DNA of 58,584 nucleotides, taken from the NCBI GenBank assembly GCA_001803635.1, contig MHDU01000022.1, forward strand, positions 1 through 58,584. The letters run 5' to 3'. The position numbers and the translations under genes are program-made. Source of the DNA: Nitrospirae bacterium GWB2_47_37 (GTDB lineage Bacteria; Nitrospirota; Thermodesulfovibrionia; Thermodesulfovibrionales; Dissulfurispiraceae). The notes below the pieces were generated by a model. It was given only the letters and a program-made list of their open reading frames with translations, searched no databases and was not told where the DNA came from. Below, in pieces: positions 1-58,584 of the stretch. Within the stretch, counting starts at the first letter, position 1, and each line of letters opens with the position of its first letter.

Positions 1-300
1 AATGTAACTATGCGGGCAGGCTCCGGCGATAAAGACTATCTCCATGTCTATCACGACATACTTCCGGGACTTATAAAAAACTTCAATCCCGGTTTAATCC
101 TCGTATCCGCGGGGTATGACATCCGCACAGAAGATCCCCTATCTTCGATCAGGATTTCAAGCGAAGGCATTCACGGCATCGTACAAAACATCATGGCAAG
201 CACAGACAAGCCTGTGATATTCGCGCTTGAAGGAGGCTATGACCTCGAAGCCCTTGGAGAGTCTGTGAGGATTACGGTTGAAGAAATGCAGCGGGATTAA
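1..300 (+). CDS. Histone deacetylase family protein, C-terminal part
   Basis: The reading frame is open from the first base of the window, so the gene starts upstream and only about the last 99 residues are visible. The segment has the C-terminal landmarks of the HDAC/AcuC/AphA amidohydrolase family: a GSGDKDYL stretch, then LILVSAGYD followed by a DPL motif, and near the end ALEGGYDLEALG, which matches the conserved EGGY active-site loop with its transition-state tyrosine. Bacterial members remove acetyl groups from small amines or protein lysines in the cytoplasm. The zinc-binding half is outside the window, so substrate class cannot be judged. Confidence 0.85.
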   Translation, partial: NVTMRAGSGDKDYLHVYHDILPGLIKNFNPGLILVSAGYDIRTEDPLSSIRISSEGIHGIVQNIMASTDKPVIFALEGGYDLEALGESVRITVEEMQRD

Positions 301-314
301 ATAAGGGGGAATTT

Positions 315-1100
315 ATGATAAAACAAAAATCATCAACAAAGACTACACTTGAGGCTTTTCCGTTTTATGAGTTTCCGCAGCGGATTTGGAAATTCATTCG
401 ATACCCCTCCATTGTTGGCAATAAGATTAAAGACTCATCACTTATATATGCTTGGCGAGATTTTCTTGATTCTCTATTACTATTCTCTGGTTTCTTGATG
501 TTTATAAAACATTTAATTCCTGGTCTATTTAAGATATAACTTTTCCCCCTAATTAACCCTGTTTATCTTGCTCTACTTTTAGCTATCCATACAATTATTT
601 TTGGGTTTATATTGTCTTTTATTACTTCTCTTGTTCTTATCGCAAAGGAACCGCGTTTTCATCACCTTATTATTCATCAAACGCTGCATAGTTATGCAGT
701 TGCAAACTTCATAATCATTGTAATATTTGCAATAGGAGTAAACCGAGCTTTAGTAACCGGCGATATTTTAAGAGCAACTAATTCCATAGACCTTTGGGTA
801 GGCGGCTTATTTGGAGCATCTGCCTTATATTTGATCTGGCGGCTCTTAGCAAAACCCTTATGGCATTATATAGCACGATACTATAACAAAACTTTCTCTT
901 TTGTTTTACTTATTATAGTTATTGTGGTGACATTATGGATAAACAAACATGCGTCATTTGGTTTCGGTAACTTAATCATTAATAAATCAGAGTTCTGCAA
1001 ACAGCTATATGAAATTAAACGCAAGTCAGACGAAATTCCTCCATCGGTAGACGCAGAGTGCTTTATTGGCAAATGTATGGAATCTAATCCTAAAAAATGA
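315..1100 (+). pseudogene. Membrane protein gene interrupted by an in-frame TAA
   Basis: A start at 315 opens a frame that meets TAA at 537-539 after 74 codons. The same frame then stays open from 540 to the TAA ending at 1100, giving roughly 186 further residues with several hydrophobic segments (a VYLALLLAIHTIIFGF-like helix right after the stop, further helices around 700-750 and 895-955) and a Cys-containing tail (SEFCKQ, AECFIGKC). The part after the stop has no good start of its own before TTG at 612. The simplest reading is one polytopic membrane protein of about 260 residues broken by a nonsense mutation. I do not recognise the family. Base composition is visibly more AT-rich than in neighbouring genes, which suggests transfer. 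Confidence 0.55.
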
Positions 1101-1138
1101 AAATGTAATACAAAAATGAATCTGGTTTCAATGAATCT

Positions 1139-1167
1139 TTGACTTCTCTATTAATATGGGTTATTAT
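1139..1167 (+). promoter_or_regulatory. Promoter of the mazEF-like pair
   Basis: A TTGACT -35 box at 1139-1144 and a TATTAT -10 box at 1162-1167 are separated by 17 bases. The expected transcript start is about 30 bases before the antitoxin ATG, leaving room for the GAAGGAGG ribosome site at about 1188-1195. Confidence 0.5.
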
Positions 1168-1201
1168 AGCTATAACAATCCGCATTAGAAGGAGGCCTTT
1201 C

Positions 1202-1432
1202 ATGAGAACTATTCAGATGACCTTAGATGACGACTTGGTAGAAACAGTTGACATAGTTGTAAAAAAACTCAAGACAACCCGTTCCGCTTTTACCAGAAAG
1301 GCGTTAAAGAATGCTATCAAGCAGGTAAACATCAGCATGCTTGAAAAAAAGCATAGAAAGGGATATGAGCGTCATCCTGTCGGCAAGACTGAATTCAGCG
1401 CTTGGGAATCCGAGCATGAGTGGGGTGATTAA
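1202..1432 (+). CDS. Ribbon-helix-helix antitoxin (MazE-like)
   Basis: This 76-residue protein starts at ATG 1202 behind a strong GGAGG site. Its first 45 residues fit a ribbon-helix-helix DNA-binding fold: a beta strand (TIQMTLDDDLVETVD) and two helices with the pattern KKLKTTRSAFTRKALKNAI. The charged C-terminal tail ending in HEWGD would wrap the toxin. Its stop codon shares one base with the start codon of the MazF-type gene (TAATG at 1430-1434), typical of translationally coupled antitoxin-toxin pairs. Such antitoxins also bind their own promoter together with the toxin. A longer start upstream at 1139 would lie on top of the -35 box and is not favoured. Confidence 0.85.
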   Translation: MRTIQMTLDDDLVETVDIVVKKLKTTRSAFTRKALKNAIKQVNISMLEKKHRKGYERHPVGKTEFSAWESEHEWGD

Positions 1433-1743
1433 TGAAGCGTGGAGAGGTAAGATGGTACAAATTTCAAAGCCCCGACAAAAAGCGACCTGTGGTTATTTTA
1501 ACCAGAGATTCTATACTCGAATACCTAAGCGAAGTTACGATAGCGCCTATAACTTCAACCATAAGAGATATTCCAAGCGAAGTAATTTTATCTCGACAGG
1601 ATGGCATGAGTAATAACTGCGCTCTCAACTGCGACCACATACAGACTGTTTCAAAATCGAAAATCGGATCATTGATTACTACTTTATCAAAAGAAAAACT
1701 GAACGAGCTCAGTAAGGCAATAAGTTTCGCGTTAAATTTTTAA
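1432..1743 (+). CDS. mazF: MazF/PemK-family mRNA interferase toxin
   Basis: The 103-residue protein has the full MazF/PemK fold signature: N-terminal KRGEVRWYKF strand, KKRPVVILTRDSIL with the conserved Arg before PVVIL, VTIAPITSTIRDIPSEV with the catalytic Thr region, and CALNCDHIQTVSKSKIG. Family members cleave single-stranded mRNA at short sequence motifs when freed from their antitoxin. It overlaps the antitoxin by one base and is the last gene of a two-gene operon. Length is normal for the family and no key region is missing, so it should be active. Confidence 0.93.
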   Translation: MKRGEVRWYKFQSPDKKRPVVILTRDSILEYLSEVTIAPITSTIRDIPSEVILSRQDGMSNNCALNCDHIQTVSKSKIGSLITTLSKEKLNELSKAISFALNF

Positions 1744-1770
1744 TTTCACTAACCCTTACTTATCCTTAAA

Positions 1771-1800
1771 TTGACAGAGAATCATACCCTCTCATATACT
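1771..1800 (+). promoter_or_regulatory. Promoter of the aldolase-dehydrogenase-Mur ligase operon
   Basis: TTGACA at 1771-1776 and TATACT at 1795-1800 are separated by 18 bases. A ribosome site AGGAGGG lies at about 1821-1827, ahead of the ATG at 1833. The three plus-strand genes that follow are spaced by 1 and 7 bases, so this promoter probably serves all of them. Confidence 0.55.
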
Positions 1801-1832
1801 ATCCGCTATATATTTCAATAGGAGGGCTAATC

Positions 1833-2651
1833 ATGAATTTCGGACTTAAAAACAGGCTTTCAAAGATATTTAATCCAAAGACAGGAAAGACGGTCATGTT
1901 AGCGGTTGACCACGGATATTTTCAAGGGCCTACAACAGGCTTAAAGGACATGAAAAATATCACTCCGCTTATACCGAATGCGGACTGCTTATTCGTCACA
2001 AGGGGAATTTTAAGAAACTGCATAGACCCTAAAATTGAAACTTCAATATGTTTAAGGGTATCCGGCGGTCCGAGCATCCTGGGCGAATTGTCCAATGAAG
2101 ATATTATCGTGTCAATGGAAGAAGCGATAAGACTCAATGCGTCAGGAGTCGGCATGTCCATATTTGTAGGCGCAGGCAATGAAGACCGGACAATATCGAA
2201 TTTAGGAAGCCTCGTGAATAAGGCCGAAAGATACGGAATGCCTGTTCTTGCCATAACTGCTGTGGGCAAGGAAATGGTAAGAGATGCAAGGTATTTAGGC
2301 CTTGCATGCAGAATGGCCGCTGAGATAGGAGCGCACATTGTTAAGACATATTACTGCGATGATTTTCATAAAGTGGTTGAGGGCTGTCCTGTTCCGATTG
2401 TGATAGCCGGAGGCAAGAAGCTGCCTGAGATGGATGCCCTGAAGATGACGGAAGGCGCAATCAAGGCAGGCGCAAGGGGCGTTGATATGGGAAGGAATAT
2501 ATTCCAGAGCGACAGCCCCATAGGCATGATCAAGGCTGTAAGGGCAATTGTGCATAAAGGCGCGACCGCTCAAGAGGGATTTGAGATATATCAAAAGAGC
2601 AAAAAATCATCCGGCGCAGAAACGGCTGATGCAGGAATGGAAAAGGTATAA
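1833..2651 (+). CDS. LsrF-like class I aldolase/thiolase
   Basis: This 272-residue TIM-barrel protein closely resembles LsrF (3-hydroxy-5-phosphonooxypentane-2,4-dione thiolase of AI-2 breakdown) across its length: LSKIFNPKTGKTVMLAVDHG at 9-28 with the D26-H27-G28 motif, SGGPSILGELSN, the probable Schiff-base Lys171 in HIVKTYY, IVIAGGKKLPE at about 189-199, and the phosphate-binding GVDMGRNIFQSD near 217-228. The same DhnA family includes class I fructose-bisphosphate aldolases and the archaeal aminodeoxyheptulosonate synthase. No lsr transport or kinase genes are nearby, so the AI-2 role is unlikely; the neighbours are a zinc dehydrogenase and a Mur ligase. The true substrate is unknown. Confidence 0.8.
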   Translation: MNFGLKNRLSKIFNPKTGKTVMLAVDHGYFQGPTTGLKDMKNITPLIPNADCLFVTRGILRNCIDPKIETSICLRVSGGPSILGELSNEDIIVSMEEAIRLNASGVGMSIFVGAGNEDRTISNLGSLVNKAERYGMPVLAITAVGKEMVRDARYLGLACRMAAEIGAHIVKTYYCDDFHKVVEGCPVPIVIAGGKKLPEMDALKMTEGAIKAGARGVDMGRNIFQSDSPIGMIKAVRAIVHKGATAQEGFEIYQKSKKSSGAETADAGMEKV

Positions 2652-2652
2652 G

Positions 2653-3696
2653 TTGAAGGTAGCGGTTTATTACAGCAATGACGATGTAAGGCTTGAAGAA
2701 CGGCCTGTTCCGCGCATAAACGACGGAGAGATTTTAGTCAAAATGATGGCGTCCGGGATCTGCGGCACGGATGTAATGCAGTGGTACAGGCAAAAGAAAG
2801 CCCCGCGTGTTCTTGGTCATGAAATGGCAGGCGAGATTGTCGAGGTCGGTAAAGATTTAAACAATTTAAACAGTTTGAACGGTTTAAACTGTTCTTTTAA
2901 GGTCGGCGACAGGGTTTTCGTGTCGCATCATGTCCCTTGCTACAACTGCCGTTATTGCGCTAACGGCGATTATACCGCATGCGAAGCGCTTCACACAGGG
3001 AATTACGAACCGGGAGGATTTTCAGAATACATAAGGATCCCTGTTGAAAATGTTAAATACGGAACGCTCCTTCTCCCCGACAATGTGAGTTACGAAGAGG
3101 CCGCTATGATAGAGCCTCTCGCGTGCGTGGTGCTCGGACAAAACCGTATCGGGATAAAAAAGGATCAAACAGTCCTTGTGATAGGCTCCGGCATGTCGGG
3201 GCTGATGCACATTCAGATGGCTAAATCAAAGGGAGCTAAGGTCATCGCAACCGACATTAACAAATACAGGCTGGACAAGGCTTTGGAGTTCGGGGCAGAT
3301 TATGTTTTTAACGCGAATGAGTATTCGGCGGAAAACCTTAAAGAGATTAATACTGGAAATCTTGCGGAGCATGTCATTGTGTGCGCCGGAGCGAAAAAAG
3401 CGGTTGACGATGCAGTATCTTCCGTGGACAGAAAAGGCAAAATACTTTTCTTCGCAGTGCCGGAAGGAGACATAAACATACCTTCGACAAGGTTTTGGAG
3501 AGACGAGATAACCGTAACATTTTCATACGGCGCCGGGCCGGATGATCTCAAGGCTGCTATGGAGATGATCCGGAGCGGAGCTATTAATGCAAAGAAAATG
3601 ATATCTCACACGATCCCTCTTTCCGATATACAAAAGGGATTCAAACTGGTCTCCGAAGCAAAAGATTCGTTAAAGGTCGTGATCATCCCTGATTAG
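2653..3696 (+). CDS. Zinc-dependent medium-chain alcohol/polyol dehydrogenase
   Basis: A TTG start at 2653, one base after the aldolase stop, gives 347 residues beginning MKVAVYYSND. It is a threonine/sorbitol-dehydrogenase-type enzyme oxidising a secondary alcohol with NAD(P)+. Catalytic zinc ligands are seen at Cys37 (GICGTD) and His56-Glu57 (LGHEMAG). Structural zinc cysteines are at 96, 99, 102 and 110. The nucleotide site is VIGSGMSG and the acidic residue after the next strand is ATDINK. Oddly, the segment before KVGDRV carries a Leu-Asn-rich run, DLNNLNSLNGLN, encoded by a palindromic repeat (separate entry). The pairing with an LsrF-like aldolase suggests a shared carbohydrate-derived substrate, which I cannot name. 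Confidence 0.88.
   Translation: MKVAVYYSNDDVRLEERPVPRINDGEILVKMMASGICGTDVMQWYRQKKAPRVLGHEMAGEIVEVGKDLNNLNSLNGLNCSFKVGDRVFVSHHVPCYNCRYCANGDYTACEALHTGNYEPGGFSEYIRIPVENVKYGTLLLPDNVSYEEAAMIEPLACVVLGQNRIGIKKDQTVLVIGSGMSGLMHIQMAKSKGAKVIATDINKYRLDKALEFGADYVFNANEYSAENLKEINTGNLAEHVIVCAGAKKAVDDAVSSVDRKGKILFFAVPEGDINIPSTRFWRDEITVTFSYGAGPDDLKAAMEMIRSGAINAKKMISHTIPLSDIQKGFKLVSEAKDSLKVVIIPD
2854..2897 (+). repeat. Palindromic repeat inside the dehydrogenase frame
   Basis: Four degenerate units built on a (T)TTAAAC/TTGAAC core lie end to end. Within them AACAGTTT at 2869-2876 and AAACTGTT at 2886-2893 form a perfect inverted repeat with a nine-base loop. The element is translated as the Asn-Leu run of the dehydrogenase, in a surface-loop position where relatives usually have a few residues only. 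Confidence 0.6.
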
Positions 3697-3703
3697 CAAA
3701 CAA

Positions 3704-5050
3704 TTGAAAATATTCTTTTCAGGCATAGGCGGAAGCGGAATGTCCGCGATAGCGGCATTCATGGCCGACAAAGGCCATGTCGTTTTCGGCTCGGACAGGG
3801 CATTCGACAAAAACCCGGATCATCCCGCATTCAAGACATTAAAGACAAAAGGTATTATTATCGCGCCTCAGGACGGAAGCGGCATTAATAAGTCTTTCGA
3901 TTTTGCCGTATTCAGCACTGCCGTTGAGCCGGACCAGCCCGAATATCTGAAGTCAAAGTCGCTCGGCATCCCCATAAAAACAAGACCCGAATATCTTGCG
4001 GAGATCGTATCGGAATTCAAAACAATAGCGGTCGCGGGCACAAGCGGGAAATCAACAACCTCCGGCATGCTGGCGTTTTTAATGAAACGGCTCGGACTGG
4101 AGCCGAACTTTATCGGAGGCGGAAGGGTAAAACAATTCAGGACAGAAACGAATCCCGGGAATTCAATAACAGGAAACTCGGACATTTTGGTTATCGAGGC
4201 GTGCGAGTCAGACGGCACTATCGTTAATTACAAACCCGAGCATTCCATAATCCTGAATCTCGATTTAGACCACCACTCCATAGAAAAGACTGCCGGAATG
4301 TTTGAGGCATTTATAAAAAACACATCAGGCGGAATAATCCTCAATGCAGATGACGACGGCCTTGAAAAAATCATCTCAAACAACACCGTTACATTTTCGA
4401 TTGATAACCGCTCGGACTTCAAGGCAGCAGACATTGAATATAAGCCCTTCGGCACTGACTTCTCGCTTAACGGCCAAAAATTCGGACTTTCTATCCCCGG
4501 CAGATATAATCTCTACAACGCGCTTTCATGCATAGCCATGCTCTCAGAAACGGGCGTCGGGCTTAAAGATATAAGCGGAGTTCTGCACGAATTCGCAGGG
4601 ATAGAGAGGAGATTTGACATCCATCTCAGCGACGGCAAAAAACTTGTTATTGACGACTACGCCCACAATCCCCATAAAATAGCCGCTCTCATACAAACGG
4701 TAAAAAATCTCGGAGAAAGTATTTGTTACATATTCCAGCCCCACGGATTCGCGCCGACGCGGATGATGAAAAACGAATATATCGCCGCATTTGCGGAAAA
4801 TCTCAGGGATACCGACCATCTGATTCTCCTTCCGATTTTTTATGCCGGAGGAACCGTTGCAAAAGATATTTCGAGCACTGACCTCGCTGACGGGATCAGG
4901 ACAAAGGGGAAATCGGTCGAAGTAATAAATAGAAATGAAGTTTTAAAGAGACTGAATGAATGGAATAACTATATTGTTATGGGAGCGAGGGACGAGACAT
5001 TGTCGGATTTCGCAAAAAAAATAGCAGATAAAATACGTAATCCCAAATAA
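3704..5050 (+). CDS. Mur ligase family protein (MurC/Mpl-like)
   Basis: The 448-residue protein begins at TTG 3704, seven bases after the dehydrogenase. It has the three Mur domains: an N-terminal Rossmann domain (IFFSGIGGSGMSAIA), the ATP site GTSGKST at 112-118, a central acidic and histidine segment (NLDLDHHS) that binds magnesium, and a C-terminal domain with DDYAHNPHKI. The GIGGSGMS start and DDYAHNP are typical of UDP-N-acetylmuramate:alanine ligase and of Mpl, the murein-peptide recycling ligase. Its place in a metabolic operon away from the dcw cluster makes a recycling or noncanonical role likelier than essential MurC, but this is inference. Confidence 0.8.
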   Translation: MKIFFSGIGGSGMSAIAAFMADKGHVVFGSDRAFDKNPDHPAFKTLKTKGIIIAPQDGSGINKSFDFAVFSTAVEPDQPEYLKSKSLGIPIKTRPEYLAEIVSEFKTIAVAGTSGKSTTSGMLAFLMKRLGLEPNFIGGGRVKQFRTETNPGNSITGNSDILVIEACESDGTIVNYKPEHSIILNLDLDHHSIEKTAGMFEAFIKNTSGGIILNADDDGLEKIISNNTVTFSIDNRSDFKAADIEYKPFGTDFSLNGQKFGLSIPGRYNLYNALSCIAMLSETGVGLKDISGVLHEFAGIERRFDIHLSDGKKLVIDDYAHNPHKIAALIQTVKNLGESICYIFQPHGFAPTRMMKNEYIAAFAENLRDTDHLILLPIFYAGGTVAKDISSTDLADGIRTKGKSVEVINRNEVLKRLNEWNNYIVMGARDETLSDFAKKIADKIRNPK

Positions 5051-5065
5051 TGCATTTATAGGTTT

Positions 5066-5087
5066 AGGCATGGACAGCTAAATGCCT
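5066..5087. terminator. Weak hairpin after the Mur ligase gene
   Basis: AGGCAT at 5066-5071 pairs with ATGCCT at 5082-5087. A T-run comes only some 15 bases later (5100-5106). The 150-base gap between the convergent genes holds nothing else I can support. Confidence 0.25.
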
Positions 5088-5202
5088 TTACAATTCGCAT
5101 TTTTTTAAACAATCCAAGAGAGCTACGCGTATATTTTTTTATTGGATATGCTTATGGTGTGCTTCAATAAGGTGGCGAGATAAAGCCATTTGTCCGCCCA
5201 TG

Positions 5203-6432
5203 CTAAACCTCTTGTTTTTTCATTACGTTTGGCCCGCCGCCTTTCACAGTATATATAATTATCAGCCCGACAATAAAAAATAAAGCAACGGATAAGATTG
5301 CCGGACGCTGACTGCCGAAGGTTGATGAGATAAAACCGAAAATAAGAGGGCCGATAACAGCCGATGATTTTCCTACGAAGGAATAAACTCCGAAGTATTC
5401 CGATTCCTGCCCTTGGGGAATAAACTGAGTATAAAACGCCCTGCTCGCAGCCTGAACAGTGCCGAGACCGAGACCGGCAATACATGCGATTATAAAGAAA
5501 TGTCCTTTGTCATGAACAAAAAAAGCGGCAACCGATACGATAATCCATAAACATAAAGACATTAAAACTACCTTCTTAGGGCCCCAATAGTCGGTCGGCC
5601 TTGCCGTTAGAAAAGCGCCTATAAGGGCCGTCATCTGAACAATCAGATACATGCTTATTAATTCTTCGGGATTAAACTTGAGAGTGGTCGCGGCGAATAT
5701 CCCCGAAAAGACAATGACCGTATTCACGCCGTCTTCATATATAAGATAGGCGCCGAGAAATTTTCTCTGTTCCTTGTTCGCCGATATCTTTTTTAATGTC
5801 TTCCATGTATATCTAAGCCCGTCCATTGCCGCGCGGTGAATTCTTGAACCGTTCCTTGAGTCCTTCGGCAAAGACAAAAACGCGGGTATCGAAAAAATCC
5901 CAAAGAACAGCGCGACCATAGGCCATACGCCGGTTATAAGCCCTTTATTTATTAAAAACAAGGCCAATAAAAGCGAGAATACCGAGCCCGCGTAACCTAC
6001 ACCGAAGCCCCATGCGGAAACCCTGCCCTGATGCGCGGGTTCGGCGATTTCGGGCAGAAACGAATTATAAAAGACGAGCCCTCCCTCCATCCCGATATTC
6101 GCGATCACGATAAGAGCAAACCCTTCCATGACCATTCCCTTGTGAAGGAAATAAAATGAAGATACCGAAGCTACGCACAACAAGGTATATAAAAAGAGCA
6201 GTCTCTTTCTTATCTTCGCGTAATCTGCTATTCCGCCGAGCAACGGAGAGGTCAGCGCTACAACGGCCATGCTCAATGCAATCGCCCTGCCCCACCAGAG
6301 ATCGCCGAGGCCGGTTTCATTGCCGACTATCACATTGGCGTAATAAACCGGGAATATTACCGCCGCTATGACTGCGGAATAGCTCGAATTTGCAAAGTCG
6401 AACAGACACCATGAGAGGATTTTCTTATTCAA
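5203..6432 (-). CDS. UMF1-family MFS transporter
   Basis: This 409-residue polytopic membrane protein belongs to the UMF1 (Atg22-like) branch of the major facilitator superfamily. The N-terminal LSWCLFDFANSSYSAVI is the family signature, followed by about twelve hydrophobic segments, a GGIADYAKIRKRLL loop between helices 2 and 3, and VFYNSFLPEIA. Fungal Atg22 exports amino acids from the vacuole; substrates of bacterial members are unknown. It is transcribed toward the Mur ligase gene and stands 20 bases after the toxin-antitoxin pair, with no evident partner. Confidence 0.85.
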   Translation of the reverse strand: MNKKILSWCLFDFANSSYSAVIAAVIFPVYYANVIVGNETGLGDLWWGRAIALSMAVVALTSPLLGGIADYAKIRKRLLFLYTLLCVASVSSFYFLHKGMVMEGFALIVIANIGMEGGLVFYNSFLPEIAEPAHQGRVSAWGFGVGYAGSVFSLLLALFLINKGLITGVWPMVALFFGIFSIPAFLSLPKDSRNGSRIHRAAMDGLRYTWKTLKKISANKEQRKFLGAYLIYEDGVNTVIVFSGIFAATTLKFNPEELISMYLIVQMTALIGAFLTARPTDYWGPKKVVLMSLCLWIIVSVAAFFVHDKGHFFIIACIAGLGLGTVQAASRAFYTQFIPQGQESEYFGVYSFVGKSSAVIGPLIFGFISSTFGSQRPAILSVALFFIVGLIIIYTVKGGGPNVMKKQEV

Positions 6433-6451
6433 GAAAGGATCTCCGTCAAAT

Positions 6452-6784
6452 CTAAGCTTCTTTCTTTAATAGGCGGTTAAAAATAAAGGTTTCAAAATCC
6501 CTTCGGCTGTCAACAACAGCCATTATATAAACTTCCGAATCTGTCAGCTTGTAAATTATCCTATAAGGACTATGGACTATTTCCCTGTAATTAACGACCT
6601 TCAATGCTTGCAATTCAGGGACTATCCTGTATCTTTCAGGGTTGTTTTTTAACAGAAAACACTTAGACTTAACGGCATTATAGACGGATACCGCCGACGA
6701 TACCCTGTCTTTGGAAATATAATCCATTATATCTTCAAGGTCTAATGCCGCCATGCGCGTCCAGAATACCTTATAAGCTTTCAT
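6452..6784 (-). CDS. ParE/RelE-family toxin
   Basis: The 110-residue protein has the ParE-type pattern: N-terminal VFWTRMAALDLEDIMDYIS, a helical middle with LKNNPERYRIVPEL, then VNYREIVHSPYRIIYKL and the C-terminal strand VYIMAVVDSRRDFET. Family members poison DNA gyrase (ParE) or cleave ribosome-bound mRNA (RelE); the sequence alone leans to ParE because the catalytic basic residues of RelE are not evident. It overlaps the upstream antitoxin gene by four bases (6781-6784). Confidence 0.85.
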   Translation of the reverse strand: MKAYKVFWTRMAALDLEDIMDYISKDRVSSAVSVYNAVKSKCFLLKNNPERYRIVPELQALKVVNYREIVHSPYRIIYKLTDSEVYIMAVVDSRRDFETFIFNRLLKKEA

Positions 6785-7056
6785 CCAAGATTGAATTTCT
6801 TTTCAAGCTTCCGGAAAAATTTCTCCTGCTCGATAATCTTTCCGTCCTTTATTTCGCTTTCACCCTGAGCAATTATCTTAAGAAGCAGAAGGGCATCTTT
6901 CTGTTTTTCATAGCTGTCAATATCCATTATCACCGCCCTCGCCTCTCCATTCTGCGTAATTACAATGGGACGCCTGTTCTCTCTGACGGTATTGATCAAT
7001 TCGGAAGAACGGGTTTTCATATAAGTAATCGGCTTAATGTCTTCGGTCAATTTCAT
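6781..7056 (-). CDS. Phd/YefM-family antitoxin
   Basis: This 91-residue protein starts at ATG 7056 behind AGGAGG. The N-terminal domain (ITYMKTRSSELINTVRENRRPIVI followed by QNGEARAVIMDIDSYEKQ) is the Phd/YefM DNA-binding and dimerisation fold, and the charged C-terminal tail would occupy the toxin. It is first in the pair and translationally coupled to the ParE-type gene through a four-base overlap. Promoter boxes are visible just upstream, where the antitoxin complex would be expected to repress. Confidence 0.88.
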   Translation of the reverse strand: MKLTEDIKPITYMKTRSSELINTVRENRRPIVITQNGEARAVIMDIDSYEKQKDALLLLKIIAQGESEIKDGKIIEQEKFFRKLEKKFNLG

Positions 7057-7083
7057 CCTGCCTCCTTTGTATAGGTATGATTT

Positions 7084-7112
7084 ATAGTACTAAATTTAGC
7101 CCCACATGTCAA
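7084..7112 (-). promoter_or_regulatory. Promoter of the phd-parE pair
   Basis: On the minus strand a consensus TTGACA (7107-7112) and TACTAT (7084-7089) are separated by exactly 17 bases. The transcript would start about 20 bases before the antitoxin ATG. Confidence 0.65.
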
Positions 7113-7160
7113 TGCCATGCCGCGTTTTCACCGTATCCTCAGCGCTTAATACCTTATTCC

Positions 7161-8933
7161 TCATGATTCATTTTTATTTTCTTCTTTTTTCTTCTGCATT
7201 TCGATGTAATATTCGGGATATAATTTCTTTACGCATTCGGGGCATATGGAGTGGCTGAACTCGGCCTCGGAATGGGCGCTGATATAGCTTTCTAAATGGT
7301 TCCAATAGCCTTGATCGTCCCTTATCTTTTTGCACGACGCGCATATAGGCAGCAGCCCGCTCAATGCCTTTACATCGGCAAGCGCTTCTTCGAGCTGTTG
7401 ATTTTTGATCTTAAGCTCGTCTTCGTAGCGTTTGCGTTCGCTAACATCCTCGGATATCAAGACAAAGCCTACAAGATTATTGTCATTATCGTACACGCCC
7501 GTAACGGTCGAGTCGATCCACTTAGTCTCTTCTCCTTTCTTTTGTTCTACAAAATATTTATATTGCCCTTCTTTCCTGACTATCTCTATCGCCCTCTCAA
7601 AGCGCGCGTTATCGACCTTCTCTTTTGTATGGATATCCATTACCGTTTTGCCTATAACCTCCGACGCTTTATAACCGAAAATCTTTTCCGCCATAGGGTT
7701 GTAATACTTAATGCGAAAATCACTATCGACAGCCGCAACCGCCACGTTGACCGAATGCAGGATATTATCGAGATAAACGGTTTTTTCCCTGAGCAGTTCT
7801 TCGGCCTGCCTTTTCAGCCTCTCGCGCGACTCTATGATTTCTTCCGTAAAAGTGCGGAACTGGTCTTCGAGGATGAGTATTTCATCGCCCTTAGGAGATG
7901 CTGTACGCTCGATGCCGAGTGCGTATTTGGAAAATCCGACGATACTTTCGGTCAGCATTCTTATATGCCTTGAGAAGTAATAACTGATAACTACAAAAGA
8001 GGCGACTAAAATTACGGTTATTACCAGCCTCATCAGCCGGGTGACCGTTATTATAGATTTGCTCATTTCGTCGAATTCTTTCTTAGGCATAAACGACAGG
8101 AGTTGAACGATAAGATCCGACGCTCCCCAATCGAAGAAAGACTTCCCGGTTACGACATACTCCCTTTCTATATCTTTAAACGCCGCGCCTTCGGGCAGGA
8201 TGTCGGGCCTGTTGCTCGCGATAATGCGCGGATTATCCATCGTTACCAATGCCGTTATATTCGCCCCGCCCGCGCCGCCCTGAGAGGCCGTAAGAAAATC
8301 GCCGTCAAGCGGATTTGCTATCATAATGCCGGCAAGCGTCCGTCCTGCCGTATCCTTTATAAATTCGGATGTCAGAAGAAACGGCCTGCCGTCTATCAGG
8401 GTCATAAAACTCTGGTTATGGCTCAACTTCCTCAACATATCCGGGGTATTGAGGAGAGTATCCGGCACGGAACCGTGCCCCCCGTTATACGCCTCCATGA
8501 TATTGCCTGCGCTGTCCATCAGAAAGGCATAGCGCACTTGCACGAATTTACGCATAACGGAGGCGTCAGGCAGCCACTCCGGCAATTCACGGTAATGTTT
8601 TATCCCGGATTTCCCGTCACGACTGCCTTTCCCGCTTGAAACATAATCGTAGAAATTTTTCTGAGAAACAATAAGCCGCGCCGCTTGATTGTATAGGCCC
8701 ACGTGGTTGTCGAACCTTACCCTCGCATCCATCGCCATTTCATTTAGATGCTTTATTAGGAAATTATCGAATACCCTTTTGATGTACGGGCCTTGCACAT
8801 TGTCCAGCGCAAGCCACAGGACGAAGCTCATCAATACGGTCAAGGCTATGATTTTGGGGGTTATCGGGATTTTTTTGAATATAACCCCGATACCGGATTT
8901 AATATTCTTTTTTTTAGCGCGGCTCTCCGACAA
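7161..8933 (-). CDS. Membrane sensor: extracytoplasmic domain, HAMP, PAS, C-terminal zinc ribbon
   Basis: The 590-residue protein has a first membrane helix at about 26-45, a periplasmic sensor domain of roughly 240 residues (Cache/CHASE4-like, RFDNHVGLYNQAARL), a second helix near 300-320, a HAMP-like linker, a PAS domain at about 385-500 (IKYYNPMAEKIFGYKASEVIGK) and a C-terminal domain with ICASCKKIRDDQGYW and CPECVKK. The paired CxxC motifs suggest a zinc site. No kinase, GGDEF or methyl-acceptor domain follows, so the cysteine domain is the only candidate output. This C-terminal unit is common in PAS and receiver proteins of Geobacter-like bacteria; its function is not known to me. The start overlaps the binding-protein gene by 20 bases. 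Confidence 0.75.
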   Translation of the reverse strand: MSESRAKKKNIKSGIGVIFKKIPITPKIIALTVLMSFVLWLALDNVQGPYIKRVFDNFLIKHLNEMAMDARVRFDNHVGLYNQAARLIVSQKNFYDYVSSGKGSRDGKSGIKHYRELPEWLPDASVMRKFVQVRYAFLMDSAGNIMEAYNGGHGSVPDTLLNTPDMLRKLSHNQSFMTLIDGRPFLLTSEFIKDTAGRTLAGIMIANPLDGDFLTASQGGAGGANITALVTMDNPRIIASNRPDILPEGAAFKDIEREYVVTGKSFFDWGASDLIVQLLSFMPKKEFDEMSKSIITVTRLMRLVITVILVASFVVISYYFSRHIRMLTESIVGFSKYALGIERTASPKGDEILILEDQFRTFTEEIIESRERLKRQAEELLREKTVYLDNILHSVNVAVAAVDSDFRIKYYNPMAEKIFGYKASEVIGKTVMDIHTKEKVDNARFERAIEIVRKEGQYKYFVEQKKGEETKWIDSTVTGVYDNDNNLVGFVLISEDVSERKRYEDELKIKNQQLEEALADVKALSGLLPICASCKKIRDDQGYWNHLESYISAHSEAEFSHSICPECVKKLYPEYYIEMQKKKEENKNES

Positions 8934-9945
8934 GTTCGTTCTCCTTGAATTTCCATCCTGCCTTTCTCAGGCGACTCTGCGAAACAAACCCGAAGCGGTC
9001 GGGATCAACCTTCTCGAATTCCTTTATCAGATACTCCACAAGTTTCCGCGCCTTTTGGTTTTCTACCCCTTTGCCTTCCCATGTTGTAATGTTATATACA
9101 CGGTAGTACGGATATTTTCCTGAAGCAAGGGCATTGGAATTATTAGGACTGTAACCGTTGACCTTTAAAGCTTTAACCCGTCCTGTTTTCTTATATTTTT
9201 CGACCATGCTGAGTACTTCCCATCCTACAGCCTCTCTTGTTCCGGCGACCGTGGAGATCATATCGGGTATCGAGCCGACCTCCTGCATCCTCGGGCTGAA
9301 CTGCTTGTCGTTGTCGAGCAGCAGCCTCCAATGCCCCGGCCTTGCAGGACAATGGAGCCTGCCTATGACCTTTATGTTCCAATCGGGCCCCGGCTTGCCG
9401 TCACGGTCTTTCAACTCGGACCACTTATACAGCTTACCCCCGAATATATTCCGCAATTGTTCGACAGAAACATTTTCTACCGGATTCAGATTATGAGCAA
9501 GGAAAGCAATGCCCACAATGCCGACTGTATGAAACTTCAGTCCGGGCAAGCGGTCTTCCTTGCCGGCAGGACAGCAGAAACCGCCTATGTCCAACGACTT
9601 GCGCGAAAGCATGCCCGCTGCAATCCCGCATGTCCCTTCCCTGTGTTTTATTTTGAGATTATTCTCTTTGGCGTATTTTTCTATGTGAGGAAGAAGGGTT
9701 TGATAAATATCCTGATCCATAAGCACAGCGATATCCGCGCCTTTTGCCCAATCTTCATATGCTATCGGTTTCTTCATCCACTCCGCAGGCATGGGAAATT
9801 TATACGACGGGTCGGTGAAGGCGTGGCTTCCCGGCTTCCCTCCCGCGCCGTGATCGCCCGATGCGGCGCCGCCGTATAAAAAAATAAATATGAATAAACA
9901 TAAGACAAAAACCGGTTTATAAACGGCCTTATCGATGATATGCAT
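8914..9945 (-). CDS. PstS-like periplasmic substrate-binding protein
   Basis: This 343-residue protein has an N-terminal hydrophobic signal (VFVLCLFIFIFLYGGAASG) and resembles the phosphate/oxyanion-binding PBP family, including the LRNIFGGKLYKWSEL motif typical of PstS-like proteins. Unusually for a phosphate binder it holds several cysteines in the body (GTCGIAAG, GGFCCPAG, GRLHCPARPGHW), which could bind metal, haem or form disulfides. No PstCAB permease is near. Instead it overlaps by 20 bases the gene of a membrane sensor, so it probably presents a ligand to that sensor. Ligand identity is unknown. Confidence 0.75.
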   Translation of the reverse strand: MHIIDKAVYKPVFVLCLFIFIFLYGGAASGDHGAGGKPGSHAFTDPSYKFPMPAEWMKKPIAYEDWAKGADIAVLMDQDIYQTLLPHIEKYAKENNLKIKHREGTCGIAAGMLSRKSLDIGGFCCPAGKEDRLPGLKFHTVGIVGIAFLAHNLNPVENVSVEQLRNIFGGKLYKWSELKDRDGKPGPDWNIKVIGRLHCPARPGHWRLLLDNDKQFSPRMQEVGSIPDMISTVAGTREAVGWEVLSMVEKYKKTGRVKALKVNGYSPNNSNALASGKYPYYRVYNITTWEGKGVENQKARKLVEYLIKEFEKVDPDRFGFVSQSRLRKAGWKFKENELVGEPR

Positions 9946-9967
9946 AGCTCCCTCCCCTTTTTATAAA

Positions 9968-10006
9968 TCATAAAGCCCCTGCAGGGTTTTTGCAAGGGCT
10001 TTATGA
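9968..10006 (-). terminator. Hairpin terminator after porB
   Basis: TCATAAAGCCCCTGCA (9968-9983) and TGCAAGGGCTTTATGA (9991-10006) pair over 16 positions with one mismatch and a seven-base loop. On the minus strand it lies just after the porB stop and is followed by TTTATAAAAAG, so it probably ends the por transcript, although the U-run is imperfect. Confidence 0.6.
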
Positions 10007-10028
10007 CGTTTGTTTATAATTAGACTTA

Positions 10029-10985
10029 CTATTCTTTAGGGGTTTCCAGAGACGCTGTGAAGGCTTCCTCTTTAAGCAGCCTTTCCCAGTTCTTGTTCAC
10101 CTCTGCCTGAGCCGCTTTAAGCATCCATTCGTTCTCCGGCGCGAACATATGTTTGAACCTTCCCTGAGGCTTAAGAAAATCAACGAGCGGCTTCTTCTCT
10201 TTCGGCTTGACCGTAACCCTCGTTACTCCGTTCTCTATTTCATAAAGCGGCCAGTAGCATGTCTCTACCGCGAGCCTGCTCAAAAGGATGGAATCGTCGG
10301 TCCTCGACCTCCAGCCCCTGTTGCACGGAGCTATTATATTCATGAACTTCGGGCCCTTTATTTCGAGCGCCTTTCTCACTTTTTTCATCAAATCCGACCA
10401 ACTGCTCGGCGACGCCTGCGCCGCATAAGGAATGCCGTGAGCGGCCATGATCTTTGTGAGGTCTTTCCTCTGCTGGAGTTTTCCGGGTATAACGCTTCCT
10501 GCCGGGCAGGTTGTGGTATCGGCTCCGAAAGGGGTCGCGCTCGAACGCTGTATGCCTGTGTTCATATACGCGCCGTTGTCGTAGCAGATATATATCATGT
10601 CGTGGCCTCTCTCCATAGCGCCCGAAAGGCTCTGAAAACCGATGTCGTATGTGCCGCCGTCGCCTCCGAACGCGATGAACTTTATCTCCTTGCTTAGCTT
10701 GCCCTGTTTTTTCAATGAACGATACATCGTCTCGACGCCGGAGATTGTGGCCGCAGCGTTTTCAAATGCGTTATGTATCCACGGGATCTTCCACGCGGTA
10801 TATTCGGATATGCATGTGGAAACTTCGAGGCATCCGGTGGCGTTTGCCGCGATTATAGGATATTCGGACGCAAGAAGCACCATCTTGACGACCGTAGGAG
10901 CGCCGCAGCCGGAACACATCCTGTGGCCCGCCGTTAAAAGCACCTCTTTCCTTGAAAGCTCTTTTAAACTCAGTGGTGTCGCCAT
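10029..10985 (-). CDS. porB: Pyruvate:ferredoxin oxidoreductase beta subunit
   Basis: The 318-residue subunit binds thiamine pyrophosphate and a [4Fe-4S] cluster. Visible are MCSGCGAP (Cys24 and Cys27), GCLEVSTC with a further cluster cysteine, the TPP and magnesium motif GGDGGTYDIG ending at NGAYMNTG, and PCNRGWRS near residue 220, whose Cys is the fourth expected ligand. With the alpha, gamma and delta subunits just upstream it makes the four-subunit enzyme that interconverts pyruvate plus CoA with acetyl-CoA, CO2 and reduced ferredoxin in the cytoplasm. A two-base gap separates it from porA. It is the last gene of the operon, followed by a hairpin. Confidence 0.95.
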   Translation of the reverse strand: MATPLSLKELSRKEVLLTAGHRMCSGCGAPTVVKMVLLASEYPIIAANATGCLEVSTCISEYTAWKIPWIHNAFENAAATISGVETMYRSLKKQGKLSKEIKFIAFGGDGGTYDIGFQSLSGAMERGHDMIYICYDNGAYMNTGIQRSSATPFGADTTTCPAGSVIPGKLQQRKDLTKIMAAHGIPYAAQASPSSWSDLMKKVRKALEIKGPKFMNIIAPCNRGWRSRTDDSILLSRLAVETCYWPLYEIENGVTRVTVKPKEKKPLVDFLKPQGRFKHMFAPENEWMLKAAQAEVNKNWERLLKEEAFTASLETPKE

Positions 10986-10986
10986 A

Positions 10987-12171
10987 TTACTCCCTCACTC
11001 CGATATATTCTTTAAATGTTTTTACTTTTCCGGTCTTTGCGGTTTCCGCCAGCTCGTTCAACACGAGTTCCGCGTGTTCAGGCAGATAGTCCCTGCCGCC
11101 CAATCCGTATATCTTGTTTATCAGGATAGGCCTTTCTTTGTAAGGATACAGGCTCGCTGCGATGTCTGTGAAAAGCGGGCCGTAAGACGCTCCGAACGCA
11201 TCGGCCCTGTCGAGCACGCAGACCGCCTTAAGATGCTTCAACGCCTCTCCCACCTCTTCGTAAGGGAACGGCCTGTAGAGCCTCGGCTTTAAAAGACCCG
11301 CCTTTATTCCTTTGTTTCTGAACTCATCTATGACATCCTTCGATGTTCCGGCGGCCGAATTCAAGATCACAAAGGCTATCTCGGCGTCTTCAAGCCTGTA
11401 CGTCTCAAAGAGCCCGTATTTCCTGCCTGAAATCTTCTCGAAGTCTTTTGCCGTATCGAGAACTACCTTAGTCACCTTCGACATGACATCGGCATGAGCC
11501 CTTCTGAACTCCATGTAATAATCGGGAAGTATCAACGGGCCGTAGCTTACCGGATGCTCTATATCGAGGAGCGGATTTGTAGTTTTGAACTCCCCTGCGA
11601 AATTTTTGACCGCCTCGTCGTCGAGATACTCCATCCTCTCTATGGAATGGCTTATTATGAATCCGTCCATGCATGTCATTGCCGGAAGCCTTATGTCCAG
11701 GTGTTCGGCTATGCGGAAAGCCTGTATCGTATTATCGTAGGCCTCCTGAGCGTTTTCAGACCAGAGTTGTATCCATCCGCAGTCCCTCGCGCCCATTCCA
11801 TCGGAGTGGTCTCCGTGAATGTTCAGAGGAGCGGAAAGCGCCCTGTTCACCAACGCCATAACGATTGGAAGCCTTGAACCGGAGGCGATGAAAAGGATTT
11901 CCCACATCAGCGCAAGCCCCTGTGACGACGTAGCGGTCATAACCCTGCCGCCGGCGGCCGATGCGCCTATGCAGGCGCTCATCGCGCTGTGTTCGCTCTC
12001 CACGAGTATCATCTCGGTCTTTACAAGCCCGTTTGACACGAAGCTTGTGAACCTCTGCATTATGTCCGTAGCAGGGGTTATAGGATATGCGGCGCTCACG
12101 TCCGGATTGACCTGCCTTAAGGCATTGGCAACCGCCTCATTTCCGGTAACGGCAACTATTTCCTGACCCAT
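10987..12171 (-). CDS. porA: Pyruvate:ferredoxin oxidoreductase alpha subunit
   Basis: The 394-residue alpha subunit carries the pyrimidine-binding half of the TPP site. The N-terminal GNEAVANALRQVNPDVSAAYPITPATDIMQ contains the family YPITP motif, followed by VESEHSAMSACIGASAAGGRV and TATSSQGLALMWE. Later segments (LDRADAFGASYGPL, IYGLGGRDYLPEH) match PorA rather than 2-oxoglutarate or indolepyruvate homologues. It begins one base into the porD stop codon region, showing translational coupling, and ends two bases before porB. Confidence 0.95.
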   Translation of the reverse strand: MGQEIVAVTGNEAVANALRQVNPDVSAAYPITPATDIMQRFTSFVSNGLVKTEMILVESEHSAMSACIGASAAGGRVMTATSSQGLALMWEILFIASGSRLPIVMALVNRALSAPLNIHGDHSDGMGARDCGWIQLWSENAQEAYDNTIQAFRIAEHLDIRLPAMTCMDGFIISHSIERMEYLDDEAVKNFAGEFKTTNPLLDIEHPVSYGPLILPDYYMEFRRAHADVMSKVTKVVLDTAKDFEKISGRKYGLFETYRLEDAEIAFVILNSAAGTSKDVIDEFRNKGIKAGLLKPRLYRPFPYEEVGEALKHLKAVCVLDRADAFGASYGPLFTDIAASLYPYKERPILINKIYGLGGRDYLPEHAELVLNELAETAKTGKVKTFKEYIGVRE

Positions 12172-12464
12172 TATTTCCCCTCCTCTTCCATGACTATCGC
12201 CTTATTTCCCTTTTTACCGGGACATTCGAGCGCGCAGATACCGCAGCCCTTGCAGTAGTCGTAATCGAATTCCGCCCTCTTGCCGTCCTTAGCCTTAATA
12301 GCCATATCCGGGCAATAAATCCAGCAGAACATGCACTGGATGCAGTTTTCTTCTATCCATCTAGGTTTAAACGCCCTCCACGAGCCTGTCTTGAACTTTA
12401 ACGCGCTGCCCGCTTCGGTTACGACAGCGCCCGGCTTAAGGTCTTTCCATCCTTTCAGTTTCAT
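12171..12464 (-). CDS. porD: Pyruvate:ferredoxin oxidoreductase delta subunit, 2x[4Fe-4S]
   Basis: This 97-residue ferredoxin-like subunit has two classic four-cysteine motifs, CIQCMFCWIYCP and CKGCGICALECPG, each of which should ligate a [4Fe-4S] cluster and pass electrons from the TPP site to external ferredoxin. It lies between gamma and alpha with short overlaps on both sides (4 bases with porC, 1 base with porA). Confidence 0.95.
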   Translation of the reverse strand: MKLKGWKDLKPGAVVTEAGSALKFKTGSWRAFKPRWIEENCIQCMFCWIYCPDMAIKAKDGKRAEFDYDYCKGCGICALECPGKKGNKAIVMEEEGK

Positions 12465-13036
12465 CCTTCCCTTACCTCCTCATAACCCCTCTTTACAGCC
12501 TCAAGGTTGCCGTCTATAATCTTCTGGGAAAATTTTTTCCCGAAGCTCTTTTTCACGTCCTCGAGCATCGCATCGAGGCTGACGATGCCGGAAACCTTTG
12601 CGAGCACCCCGACCATAGGAGAGTTCGGCAGCGGCCTCCCTATATTTTCGATGGCTATCTTTGTAGCGTCTACTGTAAAGACCCTTTGGGTAGGCTTAGC
12701 CTTCAATTTCTCCCTTAATTCCTTCGGATCCTTCGCGGAGTTAACGATAAAGATGGCGTCGTCCGGAGCGCCTTCCGTTACATCTATGCCGTCCAGCAGC
12801 GTCGCGTCTACAATCGCGACTATATTAGGCTTAAGCACAGGACAGTGCATCCTTAGTTCCTTCGAACTTACCCTGTTGTAAGCCCTCAGCGGAGCGCCCG
12901 ACCTTTCGGGACCGTATTCCGGAAATGCCTGCACGTACCGCCCGCCGCTCAAACACGCGTCGGCAAAAACCTTTGCTGCGGTAACGGTGCCCTGGCCTCC
13001 CCTGCCGTGCCATCTTATCTCCAAAGTCTCAGCCAT
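12461..13036 (-). CDS. porC: Pyruvate:ferredoxin oxidoreductase gamma subunit
   Basis: The 191-residue gamma subunit begins with the typical IRWHGRGGQGTVTAAKVFADAC, then PEYGPERSGAPLRAYNR and MVGVLAKVSGIVS near the C-terminus. It is the first gene of the porCDAB operon and has a promoter with good boxes just upstream. The order gamma-delta-alpha-beta is the common arrangement in anaerobic bacteria and archaea. Confidence 0.94.
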   Translation of the reverse strand: MAETLEIRWHGRGGQGTVTAAKVFADACLSGGRYVQAFPEYGPERSGAPLRAYNRVSSKELRMHCPVLKPNIVAIVDATLLDGIDVTEGAPDDAIFIVNSAKDPKELREKLKAKPTQRVFTVDATKIAIENIGRPLPNSPMVGVLAKVSGIVSLDAMLEDVKKSFGKKFSQKIIDGNLEAVKRGYEEVREG

Positions 13037-13073
13037 CTCTTCCCTCCTGATAATTTCTGAACGTAGGAATATT

Positions 13074-13103
13074 ATTTTAGCGGGATTTCGACTTTTTATT
13101 CAA
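13074..13103 (-). promoter_or_regulatory. Promoter of the por operon
   Basis: Minus-strand TTGAAT (13098-13103) and TAAAAT (13074-13079) lie 18 bases apart, some 35 bases before the porC start, which has an AGGAGG site. The AT-rich 60 bases further upstream contain a small TTAAT-AAA-ATTAA palindrome (13120-13132) that I cannot assign to a regulator. Confidence 0.5.
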
Positions 13104-13196
13104 TAGATTTAAGCCCTGATTAATAAAATTAATACCTAAGTTAAGCAATTCTAATCCGGAAATATATGTCGGGCGCTGCGAAAAGACTTTAAACGA

Positions 13197-13886
13197 TTAC
13201 GGATTTACTATCGCCTCTAATGCCTTTAAATTCACTATTACAATCCTGCCGTCTTTTTCGCCGATGTATCCCGATTTTTTGAACTTGCTCATGACCCTGA
13301 TGGAAGTCTCCACCGTCGTGCCGACCATTTCGGCGATATCCTGCTTGGTTAGCCTCATGTTTATAACCGTCGTCTTATCCGCCTTCTTTTCGCCGGCCTT
13401 GTCGGCAAGTTTCATGAGAAGGGCGGCAATCCGCGACTCCACTCTTTCGAGGGCGATATTTTTCAGCGTATCGTGAAACTCCCTTATCCTGTCTCCTAAG
13501 TTGGCCGTTATGTCGTACATTACGTTGGGAAACCTGTCAATGATCTTAAGGAGATTAGGCCGCGACATCTTGATAATGCCTGAATCCTCCATCGCAACGG
13601 CGTTGGCCGGATACGGGAACCCCTTCAGAACCGCGAACCCTCCGAAAAAATCGGGCGGGGATATCAATTCGATTATTATCTCCCTGCCGTCTTGGGAGAG
13701 CTTAGTAATTTTCACTTTGCCGTTAAGGAGTATGTAAAACCAATCGGGGGGATCGCCTTCGGAGAATATTTCATGCTTCTTCTTAAAACTCTCTTCGATC
13801 AAATACGGCCGGATCTCTTTGATCTCGTCATCGCTGAGATTGGAAAAGATGGGTATTTTTTTCAGGTCTTTCAACTCATCGCTCAT
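13197..13886 (-). CDS. Crp/Fnr-family transcriptional regulator without cysteines
   Basis: The 229-residue protein has the cyclic-nucleotide-binding beta roll (IFSEGDPPDWFYILLNGKVKI, FFGGFAVLKGFPYPANAVA), a long dimerisation helix and a winged helix-turn-helix (LTKQDIAEMVGTTVETSIRVMSKF). There is no cysteine anywhere, so it cannot carry an FNR-type Fe-S cluster. The effector could be a nucleotide, haem or small metabolite. I prefer ATG 13886 over the TTG codon just before it. It follows the tRNA-Pro gene on the same strand and lies about 160 bases before the por promoter, so por regulation by it is possible but unproven. Confidence 0.85.
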   Translation of the reverse strand: MSDELKDLKKIPIFSNLSDDEIKEIRPYLIEESFKKKHEIFSEGDPPDWFYILLNGKVKITKLSQDGREIIIELISPPDFFGGFAVLKGFPYPANAVAMEDSGIIKMSRPNLLKIIDRFPNVMYDITANLGDRIREFHDTLKNIALERVESRIAALLMKLADKAGEKKADKTTVINMRLTKQDIAEMVGTTVETSIRVMSKFKKSGYIGEKDGRIVIVNLKALEAIVNP

Positions 13887-13916
13887 CAATCGTTATCCGT
13901 TGCCGAAAAAAAATAA

Positions 13917-13991
13917 TCGGGGCGATCCGATTCGAACGGACGACCTCTCGCACCCCAAGCGAGTGCGCTATCCAGACTGCGCTACGCCCCG
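13917..13991 (-). tRNA. tRNA-Pro (anticodon GGG)
   Basis: The minus strand folds into a complete cloverleaf of 75 bases: acceptor CGGGGCG/CGCCCCG, D arm GCGC/GCGC, anticodon stem CTCGC/GCGAG around the loop TTGGGGT (anticodon GGG, reading CCC and CCU), and T arm GTCCG/CGGAT with TTCGAAT loop. The CCA end is not encoded. The first ten bases overlap the end of the merR-like reading frame, which takes its stop codon from the tRNA sequence. Confidence 0.95.
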
Positions 13992-14404
13992 AAATGTTGA
14001 CTAAGAATCTTCCTGAGCCTCTCTTTTACCGTATTCAACACGCTTGCGGCGTCGGATACGAGAGGCCCTCCTTTTTTATCTGTCGCCGTTTCGGTAATTT
14101 CTCCGGAAACGGCCGTTGTTTCTCCACATTCCACATTGCCGGTCAGCTTGCGCCTTACACCGTCAATAGTATACTTGTCCTCATAGAGCAATTTTTTGAT
14201 CTGCAGTATCAGATCGACATCTTTCTTCGTGTAAACACGCTGGCCCGATTTGCTTTTTCTCGGGCTCAGAAACGGGAATTCCGTTTCCCAGTACCTGAGG
14301 ACATAAGACTCAACGCCTACTACTCTGCTCACTTCTCCTATTTTATAGAAAAGCTTTTCGGGGAAAAGTCTAAGCGGCTGCGGCGATCCTAATGCGTCGT
14401 GCAT
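13982..14404 (-). CDS. MerR-family regulator overlapping tRNA-Pro
   Basis: The 140-residue protein has a MerR winged helix at about residues 18-80 (FYKIGEVSRVVGVESYVLRYWE, then SGQRVYTKKDVDLILQIKKLL). It is the small MerR-type protein often found right after ihfA in Gram-negative genomes; its effector is unknown and no metal-binding cysteine cluster is present. The C-terminus ILSQHFGA followed by TAG runs ten bases into the tRNA-Pro gene, so the last three codons and the stop lie in or next to the 5-prime acceptor strand of the tRNA. Confidence 0.88.
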   Translation of the reverse strand: MHDALGSPQPLRLFPEKLFYKIGEVSRVVGVESYVLRYWETEFPFLSPRKSKSGQRVYTKKDVDLILQIKKLLYEDKYTIDGVRRKLTGNVECGETTAVSGEITETATDKKGGPLVSDAASVLNTVKERLRKILSQHFGA

Positions 14405-14415
14405 TTTAACGCTCT

Positions 14416-14694
14416 CTACGTCTTCTCGATAACTTCCTTAAGCTGGTCGCTCGCCTTGAATGTCACGACCCTCCGTGGCGTAATCTCCACCTCTTCCTTC
14501 GTCTTCGGGTTTCTCCCGACGCGGGCGCCTTTCTTCCTTACGTTAAATGTCCCGAAGCCGGAAATCTTGATCGATTCTCCGGCGATCAATGTCTGCTTGA
14601 TAGTGTCGAAAACATTTTCCACTATATCCTGCGCCTCGTTCTTCGGAAGCCCTACCCTCTCAAACACGAGATTTACGATATCAGCCTTTGTCAT
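14416..14694 (-). CDS. ihfA: Integration host factor alpha / HU-family DNA-bending protein
   Basis: The 92-residue protein has the HU/IHF fold: MTKADIVNLVFERVGLPKNEA at the N-terminus, the ESIKISGFGTFNVRKKGARVGRNPKT beta arm with the DNA-intercalating proline region, and a C-terminal helix. The GRNPKTKEEVEI arm and the position directly before a merR-like gene favour IhfA over HU. It binds and bends DNA in recombination, replication and transcription. A strong promoter is seen upstream, and merR and tRNA-Pro probably share its transcript. Confidence 0.9.
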   Translation of the reverse strand: MTKADIVNLVFERVGLPKNEAQDIVENVFDTIKQTLIAGESIKISGFGTFNVRKKGARVGRNPKTKEEVEITPRRVVTFKASDQLKEVIEKT

Positions 14695-14742
14695 ATCTCC
14701 CTCTTAAAAATCTAAAAATGAACTTTATTGAATTTCATCAAT

Positions 14743-14771
14743 TTTATATTACTATCTTGCCCAAATGTCAA
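14743..14771 (-). promoter_or_regulatory. Promoter of ihfA-merR-tRNA-Pro
   Basis: Minus-strand TTGACA (14766-14771) and TATAAA (14743-14748) are separated by 17 bases. The mRNA leader would be about 40 bases. The 170-base region is shared with the divergent dksA-like gene. Confidence 0.6.
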
Positions 14772-14864
14772 GTATTTTTCGCTTTGCCTTGTTTGACTAT
14801 CTTCAATATTTTTTGTTATCGTATTAAATCTTAATTACAAATTTTCAATTCAGAGGCTCGAAAT

Positions 14865-15266
14865 ATGAAAGGCAAAGGCAAAACAAAAGCGGATAAAAAC
14901 CTCTCGCAGAAAGAGGAAAGGCTTCAGGGGATAAGGAAGAATCTCCTTCACCAGAAAGAGCTTCTTCTCTCGGAAGCGGGAATAGCATTAAACACCCTCC
15001 CGGACGAAACCCTATTTCCGGAACTCGGCGATCAGGCGTCCGCGGATATAGACAGGAATTTCATGCTGAGGCTGAAGGGAAGGGAAAGACAGTTGCTCAA
15101 AAAAATAGACGAGGCCCTCGAAAAAATAGAAAGCGGCAACTACGGGATCTGCGATATCTGCGGCGAAGAGATAAATATAAAGAGGCTCGAGGCGCGGCCC
15201 GTGACTACCATGTGCATAGAGTGCAAGACCGAGCAGGAAGAGGAAGAAAAACTGAGAGAAAAATAA
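14865..15266 (+). CDS. DksA/TraR-family zinc-finger protein
   Basis: The 133-residue protein has a coiled-coil N-terminal part and the C4 zinc finger CDICGEEINIKRLEARP...CIECK characteristic of DksA/TraR proteins, which enter the RNA polymerase secondary channel and modulate initiation with ppGpp. The acidic pair typical of DksA at the coiled-coil tip is represented by GDQASADID. A very basic N-terminus (KGKGKTKADKN) extends the fold. It ends six bases before the convergent dppC stop. It could equally be a DksA paralogue. Confidence 0.88.
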   Translation: MKGKGKTKADKNLSQKEERLQGIRKNLLHQKELLLSEAGIALNTLPDETLFPELGDQASADIDRNFMLRLKGRERQLLKKIDEALEKIESGNYGICDICGEEINIKRLEARPVTTMCIECKTEQEEEEKLREK

Positions 15267-15272
15267 AGCGGT

Positions 15273-16112
15273 CTACAGCCTGTCGCCCGTTGCCCCCAGC
15301 CTGTCTTTTAACGATTCCCCCGCCATATTAAAACAAAGCGCCGTTATGAATATCGCCAGTCCCGGAAATATTACCATCCACGGCTCCGTAAGAACATACG
15401 CCCTGTTTGCGCTTATCATGGAACCCCATGTGGGAGCCGGCGGCTGAGCGCCGAGGCCTAAAAAACTCAGGGTAGCTTCCGTAAGGACAAAACCCCCCAT
15501 CTTAATTCCCATCATTATAAGGCCGAGAGGAACGCAAAGCGGCGCGATGTGCAGCAGGAGTATCCGCAGGTCTCCGCATCCGACCGCGCGCGCGGCATCC
15601 ACGAAAGGCATATCCCTCAGGGTCAACACATGGCCCCTTATTAACCGCGCAAATGACGTCCAGCTTACCGTCGATATGGCGATCATAACCGTATATATTC
15701 CGGGCGGCAAGACCACGGAAATCGCTATCGCCAATAACAGGGAAGGAAAAGAGAGGATAAAATCGGTTGCCGACATCAAAACGGTATCGAGCCTTCCGCC
15801 GAAATACCCGGAAACGATCCCTACGAAAAATCCTATAAAGGCCGAAACAAAGGCAGCGGCAACCGCGACACCGATGGATGTCTTTGCGCCGTAAATCACC
15901 CTTGAAAACACGTCCCTGCCTTTGCTGTCGGTGCCGAAAGGATGGTTCATGCCCGGCGATTCTTTTATGGAATCGAGGTCTATTTTATTCGGGGCATAAA
16001 TAGATAAAAACGGCGCGACAATAGATATAACAAATAAGAACATGATTATGCCTGCGGGTAAAAGCAACTTTAAATTATTTCCGGACTCCGGACTCTTAAT
16101 TTTTTCCGGCAT
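15273..16112 (-). CDS. Peptide ABC transporter permease, DppC type
   Basis: The 279-residue membrane protein matches DppC/OppC: HPFGTDSKGRDVFSRVIYGAKTS is the family signature near residue 55, followed by about five further helices and the EAA loop (DAARAVGCGDLRILLLHIAPL), which contacts the ATPase. It overlaps dppB by 17 bases and is the last gene of an eight-gene minus-strand operon. The N-terminus contains a small tandem repeat, CCGGACT twice at 16081-16094, read as SPES. No ATP-binding subunit is encoded in the operon. Confidence 0.92.
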   Translation of the reverse strand: MPEKIKSPESGNNLKLLLPAGIIMFLFVISIVAPFLSIYAPNKIDLDSIKESPGMNHPFGTDSKGRDVFSRVIYGAKTSIGVAVAAAFVSAFIGFFVGIVSGYFGGRLDTVLMSATDFILSFPSLLLAIAISVVLPPGIYTVMIAISTVSWTSFARLIRGHVLTLRDMPFVDAARAVGCGDLRILLLHIAPLCVPLGLIMMGIKMGGFVLTEATLSFLGLGAQPPAPTWGSMISANRAYVLTEPWMVIFPGLAIFITALCFNMAGESLKDRLGATGDRL

Positions 16113-17028
16113 CGAGCCTTATCCTCGGGTCGAGAAAGTGATAAGCTATATCCGTGATCAGATTTACAAGCACGAAAACCACGGTGCCGGTGATCACGCA
16201 TCCTAATATCACAGGGTAATCCCTCTTAATTATCCCATCCATCGTAAACCTGCCCAGACCGTCCCATCCGAATATGGTCTCCGTAACTACGGCGCCGTTA
16301 AGATAACTGCCGAAATCGAGGCCTATGATGGTGACGATCGGGATAATCGCATTCTTCAAAACATGAACCGCGCTTATATTAAGAGAAGAAAGCCCCTTGG
16401 CCTTTGCCGTATTTATATAAGGCATTCTCAAAATATCCAAAACAGTTATCCTCGTAATCCTCGCAAGGGTAGCGGCAGCCGGAATGGACAATACCAAAGC
16501 CGGCAATACGAGGAATCTCGCATCTCCGGTGCCGGACGGCGGGAACAGCTTCAGCTTAAGGCTCAAAAGGAGCATTATCATTATAGCGCTCCAGAATACG
16601 GGTATGCTCAATCCGGCGAGCGAAACGGCATTCACGCATTTATCGATAAAACCGTCCTTTCTATAAGCGGCCATAAAGCCGAGCGCTGTGCCCGCCGGAA
16701 CGGCTATAAGCATGGCGGCAAACGCAAGCACGATCGTATTCGGGAATTTCGCGGTAATGTCCTTGAGCACGTCCCTATTGGTGTAATACGACGTTCCGAA
16801 ATTCCCTTGCAGGAGCAGCTTCAGGTAGCCGGCGTACTGACGTATAAAGCCTTTATCGATACCCATCTCCTTTTTTATATTCTCTATGATTTCCGGATGG
16901 GCCCTTTCTCCCGCAAGGCTCAATACAGGATCGCCCGGAAGCGCCTTAATAAGAAAAAACGCGCACAGCGTTATCCCGAATAAAAGAGGGATCAGGAGCA
17001 GGAGCCTTTTTAGAATATATGACTTAAT
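16096..17028 (-). CDS. Peptide ABC transporter permease, DppB type, probable ATT start
   Basis: The DppB family normally starts with a first membrane helix KRLLLLIPLLFGITL, and that helix is present here upstream of the first conventional start (TTG at 16923). Between it and the preceding stop (17050-17052) there is no ATG, GTG or TTG in frame. The only well-placed start is ATT at 17026-17028, six bases after GGGAGG, giving MKSYILKRLLLL and a normal 310-residue protein with the ALPGDPV segment intact. The EAA loop (NTAKAKGLSSLNISAVHVLKNAI) and the C-terminal DPRIRLD are also present. If TTG 16923 were used the protein would lose helix 1. Confidence 0.85.
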   Translation of the reverse strand: MKSYILKRLLLLIPLLFGITLCAFFLIKALPGDPVLSLAGERAHPEIIENIKKEMGIDKGFIRQYAGYLKLLLQGNFGTSYYTNRDVLKDITAKFPNTIVLAFAAMLIAVPAGTALGFMAAYRKDGFIDKCVNAVSLAGLSIPVFWSAIMIMLLLSLKLKLFPPSGTGDARFLVLPALVLSIPAAATLARITRITVLDILRMPYINTAKAKGLSSLNISAVHVLKNAIIPIVTIIGLDFGSYLNGAVVTETIFGWDGLGRFTMDGIIKRDYPVILGCVITGTVVFVLVNLITDIAYHFLDPRIRLDAGKN

Positions 17029-17049
17029 GCCTGACCTCCCGGAAAGAAT

Positions 17050-17877
17050 TCACCCGCACAGAGCATCGGCCTGTTTTTTTAAAGCCCTCACGTTATGGGC
17101 ATCGAGGCCGCTCCTCTTAATGAAAACGCTCTCATCCATGCCGGCTATGTCCTGTACAAGGATTATATCGTTATAGAAAAGGTTTTCGAGAGAATTTCTT
17201 TTTACGGACGAAAGTACGGTTATGGGATAAAGCCTTTTTGCCTCTATCATCTTTTCGAGGCCGGCCTCATGAGGGTACTTCCAGCTTACTATTTTAAGTC
17301 CCACGCATTCGGCGTATTTTATCGCGTCGGAAGTGCAGCGCGTGTTGGTTACAAGCCATCCCTGATCGACTCTATCGCCGTTAGATTCAAAGGCCTTCCT
17401 TATATCCATAAATCTCGAATGGACGTAAAGCGCGACCTTCACATCCGCCGGTTTCCCGCCGTTGCTGTGATATTTGCACTCTATGACAAAACGCTCATCG
17501 CCTTTACCGGCAAAGACATCCACTTCATGAGTTACGCACCAGCCTTCTATAATACGGTTCATCTCTACCGAGTAACCGTAATCTTTCAGGATTCTACCGA
17601 AGTACTTTTCAAACGGATAGCCCGAAGGGCCGAGGTCGGCTATCGCTTTTTTTATGGAATACCTCATGCCCGAGGCATGGTTGTACTGCCTTAACAGCCT
17701 CTTTGCCAGTTTAAAGATATGCCTTGTGTGAGTGGAGGGCGCAATCTGTGTTTCGACTTTCTGAGCTATATCCAGAGCCGCTTCTTCCGATGCCCCCGAC
17801 CGTATAAGGGAATCGACAAGCTTCCGCCTGTCGAACTCCTCCATCAGCCCTGATGCTTTTATGATCATTGTCGCCAT
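17050..17877 (-). CDS. ATP-cone domain fused to a PD-(D/E)XK nuclease-like domain
   Basis: The 275-residue protein has an N-terminal ATP-cone (about 4-85: IIKASGLMEEFDRRKLVDSL, then IKKAIADLGP), the nucleotide-sensing module of NrdR and class I reductases. It is followed by a restriction-endonuclease-like fold with Glu118/Asp120 (HEVDVF) and the Glu133-x-Lys135 pair (FVIECKYH), matching PD-(D/E)XK and Mrr-type enzymes. A helical C-terminal region with LDAHNVRALKKQADAL follows. The active residues are intact. It sits between the peptide-binding lipoprotein and permease genes with gaps of about 25 bases, so it is transcribed with them. Its cellular target is unknown; nucleotide-controlled DNA cleavage is inference. 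Confidence 0.78.
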   Translation of the reverse strand: MATMIIKASGLMEEFDRRKLVDSLIRSGASEEAALDIAQKVETQIAPSTHTRHIFKLAKRLLRQYNHASGMRYSIKKAIADLGPSGYPFEKYFGRILKDYGYSVEMNRIIEGWCVTHEVDVFAGKGDERFVIECKYHSNGGKPADVKVALYVHSRFMDIRKAFESNGDRVDQGWLVTNTRCTSDAIKYAECVGLKIVSWKYPHEAGLEKMIEAKRLYPITVLSSVKRNSLENLFYNDIILVQDIAGMDESVFIKRSGLDAHNVRALKKQADALCG

Positions 17878-17903
17878 CGAAAGGATTTTACACTATTTTA
17901 GGG

Positions 17904-19442
17904 TTACCTTTCTATCCGTACATCCATGCCCTTATCCATTGTATAAATCGGGTATACCCTATAACCTTTTATCCGGGGCCGGATCACAAGAAAGTCCGTC
18001 CTGTGCCAGAAAGAGACCCATGGGGATTCCTTTATAATAATCTCTTCCGCTTTTTTATAAAATCCGTTCCTGTCTTTTTCATTAAGGGCGTATTGCCCCT
18101 GTTCTATCAGAGAATCCGCTTTCTTATTCGCATATCTTGTCCTGTTGCCTGCCGGGCCGAAATTAGAGGAATGGAAAAGCGGAAACAGAAAATTTTCCGG
18201 ATCCGGATAATCCGCCCACCAGCTCAGCCAGAACATATCGGCCTCTCCCTTGTTAAGCGCTTCTTTATAGGCGCTCCATTCAAGCTGCTTTATATCGACG
18301 GCAATGCCTGCCGACGAAAGATAAGATTGAATAATCTCCGCGAGGTCGACCACGTCCTGATCCGCGGTGACATACATCTTTACCTTTATTCCGGACAAGC
18401 CTTCTCTGTTTATTATCGCCTTAGCCTTCAGGGGATCATACTCCGAACCTTCCCGATCATTATCTTCTATCTTCCACTTTCTGAGCAGATCAGGCACAGG
18501 GCCTTGCGCCGGCCTCCCCCTGTTTTCATAAAATGTCTTGAGGATCTTTTTCCTGTCTATCGCATACGAGACGGCCCTTCTAAGGGTTGCATTATCAAAA
18601 GGAGGCCTCGATGAGTTCATTCCTAAATAGTATGTATTAAGGCCTTCCATTGAAATTATAAGTTTATTCCATTTTTCGTCCTTTCTGAATTTCGAGTATG
18701 CCGAGGCAGGGAGTGAAATAACATCGATATTTCCGAGTTCGAATTCGGTAACGGCCGTTAAATCTTCGGGGATTATTTTATAAACTATACCTTTGATTTT
18801 TGCCTTATCGCCGAAATAATTTTCATTCCTCTCAAGAATCAGCTCCCTGTTATGAAGCCATTTTTTTAAGATAAACGGCCCTGTGCTTTTATCGATGTCT
18901 TCTTTCGGAATAACATATGCGGGCGTCATTGTAAGCATGCTCAAAAACGGCGAAAACGGCCTCTTGAGCCTAATCTCAAAGGTATAGCCGTCTATCACCT
19001 TGAAACCTTTAACTTCATGCGCTGTCCCTTTTTGAAATTCTTTCGCTCCCTCCACCTTGTCAAAGACCCATGTATTTGGCGATTTTGTTTTGAGATTCAG
19101 GACGCGCTCAAAGGAATACTTGAAATCTTGCGACTTAACCTTCCGACCGTTTATAAAACTGACTCCTTTTTTAAGATAGAACCTGTATCTCAGGCCGTCC
19201 TTCGACATCTCCCATTTTTCAGCAATATCCGAAACTATTTCGAGGCCGGCATTCAATCTGACGAGACCGTTAAAAAGCTTTGCGGCAATGGACGCGCCGG
19301 ACACATCGGTAATCAGCGCGGGATCGAGGGTAGTGGGATTCGCATTCAACCTGTAATAAACATAGCCCTCAAGGCGGCTTGAGGGCGAGCAGGATACGAG
19401 CAAAAAAATTGTAATGACAACGGAAATAGCTTTGTTTCCCAT
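17904..19442 (-). CDS. Peptide-binding lipoprotein, DppA/OppA type
   Basis: The 512-residue protein belongs to ABC substrate-binding family 5. A lipoprotein signal ends in the lipobox LLVSC (cysteine about residue 18), followed by YYRLNANPTTLDPALITDV, KWEMSKDGLRYRFYLKKGVSF, the signature LRRAVSYAIDRKKIL and a C-terminal WLSWWADYPDPENFL segment. It would capture oligopeptides or related compounds outside the inner membrane for the DppB/DppC permease encoded two genes downstream. Neighbouring D-aminoacylase and gamma-glutamyl hydrolase genes hint at peptides with D-residues or isopeptide bonds. Confidence 0.92.
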   Translation of the reverse strand: MGNKAISVVITIFLLVSCSPSSRLEGYVYYRLNANPTTLDPALITDVSGASIAAKLFNGLVRLNAGLEIVSDIAEKWEMSKDGLRYRFYLKKGVSFINGRKVKSQDFKYSFERVLNLKTKSPNTWVFDKVEGAKEFQKGTAHEVKGFKVIDGYTFEIRLKRPFSPFLSMLTMTPAYVIPKEDIDKSTGPFILKKWLHNRELILERNENYFGDKAKIKGIVYKIIPEDLTAVTEFELGNIDVISLPASAYSKFRKDEKWNKLIISMEGLNTYYLGMNSSRPPFDNATLRRAVSYAIDRKKILKTFYENRGRPAQGPVPDLLRKWKIEDNDREGSEYDPLKAKAIINREGLSGIKVKMYVTADQDVVDLAEIIQSYLSSAGIAVDIKQLEWSAYKEALNKGEADMFWLSWWADYPDPENFLFPLFHSSNFGPAGNRTRYANKKADSLIEQGQYALNEKDRNGFYKKAEEIIIKESPWVSFWHRTDFLVIRPRIKGYRVYPIYTMDKGMDVRIER

Positions 19443-19463
19443 TATAACAATTGGACTATTGGG

Positions 19464-20585
19464 TCAAAATCTCAGAAACGCCCCTATCCCTCCCGCGTCC
19501 ATAAGCTTTTTGCTGTCGGCGACCACCTCCACCGGAGCATTCTGCTGTATCGCTTTTTGTCCGGCAAGGTCTACCATGTAATCGACCGCCTCTATCTTGC
19601 CGTTGCAGAACGGACATGAATCAACTTTCTGAACACTTAAATGTCCGCATGCGCTGCAACTATATCCGTTTGCCTTGTAATCCTTAATAAAGACGAGTTT
19701 CATTACCCGTTGTTCCTGAAGGGCATTTACGACATTATCAAGCCCGATCACGGCATTCTCGTTCTTCAATGCCTTGGCAATAAGGCTATCGACCGTCTCC
19801 TCCTCTTTTCTCCTCTCATGTTCCGAGACGATAGGCTCCACCTTTTTTAATACCTCGTCCGGCTTCGCGAACATTTCTACCTTTGCCGTGCCGATAATCT
19901 TATCGAGGATCGTTTTATGAAGCATGCCTTTAACCATCGAGACCGCTTCATCGGAGCCGCCGATTATCAGCCTTCCGACATATTCGCCTCCGATAAAAGA
20001 TTCGAGTTTATTCACGACGTCCTTGAGGTGCATGCCCACATGATAGTCTATGTGCCTTTCATAATGGTTCTGCGACAACGCAAACCATCCTCCCTTCTTG
20101 TGCTTGCCCGGAATATCCGCCGTATGGACTTCCCCGTATTCGACTATTTCTCCCAAATGAACCGTAAATATCCGCGCGGATTCTTTATCGACAAGCAAAA
20201 GAACGTATCTCCTGTAATTGTCGAGCACATCCATCAGGGGCTTTATATAAGGCATTTTATCGACTATTAATTCGTTCTTTACAGGAACGCTGAGGTTATA
20301 CTCCCTCCAAAAGGAATTACCTGCGGAGCTTAAAAGCGCCAATCCTTTTTTAAAGAGCCTTTTATTTGAAAGGACATAATTTTCGATCTTTTCGAGGTCG
20401 TTTTTAACGGTCTTATATATGGTTTTATCGAGCGTTTCAACGGTATTTTTCATCATATTTTTGAAATGCACTACGTAATCGCCTTTTTTGTTAAAAATAG
20501 GATCTACGTTGAGATAAAGACCGACAAAATAACCGTTCCTGCCTTCCATCTCTGCGATTTCGCGTAACTCTTCCCTGTTAAGCAT
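19464..20585 (-). CDS. Bacterial archaeo-eukaryotic release factor-like protein (baeRF) with zinc ribbon
   Basis: The 373-residue protein resembles the baeRF group related to eRF1, aRF1, Vms1 and the ribosome-rescue factors. Residues about 1-155 form the N-terminal domain (RNGYFVGLYLNVDP, YVLLLVDKESARIF), and GGWFALSQNHYERH at 165-178 sits where eRF1-type proteins have a GGQ loop. The middle domain (VGRLIIGGSDEAVSMVKGML) is Pelota-like. A zinc ribbon CSACGH...CPFCNG lies near 310-325. The family is predicted to act on stalled ribosomes or peptidyl-tRNA; biochemical proof for this type is lacking as far as I know. Its start overlaps the AI-2E gene stop by eight bases. Confidence 0.75.
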   Translation of the reverse strand: MLNREELREIAEMEGRNGYFVGLYLNVDPIFNKKGDYVVHFKNMMKNTVETLDKTIYKTVKNDLEKIENYVLSNKRLFKKGLALLSSAGNSFWREYNLSVPVKNELIVDKMPYIKPLMDVLDNYRRYVLLLVDKESARIFTVHLGEIVEYGEVHTADIPGKHKKGGWFALSQNHYERHIDYHVGMHLKDVVNKLESFIGGEYVGRLIIGGSDEAVSMVKGMLHKTILDKIIGTAKVEMFAKPDEVLKKVEPIVSEHERRKEEETVDSLIAKALKNENAVIGLDNVVNALQEQRVMKLVFIKDYKANGYSCSACGHLSVQKVDSCPFCNGKIEAVDYMVDLAGQKAIQQNAPVEVVADSKKLMDAGGIGAFLRF

Positions 20586-21624
20586 TTTTTCCTCCTTCGA
20601 TGTTCCTGAATATTTCTATTACCGATACGAAAATAGCCATCACCAGAGGCCCCGCAATAAGACCGATCAATCCGAAAAGCTTTATCCCGCCGAGAACGCT
20701 GAAGAAGATTATGAGGATAGGCATCTTTGTCCTGCCGCCTATTATGATAGGCTTCACGATATTGTCGATAAGGCTTATACCGAATATGCCGATAATCGCG
20801 AGTATAACGCCTTTTAACGCGAATCCTTTAATAAATAGATATCCTGCGGCAGGCACCCAGACCGCGGCGGCGCCGACTAAGGGTATAAACGAAGCTACCG
20901 CTGTGGAAAATCCCCAGAAGACGGGAGACGGTACTCCGAGAAAATAGTAGGTAACGCCCCCGATAATACCCTGTGCCACGGCAACCAGTACGCCTCCGTA
21001 AACCGTGGACACTATGATATCCCTTATCTGGACTTCAAGCCTCTCCTTTTGTTCTTCCGGAAAAGGCATATAATCATGTGTCTTTCTCAAAAATTGCGGG
21101 GCGTCTTTAAGCAGAAAGAATATGGAAAATACCATGAACACGAAATTTACCGCGCCTGTTACGATGTCTCCGACCCCTCCGGCTATCCGGACGACTATCT
21201 CCTTGCCCAACCTTGAGATATTGCCGGAAAGGGTGCTTTTCATCTCTTCTTCGGTCATATTCATAAAGGAGAGTATTCCGTTGACAACGCCTTTGATACG
21301 CGGGCTGTCCAACAGGTCGGTAAGGGTCTCGAATTTCCCTTCCTTTAAGTATTCCGATATGTGAGTCAACTCATTCACGAGCAAAAATGAGAGATATGAA
21401 AACGGTCCTATAATAATTACGGTTATTATAATGATCGTGAGCAGCGACGCAATCGCCTTCACCATAATAAACCTCAGAATAAAAAAATAAACCGGATAAA
21501 AGACGATTGTGAGGATAACCGCCCACGCGATAGGAGACAGGAAAGGCTTGAATATCTGATAGCTCAGATAACCCAGGGCCGCCGCCAGAAACGTTAATGC
21601 GATAAAATAAAATCTATTTACCAT
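20578..21624 (-). CDS. AI-2E family (PerM/YdiK-like) membrane protein
   Basis: The 348-residue polytopic protein has the AI-2E transporter architecture: two N-terminal helices (KPFLSPIAWAVILTIVFYPVY), a soluble central stretch with SPRIKGVVNGIL, then helices containing VAVAQGIIGGVTYYFLGVPSPVFWG, SFIPLVGAAAVWVPAA and IIGGRTKMPILIIFFSVLGGIKLFGLIGLIAGPL, which are family hallmarks. Functions in the family range from AI-2 export to ion antiport. It overlaps genes on both sides (11 and 8 bases), so it is an integral operon member. Confidence 0.88.
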   Translation of the reverse strand: MVNRFYFIALTFLAAALGYLSYQIFKPFLSPIAWAVILTIVFYPVYFFILRFIMVKAIASLLTIIIITVIIIGPFSYLSFLLVNELTHISEYLKEGKFETLTDLLDSPRIKGVVNGILSFMNMTEEEMKSTLSGNISRLGKEIVVRIAGGVGDIVTGAVNFVFMVFSIFFLLKDAPQFLRKTHDYMPFPEEQKERLEVQIRDIIVSTVYGGVLVAVAQGIIGGVTYYFLGVPSPVFWGFSTAVASFIPLVGAAAVWVPAAGYLFIKGFALKGVILAIIGIFGISLIDNIVKPIIIGGRTKMPILIIFFSVLGGIKLFGLIGLIAGPLVMAIFVSVIEIFRNIEGGKNA

Positions 21625-22297
21625 TGCCTTCCGCCCCCTTTATAAATGCCTCGAATATCCCTAATGAAAGTTTATCATAAAAAATGCGTTCCGGATGCCA
21701 TTGAACTCCGATAAGAAAATTATAGTCCTTTTTATAGATTCCTTCTACTATTCCGTCATCGGACAAGGCAAACGCCTCGAGCCCATCGGCAAGCGCTTTT
21801 ACCGCCTGATGATGGGTGGAATTTACAGTATCGGCTGAAGATTGAGGGATGAAAGATAAAGACCGGCTGATTTGTACGGCATGCCGGCCGGTTTTATGGT
21901 CTGATGCGCCTTTAATTTGAGCGCCTATATCCTGATAAAGAGTTCCTCCTAATGCGACATTGATAAGCTGCATGCCGTAGCAGATTCCTAAAATGGATTT
22001 ATTTCTCTTAATAACTTCTTTAAAGAGGGCAAGCTCAAAATCGCTCCTTTCTTTTTTTACAAATTTCAATGTTTCTAAGGGGACGGAAATCTCTTCGCCG
22101 TAATATTCGGGTAAGAGGTCATTGCCTCCCGGCAATAAAAGACCGTCGATCAAATCCGCAATTTGCGGGATATTATCTGCCGTCGGAGGCAGTATCAAAG
22201 GCAGGCCGCCGCATTTCTCGACGGCTGAGACATAATCCTGCCTGAGCTTGAATAAATCTCCGTCAATGTCCGATGTTATGCCGATGATAGGTTTCAC
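21614..22297 (-). CDS. Class I glutamine amidotransferase-like peptidase C26 (PuuD-like)
   Basis: The 227-residue protein is a gamma-glutamyl hydrolase-type enzyme. The N-terminus (PIIGITSDID) and GLLLPGGNDLLPEYYGE are typical, the nucleophile Cys is in LGICYGMQLINVALGGTLYQD, and the catalytic His-Glu pair is in GVQWHPERIF. PuuD cleaves gamma-glutamyl-GABA; relatives cleave gamma-Glu bonds of folates and peptides. Its start overlaps the D-aminoacylase stop by four bases (ATGA), so the two are made together, consistent with breakdown of unusual peptides. Confidence 0.88.
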   Translation of the reverse strand: MKPIIGITSDIDGDLFKLRQDYVSAVEKCGGLPLILPPTADNIPQIADLIDGLLLPGGNDLLPEYYGEEISVPLETLKFVKKERSDFELALFKEVIKRNKSILGICYGMQLINVALGGTLYQDIGAQIKGASDHKTGRHAVQISRSLSFIPQSSADTVNSTHHQAVKALADGLEAFALSDDGIVEGIYKKDYNFLIGVQWHPERIFYDKLSLGIFEAFIKGAEGNGK

Positions 22298-23865
22298 ACC
22301 AAAATTCTTCCTGACCGGCTTCCGGTGAACTCGCCGTTTCTGAATGTAAGGGTTCCGTTTACGAATACATAATTTATTCCTTCTGCCATTTTGAAAGGCT
22401 CTTTAAATGTAGCTTTATCGTTGATTTTTTCGTAATCGAATACTGTAATATCGGCATAAAAACCTTCTTTTATCATGCCGCGCTCTTTAAGGCTAAATGT
22501 TTCCGCAGGAAGAGAGGTCATTTTTCTTACCGCCTCCGAAAGAGGCATCAGATTTTCATCCCTCACATATTTGCCGATAAATCTCGGGAAGCTGCCGAAT
22601 CCCCTCGGATGCGGCTTGCCGCTGCGCGTAATTCCGGAAAACGACCTCACCGAGCTGTCCGAGCCTATCATCGCATAAGGCAGTGATAAGAATTTCCTGA
22701 GATTATCCTCGTTCATCGAAAAGAATATCGCCCCTGCCCTCGCCTTCTCATCGATAATAATCTCAAAAAGGGCGTCTATAGGTTTCTTGGAGAGTTTTAA
22801 AGAGATATCAAAAATATTCTCTCCCTCCATCCATTTATTTTTCTCCAGAGCGACCGATGATACGAAAATACCCTTCCAGTAATCTTCGTTCTTAATGCCT
22901 ATCTCTTCTTTAATCTTTTTGGCTGCAGCCTTATCTTTAAGCCTTCTTAATTCCTCGTCTACCCCTCCGTCATAAACCCATGAAGGCAGAACCGTATCGA
23001 GGTCGGTGCTTGCGGCGATATAAGGATACCTGTCGCATGTTAATTTAATGCCGCTGTTTCTCGACTCTTCCATCAATTCTATTGCCTCATCAATCTTCCC
23101 CCAGTTTCTCTCGCCCGCAGTCTTAACATGAGATATATGCACTTTTATCCCTGCGCCATTCCCAATATTTATAACCTCTTTAATAGCCTCGATAAGCGCA
23201 TCTCCCTCGCTCCTCATGTGCGAGGCGTAAATGGGTGATGAGTGATGGGTGATGAGTGAAGAGCATAATTCAATCAATTCTTCCGTATTTGAATAAACGC
23301 CCGGAGGATAGATTAATCCGGTCGAAATGCCCTTTGCTCCCTGTTCCACGGCATCGGATAAAAACCGCTTCATTCCATTCATTGCATCTTCATCAGGCCG
23401 GATATCTTTATACCCGATTACCGAAGCCCTGATATTTCCATGCCCGCATAATGTCGCAAAATTTATTGCAATGCCTTTATTTCTGAGAATATCGAAATAT
23501 TCCCTGAATGTTGTCCATCGTTCTTTTATCCCAAGTTCTTTTAAATCTTCCTCCCTGCGCTCTCTCGCCTCGTTATAAAGCGGCGCGGCTGAAAGTCCGC
23601 AATTTCCGTTTATCTCCGTAGTTACTCCCTGCGAAAGTTTTCCCTCGGCCCTTCCGTCCGCTAAGATCGTGAATTCCGAATGAGCGTGAGTGTCTATAAA
23701 GCCGGGACATATTATGAGGCCTTTTGCATCGAAGATTTCTTTGGCAGAAAAGCATTCATTTCCTATATAGACAATCCTGTCATCTTTTACGCCTATATTT
23801 GTTTCAACAGGCTCAGAGCCGCTGCCGTCGAAAACAAGCCCGTTTTTTATAAAATAATCAAACAC
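22294..23865 (-). CDS. N-acyl-D-amino-acid deacylase (D-aminoacylase), amidohydrolase family
   Basis: The 523-residue enzyme has the amidohydrolase metal site: PGFIDTHAHSEF at about 55-66, later YASHMRSEGD, HISHVKTAGERNW and IGSDSSVRS with the catalytic Asp. The C-terminus FKEPFKMAEGINYVFVNGTLTFRNGEF is typical of D-aminoacylases, which release D-amino acids from N-acylated forms. The segment SSLITHHSSPIYASH is encoded partly by a perfect 14-base tandem repeat and looks like a tolerated insertion. It is the first gene of the eight-gene operon, with a promoter divergent from yceD. Confidence 0.88.
   Translation of the reverse strand: MFDYFIKNGLVFDGSGSEPVETNIGVKDDRIVYIGNECFSAKEIFDAKGLIICPGFIDTHAHSEFTILADGRAEGKLSQGVTTEINGNCGLSAAPLYNEARERREEDLKELGIKERWTTFREYFDILRNKGIAINFATLCGHGNIRASVIGYKDIRPDEDAMNGMKRFLSDAVEQGAKGISTGLIYPPGVYSNTEELIELCSSLITHHSSPIYASHMRSEGDALIEAIKEVINIGNGAGIKVHISHVKTAGERNWGKIDEAIELMEESRNSGIKLTCDRYPYIAASTDLDTVLPSWVYDGGVDEELRRLKDKAAAKKIKEEIGIKNEDYWKGIFVSSVALEKNKWMEGENIFDISLKLSKKPIDALFEIIIDEKARAGAIFFSMNEDNLRKFLSLPYAMIGSDSSVRSFSGITRSGKPHPRGFGSFPRFIGKYVRDENLMPLSEAVRKMTSLPAETFSLKERGMIKEGFYADITVFDYEKINDKATFKEPFKMAEGINYVFVNGTLTFRNGEFTGSRSGRILV
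23231..23258 (-). repeat. 14-base tandem duplication inside the D-aminoacylase frame
   Basis: ATGGGTGATGAGTG occurs twice end to end (23231-23244 and 23245-23258). Because 14 is not a multiple of three the copies are read in different frames, yet the gene stays open and encodes ITHHSSP. Confidence 0.75.
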
Positions 23866-23917
23866 ACTTTCACCTCTTTCCAGCGCATCGTAACACGCTA
23901 TAATACCACATATTTCC

Positions 23918-23947
23918 TTGACAAAAAACGGATACTCCCGTTATAGT
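23918..23947 (+). promoter_or_regulatory. Divergent promoters of yceD-rpmF-plsX-fabH and of the peptide operon
   Basis: On the plus strand TTGACA (23918-23923) and TATAGT (23942-23947) are 18 bases apart. On the minus strand TTGTCA covers nearly the same bases (complement of the plus -35) and TATAGC lies 16 bases further toward the D-aminoacylase gene. RNA polymerase could not occupy both at once, so the two operons may compete. Confidence 0.5.
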
Positions 23948-23995
23948 AATTGACTTAACATTGTTTTTCCACGGAATTTTCTTGTTGAGTATTTT

Positions 23996-24505
23996 ATGAA
24001 AATCGTAATCTCAGAAATCCCCGAAGAGGGAATAGAGCTTGAATTAAAAGAGGCGATCCCGGCCGATCCCGTAAAGATAGTTTCACCGGTAACCGCATCG
24101 CTGAGGATTGACAAACAGGGTTCCGAGGCTATCGTAACCGGCAATGCCGGCGCGGATGTCGAGCTTCAGTGCAGCAGATGCCTGAAGGTCTTTACAATGA
24201 AAGTAAACTCGGATATAAACGTAGTTTACCGCCCGGCGGAAGATATCGTCAGGGAAGAACATTACGAGATTAGGGGCGACGAGCTCGATACCGGCTTTTA
24301 TAAAAACGACATCCTCGACACGGATGATTTATTGAAAGAGCATGTGCTGCTGAATGTGCCGATGAAGCCGCTCTGCTCAGCGGAATGCAAAGGACTGTGC
24401 CCTAAATGCGGCGCAGATTTGAATATAACGCAGTGTAACTGCCCGATTTCGGAAATAGATTCGAGATTAGCGGTTTTAAAGCAACTATTAAAGAAAAAGG
24501 AGTAA
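23996..24505 (+). CDS. yceD: YceD/DUF177 family protein
   Basis: The 169-residue protein has the DUF177 pattern: an acidic beta-rich N-terminal part, CSRCLKVF near residue 60, then the conserved acidic block (RGDELDTGFYKNDILDTDDLLKEHVLLNVPMKPLC) and a cysteine-rich end, CKGLCPKCGADLNITQCNC, likely a zinc site. YceD homologues act in large-ribosomal-subunit RNA accumulation in bacteria and plants. It is followed three bases later by rpmF, the near-universal arrangement. Confidence 0.9.
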   Translation: MKIVISEIPEEGIELELKEAIPADPVKIVSPVTASLRIDKQGSEAIVTGNAGADVELQCSRCLKVFTMKVNSDINVVYRPAEDIVREEHYEIRGDELDTGFYKNDILDTDDLLKEHVLLNVPMKPLCSAECKGLCPKCGADLNITQCNCPISEIDSRLAVLKQLLKKKE

Positions 24506-24508
24506 AAA

Positions 24509-24691
24509 ATGGCAAATCCTACGCATCGTCACTCAAAATCGAGAAGGGACAAGAGAAGGGCAAACTGGAAGGGACAGACGCCGAATACCGAGGAATGTCC
24601 GGACTGCAAGGAACCGAAACTTCCGCACAGGGTATGCGCCGGCTGCGGCTCTTACAACGGGAAAAAAATATTAGAAGTAGTCTCTAAATAA
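24509..24691 (+). CDS. rpmF: 50S ribosomal protein L32
   Basis: The 60-residue basic protein begins MANPTHRHSKSRRDKRRANW and has four zinc-ligand cysteines (CPDCKEP, CAGCG), so it is the zinc-binding form of L32. It lies between yceD and plsX, the usual order linking ribosome and lipid synthesis. Confidence 0.97.
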   Translation: MANPTHRHSKSRRDKRRANWKGQTPNTEECPDCKEPKLPHRVCAGCGSYNGKKILEVVSK

Positions 24692-24693
24692 TT

Positions 24694-25731
24694 ATGAAGG
24701 TTGCCCTCGACGCTATGGGGGGTGACTTTGCTCCGGATGTAACCGTAGCCGGAGCAATCGAAGCCGTCAGCGAGTACGACATCGAGGTCGTTCTCGTCGG
24801 GGACAGGCAAAGATTAGAGGAATCCCTCAAAAACAAGCGCTATCCCTCCGAAAGGATATCCATCCATCACGCGTCTGAGGTTGTGGAGATGCATGAATCT
24901 CCATCCGCCGCAATCAGGAGAAAAAAAGATTCCTCCATCCGCAGGGCTATAGAGCTTGTAAAAAAACAGGAAGCGGACGCGGCTGTAAGCGCCGGGCACT
25001 CCGGCGTCGCAATGGCAACGGCCCTTTTTATTCTCGGTAAACTCCCGAATGTTGACAGGCCCGCGATAGCTACAATCATGCCGTCGCTGACCGGATACTT
25101 CCTCCTTATAGACGTCGGGGCGAATGTGGACTGCAAACCCGAAAATCTCCGCGAGTTCGCGTATATGGGAAACGCGTATTACAAGGCCGTCTTTAATGCC
25201 CCCTCTCCCCGCATAGCCCTTCTAAGCATAGGCGAGGAGGACACAAAGGGCAATGAACTTACAAAAGAATCCTTCAAGCTGCTGAAAAAAGCGGACATCA
25301 ATTTCACGGGCAACATCGAAGGCAAAGATATATTTTCCGGAAACGCCGATGTAATCATCTGCGACGGATTTATAGGGAATATAGTTTTAAAGGTGAGCGA
25401 AGGGCTCGCCGAGACGATACTGAAGATGCTGAAAAGGGAGATATCGGACGTTACGACCGGAAAACTCGGATACATCCTGATAAAACCCGCGATCAGAAAT
25501 TTCAAAAAGAGGACGGATTATTCGGAATACGGCGGCGCTCCGCTCCTCGGCATTAACGGAACCTGCATAATAAGCCACGGAAGATCATCCGCGCGGGCCA
25601 TAAAAAACGCACTCAGGGTCGCTGCGGACATGGCCGGCAAAAAGGTGCATGAAACCATAGCGGAAGCTTTAAGCAGGGATGCCGGCAGACACTCTTCTAC
25701 AAAAGAGGAAGTATCCAATGTTAAGGGCTAA
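24694..25731 (+). CDS. plsX: Phosphate acyltransferase PlsX
   Basis: The 345-residue enzyme makes acyl-phosphate from acyl-ACP, the first step of the PlsX/PlsY phospholipid route. Family landmarks are KVALDAMGGDFAPDVTVAGA at the N-terminus, HHASEVVEMHESPSAAIRRKKDSS, AVSAGHSGVAMAT and EYGGAPLLGINGTCIISHGRSS near the C-terminus. It starts two bases after rpmF and overlaps fabH by 14 bases. Confidence 0.96.
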   Translation: MKVALDAMGGDFAPDVTVAGAIEAVSEYDIEVVLVGDRQRLEESLKNKRYPSERISIHHASEVVEMHESPSAAIRRKKDSSIRRAIELVKKQEADAAVSAGHSGVAMATALFILGKLPNVDRPAIATIMPSLTGYFLLIDVGANVDCKPENLREFAYMGNAYYKAVFNAPSPRIALLSIGEEDTKGNELTKESFKLLKKADINFTGNIEGKDIFSGNADVIICDGFIGNIVLKVSEGLAETILKMLKREISDVTTGKLGYILIKPAIRNFKKRTDYSEYGGAPLLGINGTCIISHGRSSARAIKNALRVAADMAGKKVHETIAEALSRDAGRHSSTKEEVSNVKG

Positions 25732-26698
25732 GATCATAGCTACCGGCTCTTATGCCCCGGAAAAAATACTCATCAACTCTGATCTCGAAAAAATGGTCGA
25801 TACCTCCGACGAATGGATAACCGAACGGACCGGCATAAAAGAAAGGCATATCGCGAGCGAAAAACAAACAACATCGGATCTCGCGTACGAGGCATCGAAG
25901 TCGGCGTTGAAACAGTCGGGTCTCAAGGCTAAAGACATAGATCTGATAATAGTCGCGACCGTAACCGGCGACATGCCCATGCCCTCGACCGCCTGTTTAT
26001 TGCAGAACCGTCTCGAAGCGAAGAAGGCCGCTGCCTTTGATATCAATGCCGCGTGTTCGGGCTTCCTTTACGGACTGTCGGTTGCCGACAGCTTTATCAA
26101 GGCCGGCACGCATAAAAAAATCCTTCTGGTAGGAGCGGAAACCCTTTCTAAATTCACGGATTGGAAAGACCGGACCACCTGCGTTCTGTTCGGAGACGGC
26201 GCCGGAGCGGTTATCATTGAAGCGACCGAAGGCGAAAGCGGCATACTGTCTACACATATCCATTCGGACGGCAGTTTATGGGAATTACTGAACCTTCCGG
26301 GAGGCGGCTCGAAAAATCCTCCCACAAAGGAATCCATCGACAAGGGACTGCACTTTTTAAAAATGAAAGGCAACGAAACCTTCAAAGCGGCTGTCCGCAC
26401 CCTTGAAAGCCTCGTGACGGATACCTTGAAAGCAAACAATATCAAGCCTTCGCAGCTTTCCGCGCTTATACCGCATCAGGCGAATCTCAGAATAATTCAG
26501 GCAACCGCGAACAGGCTCGGTCTATCGATGGACAAGGTGGTCGTCAATCTCGACAGATACGGAAATACCTCGGCGGCTTCCATTCCAATAGCTCTCGACG
26601 AAGCGGTAAGGACAGGAAGGATCCGGAAAGACGATTACATACTGCTTGAGGCGTTCGGCGGAGGGCTTACATGGGCGTCAGCCCTCATTAAATGGTAA
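25718..26698 (+). CDS. fabH: 3-oxoacyl-ACP synthase III
   Basis: The start at ATG 25718, inside the plsX end and after GAGGAAG, gives 326 residues. The Cys-His-Asn triad is present: Cys113 in NAACSGFLYGL, His in LIPHQANLRI (about 250) and Asn in YGNTSAASIP (about 280). The GDMPMPSTACLLQ and GDGAGAVIIE segments are standard. FabH condenses acetyl-CoA (or branched primers) with malonyl-ACP to begin fatty acid synthesis. It ends the yceD-rpmF-plsX-fabH operon; fabD/fabG are not adjacent. Confidence 0.96.
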   Translation: MLRAKIIATGSYAPEKILINSDLEKMVDTSDEWITERTGIKERHIASEKQTTSDLAYEASKSALKQSGLKAKDIDLIIVATVTGDMPMPSTACLLQNRLEAKKAAAFDINAACSGFLYGLSVADSFIKAGTHKKILLVGAETLSKFTDWKDRTTCVLFGDGAGAVIIEATEGESGILSTHIHSDGSLWELLNLPGGGSKNPPTKESIDKGLHFLKMKGNETFKAAVRTLESLVTDTLKANNIKPSQLSALIPHQANLRIIQATANRLGLSMDKVVVNLDRYGNTSAASIPIALDEAVRTGRIRKDDYILLEAFGGGLTWASALIKW

Positions 26699-26741
26699 TA
26701 ATAATGGAGGGCAGGGTATTAGAGCGGCTTCGGAATTTTAT

Positions 26742-27458
26742 TCACTTTCTTTTTAGCTTTCTTCTCTTGTAATCCTGAATATGCATAATCCTGAAAAGCC
26801 TCTCCAGCTTGTCTTTATATGCCATAGCGATAAAAACTACAATCAGCGCAACCCCGACGAGAATGGAAAACCTTCCGTACTGATTACGCCTTATGTAATC
26901 CCCTCCCAGCGTCAGCAATATCGTTCCGAACAACCTTCCCGTGCCGCCGATAATTAAAAATTCCTTTGTGCTTAAATGCCCGAGACCTAAGATATAACAT
27001 AGATAATCTTTGGGAAGTCCGGGTATGAGGAAAAGCAGGAAAACTAAAAATGCTCCTTTGTGGTGGAGCAGATAATCAAACCTTTCCATGACGGACTTAT
27101 TCACAAACCTGTCCACAAACGGCCTGCCGAAAGTCCTCGCAAGGGCAAAGGCCGCGTAAGAACCTACGGTCAGGCCGATAGTGGATAAAAAAACTCCCAA
27201 GATCGGCCCGTAAAGGAAACCTCCCAAAAGCCCCGTAACCTCGCCGGGGATCGGCGCTGCGACCACCTGCGCAATCTGAAGCAGGATAAAACCTACAAAT
27301 GCCAAAGGGCCGAGGGAGTCCAGAAAACTCAGCAGCCTCTTTTTATTGAGAAAGAACTGGACCAAACCCGTTTCATAAAATATGACCGTGATCCCTCCTA
27401 CAATGAGTATGAGCAGGAGGGGCTTCAGCCATATGTTATTTTTAATTTTGATATTCAT
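26742..27458 (-). CDS. TVP38/TMEM64 (DedA-superfamily) membrane protein
   Basis: The 238-residue protein has about six hydrophobic segments and the VTT/SNARE-associated domain: APIPGEVTGLLGGFLYGPILGVFLSTIG and FLLFLIPGLPKDYLCYILGL, the two re-entrant motif regions of the family. DedA-superfamily proteins include lipid carriers and scramblases. It is convergent with fabH and separated from the next minus-strand gene by a palindromic repeat. Confidence 0.88.
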   Translation of the reverse strand: MNIKIKNNIWLKPLLLILIVGGITVIFYETGLVQFFLNKKRLLSFLDSLGPLAFVGFILLQIAQVVAAPIPGEVTGLLGGFLYGPILGVFLSTIGLTVGSYAAFALARTFGRPFVDRFVNKSVMERFDYLLHHKGAFLVFLLFLIPGLPKDYLCYILGLGHLSTKEFLIIGGTGRLFGTILLTLGGDYIRRNQYGRFSILVGVALIVVFIAMAYKDKLERLFRIMHIQDYKRRKLKRK

Positions 27459-27464
27459 ATTATC

Positions 27465-27554
27465 GGGGACAGTCCCTATTCTACGACTTCGCTAACCCCA
27501 CCTAACCTCCCCTTATCTAAGGGGAGGCAGGGAGGGGTTATAGGGACAGTCCCC
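27465..27554. repeat. Nested palindromic repeat (REP/MITE-like)
   Basis: A 90-base element has three nested stems: GGGGACAGTCCCTA (27465-27478) with TAGGGACAGTCCCC (27541-27554); TAACCCC (27493-27499) with GGGGTTA (27534-27540); and CTCCCCTT (27507-27514) with AAGGGGAG (27519-27526). A shorter GGGACAG-containing relative lies at about 40468. The layout is like REP elements mobilised by RAYT transposases; no transposase is in the window. Confidence 0.65.
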
Positions 27555-27589
27555 TTAGCCCAATCCTCCATTACTCCGGCGCTCCGGTA

Positions 27590-28354
27590 TTATTTATTCC
27601 GTATATTCTCAATGAACGGCTTTAGGATCTCTATGGGCAATGGGAAGATAATCGTCGAATTCTTTTCCGTCGCAATCTCCGTCAATGTCTGCAAGTATCT
27701 GAGTTGCAGCGTTGCCGGCTCCGATGCAATAATCTTAGCTGCATCCGCCAGCTTCTGCGCTGCCTGAAATTCACCCTCGGCATGTATTATCTTTGCCCTT
27801 CTCTCCCTCTCTGCCTCCGCCTGTTTAGCTATTGCCCTCATCATCTCTGTCGGAAGGTCAACATTTTTTACCTCGACTGCCGTAACCTTAACGCCCCACG
27901 GCTCTGTTTGTGTATCAATTACCTTCTGCAATTCTGCATTCAGCTTGTCCCTATTAGTAAGCAAGTCATCGAGCGTGCTCTGCCCAAGGATGCTCCTCAG
28001 GGTTGTTTGTGCTATCTGAGATGTAGCGTAATAAAAATCTTCAATCTCTGTAATCGCCTTAATAGGTTCCATAGGCCTAAAGTAAACAACAGCGTTGACC
28101 TTAACAGTAATATTGTCCCTTGTGATAATATCCTGCGGAGGCACATCCATTGTTATAGTCCTCAAGCTTACCTTAACCAGCTTGTCGATAACAGGCCATA
28201 TAAGTACGAGACCGGGCCCCTTCAAATCGATAATCCTCCCGAGCCTGAAGACGACGCCCCTTTCGTATTCCTTCAGGATCTTGATAGCGCTCGAAAAGAA
28301 ATAACCCACAATGAATACTATAAACAGAAAACTCATAAACGATGGTCCGAACAT
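27590..28354 (-). CDS. Slipin / stomatin-like SPFH protein
   Basis: The 254-residue protein has an N-terminal membrane segment, the band 7 start [18 protein letters not shown]-type strands with [26 protein letters not shown], the conserved [16 protein letters not shown] and a helical tail [26 protein letters not shown]. Slipins form oligomers at the inner membrane and are often paired with an NfeD-type protease or protein; no NfeD gene is next to it here. Confidence 0.92.
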
Positions 28355-28433
28355 AATCCGCCCTCCTTCTGATTTTTTTAAGCCTGTTCTAATTATACCC
28401 TAAATAACCGATTCTTACCGCAATCGTTAAATT

Positions 28434-31355
28434 TCAGGTTTCGACAATCTTAAGTTCGTGCGTAAAAAAGATATAGCCTTTGGTTTTAATCGCGAACAAT
28501 CTTTCGACCGCCTTTTTGTAAATGTCTATCTGGAATGAATATTTCTTCACTATATCCTCAATTTCTCTTTCGGAGACCGGATAAGTCTTATAGTCGTAAA
28601 CGTATGCAATCCTATCCTCTCGGCTTCCTTTTATAACCACCCTGTCGATACGGCCCTTGTAAATCCTGTTTCCCGTGTCCAGTATAAAAGGCAGTTCGGA
28701 ATACGAATTCTCCCGGCGTTGTATAATGTCCTTCACGTAACCGGCTTCATTAAGCCTTTCCATGTCGGCTAAAATTATGCCTTTCATTTTATCGGCATCC
28801 CTATCCGACAATACTTCGTTTTTCATTATAGCCGCCGTCTTTGCTTCGAGATTATCCGGCGTGATGATGCCTTTCGACATGCCCTCGAATATCCTGTGAA
28901 ACGCCCTGCCTAAAACTATCCAGTCGTCGCCGTGTTTTTTCCTTATCTCTTCTATCTCTTCCGTGACATCCATCCAGACCGTAGAAGGCTTATAGTCGAG
29001 CGGCTCGACAAATACAGGCTCGTCCGAGAACGGGCGAATCGCCGAATGGGCGATTGTTTTTTGAGTTCTTATATTATTGCATTTTTTCGATTCCCCGATT
29101 CCCCGTTTCTCTGTATCTTCCTTTCTTATCCTCTCCACCTTCAATGGGAGTCCGGCATCATCCCTATTATCCAAATTAAAGGCGTCATTCAGATAGGCAA
29201 TCTTACCCGAAGGCGGTTTCGATTCGGAAGCCGGCCATATTCCGGACATGCAGAGATAATCCATCGCCCTTGTCACAGCCACATAGAATAATCTCTTTTC
29301 CTCGTCCTGAAGCCTTTCTCTATGACGCTGAAATACGGATACTTTTCTCCTGAGATCGGAATCTTCTTCATACGTTACGACAATGCCGCCTTCGTCCTCG
29401 TCCAGTACGATGCTGCCCGCGCCCCTTGCCCTGTTTTCTTCATCGAGGCACGGAAGGAATACAATGGGGAATTGGAGCCCTTTTGACGCGTGCACGGTCA
29501 TTATCTTTACGGCATCCATCCCCTCGGTATTTACATTGGCCTTTGCCTCTTCGGATTTGCCTGACGCCTTGATCAGTTTCTCTCTTATCTCCATCCCCGT
29601 GAGCCCGTTATGTTCGAAGTCCTCGATAATCTTTATAAATTTCTTTACATTCACATACCGCTGCTTTTCATTTAGATACCGCCACGCGCCGGCCTCGGCA
29701 AGTATCTCCTCGATAAGAATCGAATATCGGGCGTCTTTAGCCCTTTCAAGCCATCTGCCGAGTGACGCGATGGAGTGTCGGAGTGATGGAGTGTCGGAGT
29801 ATTGCGTTACATATTTTTTCAACGATTCAAATAAATAACCGGCCGGCATGCCGTCGATAACAGCCTCTCCGGTTATCTTTAATATCGTATCGTATCCTAT
29901 TCCGAACAGCGGGGAACGAAGCACATTTAAAAGGCTGTAGTCGTCGAGAGGGTCTATAAGGAAAAAGAGAATGCTCCTCAAAATGCCGACCTCCGTGGAA
30001 CTGTAGAAACCGATGCCTTTGACAACGACATACGGGATATTTTCTTTTTGCAGGGCATCTTCAAACACAGAAAGATGCGTCCTGTTCCTTAAGAGAATAG
30101 CTGCATCCCCATATCCGCATATTCTTTTACCGCCGGCTTCATATATCTCATATGCTCCGGTCAATTCCTTTATCTTTCGAGCGATCACGGACGCCTCGGA
30201 CTTCCTGTTCTCCTTCATATTGCCGATGTTGTCTAGGATTAAAAGTTCCACACTGCCCTCTCCGGCCCTCGTCGCCCCAAACGGCGTATATTCGACCTTG
30301 TAATCGTCATAAAGTCCTTTCGGCATCAGCCTCTCGAAAAGGGCGTTCACAAAATCGATAACCGCAGGCAGGCTCCTGTAATTTTCCTTTATCTCTATAA
30401 AGTGATACTCGTCTCCGAGCCATTCGGTAAGTTTTTTCTTTGCGTTCTTGAATATGCTTACATCGGCCCCCCTGAACGAATATATCGACTGCTTGTCGTC
30501 GCCCACGAGGAATATTGTAGGCTCTATCCCTCTTTCCCTCTTCGCGCCCAATCCCGAACGCCACTCCTCCGTAAGCTTGTCTATTATCTTCCACTGTAAA
30601 GTGCTGGTATCCTGAAATTCGTCAACGAGGATATGATCGGTATGCTCGTCAAAGGAATAGAGGACGTTCTGCCACTCCGGATTCTTTGTGATCGCCTCGT
30701 ACGCCATAAGCTCGAGGTCGTTGTAGTCGAGGCAATGCCGCGCGCTCTTTTTCATCCTGTAATTGCCGAGGCATTTCGCGTATATGGATACGATGTTCTT
30801 GAAATATTCCCCCCCGGAACTCCGGACTCCCAAGTCCGAATTTCTGACTCCCATTTCTATGTGCGGCCTTTTAGCGTGAAGCTCGCCCAACATGCCGTAA
30901 AGCTTATTCCAGCCCTTGATCCCGCTCTCTTTTATCGCCGCATAGAACATGCCTTGTTCCGAGTCCTCCATGAGGGATTCATAAACCGCCTCGTTCCAGA
31001 GCATATCGGCGTGAAAACCGTCCATAACTTCGAGAGACGGATCTATATCGAGGTCGAGAGAAAATCTCTTTAAAAGTTTCAGGCAAAAGGAGTGAATTGT
31101 GGAAATCCGCATCCTCGGCATCTTTTCCCTGACCTTCTCGAACATTTCAGGGTCTTCTTTTCTGAGGATATTGAGTATCCTCTCCTTCATTTCAGCCGCG
31201 GCCTTTTCGGTAAAGGTTATCGCGAGTATGCGCTCCACATCCGAACCGCTCTGCAAAAGGGCGATATAACGCCTGGCCAGCTTTTCGGTCTTTCCCGAAC
31301 CGGCAGGTGACGAGATCATTACGCTTTTGCTTATGTCGAGGTAATTGTCGTTCAT
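28434..31355 (-). CDS. addA: AddA-like UvrD/RecB helicase-nuclease
   Basis: The 973-residue protein has all superfamily I helicase motifs: Walker A SSPAGSGKTEK at about 15-25, the GDxxQSIY-type LVGDDKQSIYSFRGAD, the Walker B region LVDEFQDTSTLQWK, MTVHASKGLQFPIVFL and LFYVAVTRAMDYL. The C-terminus has a RecB-family nuclease motif (YVYDYKTYP). It would form, with the AddB-like protein encoded 1.7 kb upstream, an exonuclease that processes double-strand breaks. It is shorter than B. subtilis AddA (about 1230). Three low-complexity stretches in its reading frame come from repeats (separate entries). VapBC and a patatin gene lie between the two subunit genes. Confidence 0.87.
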   Translation of the reverse strand: MNDNYLDISKSVMISSPAGSGKTEKLARRYIALLQSGSDVERILAITFTEKAAAEMKERILNILRKEDPEMFEKVREKMPRMRISTIHSFCLKLLKRFSLDLDIDPSLEVMDGFHADMLWNEAVYESLMEDSEQGMFYAAIKESGIKGWNKLYGMLGELHAKRPHIEMGVRNSDLGVRSSGGEYFKNIVSIYAKCLGNYRMKKSARHCLDYNDLELMAYEAITKNPEWQNVLYSFDEHTDHILVDEFQDTSTLQWKIIDKLTEEWRSGLGAKRERGIEPTIFLVGDDKQSIYSFRGADVSIFKNAKKKLTEWLGDEYHFIEIKENYRSLPAVIDFVNALFERLMPKGLYDDYKVEYTPFGATRAGEGSVELLILDNIGNMKENRKSEASVIARKIKELTGAYEIYEAGGKRICGYGDAAILLRNRTHLSVFEDALQKENIPYVVVKGIGFYSSTEVGILRSILFFLIDPLDDYSLLNVLRSPLFGIGYDTILKITGEAVIDGMPAGYLFESLKKYVTQYSDTPSLRHSIASLGRWLERAKDARYSILIEEILAEAGAWRYLNEKQRYVNVKKFIKIIEDFEHNGLTGMEIREKLIKASGKSEEAKANVNTEGMDAVKIMTVHASKGLQFPIVFLPCLDEENRARGAGSIVLDEDEGGIVVTYEEDSDLRRKVSVFQRHRERLQDEEKRLFYVAVTRAMDYLCMSGIWPASESKPPSGKIAYLNDAFNLDNRDDAGLPLKVERIRKEDTEKRGIGESKKCNNIRTQKTIAHSAIRPFSDEPVFVEPLDYKPSTVWMDVTEEIEEIRKKHGDDWIVLGRAFHRIFEGMSKGIITPDNLEAKTAAIMKNEVLSDRDADKMKGIILADMERLNEAGYVKDIIQRRENSYSELPFILDTGNRIYKGRIDRVVIKGSREDRIAYVYDYKTYPVSEREIEDIVKKYSFQIDIYKKAVERLFAIKTKGYIFFTHELKIVET
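29037..29103. repeat. Palindrome and tandem repeat inside addA
   Basis: AATCGCC (29037-29043) and GGCGATT (29049-29055) form a stem with a five-base loop. At 29088-29103 CGATTCCC is repeated twice. The stretch is read as a polar segment containing GIGESKK and KTIAHSAIRPF between the helicase and nuclease domains. Confidence 0.55.
29769..29800. repeat. 16-base perfect tandem duplication inside addA
   Basis: GATGGAGTGTCGGAGT occurs at 29769-29784 and 29785-29800. Sixteen is not a multiple of three, so the copies are read in different frames, giving YSDTPSLRHSIASL without disrupting the gene. Confidence 0.75.
30812..30853. repeat. Diverged two-unit repeat inside addA
   Basis: Two related 17-base units ending in GACTCCCA occur about 20 bases apart (GGAACTCCGGACTCCCA and CGAATTTCTGACTCCCA). 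They encode the MGVRNSDLGVRSSG segment. The same CGGACTCC unit begins dppC at 16081. Confidence 0.45.
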
Positions 31356-31400
31356 CTTGTCACATTAAACAACAATTCTTTACGATAAGATTTCATGGTA

Positions 31401-31826
31401 TTAAAAGAGTTTCCTGAATCCCATGCCCACATCCTCAAAATGCCTATCGTTAGTAAGAACATCAGCAATGCGAAGTTCTTTCATAACAACAAAAGATGAC
31501 AGGTCAAAAAAGGAGATATATGATTTGTCGCGATACTTTTTACTTAATTCCCATGCCCTTATCCACCGTTTCTCGTCTATTTTTTCAAGAATTATTCTAT
31601 TGTCCTTGACTGCATCGAGGATTGCTTCTATAAAAATATCAACAAGCCTGAAATCTATCTTAGCCCTTAAAAAGGTAATCGTCTCTGCAAGAATATAGTC
31701 TGTAGTAACAGGCAGTCCTTTGCTTAAAAGCAAATCTTTATAAAAAGAATATACCCTGTCATGATGATTATCGTCTTTATTGGCAATAGCCACCCATCCC
31801 CAACTATCGAAAAAAACTATCTTCAT
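31401..31826 (-). CDS. vapC: PIN-domain toxin (VapC family)
   Basis: The 141-residue protein has the PIN nuclease acidic residues in order: Asp7 in VFFDSWGW, Glu in ILAETITFL, Asp in SFFDLSSFVVM and Asp in VLTNDRHFE. VapC toxins cleave tRNA or rRNA. It overlaps the antitoxin gene by four bases. The pair lies between the two add genes, on their strand. Confidence 0.9.
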   Translation of the reverse strand: MKIVFFDSWGWVAIANKDDNHHDRVYSFYKDLLLSKGLPVTTDYILAETITFLRAKIDFRLVDIFIEAILDAVKDNRIILEKIDEKRWIRAWELSKKYRDKSYISFFDLSSFVVMKELRIADVLTNDRHFEDVGMGFRKLF

Positions 31827-32089
31827 TTTTTACGAGGGAACCCATACAGATATTCATCAATACTGTCCGCAAGGTCCGGCGGCCCCCCTTTACAGATGCC
31901 GGCTACAGACAAAAGTTTCTCTGTTATTTCGTCTACGGGTTTCTCTTTCTTTTTTCTGCGCTCCGATAGGAAATTATTGATAGCTATCCTCACCAGTTCA
32001 GCCACAGACATTCCTGAATCCTGCTGAATCCTCTCTAATGCCTCTTTCTGCATCTCTTCCATAAACATCTGAAACCTTACCTTAGCCAT
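31823..32089 (-). CDS. vapB: Ribbon-helix-helix antitoxin of the VapC pair
   Basis: The 88-residue protein has an RHH-type N-terminal region (VRFQMFMEEMQKEALERIQQDSGMSVAELVRIAINNFL) and a C-terminal tail with CKGGPPDLADSIDEYLYG that should bind the toxin. It starts at ATG 32089 after AGGAGG. A consensus promoter overlapped by an inverted repeat lies immediately upstream, fitting autoregulation. Confidence 0.85.
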   Translation of the reverse strand: MAKVRFQMFMEEMQKEALERIQQDSGMSVAELVRIAINNFLSERRKKKEKPVDEITEKLLSVAGICKGGPPDLADSIDEYLYGFPRKK

Positions 32090-32100
32090 ATCCGCCTCCT

Positions 32101-32135
32101 ACACATATCATATAGCAAGCATATGTGTATGTCAA
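32101..32135 (-). promoter_or_regulatory. vapBC promoter with operator palindrome
   Basis: Minus-strand TTGACA (32130-32135), 17-base spacer and TATGAT (32107-32112). ACACATAT (32101-32108) and ATATGTGT (32121-32128) form a perfect inverted repeat that covers the -10 box and part of the spacer, well placed for repression by the antitoxin complex. Confidence 0.65.
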
Positions 32136-32144
32136 TCATCCTGC

Positions 32145-33020
32145 TCACAGCCTTCCCTCCTGCTTTAACTTATCTATTATCGCGTTTATCTTAGGCATGG
32201 CGTCCATCGCCGCCTTTTCGCCTTCGAGTATGGCCTCATGCCTTTTATCGAAATCCGCCGAGCCGATATGACCGACCTTCGGCTTTATCACGACATCGGC
32301 CTTTGCCAATTGTATGGTCGCCATCTTTGAATACATGATGCCTATGGACTGCAATATTGTTTCTATAGTGCCTTGTGGCTGGGAATTGTTTAAATCAGCC
32401 GAGATATCGACTGCAATGACTATATCGGCGCCCATCTTTTTTGCCGCATCGACGGCAACCGGACTTACGACTCCTCCGTCAACATACATCTGCCCTGAAA
32501 TTTTTACCGGCCTGAATATGCCGGGAATGGAGCAGCTTGCCCTTACTGCCGAGCCTGTATTGCCTTTACCGAAAACAACCTCCTGACCTGTTTGTACATT
32601 TGTGGCAACCGCATAAAACGGCATCCTCAGTTTTTCGATAGGAGTATTCTTCAATGTCCTGTTTACATAATTTTCGAGCAGTTCGCCCTTGATAAAGCCG
32701 TTGTCCGGAATGGTCAGATCTGCTATATCTCCTCTCTCTATGGAAATAGCTATCTTCTGGAGCTGAAAGGCATTGTAACCGTAAGCATACATGCTTCCGA
32801 CAAAACTGCCGGCACTCGTTCCTAATATCATATGAAGCGGAACCTTATTGGATTCGAGGACTTTTAAAACTCCGATATGCGCAAATCCCTTTGATGCGCC
32901 CGCCCCGAGCACAAGGGCTATCTTCGCGGGCTGCGAAGGCGGCTGCACAGCCTCCCTGGGCGCGCATGACAATAAAAACAGCGTCGATAAAAAAATGACC
33001 GCCAAAATCTTTTTATTCAT
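32145..33020 (-). CDS. Patatin-like phospholipase lipoprotein (RssA/NTE type)
   Basis: The 291-residue protein begins with a lipoprotein signal (VIFLSTLFLLSCAP, cysteine about residue 19). The patatin domain shows the oxyanion loop LGAGASKGFAHIGVL, the nucleophile GTSAGSFVG and the catalytic Asp in VDGGVVSPV. Such enzymes hydrolyse lysophospholipids or acyl esters at the envelope. It is placed between AddB-like and VapBC genes with no functional link visible. Confidence 0.92.
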   Translation of the reverse strand: MNKKILAVIFLSTLFLLSCAPREAVQPPSQPAKIALVLGAGASKGFAHIGVLKVLESNKVPLHMILGTSAGSFVGSMYAYGYNAFQLQKIAISIERGDIADLTIPDNGFIKGELLENYVNRTLKNTPIEKLRMPFYAVATNVQTGQEVVFGKGNTGSAVRASCSIPGIFRPVKISGQMYVDGGVVSPVAVDAAKKMGADIVIAVDISADLNNSQPQGTIETILQSIGIMYSKMATIQLAKADVVIKPKVGHIGSADFDKRHEAILEGEKAAMDAMPKINAIIDKLKQEGRL

Positions 33021-33041
33021 AACACAACCTCCCGAAAAAAT

Positions 33042-35759
33042 TCACTGCTGTATATACGGGCAAAACGCGTACTCATGGCAATTCCGGCAGATATAATCGT
33101 TCAACGGCTTTGCCTTAAAATCGCCTTTACTTATGCCCGCTGCCGCATCTTCAAGAAAACGAAGGGCCGCGATTATATAATCATCGATGCCTTCCTGCCC
33201 TTTGCCCCTTTTGGACGACGGACACCACTTGATATTTATATCCTTAAGCGAATATATCCCTACCCTGTTAACATTGTATCCCTGATGTTTCATCATCGCC
33301 GCGTAAAGGAATAACTGCAAATTCTCATTACCCTCCAGCGCCTGCCTGCAGTTAAGAGACGCTCCCCCTGTCTTGTAATCTATGATCTGAACCGCATCTC
33401 CTATTTTATCGAACCTGTCAATTTTGCCTTTGAGCTTTATGCCTTTTATCGGCTCGCCGGTCAGTGTCCTTTCAACCTCCGTCGAAGCATATCCGTCTTT
33501 CCTTATTTCTACTTCCAAATCGTAAATATCGGGCAGTATTTCCATGAACGTATCCTTTACGATCTTTTTCCAGTAATCATCTATCCTCTTGTCTTTCATG
33601 GATTCGTCTATTACGGATTCCGCCCTATTCCTCAGGTCTTCGATGCCTTTGAACGGCTCCTTTATTATCCTTTCCATTATCTTATGTATGACTGTGCCTA
33701 TGGTGGCCGCCTCAAGCTCGTATTCCTTTACACTCATGGGCTTCAGGCTCAGAATCCTTTCTATAAAAAATTTCCTCGGGCACATCCTGTACGCGTCGAT
33801 ATCCGTAACCCTCAGAAAGGCCGGGGTCCGGCCGCTCACCGCCGAAATCTCCGTTATATGGCCGGAAAAGGATATTCCGCCTTCCCTTACAAGATACTCC
33901 TCTTTTGAAAAGATGCCGGGGATACGTTCTTTGATCTCTTCTCCGGAATATAAAAACGACGACGGAAGGAACATATCGTCGCCGTCCATAAGAGGATACG
34001 ACAAATGAAGGTTCGCTGAAGACCGGAGCAGTCTGTAAAAATCAAAACGCTGCCTGTCTATATATCTCTGGAGATACGAAAAACCGAGCCTTTTCTTGAG
34101 GCTGTCGGGCAGAATATAATCCATTCCGGGACGCCGGGGCATGTCTCCGTCGGTCAACCCTCCGGCGTAAACATATTCCGCGTTCAATCCGGATATTTCG
34201 GATATCTCCATGACCCTTACCCCCGCTCCTTCCGAATCGGCATAGGAAACGTTGAGAATATGGGACAGCATATTTATAAATTCACTCAGGGCAACCGGAT
34301 GCGGGTGCAGCGCTCCTAAAAAAGAGAGCCTTTCGAGAGATTCTCCCGTGGTCCTGCGGATGTCCGCCGGCGATTGATCCGGCGACAATGACATAAAACC
34401 GAAATCGTCTAAAAGTCTCCGGATCAGGCCGGAATAGGTTCCTAAACCTGCTCCTTTTTTAACATCATCGAGCGGCCTGAGCTTTTCAAAAATCCATTTC
34501 ATATCCTTTTCCATATCCGGCCTTTCTCTCATACGGCTGATATCCACCGTCTCGGAGCCGTAACCGATAAAGTCCATCCACGCGCCCTTGCCCGAGACAA
34601 TACCCGACTGCAAAGAAAGGGCAGGCATCCATTTTTTCAGACTGTCCGGGATCTTGCCGAAATATCTCGACGCCAAAAATTGTGAAAACTTAAGTCTCGG
34701 ATAGCCGTCGGCAACCGAATCGAGCAGCGACAAAAGGTCGAGAAACGGCCCGGTCTTTCCCAATGGAGTTCTCTTGGATATGTCGCAAGGTATGCCGTAG
34801 CGATGAAAAACCCTTTCGACCATGCCGGAATATTTGTTAAGATCCGGAAAGGCTACGGCTACATTCTCAAGACGCTTGAATTTTCCGGACACATACAATG
34901 ACTTGATGCTCCTCGCGATGCCCTCAACCTCTTCTTCGACTCCGGGATACGAATAATAAACAAAAGAGGCGATAGGTATTTTCTCATCTTGCCCTTCTTT
35001 TAGATATATCTCCTCGACATCGAAATTTTCTTTCAAGAAACCCGTATATTCCGTTATTAATCCTGTGAAAGAGTCGTCGTACGGAACCGAAATAAATACC
35101 TTATCCGAATGTTGAATTAAAGACTTCAGAAAATTCTTCTCGGCGGTTGTCGGGTCATAAAAACCGTCGAGAATAAGTACGGAATACTTTTCCCCAAACC
35201 CTAAGACCTGATTTAGTGTGTTCACCACATCATCGCTGTCTACAAATCCGTTTCCCTCGCCGGCTTGTTTATATCTTCCGAATATTTCGAGGCTGTCCGT
35301 AATAACCTTCGAAACGGATTCAGGGATATTGAGTTCATGAAATATGCCCTCGAACTTAATCCTCAACGAATCGATATCGAGGTCGGGATAATACAACTTC
35401 AGATCGCTTATAAATTCCCCTACCGCCGATGAAAAGCCGATGCCCTTTCCTGAAACGGCTGAAAGTATAAGGGGTATCAACATACCGTCTATTATCCGCT
35501 TATCGCCCGAACCCGAATACAGCCTCTTGCAATATTGGCTTATTGTTGCCGTCTCAGGAGGGATATAGCATTTGCCTCCCTGCAGATTATGGAATGTTTT
35601 TTGAGCCTCTTTGACGTTTACAGGGGAAGGCGATAAATAGAGGATATTCGAATAATCGTTGCTTATGCCGTATCCTGCGTCGCTTATCGCTTCTTTAAAC
35701 AGGAATCCGGTGATATTTCCAAAGCCCTGAGGTGTATAAAATATTTTGTTCATCGGCAT
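33042..35759 (-). CDS. addB: AddB-like PD-(D/E)XK nuclease with Fe-S cysteines, no Walker A
   Basis: The 905-residue protein resembles AddB/RexB: an inactivated helicase-like N-terminal half (LILDGFYDPTTAEKNFL, VAVAFPDLNKYSGMVERVFHRYGIP), then a C-terminal RecB-family nuclease with VIHKIMERI, IDYKTGGAS and NLQLFLYAAMM. Four cysteines of the iron-staple type are seen: one in RMCPRKFFIERIL and the set CRNCHEYAFC at the very end. The N-terminus lacks the GxxGxGKT loop that many AddB proteins keep. With the AddA-like protein it probably forms a recombination exonuclease. It is shorter than B. subtilis AddB (about 1160). Confidence 0.82.
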   Translation of the reverse strand: MPMNKIFYTPQGFGNITGFLFKEAISDAGYGISNDYSNILYLSPSPVNVKEAQKTFHNLQGGKCYIPPETATISQYCKRLYSGSGDKRIIDGMLIPLILSAVSGKGIGFSSAVGEFISDLKLYYPDLDIDSLRIKFEGIFHELNIPESVSKVITDSLEIFGRYKQAGEGNGFVDSDDVVNTLNQVLGFGEKYSVLILDGFYDPTTAEKNFLKSLIQHSDKVFISVPYDDSFTGLITEYTGFLKENFDVEEIYLKEGQDEKIPIASFVYYSYPGVEEEVEGIARSIKSLYVSGKFKRLENVAVAFPDLNKYSGMVERVFHRYGIPCDISKRTPLGKTGPFLDLLSLLDSVADGYPRLKFSQFLASRYFGKIPDSLKKWMPALSLQSGIVSGKGAWMDFIGYGSETVDISRMRERPDMEKDMKWIFEKLRPLDDVKKGAGLGTYSGLIRRLLDDFGFMSLSPDQSPADIRRTTGESLERLSFLGALHPHPVALSEFINMLSHILNVSYADSEGAGVRVMEISEISGLNAEYVYAGGLTDGDMPRRPGMDYILPDSLKKRLGFSYLQRYIDRQRFDFYRLLRSSANLHLSYPLMDGDDMFLPSSFLYSGEEIKERIPGIFSKEEYLVREGGISFSGHITEISAVSGRTPAFLRVTDIDAYRMCPRKFFIERILSLKPMSVKEYELEAATIGTVIHKIMERIIKEPFKGIEDLRNRAESVIDESMKDKRIDDYWKKIVKDTFMEILPDIYDLEVEIRKDGYASTEVERTLTGEPIKGIKLKGKIDRFDKIGDAVQIIDYKTGGASLNCRQALEGNENLQLFLYAAMMKHQGYNVNRVGIYSLKDINIKWCPSSKRGKGQEGIDDYIIAALRFLEDAAAGISKGDFKAKPLNDYICRNCHEYAFCPYIQQ

Positions 35760-35818
35760 ATGCCCCGGAAATATTGTATTATCCCGCCCTGAAATAATGC
35801 AAATTCAGCATAAAACAG

Positions 35819-35848
35819 TTGAGAATAGGGTATAAATAGCTGTATGAT
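35819..35848 (+). promoter_or_regulatory. Promoter of hpt
   Basis: TTGAGA (35819-35824) and TATGAT (35843-35848) are separated by 18 bases. A GGAGG site precedes the ATG at 35876. Confidence 0.5.
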
Positions 35849-35875
35849 ATAACAACTTCATTACCGGAGGGATTT

Positions 35876-36397
35876 ATGATCACAGGCAAGCCTTTTTTGA
35901 CGACCGAGCAGATTCACGAAAAAGTTATCGAACTCGCGGACAGGATATCGAAAGATTACTCAGGCAAGGAAATACTCGCAATCGGCATCCTGAAAGGATC
36001 GTTCATGTTCTTCGCTGACCTTATCAGGGCGCTTAAGACTCCGGTTACGCTCGACTTTATCATTGCAGCCAGTTATTTGAAAACGACCTCAACCGGCGAG
36101 ATCAAAATACATTACGACATACGGGAAGAGGTAAAAGGAAAACATGTGCTCCTCATAGACGATATAATCGACACGGGCATATCCTTGAATTACATAAGGG
36201 AGCGGATATTGTCGAAAGGGCCGGCAAGCCTCAAGATATGCACGCTTCTCGACAAAAAGGAGCGGAGGGAAACGGACGTGCCTATGGATTATATAGGCTT
36301 CGAAATCCCGAATCAGTTTTTCGTCGGCTACGGCCTCGATTACGACAATAACTACCGGAACCTGCCTTATATAGCGGTTTTCAAAAAGGAAACATAA
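35876..36397 (+). CDS. hpt: Hypoxanthine phosphoribosyltransferase
   Basis: The 173-residue enzyme salvages hypoxanthine or guanine with PRPP. It has the PRPP loop HVLLIDDIIDTGISLNYI, the early LKGSFMFFADLIR flexible-loop region and the C-terminal purine-stacking segment FVGYGLDYDNNYRNLPYI. Length is normal. It follows its own promoter and is separated from queD by a palindromic repeat. Confidence 0.95.
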   Translation: MITGKPFLTTEQIHEKVIELADRISKDYSGKEILAIGILKGSFMFFADLIRALKTPVTLDFIIAASYLKTTSTGEIKIHYDIREEVKGKHVLLIDDIIDTGISLNYIRERILSKGPASLKICTLLDKKERRETDVPMDYIGFEIPNQFFVGYGLDYDNNYRNLPYIAVFKKET

Positions 36398-36401
36398 CAA
36401 C

Positions 36402-36461
36402 AGGCAATAGGCAATGGACGACAGGCTATAGAAAATATTTTTCCCCTATTGCCTATAGCCT
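36402..36461. repeat. Palindromic repeat between hpt and queD
   Basis: AGGCAATAGG (36402-36411) pairs perfectly with CCTATTGCCT (36445-36454), and AGGCTATAG (36423-36431) with CTATAGCCT (36453-36461). The alternating GGCAATAG/GGCTATAG units can form alternative hairpins. Confidence 0.6.
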
Positions 36462-36484
36462 ATCGCCTAAAATCGGAGGGCTTT

Positions 36485-36859
36485 ATGTATAAATTAATGA
36501 TAGAGACTTCTTTTGCCTCGGCCCATCAGTTAAGGGGATATAAAGGGAAATGCGAAAACCTGCACGGTCATAACTGGAAGGTTCAGGCATATGTAACGGC
36601 AAAAAAACTCAATGATATAGACATCGCCATAGATTTCCACGACCTGAAGAGAATAACCAACGATATCGTCTCGCAGCTCGACCATAAATGCCTTAACGAT
36701 ATATTTCCGTTTACCGAAAAAAATCCGTCGTCCGAGAATATAGCCGTATGGATATTCGAATCGCTGAGAGAAAAACTTGCCGGATATGAAAATGTAGCGG
36801 TCTCATCGATAACGGTATGGGAATCCGATACCGCGTCCGCAACATATTATGAAGAATAA
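36485..36859 (+). CDS. queD: 6-carboxy-tetrahydropterin synthase (QueD/PTPS family)
   Basis: Starting at ATG 36485 after CGGAGGG, the 124-residue protein has the zinc histidines His14, His27 and His29 and the catalytic Cys23 in KCENLHGHNW, plus the QLDHKCLND segment and the PSSENIAVWIF helix. QueD makes 6-carboxytetrahydropterin for queuosine and other 7-deazaguanines. QueC, QueE and QueF are not in the window. Confidence 0.92.
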   Translation: MYKLMIETSFASAHQLRGYKGKCENLHGHNWKVQAYVTAKKLNDIDIAIDFHDLKRITNDIVSQLDHKCLNDIFPFTEKNPSSENIAVWIFESLREKLAGYENVAVSSITVWESDTASATYYEE

Positions 36860-36870
36860 GGAGAATTTAA

Positions 36871-38208
36871 TTGGATATAAAATTTGCGATAAAACTTCTT
36901 GAGACAGCCCTATCCAAAGGCGCCGACGAGGCCGAGGTTTATATAAAGGCGTCAAAGAGCCTGAACATAGAGGTAAAGGAACAGAAAATCGAAGCGTTGG
37001 AATCGTCCATGACTGCCGGCTACTCTATCCGGGTTATTAAGGACAAACGGCTCGGCTTTTCTTATTCCACTGACCCGCGCGACTCGGACAGGGTTGCCGA
37101 AAACGCGATTGAGGCTGCGAAATATACGGAGCCCGATGATTATTTGGGATTGCCTACGCAAAGCAATGACCTGCCTCACGTCGAAATATTCGACGATAAT
37201 ATAGTCTCGCTGTCGGAGGATGAAGCAATACGCCGTACGCTCTTAATCGAAGAATCGGCCTTTAAGGAAGATAAACGGATAAAAAAGATCAGGAAGGCAT
37301 CCGGAAGCTTCAGCACCGGCGATACTTATATCGTAAATTCTCACGGCGTCAATGTACATTACAAATCCACCGGATGTTCAGCCCAGATAATGGCAATAGC
37401 CGAAGAAGGCGGCGAAAGCCAGATGGGCTGGGACTATGAAGGAAACAGATATTTAAAAAACGTATCCTTCGAGCAGGTCGGCAGGAATGCGGCACGCCGG
37501 ACAGCGCAGCTCCTCGGATCTCGAAAAATAAATCCTGTTAAGGGATTCGTCCTGCTCGACAATTCAGTTGCCGGAGAATTTTTGGGCATCCTTTCGCCGT
37601 CTCTTTCTTCGGAATCCGTTCAGAAAAAAAAATCCATGCTCGCCGGCAAAACCGGACAACGGGTATTGTGCGACAAACTCAATATCATAGACAGCGGACT
37701 GCTTGACGGAAGGCTCGGAAGCAAACCCGCCGACGCGGAAGGCGCCGCGACCGGCCGCAAGGCCTTAATCGAAATGGGAGTATTAAGCGGCTTTCTATAC
37801 AATACCTATACCGCTAAAAAAGACGGCGTAAGATCCACAGGCAACGCGGCAAGGGGCGGTTTTACAGGCATGCCGTCCGTAGGTCCCACAAATCTTTATA
37901 TAGAACCGATATCGAAAGAGCATGAAGCCGATTTCGGAGCAATCATCAAAACAATAGACAAGGGTCTTTATGTTATAGAAACCATGGGGATGCATACCGC
38001 GAACCCCATTTCGGGCGAGTTCTCTGTCGGTGCGTCGGGCTTATGGATAGAAAACGGAGAGATAAAATATCCGGTCAAAGAGGCCGTTATTTCAGGCACA
38101 GTCCTCGACATGTTTAAAAACGTAGTTATGGTTGGCGACGACCTGAGATTTTATGGTAATATAGGCTCTCCAAGCCTTTTGATAGAAGGAATCGACATCA
38201 GCGGATAA
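36871..38208 (+). CDS. pmbA: TldD/PmbA-family metalloprotease-like protein (PmbA/TldE type)
   Basis: The 445-residue protein starts at TTG 36871. Its N-terminal domain (GADEAEVYIKASKSLNIEVKEQKIEALESS) and C-terminal part (SGLLDGRLGSKPADAEGAATGRK, GDDLRFYGNIGSPSLLIEG) are those of PmbA/TldE. It lacks the HExxxH zinc motif of TldD, as expected for the PmbA partner. TldD/TldE together degrade flexible peptides and process microcins. A TldD gene is not adjacent. Confidence 0.88.
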   Translation: MDIKFAIKLLETALSKGADEAEVYIKASKSLNIEVKEQKIEALESSMTAGYSIRVIKDKRLGFSYSTDPRDSDRVAENAIEAAKYTEPDDYLGLPTQSNDLPHVEIFDDNIVSLSEDEAIRRTLLIEESAFKEDKRIKKIRKASGSFSTGDTYIVNSHGVNVHYKSTGCSAQIMAIAEEGGESQMGWDYEGNRYLKNVSFEQVGRNAARRTAQLLGSRKINPVKGFVLLDNSVAGEFLGILSPSLSSESVQKKKSMLAGKTGQRVLCDKLNIIDSGLLDGRLGSKPADAEGAATGRKALIEMGVLSGFLYNTYTAKKDGVRSTGNAARGGFTGMPSVGPTNLYIEPISKEHEADFGAIIKTIDKGLYVIETMGMHTANPISGEFSVGASGLWIENGEIKYPVKEAVISGTVLDMFKNVVMVGDDLRFYGNIGSPSLLIEGIDISG

Positions 38209-38235
38209 GAACTATTTCAGCAGGAGGTTTTTTAA

Positions 38236-39393
38236 ATGGACTACTTTTTGACCGAGGAACAGCAGATGATTCGCGACCTTGCGCGCCAAATTGCGGAAGA
38301 AAAGATTGTGCCTGTAAGGGCGGAACTCGATGAAAAAAATGAATATCCGTGGGAAGTAATAAAGACACTTGCCCAGTCGGACATGATAGGGCTTTTCATA
38401 CCCGAAGAATACGGAGGTCTCGGCAAAGGCTGTCTCGAACTCTGCATAGCGGTCGAAGAACTTTCACGTGCATGCGTGGGAGTATCTACCACATACGCCG
38501 CAAACGCGCTCGGCACATATCCGATACTTCTTTTCGGCACCGACGAGCAGAAAAAGAAATATCTTCCCGACATCGCAGCAGGCAAAAGGCTGGTTGCATT
38601 CGGATTGACGGAGGCTAACGCAGGAAGCGACGCGGGCGGGATACAGACCACGGCAAAACTCGAAGGCAATGAATACGTCTTAAACGGCACAAAACAATGG
38701 ATCACAAACGGCGGAGAGGCCGAGATATACACCATCATCGCAATAACCGACAAGGCAAAAGGGCCGAGGGGCGCATCCGCGTTCGTCGTTGAAAAAGGCA
38801 CGCCCGGCTTCACCTTCGGGAAAAAAGAAAACAAAATGGGCATCAGGGCGTCATCCACAAGGGAACTGATATTCGACAACTGCAGGATCCCTAAAGAAAA
38901 TATTCTCGGCAAAGAAGGCATGGGCTTTATCGTAGCGATGAAGACCCTCGACTCTTCAAGGACAGGCGTAGGCGCTCAGGGATTAGGCGTCGCGCAGGGC
39001 GCATACGAAGAAGCCGTGAAGTTCGCGCGTCAGAGGCACCAGTTCGGACATCCAATCATAAGCTTTCAGGCAATACAGCACATGCTCGCGGATATGGCCA
39101 TCGAGATAGAGGCTGCTCGGGCGCTCATCTATTCGGTCGCAAGATACGTTGACAGCGGCGCAAAGGATGTATCAAAGCCTTCGGCAATGGCAAAGACTTT
39201 CGGAACAGATGTGGGAATGAAAGTTACCACTAATGCAGTTCAGGTAATGGGCGGCTCAGGATACATGAAGGAATATCCCGTCGAAAAGATGATGAGGGAC
39301 GCGAAGATACTCCAGATATACGAAGGCACGAACCAGATACAGAGAAACGTCATCGGACAGGAAATAATCAAAGAAGCGGCGAGAAATAAATAG
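38236..39393 (+). CDS. Acyl-CoA dehydrogenase (short-chain/butyryl type)
   Basis: The 385-residue flavoenzyme has the full family pattern: YFLTEEQQMIRDLARQIAEE, FGLTEANAGSDAGGIQTTA, KQWITNGGEAEIYTI, RQFGHP-type RQRHQFGHPIISFQAIQ and the C-terminal YEGTNQIQRNVIGQEI with the catalytic Glu. It oxidises acyl-CoA to enoyl-CoA, passing electrons to ETF. No etfAB is adjacent. A strong hairpin lies ten bases after its stop, and a diverged second copy of its last 42 bases occurs 1.66 kb downstream. Confidence 0.95.
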   Translation: MDYFLTEEQQMIRDLARQIAEEKIVPVRAELDEKNEYPWEVIKTLAQSDMIGLFIPEEYGGLGKGCLELCIAVEELSRACVGVSTTYAANALGTYPILLFGTDEQKKKYLPDIAAGKRLVAFGLTEANAGSDAGGIQTTAKLEGNEYVLNGTKQWITNGGEAEIYTIIAITDKAKGPRGASAFVVEKGTPGFTFGKKENKMGIRASSTRELIFDNCRIPKENILGKEGMGFIVAMKTLDSSRTGVGAQGLGVAQGAYEEAVKFARQRHQFGHPIISFQAIQHMLADMAIEIEAARALIYSVARYVDSGAKDVSKPSAMAKTFGTDVGMKVTTNAVQVMGGSGYMKEYPVEKMMRDAKILQIYEGTNQIQRNVIGQEIIKEAARNK

Positions 39394-39402
39394 ACCTTAT
39401 GC

Positions 39403-39435
39403 GTGCAACTGATAAGCACGGCTTATCAGTTGCAC
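39403..39435. repeat. Perfect 15-base-pair hairpin after the acyl-CoA dehydrogenase gene
   Basis: GTGCAACTGATAAGC (39403-39417) and GCTTATCAGTTGCAC (39421-39435) pair fully around a three-base loop. No T-run follows, so it is not a typical terminator. It marks the left edge of the toxin-antitoxin island. Confidence 0.65.
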
Positions 39436-39504
39436 ATGCAAAGAAACAATTATACCATCCTGCCTTGTAGTCCATATTATTGCACTTCCTAAAAAATAGA
39501 ATGC

Positions 39505-39533
39505 TTGCCGTTTAACGCGTAGCGTTATATAAT
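39505..39533 (+). promoter_or_regulatory. higBA promoter with operator in the spacer
   Basis: TTGCCG (39505-39510), a 17-base spacer and a perfect TATAAT (39528-39533). Most of the spacer is the palindrome TAACGC-GTA-GCGTTA (39513-39527), a good HigA operator. The -10 box ends seven bases before the GTG start, implying a leaderless or nearly leaderless mRNA. Confidence 0.7.
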
Positions 39534-39540
39534 AAACTAC

Positions 39541-39822
39541 GTGATAAAATCATTCAAAGACAGAGAAACAGAAAAAATATATAAAAGAGAAATATCAGGC
39601 AGGTTGCCGAGAGATATTCAGCAGGTTGCTTTAAGAAAATTGCGTATGATAAATAATGCTAAAAATATCGGCGACTTGAAAATACCGCCGGCAAACAGAC
39701 TGGAAAAATTAAGAGGCGACAGGGAAGGACAGCATAGTATCAGAATCAATGATCAATGGCGCATCTGTTTCAAGTGGCAGGCAGGAGATGCGTATGAGGT
39801 AGAAATAACGGATTATCATTAG
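39541..39822 (+). CDS. higB: HigB/RelE-family toxin
   Basis: The 93-residue protein starts at GTG 39541 with MIKSFKDRETEKIY, the usual HigB beginning, and continues LRKLRMINNAKNIGDLKIPPANRLEKLRGDREGQHSIRINDQWRICFKW, the mRNA-interferase core. HigB cleaves mRNA on the ribosome. As in most hig loci the toxin comes first and the antitoxin follows, here 16 bases later. No ribosome-binding site precedes the start. Confidence 0.93.
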   Translation: MIKSFKDRETEKIYKREISGRLPRDIQQVALRKLRMINNAKNIGDLKIPPANRLEKLRGDREGQHSIRINDQWRICFKWQAGDAYEVEITDYH

Positions 39823-39838
39823 AAGAGAGGAGAGAGTT

Positions 39839-40141
39839 ATGAAAAAGAAGTTACATCCCGTACATCCGGGCGAAGTGCTTTGGGAAGAATTTCTCAAGCC
39901 GATGGGGATAAGCCAAAACAGGCTTGCCGTTAATATCGGCGTGCCGCCGCGGAGGATTAACGAGATAGTCCTCGGCAAGCGCGGAATTACCGCAGATACC
40001 GCCCTTAGACTCGCAAAGTTTTTTGGAGCATCTGCCGAATTTTGGCTTGGACTGCAATCGCAGTATGATTTAGATGTTACTGCAGAGGAACTCGGCGAAC
40101 GACTGGAACAGGAAGTAAGGGCGTATGCAAACGCTGTATAA
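39839..40141 (+). CDS. higA: HigA antitoxin, XRE helix-turn-helix
   Basis: The 100-residue protein has HPGEVLWEEFLKPMGISQNRLA at the N-terminus, helix-turn-helix LAVNIGVPPRRINEIVLGKRGIT, and the typical ADTALRLAKFFGASAEFWLGLQ. It should neutralise HigB and bind the palindrome in the hig promoter. GAGGAGAGAG precedes its ATG, in contrast to the toxin gene. Confidence 0.94.
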   Translation: MKKKLHPVHPGEVLWEEFLKPMGISQNRLAVNIGVPPRRINEIVLGKRGITADTALRLAKFFGASAEFWLGLQSQYDLDVTAEELGERLEQEVRAYANAV

Positions 40142-40221
40142 ATCATGTAAAATTTTTCAAAAGGCAACGCCTCAGCGTATGATAGTATTTTGGTCATAAA
40201 GGGAGAAAATACCAAGGTGGC

Positions 40222-40249
40222 ATATTAAATGTTAGGGAGCGTTTAATAT
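40222..40249. repeat. Inverted repeat just before the small membrane-protein gene
   Basis: ATATTAAA (40222-40229) and TTTAATAT (40242-40249) are perfect arms; the loop carries TTAGGGAGCG, which includes the probable ribosome site. The second arm touches the ATG at 40250, so the structure could control translation or be an operator. Confidence 0.45.
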
Positions 40250-40441
40250 ATGTTCGATTACATAATGAAAAATAAAGAATGGATATTCTCCGGTATGGGT
40301 GTATCGTTAGTTGGCATAGTTTTCTTGGTTTTTAAGTATTTCTGGCATAAGAATCATAAAATAGAAACCATCACGAGTACTTCCACCAGCCCTCAAACAC
40401 CTACCACAAATAAAAATTTAGAAGGGGACGGTTCTATTTAA
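40250..40441 (+). CDS. Small single-span membrane protein
   Basis: The 63-residue protein has a short polar start, one transmembrane segment (WIFSGMGVSLVGIVFLVFKYFW, about 11-32), a few basic residues and a Ser/Thr/Pro-rich tail (ETITSTSTSPQTPTTNKN). The NKEWIFSG-type membrane anchor is familiar from small bacterial proteins and from the ends of some defence effectors, but I do not recognise this one as a family. It lies between HigBA and BrnTA. Function unknown. Confidence 0.55.
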   Translation: MFDYIMKNKEWIFSGMGVSLVGIVFLVFKYFWHKNHKIETITSTSTSPQTPTTNKNLEGDGSI

Positions 40442-40463
40442 ATGATTAAATCGCTAAAACTTT

Positions 40464-40490
40464 AATAGGGACAGCGACCATTTTATTCTT
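40464..40490. repeat. Fragment of a GGGACAG-type repeat
   Basis: TAATAGGGACAGCGACCATT begins near 40464 and shares the AGGGACAG core with the nested palindrome at 27465-27554. It stands alone without its partner arm, suggesting a remnant. Confidence 0.35.
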
Positions 40491-40503
40491 CCATACTTTT
40501 ATA

Positions 40504-40532
40504 TTGTTTTTTTGCCATATCTATAGTATATT
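40504..40532 (+). promoter_or_regulatory. brnTA promoter
   Basis: TTGTTT (40504-40509), 17-base spacer and TATATT (40527-40532). The transcript would start at about 40539, the second of two in-frame ATG codons, so translation of BrnT is probably leaderless and starts there and not at 40533. Confidence 0.5.
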
Positions 40533-40538
40533 ATGTTT

Positions 40539-40826
40539 ATGAACAAAACCCGCTTTGAATGGGATGAGGAGAAAGACAGGGAGAACCAAGCTAAACATAA
40601 TGTTTCTTTTGCGGCGGCACAACACGCTTTTCTTGACCCTAAACGTGTCATAGTCGAAGATGTTAACCATAGTTCAGAGGAAGAACGATTCTATTGTATA
40701 GGCCGCATCGGCGACGGCATCATGACCGTCAGGTTTACTTATAGAGGGAATACCATCCGCATCTATGGTGCGGGATATTGGAGAAAAGGAAGGAGGATAT
40801 ATGAAGACCAAAATAAAATACACTGA
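40539..40826 (+). CDS. brnT: BrnT-family toxin
   Basis: The 95-residue protein begins MNKTRFEWDEEKDRENQAKHNVSFAAAQHAF, the BrnT signature, and continues RFYCIGRIGDGIMTVRFTYRGNTIRIYGAGYW with the RelE-like ribonuclease core. It is first in the pair and overlaps brnA by 26 bases. An ATG six bases upstream (40533) is in frame but abuts the -10 box. Confidence 0.92.
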   Translation: MNKTRFEWDEEKDRENQAKHNVSFAAAQHAFLDPKRVIVEDVNHSSEEERFYCIGRIGDGIMTVRFTYRGNTIRIYGAGYWRKGRRIYEDQNKIH

Positions 40827-41040
40827 CGAACCGATGGGCGAGTTGAGAGTTATTAAAGATTTTCTTCCTCCGCCGGAGCAACTGGTCTTAAAAGAAGAAA
40901 ATATTAAAGTAACGATTGCCTTAAAAAAAGCAAGCGTTGAATTCTTCAAAAAAGAGGCGAAGAAACATCATACCTCGTATCAAAAAATGATCAGACAGGT
41001 TATAGACTGGTATGCCTTACATTATAAAAAGAGCGCCTAA
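40801..41040 (+). CDS. brnA: BrnA-family antitoxin
   Basis: The 79-residue protein starts at ATG 40801 after GGAGG inside the brnT end. It has a disordered start (YTDEPMGELRVIKDFLPPPEQLV) and a C-terminal RHH domain (KVTIALKKASVEFFKKEAKKHHTSYQKMIRQVIDWYA). BrnA binds BrnT and represses the operon. Twelve bases after its stop begins the duplicated acyl-CoA dehydrogenase end. Confidence 0.92.
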   Translation: MKTKIKYTDEPMGELRVIKDFLPPPEQLVLKEENIKVTIALKKASVEFFKKEAKKHHTSYQKMIRQVIDWYALHYKKSA

Positions 41041-41052
41041 CATTTCATGCTC

Positions 41053-41094
41053 ATGGGACAGAAAATAATCAAAGAGGCCGCAAAGAGAAAATAA
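41053..41094 (+). pseudogene. Remnant of an acyl-CoA dehydrogenase 3-prime end
   Basis: The 42 bases read MGQKIIKEAAKRK then TAA, against IGQEIIKEAARNK then TAG at the end of the gene at 39393. The two stretches match at 32 of 42 positions and many differences fall in third codon positions. The rest of the second copy is absent. A perfect terminator follows six bases later. This is either the tail of a lost paralogue or the original gene end displaced by an insertion. Confidence 0.7.
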
Positions 41095-41100
41095 CAGAAG

Positions 41101-41133
41101 GATGCCGGCAATGACTGCCGGCATCTTCTTTTT
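41101..41133. terminator. Rho-independent terminator
   Basis: GATGCCGGCA (41101-41110) and TGCCGGCATC (41116-41125) form a perfect ten-pair stem with a five-base loop followed by TTCTTTTTAT. It ends the plus-strand transcript and may also stop the convergent oxidase operon, whose last gene ends at 41141. Confidence 0.85.
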
Positions 41134-41140
41134 ATAAGTC

Positions 41141-42352
41141 TTACAAATAATTCCTTACCGATGTTACGACTCCTAAACTCACAACAACGACTATCCACGC
41201 CAAAAGCAACGCAATGCTTATCTTTCCCCATTTGTCGATCGACGGCGAGGGAACATATTCTCCGGTCGTCTTGCCGGATTTATAGGCTATTGTCAGCATA
41301 TAGCCGGCTATTATAAGCCCCATCACGAATGTGGACAAAAAAAGCGCGGTGCTTCCAAGATCGATGTTCAGCTTATAATCGAATATCGAATAATCGAAGC
41401 GTCTAAGATACGTCATCCTCAGCGCCTCTCTCGTATACGACATTCCGAATACGGTCAGAAACGCTCCGATAACCGCAGGAACGGCGTATTTAAACGGGTC
41501 TTTCTGAGCATTATTAAGGAAGAACAACAATGAAACTCCAAGCCCTGCTCCCACAAGGAAAAACGGATTAACAAAAAACTTGAATTCGAGCGGCAGGCTG
41601 AAAAGCCACCAGAAGCCGACACCTGCCTGAATTGCCGTGAATACGAATGCCATTTTCGCGCCCATCCTCGCAACCCATTGCAGATATTCCTTATCCGAAT
41701 CCGCCCTGTCTTTGAAATACCATGCGTAAAGCATAAGGAATACGCCTGTAAGCGCGAATGAAGGGATCATGAAATGGAGGAATCGCGGGATATGGAATGT
41801 GTGCAAAGCCGTTCCTGATGTATCTATCGAATTCCCGCTTATATACCATCCGAACCATTTCTCGGGCTGAAGGAGTTGATAGCCGAGCACATGCATTATT
41901 ATGCCCGCAAGTATAAAAAGAGCGAGCGCTCCTATGCCGAATGCCGCGAAGCCCCCTCCTCTCGAATCCCTCTTCAGATAAAAAACATATACCATGCTGT
42001 AACCGAGCATCATTATCAATATGAACGCCATAACCCACGCGCCGGAAATCATATTGGAAGCGTACCAGAACGGATCGTACACGACCTGCACAAAGAGGAG
42101 CGGAGCCACGCCCAGAAGTATGGCCATCGAGATATTGGCCGTAGTTGCCCGTATCATGGATTTCGAGAGCCGCTTCCAGTAATCATCTCCCTTTATATAG
42201 CCGTATACCGAAAGGAACGACGTGCCGAGCACGAAGTTGACGAACATTATATGAAGAGCGAAGGTAAGCACCATGAGCACCTGAAATAATACGGGATAAA
42301 ACGGAATGCCCATGGGATCCTGCAATGCCTTTATCATTGTGCCTATTTCCAT
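41141..42352 (-). CDS. Membrane subunit II of a bd-like oxidase
   Basis: The 403-residue protein has about nine to ten transmembrane segments. The first, LTFALHIMFVNFVLGTSFLSVYG, resembles CydA helix I with a possible haem-ligand histidine (about 33). Further histidines are in IIMHVLGYQLLQPEKWFGWYISG and LHTFHIPRFLHFMIPSFALTGVF. It begins 11 bases after the gene for the cytochrome c-fused subunit and ends the operon. Similar pairs are described as bd-like oxidases in Nitrospira and relatives. It is not a standard CydB. Haem content and electron donor are inferred only. Confidence 0.6.
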   Translation of the reverse strand: MEIGTMIKALQDPMGIPFYPVLFQVLMVLTFALHIMFVNFVLGTSFLSVYGYIKGDDYWKRLSKSMIRATTANISMAILLGVAPLLFVQVVYDPFWYASNMISGAWVMAFILIMMLGYSMVYVFYLKRDSRGGGFAAFGIGALALFILAGIIMHVLGYQLLQPEKWFGWYISGNSIDTSGTALHTFHIPRFLHFMIPSFALTGVFLMLYAWYFKDRADSDKEYLQWVARMGAKMAFVFTAIQAGVGFWWLFSLPLEFKFFVNPFFLVGAGLGVSLLFFLNNAQKDPFKYAVPAVIGAFLTVFGMSYTREALRMTYLRRFDYSIFDYKLNIDLGSTALFLSTFVMGLIIAGYMLTIAYKSGKTTGEYVPSPSIDKWGKISIALLLAWIVVVVSLGVVTSVRNYL

Positions 42353-42363
42353 GATTTTCCTCC

Positions 42364-43674
42364 TTACCTGTTAAGAGAGACAATATAGGCCGCAAGCGCC
42401 TTTTTTTCCGCTGATGTACCGTGAAACGGCGGCATATATGGAATTGCGCCCAGAGAGTCGATAAAACCTTCGGCTGCCTCCGCTTCCGTGAAGCCGAGCC
42501 TCTTTACCATTTGAGGCAGCGGCCTTAATCCCTTTTGCTCAAGCACATGGCAGGCCGAACACTCTATAAGGGCGATCAGCTTTCCTGCCTGAAGCATATT
42601 GTCTTTGTTTATGTTCCTTAAACCTTCGGGAACGAACGGAGAAACCTTCAATATGCCTTTTTCATTAATAACATCGGCCTCCGATTTTACGCCCTTGGGC
42701 TTTACATCAGCCGCAATTATCTGGTTTGAATACATATACTGGGATATGACATATGGCTTTCTGAACAACTCTCTCGTCCTTTCCGCCGACCATATTCCGG
42801 CAAAGAGAACTGCAATCGCCAAAACGGCAGGCACAAGCCTTATGGAAAGCGGCTTTATATGGGCATACAAGAAATACAGGATCATCGCGAACAATGAGAT
42901 CAATACGCCTGTCTTAAGGCCCTTCGGCACGATAATAGATCGAAGCAGGTCGGCATTTTCAGGGATGGTATTCAGATACCAGAATGCCGCGATCACGGCT
43001 AAAATCAATCCGCCGGCGCCCCATTTCGACGCAGTCTTCACAACCAGCCTTTTCACGTCTTCGTTCTTAAGCCTCGTTGCTGCGATAATGGCATAAACGG
43101 CGCCTATCGCGAACATGACGGTTGTTCTTAAGAATAACTGCGACCAGTATGTCTGGTTAAAGAAGCCGTCAAAGAAATTTCCGGTCTGAACCCATTTGCC
43201 CGGAGAGAGCATAAAGGCTAAAATGCCGGTAATTATTATCATTGTTATCCACGAAGCTATCGCGAATATCCATCCGATCTTAAGATGGGTTTTAATATTC
43301 ACTTTGCCGAGGGTGTAATAATAGATGAATATGCCGGTCACTTCTATAATGAAGAAGACCCATTCCGTGGCCCATCCCCACACATAATTGTGGATCAAAG
43401 CCGATATTCCCCTCGGATTTGTCGCGGTTGCGGCATACCATATGCCGACACCGCTCAGTGAGCCGAAGACATAAGCGAAGATAAGCAGAAACAGCGTGTA
43501 CTTTTTGACGAATTCAAGAAGCTCCGGCCTGTTTTCCCTGTACGACTTTGTCTCGACATAGATGTTGAACCACATGGCGCTGACAGAAAGGTGGGACGGG
43601 AGCATGTGAAAGGTGGAGATAATCGCCAGTATGATACCGGCGCTAAGATTCGGCACTTCCCATATCGGATACAT
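42364..43674 (-). CDS. bd-like oxidase subunit I with C-terminal cytochrome c domain
   Basis: The 436-residue protein has about eight transmembrane segments with His residues in ISTFHMLPSHLSVSAMWF and a CydA-like GIWYAATATNPRGISALIHNY, then a soluble C-terminal domain with the haem c motif CSACH at about 365-369 and a likely Met ligand in IPYMPPFHG. A covalent haem on a CydA-like subunit suggests oxidation of cytochrome c, or an internal relay, where classical bd takes electrons from quinol. It follows an Rrf2 regulator gene by 57 bases and pairs with the membrane protein downstream. Oxygen as acceptor is inference. Confidence 0.65.
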   Translation of the reverse strand: MYPIWEVPNLSAGIILAIISTFHMLPSHLSVSAMWFNIYVETKSYRENRPELLEFVKKYTLFLLIFAYVFGSLSGVGIWYAATATNPRGISALIHNYVWGWATEWVFFIIEVTGIFIYYYTLGKVNIKTHLKIGWIFAIASWITMIIITGILAFMLSPGKWVQTGNFFDGFFNQTYWSQLFLRTTVMFAIGAVYAIIAATRLKNEDVKRLVVKTASKWGAGGLILAVIAAFWYLNTIPENADLLRSIIVPKGLKTGVLISLFAMILYFLYAHIKPLSIRLVPAVLAIAVLFAGIWSAERTRELFRKPYVISQYMYSNQIIAADVKPKGVKSEADVINEKGILKVSPFVPEGLRNINKDNMLQAGKLIALIECSACHVLEQKGLRPLPQMVKRLGFTEAEAAEGFIDSLGAIPYMPPFHGTSAEKKALAAYIVSLNR

Positions 43675-43730
43675 AACCTAACCTCCAAATAAATGGTTTC
43701 AGGGCATTTTAGGTAAATTGTATCACTTAA

Positions 43731-44126
43731 TTATTTGAATTGCGAGAAATTTCTTTTTTTGAACATGTCTTCGACTTCTTTTCTCAATTCGACCCATATG
43801 GGATGTATTTTGCATTTAGCGCTCAAGCCGCACTCTTTTTTATCCACGGCGCAGACATTCATGGCGACAGGGCCTTCGACCGCCTCGATAACGTCATAGA
43901 TGGTTATATCTTCCGGCATTCCGGCGAGTTGAAAACCGCCCTTGACTCCCCTGTACGACTGCAATATATTTGCCCGCGCGAGTTTCTGGACGATCTTCGC
44001 GAGGAAGCTTTTAGGAATGCACATCTCACGCGCTATCTCATCAACCATCGTCACTTCATCCGGTTTCCTCGCGAGGTAATACACACACCTTATCGCGTAA
44101 TCCGTCTCTCGGGTAATCTGCATCAT
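43731..44126 (-). CDS. Rrf2-family regulator with Fe-S cysteines, upstream of the bd-like oxidase
   Basis: The 131-residue protein starts ITRETDYAIRCVYYLA and has a winged helix (MCIPKSFLAKIVQKLARANILQSYRGVKGGFQLA). Three cysteines, CAVDKKECGLSAKC (C-x6-C-x5-C), match the [2Fe-2S] or [4Fe-4S] site of IscR/NsrR/RsrR-type sensors. It is 57 bases before the bd-like genes and after ccoS on the same strand, and probably controls the oxidase in response to O2, NO or Fe-S status. A second Rrf2 with the same cysteine spacing sits at the other end of the cluster. Confidence 0.9.
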   Translation of the reverse strand: MMQITRETDYAIRCVYYLARKPDEVTMVDEIAREMCIPKSFLAKIVQKLARANILQSYRGVKGGFQLAGMPEDITIYDVIEAVEGPVAMNVCAVDKKECGLSAKCKIHPIWVELRKEVEDMFKKRNFSQFK

Positions 44127-44133
44127 GATGTAA

Positions 44134-44139
44134 ATTATA
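44134..44139 (-). promoter_or_regulatory. -10 box of the rrf2 gene before the bd-like oxidase
   Basis: A perfect TATAAT on the minus strand ends eight bases before the ATG at 44126. No clear -35 box or ribosome site is visible, so transcription probably starts at or next to the start codon. Confidence 0.4.
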
Positions 44140-44160
44140 ACCGAATTGAACTATTTTCGC

Positions 44161-44304
44161 CTACTCGTCATCGTCTTCAAGCATCCTGTATTTAGGCCCC
44201 TCCGGGTCTTCATACTGTCCGCTCCTTACAGCCCACATGAAAAAGAGCCACGCTCCTATGCCGAGGATTATGGATAATGCGATTAAAAAGAAAAGCGTCC
44301 ACAT
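44161..44304 (-). CDS. ccoS: cbb3 oxidase assembly protein CcoS
   Basis: The 47-residue protein MWTLFFLIALSIILGIGAWLF continues to FMWAVRSGQYEDPEGPKYRMLEDDDE. One membrane helix and the EGPKYRMLEDDDE tail are the CcoS signature. CcoS is needed for cofactor insertion into cbb3 oxidase. It starts two bases after the ccoI stop behind GGGAGGA, the classical ccoI-ccoS pairing. Confidence 0.93.
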   Translation of the reverse strand: MWTLFFLIALSIILGIGAWLFFMWAVRSGQYEDPEGPKYRMLEDDDE

Positions 44305-44306
44305 AA

Positions 44307-46757
44307 TTACGATGTCCTCCCTTGGGCAGGCATTTTGAGTCTCAGGGAATTGATTACTACAAGAAGGGAACTCGCCGCCATTGCGCCCGCCGCTATAATC
44401 GGATGCAGAATTCCAGCGACTGCAAGCGGGATCGAAATGATATTGTAAAAAAACGCCCAGAAGATATTTTGTTTTATTACGCTATACGCCCTTCGTGATA
44501 TACGGATAAAGTAAGGGATAAGCCTGAGATCGTTCCTTACCAAGACCGCATCCGCGCTCTCCATAGCTATATCCGTTCCCCTGCCCATTGCTATGCCCAC
44601 CGATGATTCCGTAAGGGCAGGCGCATCGTTAATGCCGTCGCCGACCATCATTACCTTCTGACCGTTCCGCTGCATCTTCTCTATAATTTCTTTTTTCCTG
44701 ACCGGAGACGCCTCGGATAATGCGTTGCTTATACCCGCCTTTGATGCTATCGAAGATGTAGTAGTCCTGTTATCTCCGCTTATCATGGATATATCGAGAT
44801 CCATTTCTCTAATATCCTTAACCGCTTCTATCGCCTCTTCCCTGATCATATCCGATATAACAAAAGCCGCCCTCACCTTTTTATCCCATGCGGCATATAC
44901 TACCGTATCGCCCGCTTCCTCAAATCGCACTGCATCGCTATGGGATAATCCGATACAGCCCTCTTCCGGCATAAACGTCATGCTGCCTATTATAATTGTT
45001 TTGCCGTCTACAACTCCCTTGACTCCACGACCCGGAACCGCCTTAAAATCTGAAACAGTAAAGATTTTCAATCCGCGCGCTGCTTCGACAATCGAACGCC
45101 CTATGCTGTGCTCCGAAACACTTTCAATAGAGGCGGCGACAGAAAGTATGTAAGCCACTTCCGTATCCGGATCGAACTTAATGATCTCCTTCAACGCAGG
45201 TTTTCCTGCCGTTATAGTGCCGGTTTTATCGAATACCACATGAGTGAGCCTACTCGCATTTTCTATTACCTCTCCTCCCCTTATCAATATCCCCTTCGAT
45301 GAAGCGCTACCCGTAAATATCAATACTGCGAGCGGAGTTGCGAGTCCGAGACTGCACGGACACGCTATGACAAGCACTGAAATGCCGGTCATTAATGCGC
45401 TGTGAGCGGACGCCCCCGATAAGAGGTATCCTATCACCGTCAAAAAGGCGATAATCAATATCGCCGGAACAAAATAGCCTACGATCCTGTCGGCCAATAT
45501 CTGTATCCGGGGTTTTCTTGCCTGCGCGTCTTCCACGGCGCGTATAATGCCCGCAAGCACTGTCTCGTTGCCGGTCTTTTTAACTTTAAAAGCAATAGCG
45601 CCGTACAGGTTCAGGCTCCCGCCGATGACTTCGGAGCCCGGTACTTTAAAAACAGGTTTCGATTCTCCGGTAATAATCGATTCGTCCGTTTCCGATTCTC
45701 CGCTCATAACGATTCCATCAAAAGGAATCCTTTCACCGGGAACAATCCGAATCATATCTCCTTTTTTTATATCGGCTATCGGAATGACTTCATGTTTCCC
45801 CGCTTCACCGCGTAAAACCTTCGCCTCCTTGGGACTCAGCCCGGATAACCGTTCGATGGTCTCGGACGCCTTGCCTTTAGCAGTCGCTTCTATATATCTC
45901 CCGAGAAGTATCAATGTTATTATCATCGCCGCGGTGTCGAAATAAACCTTCCCGCCGGTCAGCATCTGGTATACGCTGAATACAAAAGCCGAACCCGCCC
46001 CTACCGTTATAAGCGAATCCATATTAAAGTGCAGGCTCTTAAGACCTCTGAATGTATTTTTAAGGAACGGCATTCCCGAATAAAATATAATCGGGATTGT
46101 CAGCACGAGGGATATTATCTCGAACAGCAGCCTGAAGTTGGAATCGATCCCCTGAAAATAGCCTGCATAAAGGGCGACCGAGTAAATCATCAACTGTGAA
46201 GACAGGAATCCGGCTGTCCCGAATCTCACGAGGAGGTCTTTAGCCTCCGCGTGCCGACGCTTGAACTGCTCGGATTCGGAATACGGTTTCGGATTATAAC
46301 CTATTGATGCTATTCGCCTGAGGATATTATCAAATCCGATAATTTCAGGGTTCCACTTTACCCTTGCCTTATTGGTCGCATAGTTGACACGCGCGTATTC
46401 CACTCCTTCCGTCTTAATCAATATCCTCTCGTTAAGCCAGACGCAGGAAGCGCAGCGGATATTGTCTATGAAAATATCTATCTCTTTATATTTCTTTTCC
46501 TCTTGCCCTTTTTCCGTTACATCCCTTACATGTTCCGCAAAGGGTTTAATATCTATTTCTTTACCGAACAGTGATGATTCTATGCCGCCGTCATCCCATT
46601 TACGTCTTTTATAAAAATCGGATAGTCCCTCCGATTGGATAAGCGTATAAATACCCCCGCAGCCGTTACAGCAGAATACGCGGCTCTGTCCGTTCACTCC
46701 GTAATAAACGGCATCCCGTTCAGGGAATGTTAAGAGACAGTGGTCACATTTAAGCAT
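44307..46757 (-). CDS. ccoI: Copper-translocating P-type ATPase CcoI (FixI)
   Basis: From ATG 46757 the protein has 816 residues. The N-terminus holds the CcoI-type metal-binding domain (KCDHCLLTF, RVFCCNGCGGIYTLI) and an HMA domain with CASCVWLN. Eight membrane segments, the copper motif IACPCSLGLATPLA, the phosphorylation site FDKTGTITAGKP, HP motif SEHSIGRS and the GDGINDAPAL hinge follow. CcoI delivers copper for the CuB site of cbb3 oxidase. It overlaps the SafE-like gene by eight bases; a TTG at 46766 is an alternative start. Confidence 0.95.
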   Translation of the reverse strand: MLKCDHCLLTFPERDAVYYGVNGQSRVFCCNGCGGIYTLIQSEGLSDFYKRRKWDDGGIESSLFGKEIDIKPFAEHVRDVTEKGQEEKKYKEIDIFIDNIRCASCVWLNERILIKTEGVEYARVNYATNKARVKWNPEIIGFDNILRRIASIGYNPKPYSESEQFKRRHAEAKDLLVRFGTAGFLSSQLMIYSVALYAGYFQGIDSNFRLLFEIISLVLTIPIIFYSGMPFLKNTFRGLKSLHFNMDSLITVGAGSAFVFSVYQMLTGGKVYFDTAAMIITLILLGRYIEATAKGKASETIERLSGLSPKEAKVLRGEAGKHEVIPIADIKKGDMIRIVPGERIPFDGIVMSGESETDESIITGESKPVFKVPGSEVIGGSLNLYGAIAFKVKKTGNETVLAGIIRAVEDAQARKPRIQILADRIVGYFVPAILIIAFLTVIGYLLSGASAHSALMTGISVLVIACPCSLGLATPLAVLIFTGSASSKGILIRGGEVIENASRLTHVVFDKTGTITAGKPALKEIIKFDPDTEVAYILSVAASIESVSEHSIGRSIVEAARGLKIFTVSDFKAVPGRGVKGVVDGKTIIIGSMTFMPEEGCIGLSHSDAVRFEEAGDTVVYAAWDKKVRAAFVISDMIREEAIEAVKDIREMDLDISMISGDNRTTTSSIASKAGISNALSEASPVRKKEIIEKMQRNGQKVMMVGDGINDAPALTESSVGIAMGRGTDIAMESADAVLVRNDLRLIPYFIRISRRAYSVIKQNIFWAFFYNIISIPLAVAGILHPIIAAGAMAASSLLVVINSLRLKMPAQGRTS

Positions 46758-47427
46758 TGACTGCAATACTCCTCCAGATAAAATACAATCCCATAAGCGT
46801 AATCATAATACCTCCGGCCTTATACATCCGCTCCCTGAACCTTACGCTTATTCGCTTAACGGCAATACCGAATAACAATAAGGCCGGCACCGTTCCCAAG
46901 CCGAAGCAGACCGAAAGCGCCATGCCCTGTAAAAGATCGGACGCGCCCGCAGCCGCAATAAATGCCGAATACGACAGACCGCAGGGAAGGAATCCCATCA
47001 ATATGCCGAACGGATAATAACGCCATGACGATTCCGATTCGAGGACGGCTTTTACCGCCCTTATGACAGTACCGCTATGCCTTTCGATAAAATTCATTCC
47101 CTTTAAAACGCCTAAAACACCGAGCCCCATTATGATCATAATTATGCCCGCAGTTATTGCCGCAAAATCCTGAATCCCGGCTATTCCGGCAGCGGCATTC
47201 ACAAAAGAACCGGTGAATCCCATGAACGCCCCTACGAAGGAATAAGTTGTGATGCGTCCTGTGTTGTAAAGGATGTGGGGTAAAACAGCGGTGCGCCGGC
47301 CGTCAGTGCTTTGCGCGTGTAACGCATACGATGCGACGAGCGGACCGCACATGCCTATGCAATGGCCGAATCCGCCGAGAAATCCCGAACCGAACATAAG
47401 TATATAAAGCGAATCAGTATGAAACAT
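46750..47427 (-). CDS. SafE/DsbD-like membrane protein of the cbb3 cluster
   Basis: From ATG 47427 the protein has 225 residues and six membrane segments. GGFGHCIGMCGPLVASYAL with two cysteines and GFLPCGLSYSAFIAAAGA with a third match the sulfite exporter TauE/SafE-like (UreH/DsbD) family often encoded beside ccoI. In cbb3 clusters it is thought to help copper supply or thiol balance. It overlaps the YtkA-like gene by 14 bases and ccoI by eight. A start at 47463 is possible but would overlap by 50 bases. Confidence 0.85.
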   Translation of the reverse strand: MFHTDSLYILMFGSGFLGGFGHCIGMCGPLVASYALHAQSTDGRRTAVLPHILYNTGRITTYSFVGAFMGFTGSFVNAAAGIAGIQDFAAITAGIIMIIMGLGVLGVLKGMNFIERHSGTVIRAVKAVLESESSWRYYPFGILMGFLPCGLSYSAFIAAAGASDLLQGMALSVCFGLGTVPALLLFGIAVKRISVRFRERMYKAGGIMITLMGLYFIWRSIAVNA

Positions 47428-47845
47428 TAAAAATAAAATCCGCCTTTTTATTATTACCGGCATCAGGCAGATAAACCGTAGCCCGCCACAGTTTCCTACC
47501 GCTCGGACATTTAGGTATGACGCCTTTCCCTTTATATGTGTCGTCGGCTGTTTTTTTCAATACGACCTTATTTTTGCCCATATACATGCCGGGCATGCCG
47601 AGATCGAGAATTAATCTATCGGCTGTCTTCCCCCTGAGAGTTACGGTGAAAGAAAGTTCTTTCATGACTTTTACGGGTCTTGGAGTTATGTCCAATATGA
47701 TTTCGGAAGCGCCTATCCTCTTAGTGCAGGGGCCCGAATCTATATTGCAGTCAGGCATATCCTGAGCGGCGGCATGAGGAGAGAAACCGCAGGGCAGAAG
47801 AAATACCGAAATAATAAAACAGAACAGCAAAAATTTTATTTTCAT
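47414..47845 (-). CDS. YtkA/FixH-like periplasmic protein
   Basis: The 143-residue protein has an N-terminal signal (FLLFCFIISVFLLPCGFSPHAAA) and a beta-sandwich domain resembling FixH/YtkA: DITPRPVKVMKELSFTVTL, LDLGMPGMYMGKNKVVLKK and GVIPKCPSGRKLWRATVYLP. The Met-x2-Met-x-Met run and the cysteine could bind copper. A true FixH is encoded separately at 51774, so this looks like a second copper-handling member of the cluster. Confidence 0.75.
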   Translation of the reverse strand: MKIKFLLFCFIISVFLLPCGFSPHAAAQDMPDCNIDSGPCTKRIGASEIILDITPRPVKVMKELSFTVTLRGKTADRLILDLGMPGMYMGKNKVVLKKTADDTYKGKGVIPKCPSGRKLWRATVYLPDAGNNKKADFIFNVSY

Positions 47846-47866
47846 CTTCCCTGCCCTCAGTCTAAT

Positions 47867-48946
47867 CTAAATCAACCATTTTATCAGCAGGAAACTGAAT
47901 ACGGTTATAAAGCCTGTCGTAAAAATGCTTAAAAAAAGCGGCCTGAAACCTACCTTCAGAAGCTGCCTGAAGTCCGTCTCGAGCCCCATCCCTGCCATCG
48001 CCATGGTCAAAAGGAACACGTCAAAAAATTCTATCCAGTGAACGGCCTTCGGAGTAAAGAACTGCAGTGAATTCAGAACGACCATTCCTAAAAAACCGAG
48101 CAAAAAAAACGGAAAGGTGATGCTCTTCTCCTCTTCCGCGCCTCCGTGTTTTATTACGCCCCTGTTCACAAGATATGAAAGGATTAATGTAACCGGAATA
48201 AGGGCCGCGACACGGGTAAGCTTTACGAGAATACCGATCTCCCCGCTTTTATCTCCTCCGCCGAAAGCCGCCGTTACCACCTGCGCGACTTCGTGAATGG
48301 ATGCCCCTGTCCAGTAACCGTACTGTATATCCGTAATGGGCAGCATATCCGCCTTGAACATAAACGGATACAATAGCATTGAAATGGTGCCGAATACGGT
48401 TATCGAGCTTATCGCCACTATTATGTCTTCATCCTTCGACCTCGTGATCGCGCCTGCCGTGAGAATCGCGGACGCCCCGCATATGGATGTGCCTGTGCCT
48501 ATCAGCAGGGAAGACGCAGGAGATACCTTCAGGAGTTTTCCGATTATGACGGCAAACAAAAAGGTCAAAAACAGCGGCGCGAGCGCGACAATAAGTCCTT
48601 CCCATCCGAGGCCTATGATCTTGTCAAAGGTTATCCTGATGCCGAGGAGGGCTACCGCGAATCTCAGCACCTGCCTCATGGAGAAAAAAATCCCGGCTTT
48701 ATAGGCCGACGGGATAATAAAGGCGTTTCTCAAGAGTATGCCTATACCCATCGAGGCGATCAACGGAGTGACATAGGTAAGCTTTGCGCCGGTGTGCAGC
48801 GCAAGCGCCGCAATCGCTGCCGTCAGCATAAGGCCGGGCATCATAGCCTCTACATGCGGCGGGAGAAAAAATCTCGTCTTGATGGCTAATCCGCCGTTTG
48901 TTTCCGCCGCCTGCTCACAGGCTTCGATCTTATTTTTTTCGCTCAT
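47867..48946 (-). CDS. YeiH/UPF0324 family membrane protein (putative sulfate exporter)
   Basis: From ATG 48946 the protein has 359 residues with about ten transmembrane segments. GIGILLRNAFIIP, LRFAVALLGIRITF, GTGTSICGASAILTAGAITRSKDEDIIVAISSITVFGTI and GASIHEVAQVVTAAFGGG are UPF0324 hallmarks. Relatives are annotated as sulfate exporters beside sulfite or taurine breakdown genes; direct proof of transport is thin. Its place inside a cbb3/Rieske cluster is unusual. It overlaps the small protein gene by 17 bases. An ATG at 48976 is possible. Confidence 0.85.
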   Translation of the reverse strand: MSEKNKIEACEQAAETNGGLAIKTRFFLPPHVEAMMPGLMLTAAIAALALHTGAKLTYVTPLIASMGIGILLRNAFIIPSAYKAGIFFSMRQVLRFAVALLGIRITFDKIIGLGWEGLIVALAPLFLTFLFAVIIGKLLKVSPASSLLIGTGTSICGASAILTAGAITRSKDEDIIVAISSITVFGTISMLLYPFMFKADMLPITDIQYGYWTGASIHEVAQVVTAAFGGGDKSGEIGILVKLTRVAALIPVTLILSYLVNRGVIKHGGAEEEKSITFPFFLLGFLGMVVLNSLQFFTPKAVHWIEFFDVFLLTMAMAGMGLETDFRQLLKVGFRPLFLSIFTTGFITVFSFLLIKWLI

Positions 48947-49118
48947 GTCCGCCGGCACCTGCAGCCTCGTCGTCATCGTTCAGCATCTTATATTTAGGGT
49001 TCTCGAAATGCTCCAATTCGCTCTTTTTACGCGGTTTATAATAATGGACAACGATTATTATAAAAACGATAAAAAGAACTGCTGTAATACCGAAATTAAT
49101 CCAACCGCTCCACTGCAT
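48930..49118 (-). CDS. Small CcoQ/CcoS-like membrane protein
   Basis: The 62-residue protein (MQWSGWINFGITAVLFIVFI at the start) has one membrane helix, then HYYKPRKKSELEHFENPKYKMLNDDDEAAG. The YKPRKKSELE stretch resembles CcoQ, while ENPKYKMLNDDDE resembles the CcoS tail encoded 4.7 kb away (EGPKYRMLEDDDE). It is encoded after the haem protein gene, from which a 14-pair hairpin separates it. GTG at 49127 is another possible start. It is probably a cbb3 accessory protein. Confidence 0.65.
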   Translation of the reverse strand: MQWSGWINFGITAVLFIVFIIIVVHYYKPRKKSELEHFENPKYKMLNDDDEAAGAGGHERKK

Positions 49119-49145
49119 CTCCTTCACGCTCCTTTGCGTTTATAA

Positions 49146-49178
49146 CTCTCCGCTTCCCTCCGCAAGGGAAGCGGAGAG
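49146..49178. other. Intercistronic 14-pair hairpin
   Basis: CTCTCCGCTTCCCT (49146-49159) and AGGGAAGCGGAGAG (49165-49178) pair perfectly around a five-base loop. There is no U-run on the minus strand, so it is more likely an mRNA-stabilising or attenuating structure between the haem protein gene and the small membrane protein gene than a full terminator. Confidence 0.6.
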
Positions 49179-49191
49179 CGTAAGACCTATA

Positions 49192-50157
49192 TTAGTCGAA
49201 TTTCACCTTAATCGGTCCTGAGTTATAACTGTTATGCTTGCTCGAATCGTTGAAAACAGCGATTCCTACCGTGTAATCGCGCCTTGTATCGAACTGCACG
49301 TCGTTCTCCTTATCTCCGCTTTCGAGTTTTCTCTGCAGCATCACCGTCCATCTGCCGTTAGCCCATTTCGCGTTAGCCTTTATATCCGCCATGCTTCCGG
49401 AAAATTTAGAGAGCATCCACAAAGGCACGACATCTCCGTCCTTGAACTTACTGTAGTCTTTGATCTCTACGGTCTCGCCGTCAACAAGGAATCCCTGCGC
49501 CGTAGGCTTTTTGGCAGTGTCCTGCATGAACTTGGGTTTCTTTTTGTCGGCTGCCTCATTCTTCTTTGCTTTCCCGGTGCCTGCGTCGGCCTTTCTCGAA
49601 TCGTCATCCACATAACCGTCCTCGGCATGTGCGAGAGGGTTGGTCGTGTATGCCTTCCATATCCACATATCGCCTCGCTCGGTCGCCGTCTCGCTGTGGT
49701 ATTTCCAGTCCTCCTTATTTCTAGCGTCGGAATGGCATACTACCGCGCATCCCTTTGTGGCGAAGTTCTTTATCCTCTTTATCTCCCAGTTCAGGGCGAC
49801 CATGTCCTCGTTGCCCTTCTGCTTTTCCCATTTGCCTTTTGAAAATTTCCACGCCTCTTTTGTCATGCTCCGGTCAGCATCGGGCCATGAAACGAGCATG
49901 CTGATATTTCCGCCCTTAGTATATACGGCCCTAACCCTTACTTCAAGGGTCTTCTTTTCAAACGGTCCTCCGGATGCGCCGTCGTGAATAAGGGTCGCCT
50001 CTTTTACGGAACCCCATTCAGGGCTGTTAATATCCGCCGGATCTTTAGATACCTTTTTTGCGGTGATCGCAGTATCGCCCTTTCCTGCTGCAAATGCAGC
50101 GGCTGCGCATACCATGAACAGCAGCGTAATTACAAAACTTAACTTCTTCATAATCAT
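49192..50157 (-). CDS. Ethylbenzene dehydrogenase-type haem-binding cytochrome, periplasmic
   Basis: The 321-residue protein has a Sec signal (FVITLLFMVCAAAAFA) and the EB_dh haem-binding fold: LHDG-type ATLIHDGASGGPFEKKTLEVRVRAVY, VSWPDADRSM, DMWIWKA and WTVMLQRKLESGD near the C-terminus. One covalent haem motif is unusual, KGCAVVCHSD: three residues lie between the cysteines (CX3CH). It follows the split cytochrome b genes by 42 bases, so it may be the cytochrome c partner of the Rieske/b complex. A second ATG, at 50151, has better spacing from AGGAGG. Confidence 0.8.
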   Translation of the reverse strand: MIMKKLSFVITLLFMVCAAAAFAAGKGDTAITAKKVSKDPADINSPEWGSVKEATLIHDGASGGPFEKKTLEVRVRAVYTKGGNISMLVSWPDADRSMTKEAWKFSKGKWEKQKGNEDMVALNWEIKRIKNFATKGCAVVCHSDARNKEDWKYHSETATERGDMWIWKAYTTNPLAHAEDGYVDDDSRKADAGTGKAKKNEAADKKKPKFMQDTAKKPTAQGFLVDGETVEIKDYSKFKDGDVVPLWMLSKFSGSMADIKANAKWANGRWTVMLQRKLESGDKENDVQFDTRRDYTVGIAVFNDSSKHNSYNSGPIKVKFD

Positions 50158-50198
50158 TTTCCTCCTTATAATTGATTCGCGGCCTGACGGCCATTTTG

Positions 50199-50597
50199 TT
50201 ATGCCGATATCCCCAATACCGTAAACAATATCGTCAATACCACACCTCCTCCCATTAAAGCCATGGCAACAGGCCTCTTTCTGGGACTCGTCTCCGGATT
50301 CCTGTCCAAGAACGGAAATACCATGAGAGCAATAAATACCAGACCCGGCAAAACTACCGTAGGCACTATTTCAAGGCTCGATGGAAATATCTTAAGCAGA
50401 TAAAAGGGCGCCATGAAATACCACTCCGGCCTCGGCTTAAAAGACGAATCCGAAGGGTCCGCCGGATCGCCCACCTTCATCGGCAGCGCGAGCGCGAGCG
50501 CGACAACCGCTATTACTACGATAAGCGCCGCTATCGCCTCTTTGAACAAGAAATCAGGATAAAACAACACCTGTTTTTTATCATTCTTTTCCGCCAT
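50199..50597 (-). CDS. Cytochrome b C-terminal subunit (subunit IV/PetD-like)
   Basis: From ATG 50597, behind GGAGGT, the protein has 132 residues with three membrane segments. KPRPEWYFMAPFYLLKIFP contains the PEWY motif of the quinol-oxidation site. It supplies the second part of a split cytochrome b, as in b6f and the Bacillus/Nitrospirota complexes. It is 17 bases after the cytochrome b6-like gene. Confidence 0.9.
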   Translation of the reverse strand: MAEKNDKKQVLFYPDFLFKEAIAALIVVIAVVALALALPMKVGDPADPSDSSFKPRPEWYFMAPFYLLKIFPSSLEIVPTVVLPGLVFIALMVFPFLDRNPETSPRKRPVAMALMGGGVVLTILFTVLGISA

Positions 50598-50614
50598 CTT
50601 GACCTCCATATTTT

Positions 50615-51268
50615 TTATAACGGTTTGCTTATGCCGAGTCTGCGGATCATCCAGAAATGCCCGGCAAGAAAAATTACCGTAAGGATCGGCAGCACCGCCA
50701 CGTGAATAGCAAAGAACCTCGACAGAGTAAGCGCGCCGAGGTCGTCTCCTCCCATAAGCAGCTGCGACAGGAAAGGACCGGCCACCGGAAGGCTCTTAGG
50801 CATCAACACGCCGACCTTTGTCGCCCAATACGCCTTCTGATCCCACGGAAGCAGATAACCCGTGAAACCGAAGGCAAGCGTTATCCCGAAAAGGAAAACC
50901 CCTGTTACCCAGTTGAACTCGCGCGGATTTTTATATGCGCCGTAGACATAAACCCTGAGCATGTGCAGAAAAACAGCTGTTATCATTATGTTTGCGGACC
51001 AGTGGTGTATCGCCCTTATCGGATTGCCGAGGGGAAGGTCGAATGTGATATATTCGACCGTGACAAACGCGTGGTCTATCGACGGCACGTAGAAAAAAAG
51101 CATTGCGACGCCGGTTACCGCCAGCAGTAAATATAAAAGAAACGTGATACCGCCGAAACAGTAGGTTAAATTTATACGCGGCGGCACAGGATGGTCGAGG
51201 ACATTCCTTTTGAACTCCTCCCTGAAACCTAACCTTCTGTCGAATACCTCTATAAGTCGCCCGAACAT
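50615..51268 (-). CDS. Cytochrome b6-like subunit with a conserved haem c(i) cysteine
   Basis: The 217-residue protein has four membrane helices and two bis-His haem pairs: IRAIHHWSANIMITAVFLHML and FFAIHVAVLPILTVIFLAGHFW, the second with 14 residues between histidines as in b6. Cys37 in RINLTYCFGGITF matches the cysteine that covalently binds the extra haem c(i) in b6f-type complexes. GFTGYLLPWDQKAYWA is also present. With subunit IV and Rieske it forms the quinol oxidation core. Confidence 0.92.
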   Translation of the reverse strand: MFGRLIEVFDRRLGFREEFKRNVLDHPVPPRINLTYCFGGITFLLYLLLAVTGVAMLFFYVPSIDHAFVTVEYITFDLPLGNPIRAIHHWSANIMITAVFLHMLRVYVYGAYKNPREFNWVTGVFLFGITLAFGFTGYLLPWDQKAYWATKVGVLMPKSLPVAGPFLSQLLMGGDDLGALTLSRFFAIHVAVLPILTVIFLAGHFWMIRRLGISKPL

Positions 51269-51271
51269 ATG

Positions 51272-51763
51272 CTATGCCTCCTTTAAAGCAGTATTTATCA
51301 TAAGTTTCCCGTCCTCTACCTTCGCCTCCAGTTTAGCGAGTGAATGAGTGGGCGGCCCGCTTACATTTTCGCCTGTCGCGTCATAAACTCCGGAATGGCA
51401 AGGGCATTTAAAATTTCCCGACTGCTCGTCGAAGTTGACGTTGCAGCCGAGATGTGTGCATGTTGCCGACAAGGCGAAAACTTCTTCTCCGTTTACTTTC
51501 ACATAGACCAGCTGCTTCACCTTTCCTTCGAGCCATCCGTCCTTTGCGTCATAGGTTATACCGATTTTATGAAATTGGCCGTCCGCGAGTTCCGAGGCGT
51601 TTCCGGCCTCCACCCATTTACCTTCACGCTTGTTGGTTATTGCCGGCGCGCCTATGGATGTGAGCGCAGTGCCGCCGAGACCTACCGCAATAGCGCCGGT
51701 TATAACCCCGATGCCCGCTTCAAGGAACTTGCGCCGCGTAACCTTTTTACCGTTTTCTTCCAT
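51272..51763 (-). CDS. Rieske [2Fe-2S] protein with Tat signal
   Basis: Start ATG 51763 is chosen because of AAGGAGGACAAC before it. The 163-residue protein has a twin-arginine type anchor (TRRKFLEAGIGVITGAIAVGLGG), and the cluster motifs CTHLGC and CPCHSG with two Cys and two His ligands. It passes electrons from quinol at cytochrome b to a cytochrome c, presumably the EB_dh-type protein or the CcoO-type cytochrome. It is three bases before the cytochrome b6-like gene. Confidence 0.94.
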   Translation of the reverse strand: MEENGKKVTRRKFLEAGIGVITGAIAVGLGGTALTSIGAPAITNKREGKWVEAGNASELADGQFHKIGITYDAKDGWLEGKVKQLVYVKVNGEEVFALSATCTHLGCNVNFDEQSGNFKCPCHSGVYDATGENVSGPPTHSLAKLEAKVEDGKLMINTALKEA

Positions 51764-51773
51764 GTTGTCCTCC

Positions 51774-52220
51774 TTACTTCCCGACATATACTTTATTGTC
51801 AAATGCAACCGTATCGGATCCGAGGGTAACGCGGGCCTTTACTTCCCAGTAACCCGTACCGTTAAAAACGACCGCTGCCCGATACTTCCCGTTGCCTATA
51901 TTCAGAGCTTTATACCGGTCGATGCGCGGACTGCCCATCCGGCTGACAAGCAGTTCTACGGCAGAGCCCTCGACAGCCCTTCCGTCCCTATCGAAAATAC
52001 TCACAACAAACGGGTTATCGCCTTCACGAACAGAGGGCGGTACTTTCACCTTCCAGCCAAGTTCCATGTATCTTTTTAATGTCCTGTCGAAGTTGAGCGC
52101 GGCCTCATACGGATCGTCCTCTACAACCGCATCCCGCTGCGACACGCCCACGACAATGGACAGGGCAATCACTCCCATGCCGGTGGATATTATCAATGCT
52201 ATTAACGTCTTATACATCAT
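51774..52220 (-). CDS. fixH: FixH/CcoH-family protein
   Basis: The 148-residue protein has one N-terminal membrane helix, DDPYEAALNFDRTLKRYMELGWKV, typical of FixH, and a periplasmic beta domain (FVVSIFDRDGRAVEGSAVELLVSR). CcoH stabilises CcoP and early assembly intermediates of cbb3 oxidase. It overlaps ccoG by 11 bases and precedes the Rieske gene by ten, joining the oxidase and Rieske parts of the cluster. Confidence 0.88.
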   Translation of the reverse strand: MMYKTLIALIISTGMGVIALSIVVGVSQRDAVVEDDPYEAALNFDRTLKRYMELGWKVKVPPSVREGDNPFVVSIFDRDGRAVEGSAVELLVSRMGSPRIDRYKALNIGNGKYRAAVVFNGTGYWEVKARVTLGSDTVAFDNKVYVGK

Positions 52221-53421
52221 CCGGAATTATAAAATTCGTTTCTCTCGTTAGATTTATATTTTTATTTTTATCGCTCAACGTTATTCTTATCTTCCTCGCA
52301 CCCTTCAAACCAGACGCATCCTTTACCCTCACAAACAGCGGCAGCCTGTCCCTACCTCCGGCCACAATATGAACCGGCTCATTTATTGACTGCGAGACGG
52401 TTTCATTAAATCTCTCCACGCTGACCCGCAAATCGACCGGTTCGTTCCGCATATTTTTAACGGAAAGCACGTATGCGTTGATGATGCTCCCATCCTTTGT
52501 AAAACGGGCCTCCATCGGGTGCGGCAATACGGTAAAGTCTATACCCGTCCTTGCCGACATCAGATATACGGAAAAAACAAAAAATACAATCACAAATACG
52601 CCGACAATGAAAAAATTCTGTCTTAGGATCCTGCCTTCTCCCGCAGTGCCGAACGCGTAACGGATAAGCCCTTTTTTGCCCTGCTGCTCCATGACCTCAT
52701 TGCAGGCGTCGAGGCATGCCGCGCAGTTGATGCATGCCGCGTTCAATCCTTCCCTTATATTGATATTCGTAGGGCATACATTCTCGCACCTTTTACAATT
52801 TATGCACTCAGTCGCCCGTTTGGGATCAAGCTCTATGACAAGCGTGCTCTGATCGAACATAACGCCCTGAAGCTTTGCGTAGGGACATACCGTAGCGCAC
52901 CATTTATGCCTTAGAAACGCATAGTTCAAAAATATTATTGCCGTCATGACGATCCAGAATCCCCATGTGGTCGAGCCTAAATTACCGGTCATTAAATCCG
53001 GAATAAATTCATAAGGCGAAACAAAATACCAGATAAGCGCCGCGGCAACGACAATGGAAATGACGAACGCAGCTGTGAATGCAAGTAATTTATAGGCGAT
53101 ACCTTTCTTTTTTGCCTTGTCCACAAAGGGCGTAAAATCAATCAAAACGGTCTGGGGACATAGCCAGCCGCACCATACCCTGCCGAATACGAGTGTAATA
53201 AAGACTATAAAGAGGGTAAGGAATATGGTCGCGATAAGCACGATAAAGAATTCCTGCATCCATATGGAATAACCGAAAACATGAAGCCTTAACGTAGGGA
53301 TATCAAAACGAAACGCGCTCTCGCCCTTTATCCTCACAAACGGGATGCCTATAATAAGAACGGCCTGAATTATTCCGGCAATCCGTCTAAGCGTCCTTAT
53401 CCTCACGGAATTTCTTATCAT
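52210..53421 (-). CDS. ccoG: Cytochrome c oxidase accessory protein CcoG (FixG)
   Basis: The 403-residue protein has about five membrane helices, FGRVWCGWLCPQTVLIDFTPF, two [4Fe-4S] ferredoxin motifs (CINCKRCENVCP and CINCAACLDACNEVM) and a C-terminal beta domain of the FixG type. CcoG is a copper(II) reductase supplying Cu(I) for cbb3 assembly. A terminator-like hairpin separates it from the structural oxidase genes upstream. Confidence 0.95.
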   Translation of the reverse strand: MIRNSVRIRTLRRIAGIIQAVLIIGIPFVRIKGESAFRFDIPTLRLHVFGYSIWMQEFFIVLIATIFLTLFIVFITLVFGRVWCGWLCPQTVLIDFTPFVDKAKKKGIAYKLLAFTAAFVISIVVAAALIWYFVSPYEFIPDLMTGNLGSTTWGFWIVMTAIIFLNYAFLRHKWCATVCPYAKLQGVMFDQSTLVIELDPKRATECINCKRCENVCPTNINIREGLNAACINCAACLDACNEVMEQQGKKGLIRYAFGTAGEGRILRQNFFIVGVFVIVFFVFSVYLMSARTGIDFTVLPHPMEARFTKDGSIINAYVLSVKNMRNEPVDLRVSVERFNETVSQSINEPVHIVAGGRDRLPLFVRVKDASGLKGARKIRITLSDKNKNINLTRETNFIIPDDV

Positions 53422-53460
53422 GATTTAGTGCCCCCTAAATCTCCTCTCCCCTATAAACCT

Positions 53461-53505
53461 GAAAAAGAAAAGAGGCGGGGGGTGGGAGGTGTTTTTACCC
53501 CCCGC
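53461..53505 (-). terminator. Terminator-like hairpin between cbb3 structural genes and ccoG
   Basis: On the minus strand GCGGGGGGT (53497-53505) pairs with ACCCCCCGC (53475-53483), loop 13 bases, followed by CTCTTTTCTTTTTC. It may lower expression of ccoG and later genes relative to ccoNO. Confidence 0.6.
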
Positions 53506-53524
53506 ATCGGGGGAGAGAGCCCGA

Positions 53525-53710
53525 TTATTTTTTAATCGATTCGAGATATTGGCCTTCCTGACTCCAGCCGCTTATCTCAGGTGTATACGCGAAGCTGTAA
53601 AATATTCCCCATGCGATCAACCCGAAAAAGAGCAACAGCCAGCCTATAGGCAGTCTCTTTTTTGTGTCCTGCCTTTCCATGTCCTCAATCTTGTCTATAT
53701 CTTGAGCCAT
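53525..53710 (-). CDS. Free-standing CcoP N-terminal (FixP_N-like) membrane segment
   Basis: The 61-residue protein has a polar start (DIDKIEDMERQDTKKR), one helix (LPIGWLLLFFGLIAWGIFYSFAY) and a short tail (TPEISGWSQEGQYLE). This is the layout of the CcoP N-terminal domain, without the two cytochrome c domains that normally follow. It is encoded nine bases after the CcoO-cytochrome c fusion. It could also be described as a CcoQ-like subunit; the W-rich end favours CcoP. Confidence 0.75.
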   Translation of the reverse strand: MAQDIDKIEDMERQDTKKRLPIGWLLLFFGLIAWGIFYSFAYTPEISGWSQEGQYLESIKK

Positions 53711-53719
53711 ATTTGCCTC

Positions 53720-54643
53720 CTATTCCTTTTCTTCCATCGACCTTATATACGAGACGAGAGACCATATCTTCTTCTTGCCGAAGAACTCGCCCCATGAAGG
53801 CATTCCGCCCTTTGCCCTTCTGCCTTCGAATTCCATGTCCTTTTTTGTGCCGTCCGCGATCGTGAAGAAAAGGGTGTCGTCGCCGACAGGCCCGACAACA
53901 TAGAGCCATTCCTTATCGGTAAGGTCGGGGCCTATGTCTCCCTTCGCATCCACGCCGTGGCATGCCGCGCAATTCATCTCGTATACCTTTTTACCCTCGG
54001 CAACGGCATTCATATCTCCTGCAAGCGGATTCATATCCCCTTTCGCTATCATAGGAGGTCTCGGCTTTCTCGGAACCGCGTGGCCGAGGGATTGCATATA
54101 CGCGACAAGAGCGTCCAGTTTCGTTTTGTCGGAAAGGGCAGCCATCTCTTCCTTTGTATATGGGAAACCGAGGGCATTCATCCTCGCCTCTGCGGCCTTT
54201 GCATCGACCTGACGGTCGGCAAGCCAGCCGTACGAAGGCATGTTCGACCCCTGAAACAGTTTCCGGGGATCGTTGAAATGCTTGTAATGCCATTTATCCG
54301 TGTACTTTCCGCCGACGCGGGCGATATCCGGCCCAGTCCTTTTCGAACCCCATAAAAACGGCTGGTCATAGGCAAACTCGCCTGCCTTCGAATACTCGCC
54401 GTAGCGCATAACCTCGGCCTTCAGAGGCCTTACGGTTTGCGTGTGGCAATAAAAACATCCCTCTTCCTGATACACGTCCCTTCCCGCAAGCTGAAGCGCC
54501 GTATAAGGGTTAAGGTTCTGGAGCTTTGGATGCATCTGGGGCGTGAGCATCGGAAAGACCATCATCACAGCCGTTCCTATAAGGATACCGACGGTAACTA
54601 CAACCGCGAATAAAATAGGTTTTTTATAAATTGTCCCTGCCAT
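53720..54643 (-). CDS. ccoO: cbb3 oxidase CcoO fused to a CcoP-type cytochrome c domain
   Basis: The 307-residue protein has an N-terminal membrane anchor and a CcoO haem site, GCFYCHTQTVRPL (Cys63, Cys66, His67) with Met135 in GSNMPSYGWL as likely ligand. About 100 residues are then added at the C-terminus: a second cytochrome c with NCAACHGVDAKG (Cys225, Cys228, His229) and Met in KGGMPSWGEF. Standard CcoO has about 200 residues and one haem, while CcoP brings two. Here the complex would have two haem c in total with a separate CcoP membrane segment. It passes electrons to CcoN, encoded three bases upstream. Confidence 0.9.
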   Translation of the reverse strand: MAGTIYKKPILFAVVVTVGILIGTAVMMVFPMLTPQMHPKLQNLNPYTALQLAGRDVYQEEGCFYCHTQTVRPLKAEVMRYGEYSKAGEFAYDQPFLWGSKRTGPDIARVGGKYTDKWHYKHFNDPRKLFQGSNMPSYGWLADRQVDAKAAEARMNALGFPYTKEEMAALSDKTKLDALVAYMQSLGHAVPRKPRPPMIAKGDMNPLAGDMNAVAEGKKVYEMNCAACHGVDAKGDIGPDLTDKEWLYVVGPVGDDTLFFTIADGTKKDMEFEGRRAKGGMPSWGEFFGKKKIWSLVSYIRSMEEKE

Positions 54644-54646
54644 GAC

Positions 54647-56059
54647 TTACCTCCCTTGTCCTGCCGGCGCAGGTATTTTTTTGGCCCGTAAAACTGTCAT
54701 GACAATGTTGTATGCGAACATACACAATCCGACAAAGAAAAGCAGGCCGCCGACCGTTCTCATCTTCCAGTACGGATAGTTGTTTACCACCGATTCCATA
54801 AAAGTGTAGGATAGGCTTCCATCATCGGGAGATATCGCCTTCCACATGGCTCCCTGCTGTATTCCGAGTATCCACATGGTGATGGAGAAAATAAGCTGCC
54901 CTATTAGAACGAACCAGAAATGCGTGTTTGCGAGCTTTACGCTGTAGATTTCGGTGTTATAAACCTTGGGAATTACATAGTACATGGAGGCTCCGACCGT
55001 CATTGCGACCCATCCCATAGTGCCCATATGAACGTGTCCGGGAACCCAGTCCGTATAATGTATCAACTGGCTTACCACCCTCAACCCCTGTGTCGGACCC
55101 TGTATGGTCTGGAGCCCGTAAAACGTTATCCCGAGTATAAAAAACTTTGCAAGGTAATTAGTTTTCATCTGCGACCAGTCCGGGGCTAAGGTATAATAGC
55201 CGTTCACTACGGATCCCCACGATGGAGCTATCATGAACATTGTGAATGCTATCCCCACCGTCTGTATCCAGTCAGGAAGCGGCGTGTAGACAAGGTGGTG
55301 AGCGCCGGTCCAGAGGTACGCAAATACCAAAGACCAGAAGGCTATTATCGAAAGCCTGTGGCTGTAAATGGGCATACCCGTGGATTTGGGAAGAAAATAA
55401 TAAAACATCGCCAGTATCGGCGTTGTGAACACAAAACCGACTGCGTTATGCCCATACCACCATTCGATATTAGCGTCATTTACCCCCGCGAATATCGAAT
55501 ACGACTTGAAAAGTCCCACCGGAATAGCAAGGTTATTTACGACATAAAGAACGGCAACGGCAATAACGGTTGCTATCAGATACCAGAGCGATATATACAT
55601 CTGCTCTTCCTTGCGCTTAATGATGGTCCCGAAAATATTTACTGCGAACATAACCCACAAAATAACCACGCCGATGTCGAGCGGCCATTCCAATTCGGCG
55701 TACTCCTTCGACTGTGTCATACCGGCAAGGAGACTGACCGCAGCCGCAACAATGGCCGCATTGAATATGTAGAGCTGAACCATTGCAAGCTTCGGGAACA
55801 AAAGCGGCACCCTCGTCAGACGCTGAACCATGTAATAACTCAGCGCGAATATTTCGGCCACCGCGAATCCGAAGGCGAGACCGTTTACATGAACGGCCCT
55901 CAACTTGCCATAAGTGAGAAACGGCGCGATATTCAGTTCCGGTTTCCACAACTGGATTGAGATTATCAATCCGATCAACACCGAGACTGCCCCCCAAAAT
56001 AGTCCGGAAAGGGCAAAGCCTTTGACAGGTTTCCATTCGTACGATGTATCCTCTGCCAT
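54647..56059 (-). CDS. ccoN: cbb3-type cytochrome c oxidase catalytic subunit I
   Basis: The 470-residue protein has about twelve helices and the haem-copper ligands: RAVHVNGLAFGFA (low-spin haem), WWYGHNAVGFVFTTPILAMFYYFLPKSTG (CuB His and the C-family tyrosine region), HHLVYTPLPDW (two CuB His) and HTDWVPGHVHMGTMGW (haem b3 and low-spin His). The C-family enzyme reduces oxygen at low concentrations and pumps protons. It heads the supercluster after an rrf2 gene and a perfect palindrome. Confidence 0.96.
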   Translation of the reverse strand: MAEDTSYEWKPVKGFALSGLFWGAVSVLIGLIISIQLWKPELNIAPFLTYGKLRAVHVNGLAFGFAVAEIFALSYYMVQRLTRVPLLFPKLAMVQLYIFNAAIVAAAVSLLAGMTQSKEYAELEWPLDIGVVILWVMFAVNIFGTIIKRKEEQMYISLWYLIATVIAVAVLYVVNNLAIPVGLFKSYSIFAGVNDANIEWWYGHNAVGFVFTTPILAMFYYFLPKSTGMPIYSHRLSIIAFWSLVFAYLWTGAHHLVYTPLPDWIQTVGIAFTMFMIAPSWGSVVNGYYTLAPDWSQMKTNYLAKFFILGITFYGLQTIQGPTQGLRVVSQLIHYTDWVPGHVHMGTMGWVAMTVGASMYYVIPKVYNTEIYSVKLANTHFWFVLIGQLIFSITMWILGIQQGAMWKAISPDDGSLSYTFMESVVNNYPYWKMRTVGGLLFFVGLCMFAYNIVMTVLRAKKIPAPAGQGR

Positions 56060-56086
56060 TTTTAAGCCCTCCTTTTATTTAATATC

Positions 56087-56101
56087 GGACAGAAGCTGTC
56101 C
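56087..56101. promoter_or_regulatory. Palindromic candidate operator before ccoN
   Basis: GGACAG-AAG-CTGTCC is a perfect 15-base palindrome 28 bases before the ccoN start and after the rrf2 gene. Its size and position suit a dimeric winged-helix regulator, most simply the neighbouring Rrf2 protein. It could also form an RNA hairpin. Confidence 0.5.
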
Positions 56102-56128
56102 TGTTTTTGGTAAAAAAATTATTACGAT

Positions 56129-56668
56129 CTAAGCCTTCCGCTCCCTCAAAATCCGCAACCCGCTCCTGTTTTTCAAAACAGGATTCCCCTTTCGTACTGC
56201 AGCGCATGCGCTGCAACCGTAATTAACGTCCGACACCGGCACTCGAACGCTTTTAGCCGGTACCGGCATCATATTATCCAAAAATTTTTGAAAATTGTAT
56301 CTATTCAATTTCTTTATAAGAATATCCCTTATCTCGATCCATACCGGATGAACAGAACACCGGCTTCTTCTCGAACAGCTCTTATTATCGACTACGCATG
56401 CATTTATAAAAATGGGGCCTTGAACGGCCTCGATGAGATGAAGGAGGGTTATTTCTGAAGGTTTTTTCCGGAGGGCAAAACCGCCGTTTACGCCCCGCGT
56501 CAATGAAACTATCTTCGCCTTCGCGAGTTTCTGTAGGATCTTAGCGACAAAACTTTTAGGCATGTCCTGCTTTTTTGAAATGTCCGTAATCATATGCAGC
56601 CCTTCAGGCCCCTGATCCATGTGAAGGATGCACCGTATCGCATAGTCGGTTTCTCTCGTTATTTTCAT
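56129..56668 (-). CDS. Rrf2-family regulator with Fe-S cysteines, upstream of ccoN
   Basis: The 179-residue protein begins KITRETDYAIRCILHMD, with helix-turn-helix KQDMPKSFVAKILQKLAKAKIVSLTRGVNGGFAL and the cysteine set CVVDNKSCSRRSRC (C-x6-C-x5-C). It is a paralogue of the regulator at 43731, with the same cysteine spacing. A 45-residue C-terminal extension holds an extra CxxC (YGCSACAAVR), which could bind a metal or form a redox switch. It is transcribed ahead of ccoN and probably senses O2, NO or Fe-S supply. Confidence 0.9.
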   Translation of the reverse strand: MKITRETDYAIRCILHMDQGPEGLHMITDISKKQDMPKSFVAKILQKLAKAKIVSLTRGVNGGFALRKKPSEITLLHLIEAVQGPIFINACVVDNKSCSRRSRCSVHPVWIEIRDILIKKLNRYNFQKFLDNMMPVPAKSVRVPVSDVNYGCSACAAVRKGNPVLKNRSGLRILRERKA

Positions 56669-56677
56669 TCCGGACTG

Positions 56678-56707
56678 ATTTTATCCTGTTTGGAAAAAAA
56701 TTGTCAA
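56678..56707 (-). promoter_or_regulatory. Promoter of rrf2-ccoN
   Basis: Minus-strand TTGACA (56702-56707) and TAAAAT (56678-56683) are 18 bases apart. The -10 box ends nine bases before the ATG at 56668 and no good ribosome site lies between, so the mRNA may be leaderless. Confidence 0.55.
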
Positions 56708-56725
56708 GGGGGGTCAAAAAGAATC

Positions 56726-58423
56726 TTACAGCCTTCCGGAACGGATGATGGATATGACGAGCCAGATGCCGAACAGAAACGCGAACCCGAAGGCGGTGAG
56801 GCCGAAGAGAGACATGCCGAATATCGTCGGGCCCGCGCCTGTCGCGTGCATTATCGCGGAGCTTACGAGCATGGCGCTGATGATCATGGCAAACGATATC
56901 CTGTTGCTCGATTTGTCCATGTCCTTTATGAACTCCGGCAGATTTACATGATACATTTTTATCTGTATATCGTCCTTCAATATCTTTTTGACAATCTGCT
57001 TCATCTGCCTCGGAAAGAGGAACGCGAAATCGCCTATATCGATCAAGTTTTTCTTTGCCTTATCATAAAGCCTTGAAGGGCTGTATTTCCTCCGCACGAG
57101 CCTGGAGGCATATGGTTCTGAAGCCGCGATGAAATCGAACTCGGGGTCGAGCTGCCTGCCTAAATTTTCGAGTATGAGCATGGCCTTGTTTATGAGCAGC
57201 AGGTCCGACGGTATCTTCAGATTATGCTTTATCGCCAGATGCGTAACGGTATTGAGATACTGGGCGAAATTTATTTCCTGTAACGTAAGCCCGTAAAGAG
57301 GCTCAAGGAGATCGGACAGATCCGCCTTAAAATCCTTTCTGAATGCGTCGATATCTATTTCTTCCGGGACTATGCCGAGTTCGATATACTGATCTATGAG
57401 GGCATCGAAATCCCTGTTGATAAGCGCTAAAAAGGTGTTTGCCATTGTCTCTTTAAGTTCATCGGAGACCCTCCCTACAATACCGAAATCCAAAAAAGCT
57501 ATCATGCCGGCGGGCATTACGAAAATATTTCCCGGATGCGGGTCGGCGTGGAAGAAGCCGTCCTCGAGTATCTGTTTGAAATACGCGTCGATCCCTATCT
57601 TGGCGATCTTCTTTTTGTCTATATTCATATCGTCTATTGCCGTTAAATCGTCGATTCGCACACCCTCTATCATTTCCATGACAAGCACGCGTTCCGTAAC
57701 GAATTCCGGATAAACTCTCGGAATATGGACATCCTCGCTCCCTGCGAAATTCTTCCTGAACCTGCCGCAGTTCCTCGACTCCTCTACAAAATCCATCTCT
57801 TTTCTGACCGTTTTAGAGAATTCTTCCACTATCCCTGACGGGTTGAAAAACCTGCTTTCAGGCACGTGTTTATCGAAAAGTCTGGCGATGGTTGTAAGGA
57901 TATTGATATCGGTTTCTATCTGCTCCCTTATATCCGGCCTCTGCACCTTGACCACGACGCTCGAGCCGTCGAGGAGTTTTGCGCTGTGCACCTGCGCTAT
58001 GGAGGCGGCTGCGATAGGTATCTCGCAAAAAGAATCGAATATCTTATCCACCGGAAGCCCTATGTCTTCTTCTATGATCCTTTTGGCCTCATGCGGTGGG
58101 AAAGGGGGAACTTCGTCCTGAAGTTTTTTTAATTCATCGGCAATCGGGACCGTAATTAAATCCGGACGCGAAGACAAAACCTGAGCTAACTTTATAAATG
58201 TAGGTCCGAGTTCTTCAAAGGCCATCCTGAGCCTTTCCGGAACAGTAGGACCCTTAAGCGCAGGCCATACCCCGAAAGCCTTTAACCGCTTTTTAAAAGG
58301 TATGTACCTGCCGAGGTGTATCTGGTCGACGATCTGCCCGAATCCGTATTTGAGAAATACATGAATTATCTGCTGCAGTCTCCTGGCAGACTTATATGTC
58401 CGGGTAAGTCTTGAAATATCCAC
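56726..58423 (-). CDS. ubiB: UbiB/ABC1/ADCK-family atypical kinase
   Basis: The 565-residue protein starts at GTG 58423. It has the KxGQ-type region as FIKLAQVLSSRPDL (78-81 read KLAQ, with Ala for Gly), the Ala-rich loop IAAASIAQVHSAKL, the ATP lysine in VVVKVQRPDI, HADPHPGNIFV and FLDFGIVGRV, and two C-terminal membrane helices. UbiB proteins support quinone synthesis or lipid handling through ATPase activity. Its neighbour is a phasin-like gene upstream, a common pairing; downstream lies the oxidase cluster. Confidence 0.93.
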   Translation of the reverse strand: MDISRLTRTYKSARRLQQIIHVFLKYGFGQIVDQIHLGRYIPFKKRLKAFGVWPALKGPTVPERLRMAFEELGPTFIKLAQVLSSRPDLITVPIADELKKLQDEVPPFPPHEAKRIIEEDIGLPVDKIFDSFCEIPIAAASIAQVHSAKLLDGSSVVVKVQRPDIREQIETDINILTTIARLFDKHVPESRFFNPSGIVEEFSKTVRKEMDFVEESRNCGRFRKNFAGSEDVHIPRVYPEFVTERVLVMEMIEGVRIDDLTAIDDMNIDKKKIAKIGIDAYFKQILEDGFFHADPHPGNIFVMPAGMIAFLDFGIVGRVSDELKETMANTFLALINRDFDALIDQYIELGIVPEEIDIDAFRKDFKADLSDLLEPLYGLTLQEINFAQYLNTVTHLAIKHNLKIPSDLLLINKAMLILENLGRQLDPEFDFIAASEPYASRLVRRKYSPSRLYDKAKKNLIDIGDFAFLFPRQMKQIVKKILKDDIQIKMYHVNLPEFIKDMDKSSNRISFAMIISAMLVSSAIMHATGAGPTIFGMSLFGLTAFGFAFLFGIWLVISIIRSGRL

Positions 58424-58444
58424 GAGTCTCCGGCCGGCTTACCC

Positions 58445-58584
58445 TTATGGCGTCCCTTCCAGTTTCTTTATCCTCTCGGAAAGTTCTTCTATTTTTTTAT
58501 TAAGCTGCGACACATCCTCTTTCGTAGGTAAGCTTATCTTTTCTATCGTCTTAGTGACGAGATCGGAGATACTCTTGCTGAGTT
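58445..58584 (-). CDS. Phasin-like protein, C-terminal part
   Basis: The frame is open to the window edge, and only the last 46 residues are visible: a helix LSKSISDLVTKTIEKISL, the short linker PTKEDV and a coiled coil SQLNKKIEELSERIKKLEG. The PTKEDVxxLNxKI(E)xL ending is typical of phasin-family and polyhydroxyalkanoate-granule-associated proteins encoded next to UbiB. It ends 21 bases before the UbiB start. Confidence 0.7.
   Translation of the reverse strand, partial: LSKSISDLVTKTIEKISLPTKEDVSQLNKKIEELSERIKKLEGTP

Follow-up and report, generated by a model that had tools for sequence, protein, structure and literature searches.

Described ligand-gated nucleases include the CARF-gated proteins Card1 and Can2, in which a ligand-sensing domain is placed in front of a PD-(D/E)XK domain; the ligand of CARF is the cyclic oligoadenylate of type III CRISPR. 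ATP-cones represent another kind of sensor, and work on RNR describes nucleotide binding to them as setting the oligomeric state. The closest homologue of known structure of the protein studied here is AF1548 of Archaeoglobus fulgidus (PDB 1y88), for which a 2007 report (PMC1821046) predicts a restriction-type endonuclease with residues D38, E51 and K53. We analysed a gene of this kind in a stretch of 58,584 nucleotides (hereafter the window, at its full length) from Nitrospirae bacterium GWB2_47_37. The nuclease gene, at positions 17050-17877, belongs to the AF1548 family, which is known from sequence databases and uncharacterised; no paper on a fusion between an ATP-cone and a nuclease was found in the open-access papers searched.

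Domain layout and conservation

The gene and the domains of its product are as follows.

17050..17877, (-) strand: ATP-cone / PD-(D/E)XK (Mrr-type) / AF1548-like_C protein, 275 amino acids, ATG start (ORF and Pfam)
17692..17868, (-) strand: predicted ATP-cone domain, residues 4-62 (Pfam, conservation and profile comparison)
17305..17625, (-) strand: Mrr_cat nuclease domain, residues 85-191, with the catalytic residues E118, D120, E133 and K135 (Pfam and conservation)
17059..17229, (-) strand: AF1548-like C-terminal domain, residues 217-273 (Pfam)

In the window protein, the Mrr_cat and AF1548-like_C domains exceeded their respective Pfam cut-offs (28.7 bits for a cut-off of 21, and 37.3 bits for a cut-off of 23.9), and Pfam matched them in 30/30 and 29/30 of the family members scanned. 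The AF1548-like_C domain, which points to the solved homologue 1y88, was, like that homologue, absent from the first-pass annotation. Residues 93-271 align with AF1548 with E values of 3.8e-33 for the single sequence and 5.4e-49 for the family profile, and D120, E133 and K135 of the window protein agree with D38, E51 and K53 of AF1548 both in the D...E-x-K motif and in its spacing. An AlphaFold model of the nuclease built from 4 sequences was poor (pLDDT 45).

E118, D120, E133 and K135 are invariant in the 49 homologues of our 51-row alignment that are complete over the nuclease domain; the two other rows are the disrupted copy of genome G022 and that of G323, which a contig end truncates. The first-pass annotation had proposed an ATP-cone fused to an intact PD-(D/E)XK site, and its residue numbering proved correct and the fusion was supported; loss of the catalytic residues in homologues, which it had named as evidence against its reading, did not occur in any of the 49. 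The nuclease gene is under purifying selection, with dN/dS about 0.1 (0.10-0.13 within the genus, 0.07-0.11 in three other pairs), similar to that of the oppA gene within the genus (0.09-0.10).

The ATP-cone (PF03477) scored 19.2 bits in the window protein, under the Pfam cut-off of 25.8. Across the family, it was matched by Pfam at E<=0.01 in 22 of 30 members (best value 8.9e-9), and a profile-profile comparison against 9 ATP-cones taken from relatives gave an E value of 8.6e-5 over 41 columns, with a probability of just 60%. Judged from such profile matches, the predicted cone is weakly assigned for the window protein alone, and the assignment holds across the family. K7, K19, Y73 and K76 are invariant in all 51 rows, G10 is kept in 50, and E13 and T51 in 49 each; the cone fold probably extends as far as residue 82 or so, taking in Y73 and K76. 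Residues 8-9 are AS in the window protein versus KD or RD in NrdR-type cones, and nucleotide binding by the predicted cone may therefore be altered or lost. The Pfam profile does not separate non-functional ATP-cones, according to a published analysis (PMC4390871). The weak score and the changed positions 8-9 would both suit a cone that has ceased to sense nucleotides and merely holds subunits together, making the protein an ungated nuclease. We regard this as quite unlikely, as the conservation of the seven cone residues exceeds the needs of a tether.

Position of the gene in the opp operon

The nuclease gene is flanked on the same strand by genes for a peptide uptake system.

17904..19442, (-) strand: oppA-type peptide/nickel-binding lipoprotein (SBP_bac_5), upstream of the nuclease gene (Pfam)
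16096..17028, (-) strand: oppB-type permease, start codon probably ATT at 17028-17026 (Pfam and comparison with relatives)
15273..16112, (-) strand: oppC-type permease (Pfam)
19464..20585, (-) strand: baeRF family 10 (bacterial eRF1-like) protein, its gene conserved next to oppA, on the upstream side, in many relatives (Pfam and synteny)

The gap between the nuclease gene and oppA is 26 bases, and that to oppB is 21 bases when the ATT at 17028 is taken as the oppB start, in agreement with the earlier description of a gene lying between the binding lipoprotein and the permeases with gaps of 20-30 bases. This ATT, a rare start codon just downstream of a GGAGG, aligns with ATG in genomes G007 and G008 and with TTG in G041 and G042. 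It is conserved in G000, G001, G002 and G012, and G013 likewise has ATT, preceded by an ATG at a distance of four codons.

In the closed genome G007, of the same family, which is syntenic with window positions 12171-23865 and whose left flank in common with the window extends to TAGTGTAAAATC, 25 bases separate oppA from oppB and no gene intervenes. Among 20 oppA loci compared, the nuclease gene occupies the junction in 3, which are all 3 genomes of the genus, and oppA is followed by oppB without the nuclease gene in 6 (G007, G008, G012, G013, G041 and G042). Ten loci had no oppB in the stretch examined, including that of G003, where oppA is followed by a 309-residue ORF without Pfam match and then by the nuclease gene. 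In G008 and G042, the nuclease gene is present at another place in the genome and the oppA-oppB pair is intact.

The empty oppA-oppB site in relatives indicates that the nuclease gene was inserted into a pre-existing operon. It is a passenger in the opp operon of one genus, without a lasting link, as the first-pass annotation had surmised in describing a device carried in a host operon; the placement it had left unexplained is accounted for by this genus-level insertion. Placement in an uptake operon is ordinary by itself, and the opp operon would provide the nuclease with co-expression only, not with a function. A role as a functional part of peptide uptake has in its favour the short-gap position between oppA and oppB in 3/3 genomes of the genus. 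With empty junctions in 6 of the 20 related loci, the nuclease elsewhere in G008 and G042, and 45 of 49 homologues lacking this oppA gene among their neighbours up to three ORFs away, such a role is hardly credible, and we rejected a functional tie to peptide uptake on the grounds of the empty site. Carriage by a transposon or prophage was also set aside: the left flank is common to the window and G007 as described above, and inspection of the junction by eye revealed no duplication or terminal repeat.

The opp locus has taken in other genes besides the nuclease gene. In one of the 20 loci (G006; L124 3009-3854), the oppA-oppB junction harbours a 281-residue ORF resembling an MBL-fold protein, named from sequence, which indicates that this junction received different genes in different genera. 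In the sister genome G001, of the same genus as the window, oppA is immediately preceded on its upstream side by a Wadjet type I system and a toxin-like ORF (L172 5723-7177, L041 1175-6666). PADLOC identified JetB, JetC and JetD in this system, with a 484-residue ORF in place of JetA.

Distribution and neighbourhoods of the family

Matches to the family profile were obtained in 51 of 395 genomes of the phylum Nitrospirota, and two of them (G069 and G246), both short and weak, were discarded. The nuclease is thus present in 49/395 genomes, one copy each, all in one class; among the relatives searched, it was found in 12 of 60. Two plasmid homologues come from Bacteroidota and Chlamydiota, respectively. 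The family extends at least to Nitrospirota, Bacteroidota, Chlamydiota and, in a form that lacks the cone, Archaea. Stops and a frame change break the single copy of G022 (L072) into two pieces, which suggests that the gene is dispensable in that genome.

Our tree covers 49 of the 51 rows, with L072 and L116 left out. Of the smaller row sets, A1 comprises 30 of 35 loci (L046, L051, L054, L055 and L072 omitted; rows L044 and L047 begin some codons late), and another comprises 34 of 35, omitting the disrupted L072. Families f6, f7, f11, f13 and f15 largely cluster in the tree, the window's family f1 is scattered, and many inner branches are weak. This pattern suggests mainly vertical descent with losses and probably some transfer. 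The nuclease gene is a stand-alone, accessory, chromosomal gene of patchy distribution.

No constant partner was found among 51 nuclease loci. Neighbours within three ORFs include a gene that we take, from a motif, to encode a cysteine synthase-like protein (7 loci), a LOG-family gene (6), a gene identified by its sequence as FKBP-like (5) and oppA (4). All seven cysteine synthase-like neighbours belong to family f13, in which the same neighbour is kept across three genera. A Pfam analysis of 129 non-redundant neighbours yielded a spread of housekeeping families. A consistent association with DNA repair, the other finding that the first-pass annotation had held to count against its reading, was not seen among these partnerless loci; that no partner gene indicates DNA repair also counts against the mechanism proposed below.

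The LOG-family gene (PF03641) adjoins the nuclease gene at L049, L062, L063, L068, L111 and L113, in families f11 and f15. It is directly upstream on the same strand in five of these loci and divergent in L111. On the plasmids, the nuclease gene is part of an operon (L019 1972-6597, L020 7995-12602) in which it is followed by genes for a beta-CASP RNase-type protein, a member of the thymidine/AMP phosphorylase family and a PRPP synthetase.

These neighbourhoods could reflect an enzyme of nucleic-acid catabolism that frees nucleotides for phosphorylase/PRPP-type scavenging, with ATP gating as an energy signal. Both plasmid homologues, of Pontibacter and Criblamydia, share the order nuclease, beta-CASP, phosphorylase, ribose-phosphate pyrophosphokinase, and a gene for a LOG-family nucleotide hydrolase is nearby in 6/49 Nitrospirota loci. 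However, the latter figure is a raw count, and the genomes already possess 1-3 LOG genes each (12 genomes checked). Furthermore, an orthologue of the phosphorylase (54-56% identity) was present in just 5 of the 395 genomes of the phylum, which do not overlap with the 49 that carry the nuclease. Among plasmids, 115 records contain the phosphorylase, and the nuclease was found in the same two of these and was absent from 113. We consider the catabolic role quite unlikely. The nucleotide-scavenging module was likewise rejected as a general partner, being present in two plasmids and absent from the nuclease-containing genomes of the phylum. An 'ATPase' of Methylophaga encoded beside a phosphorylase operon was unrelated to the ATP-cone nuclease by pairwise BLAST.

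The first-pass annotation had also suggested a defence device and a survey of homologues' neighbours for defence islands. No link to such islands emerged from the neighbours. In a PADLOC scan of the 129 non-redundant nearest neighbours alone, 29 families were matched at E<=1e-10, nearly all from one member, and the defence-island hypothesis was rejected on this basis; the matches include mads_2/3/8 and Csx16. A restriction-modification pair was also discarded, as no methyltransferase was seen directly adjoining the nuclease gene. The best PADLOC-DB match of the window protein itself was CARF_PDDEXK (E 0.0028), with no convincing system model, and comparison with phage-protein families gave no convincing match (best E 0.0067). 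Pfam scans detected no CARF family in the window protein or in 30 members; the Card1 endonuclease domain was matched in 7 of these 30, and the comparison with Can2 (7bdv) gave an E value of 0.14.

The nuclease might nonetheless act as a solitary anti-phage enzyme, in the manner of type IV restriction, firing when infection shifts nucleotide pools. The Mrr-type nuclease domain, the patchy presence in the phylum, the weak likeness to ligand-gated defence nucleases just described, the Wadjet system upstream of oppA in G001 and a fragment of type I restriction near homologue L050 all speak for it. Against it, searches of phages and viral contigs returned zero records of a homologue, the neighbours are mostly housekeeping genes, one neighbour is retained across three genera of f13, and the PADLOC matches are nearly all single. 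The suggestion of a defence device was thus not borne out, and we view anti-phage activity as unlikely.

Proposed mechanism and comparison with known systems

The protein is most likely a nucleotide-gated DNA nuclease, whose gating and role we infer. That it is an accessory AF1548-type PD-(D/E)XK nuclease with its activity set by the N-terminal cone appears to us an evenly balanced proposition. The predicted ATP-cone would bind ATP or dATP and might switch the nuclease, in the manner of RNR and NrdR, through a change of oligomeric state, or via access to the nuclease domain. The C-terminal domain, which we take to be helix-hairpin-helix-like, would hold DNA. Cutting would be directed at the cell's own DNA where it is damaged, stalled or surplus, and would track changes in nucleotide pools. 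In a bolder version that we advance tentatively, as somewhat doubtful, an RNR/NrdR-type sensor would serve as the trigger of a DNA nuclease, with the ATP/dATP balance switching cutting directly and without a partner protein. If the cone gates cutting, a single protein would link nucleotide pools to DNA cleavage, and the cell, or its plasmids, would tie the destruction or turnover of DNA to these pools. The family combines a perfectly kept catalytic site with a nuclease part of solved structure.

Two proteins of the same three-part layout are annotated in RefSeq as 'ATP cone domain-containing protein' and have all catalytic residues (Pontibacter WP_237151220.1, 41% identity; Criblamydia WP_176454803.1, 37%). 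Unlike the window protein, they are encoded on plasmids, where their operon also contains the beta-CASP, phosphorylase and PRPP synthetase genes, and E13 of the cone is replaced in them. AF1548 itself (PF22357 and a restriction-endonuclease-like domain) has in common the D...E-x-K site and the C-terminal domain, whereas its solved chain of 199 residues is devoid of the ATP-cone that precedes them in the window protein. With Mrr and type IV restriction enzymes, the window protein shares the Mrr_cat domain; it has the ATP-cone and AF1548_C domains in addition, and Pfam did not detect the Mrr N-terminal domain in it. The RNR and NrdR cones harbour the motif K-x-x-G-x-x-E-x-F-x-x-x-K at the same spacing as in the window protein, whose predicted cone is joined to a nuclease and has A-S in place of the K-D or R-D that follows the first lysine. 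Finally, Card1 and Can2 possess a related PD-(D/E)XK domain, by weak sequence kinship, and this kinship fits a predicted layout of a sensor in front of a nuclease, in which the window protein has an ATP-cone in place of CARF and no CRISPR context was seen.
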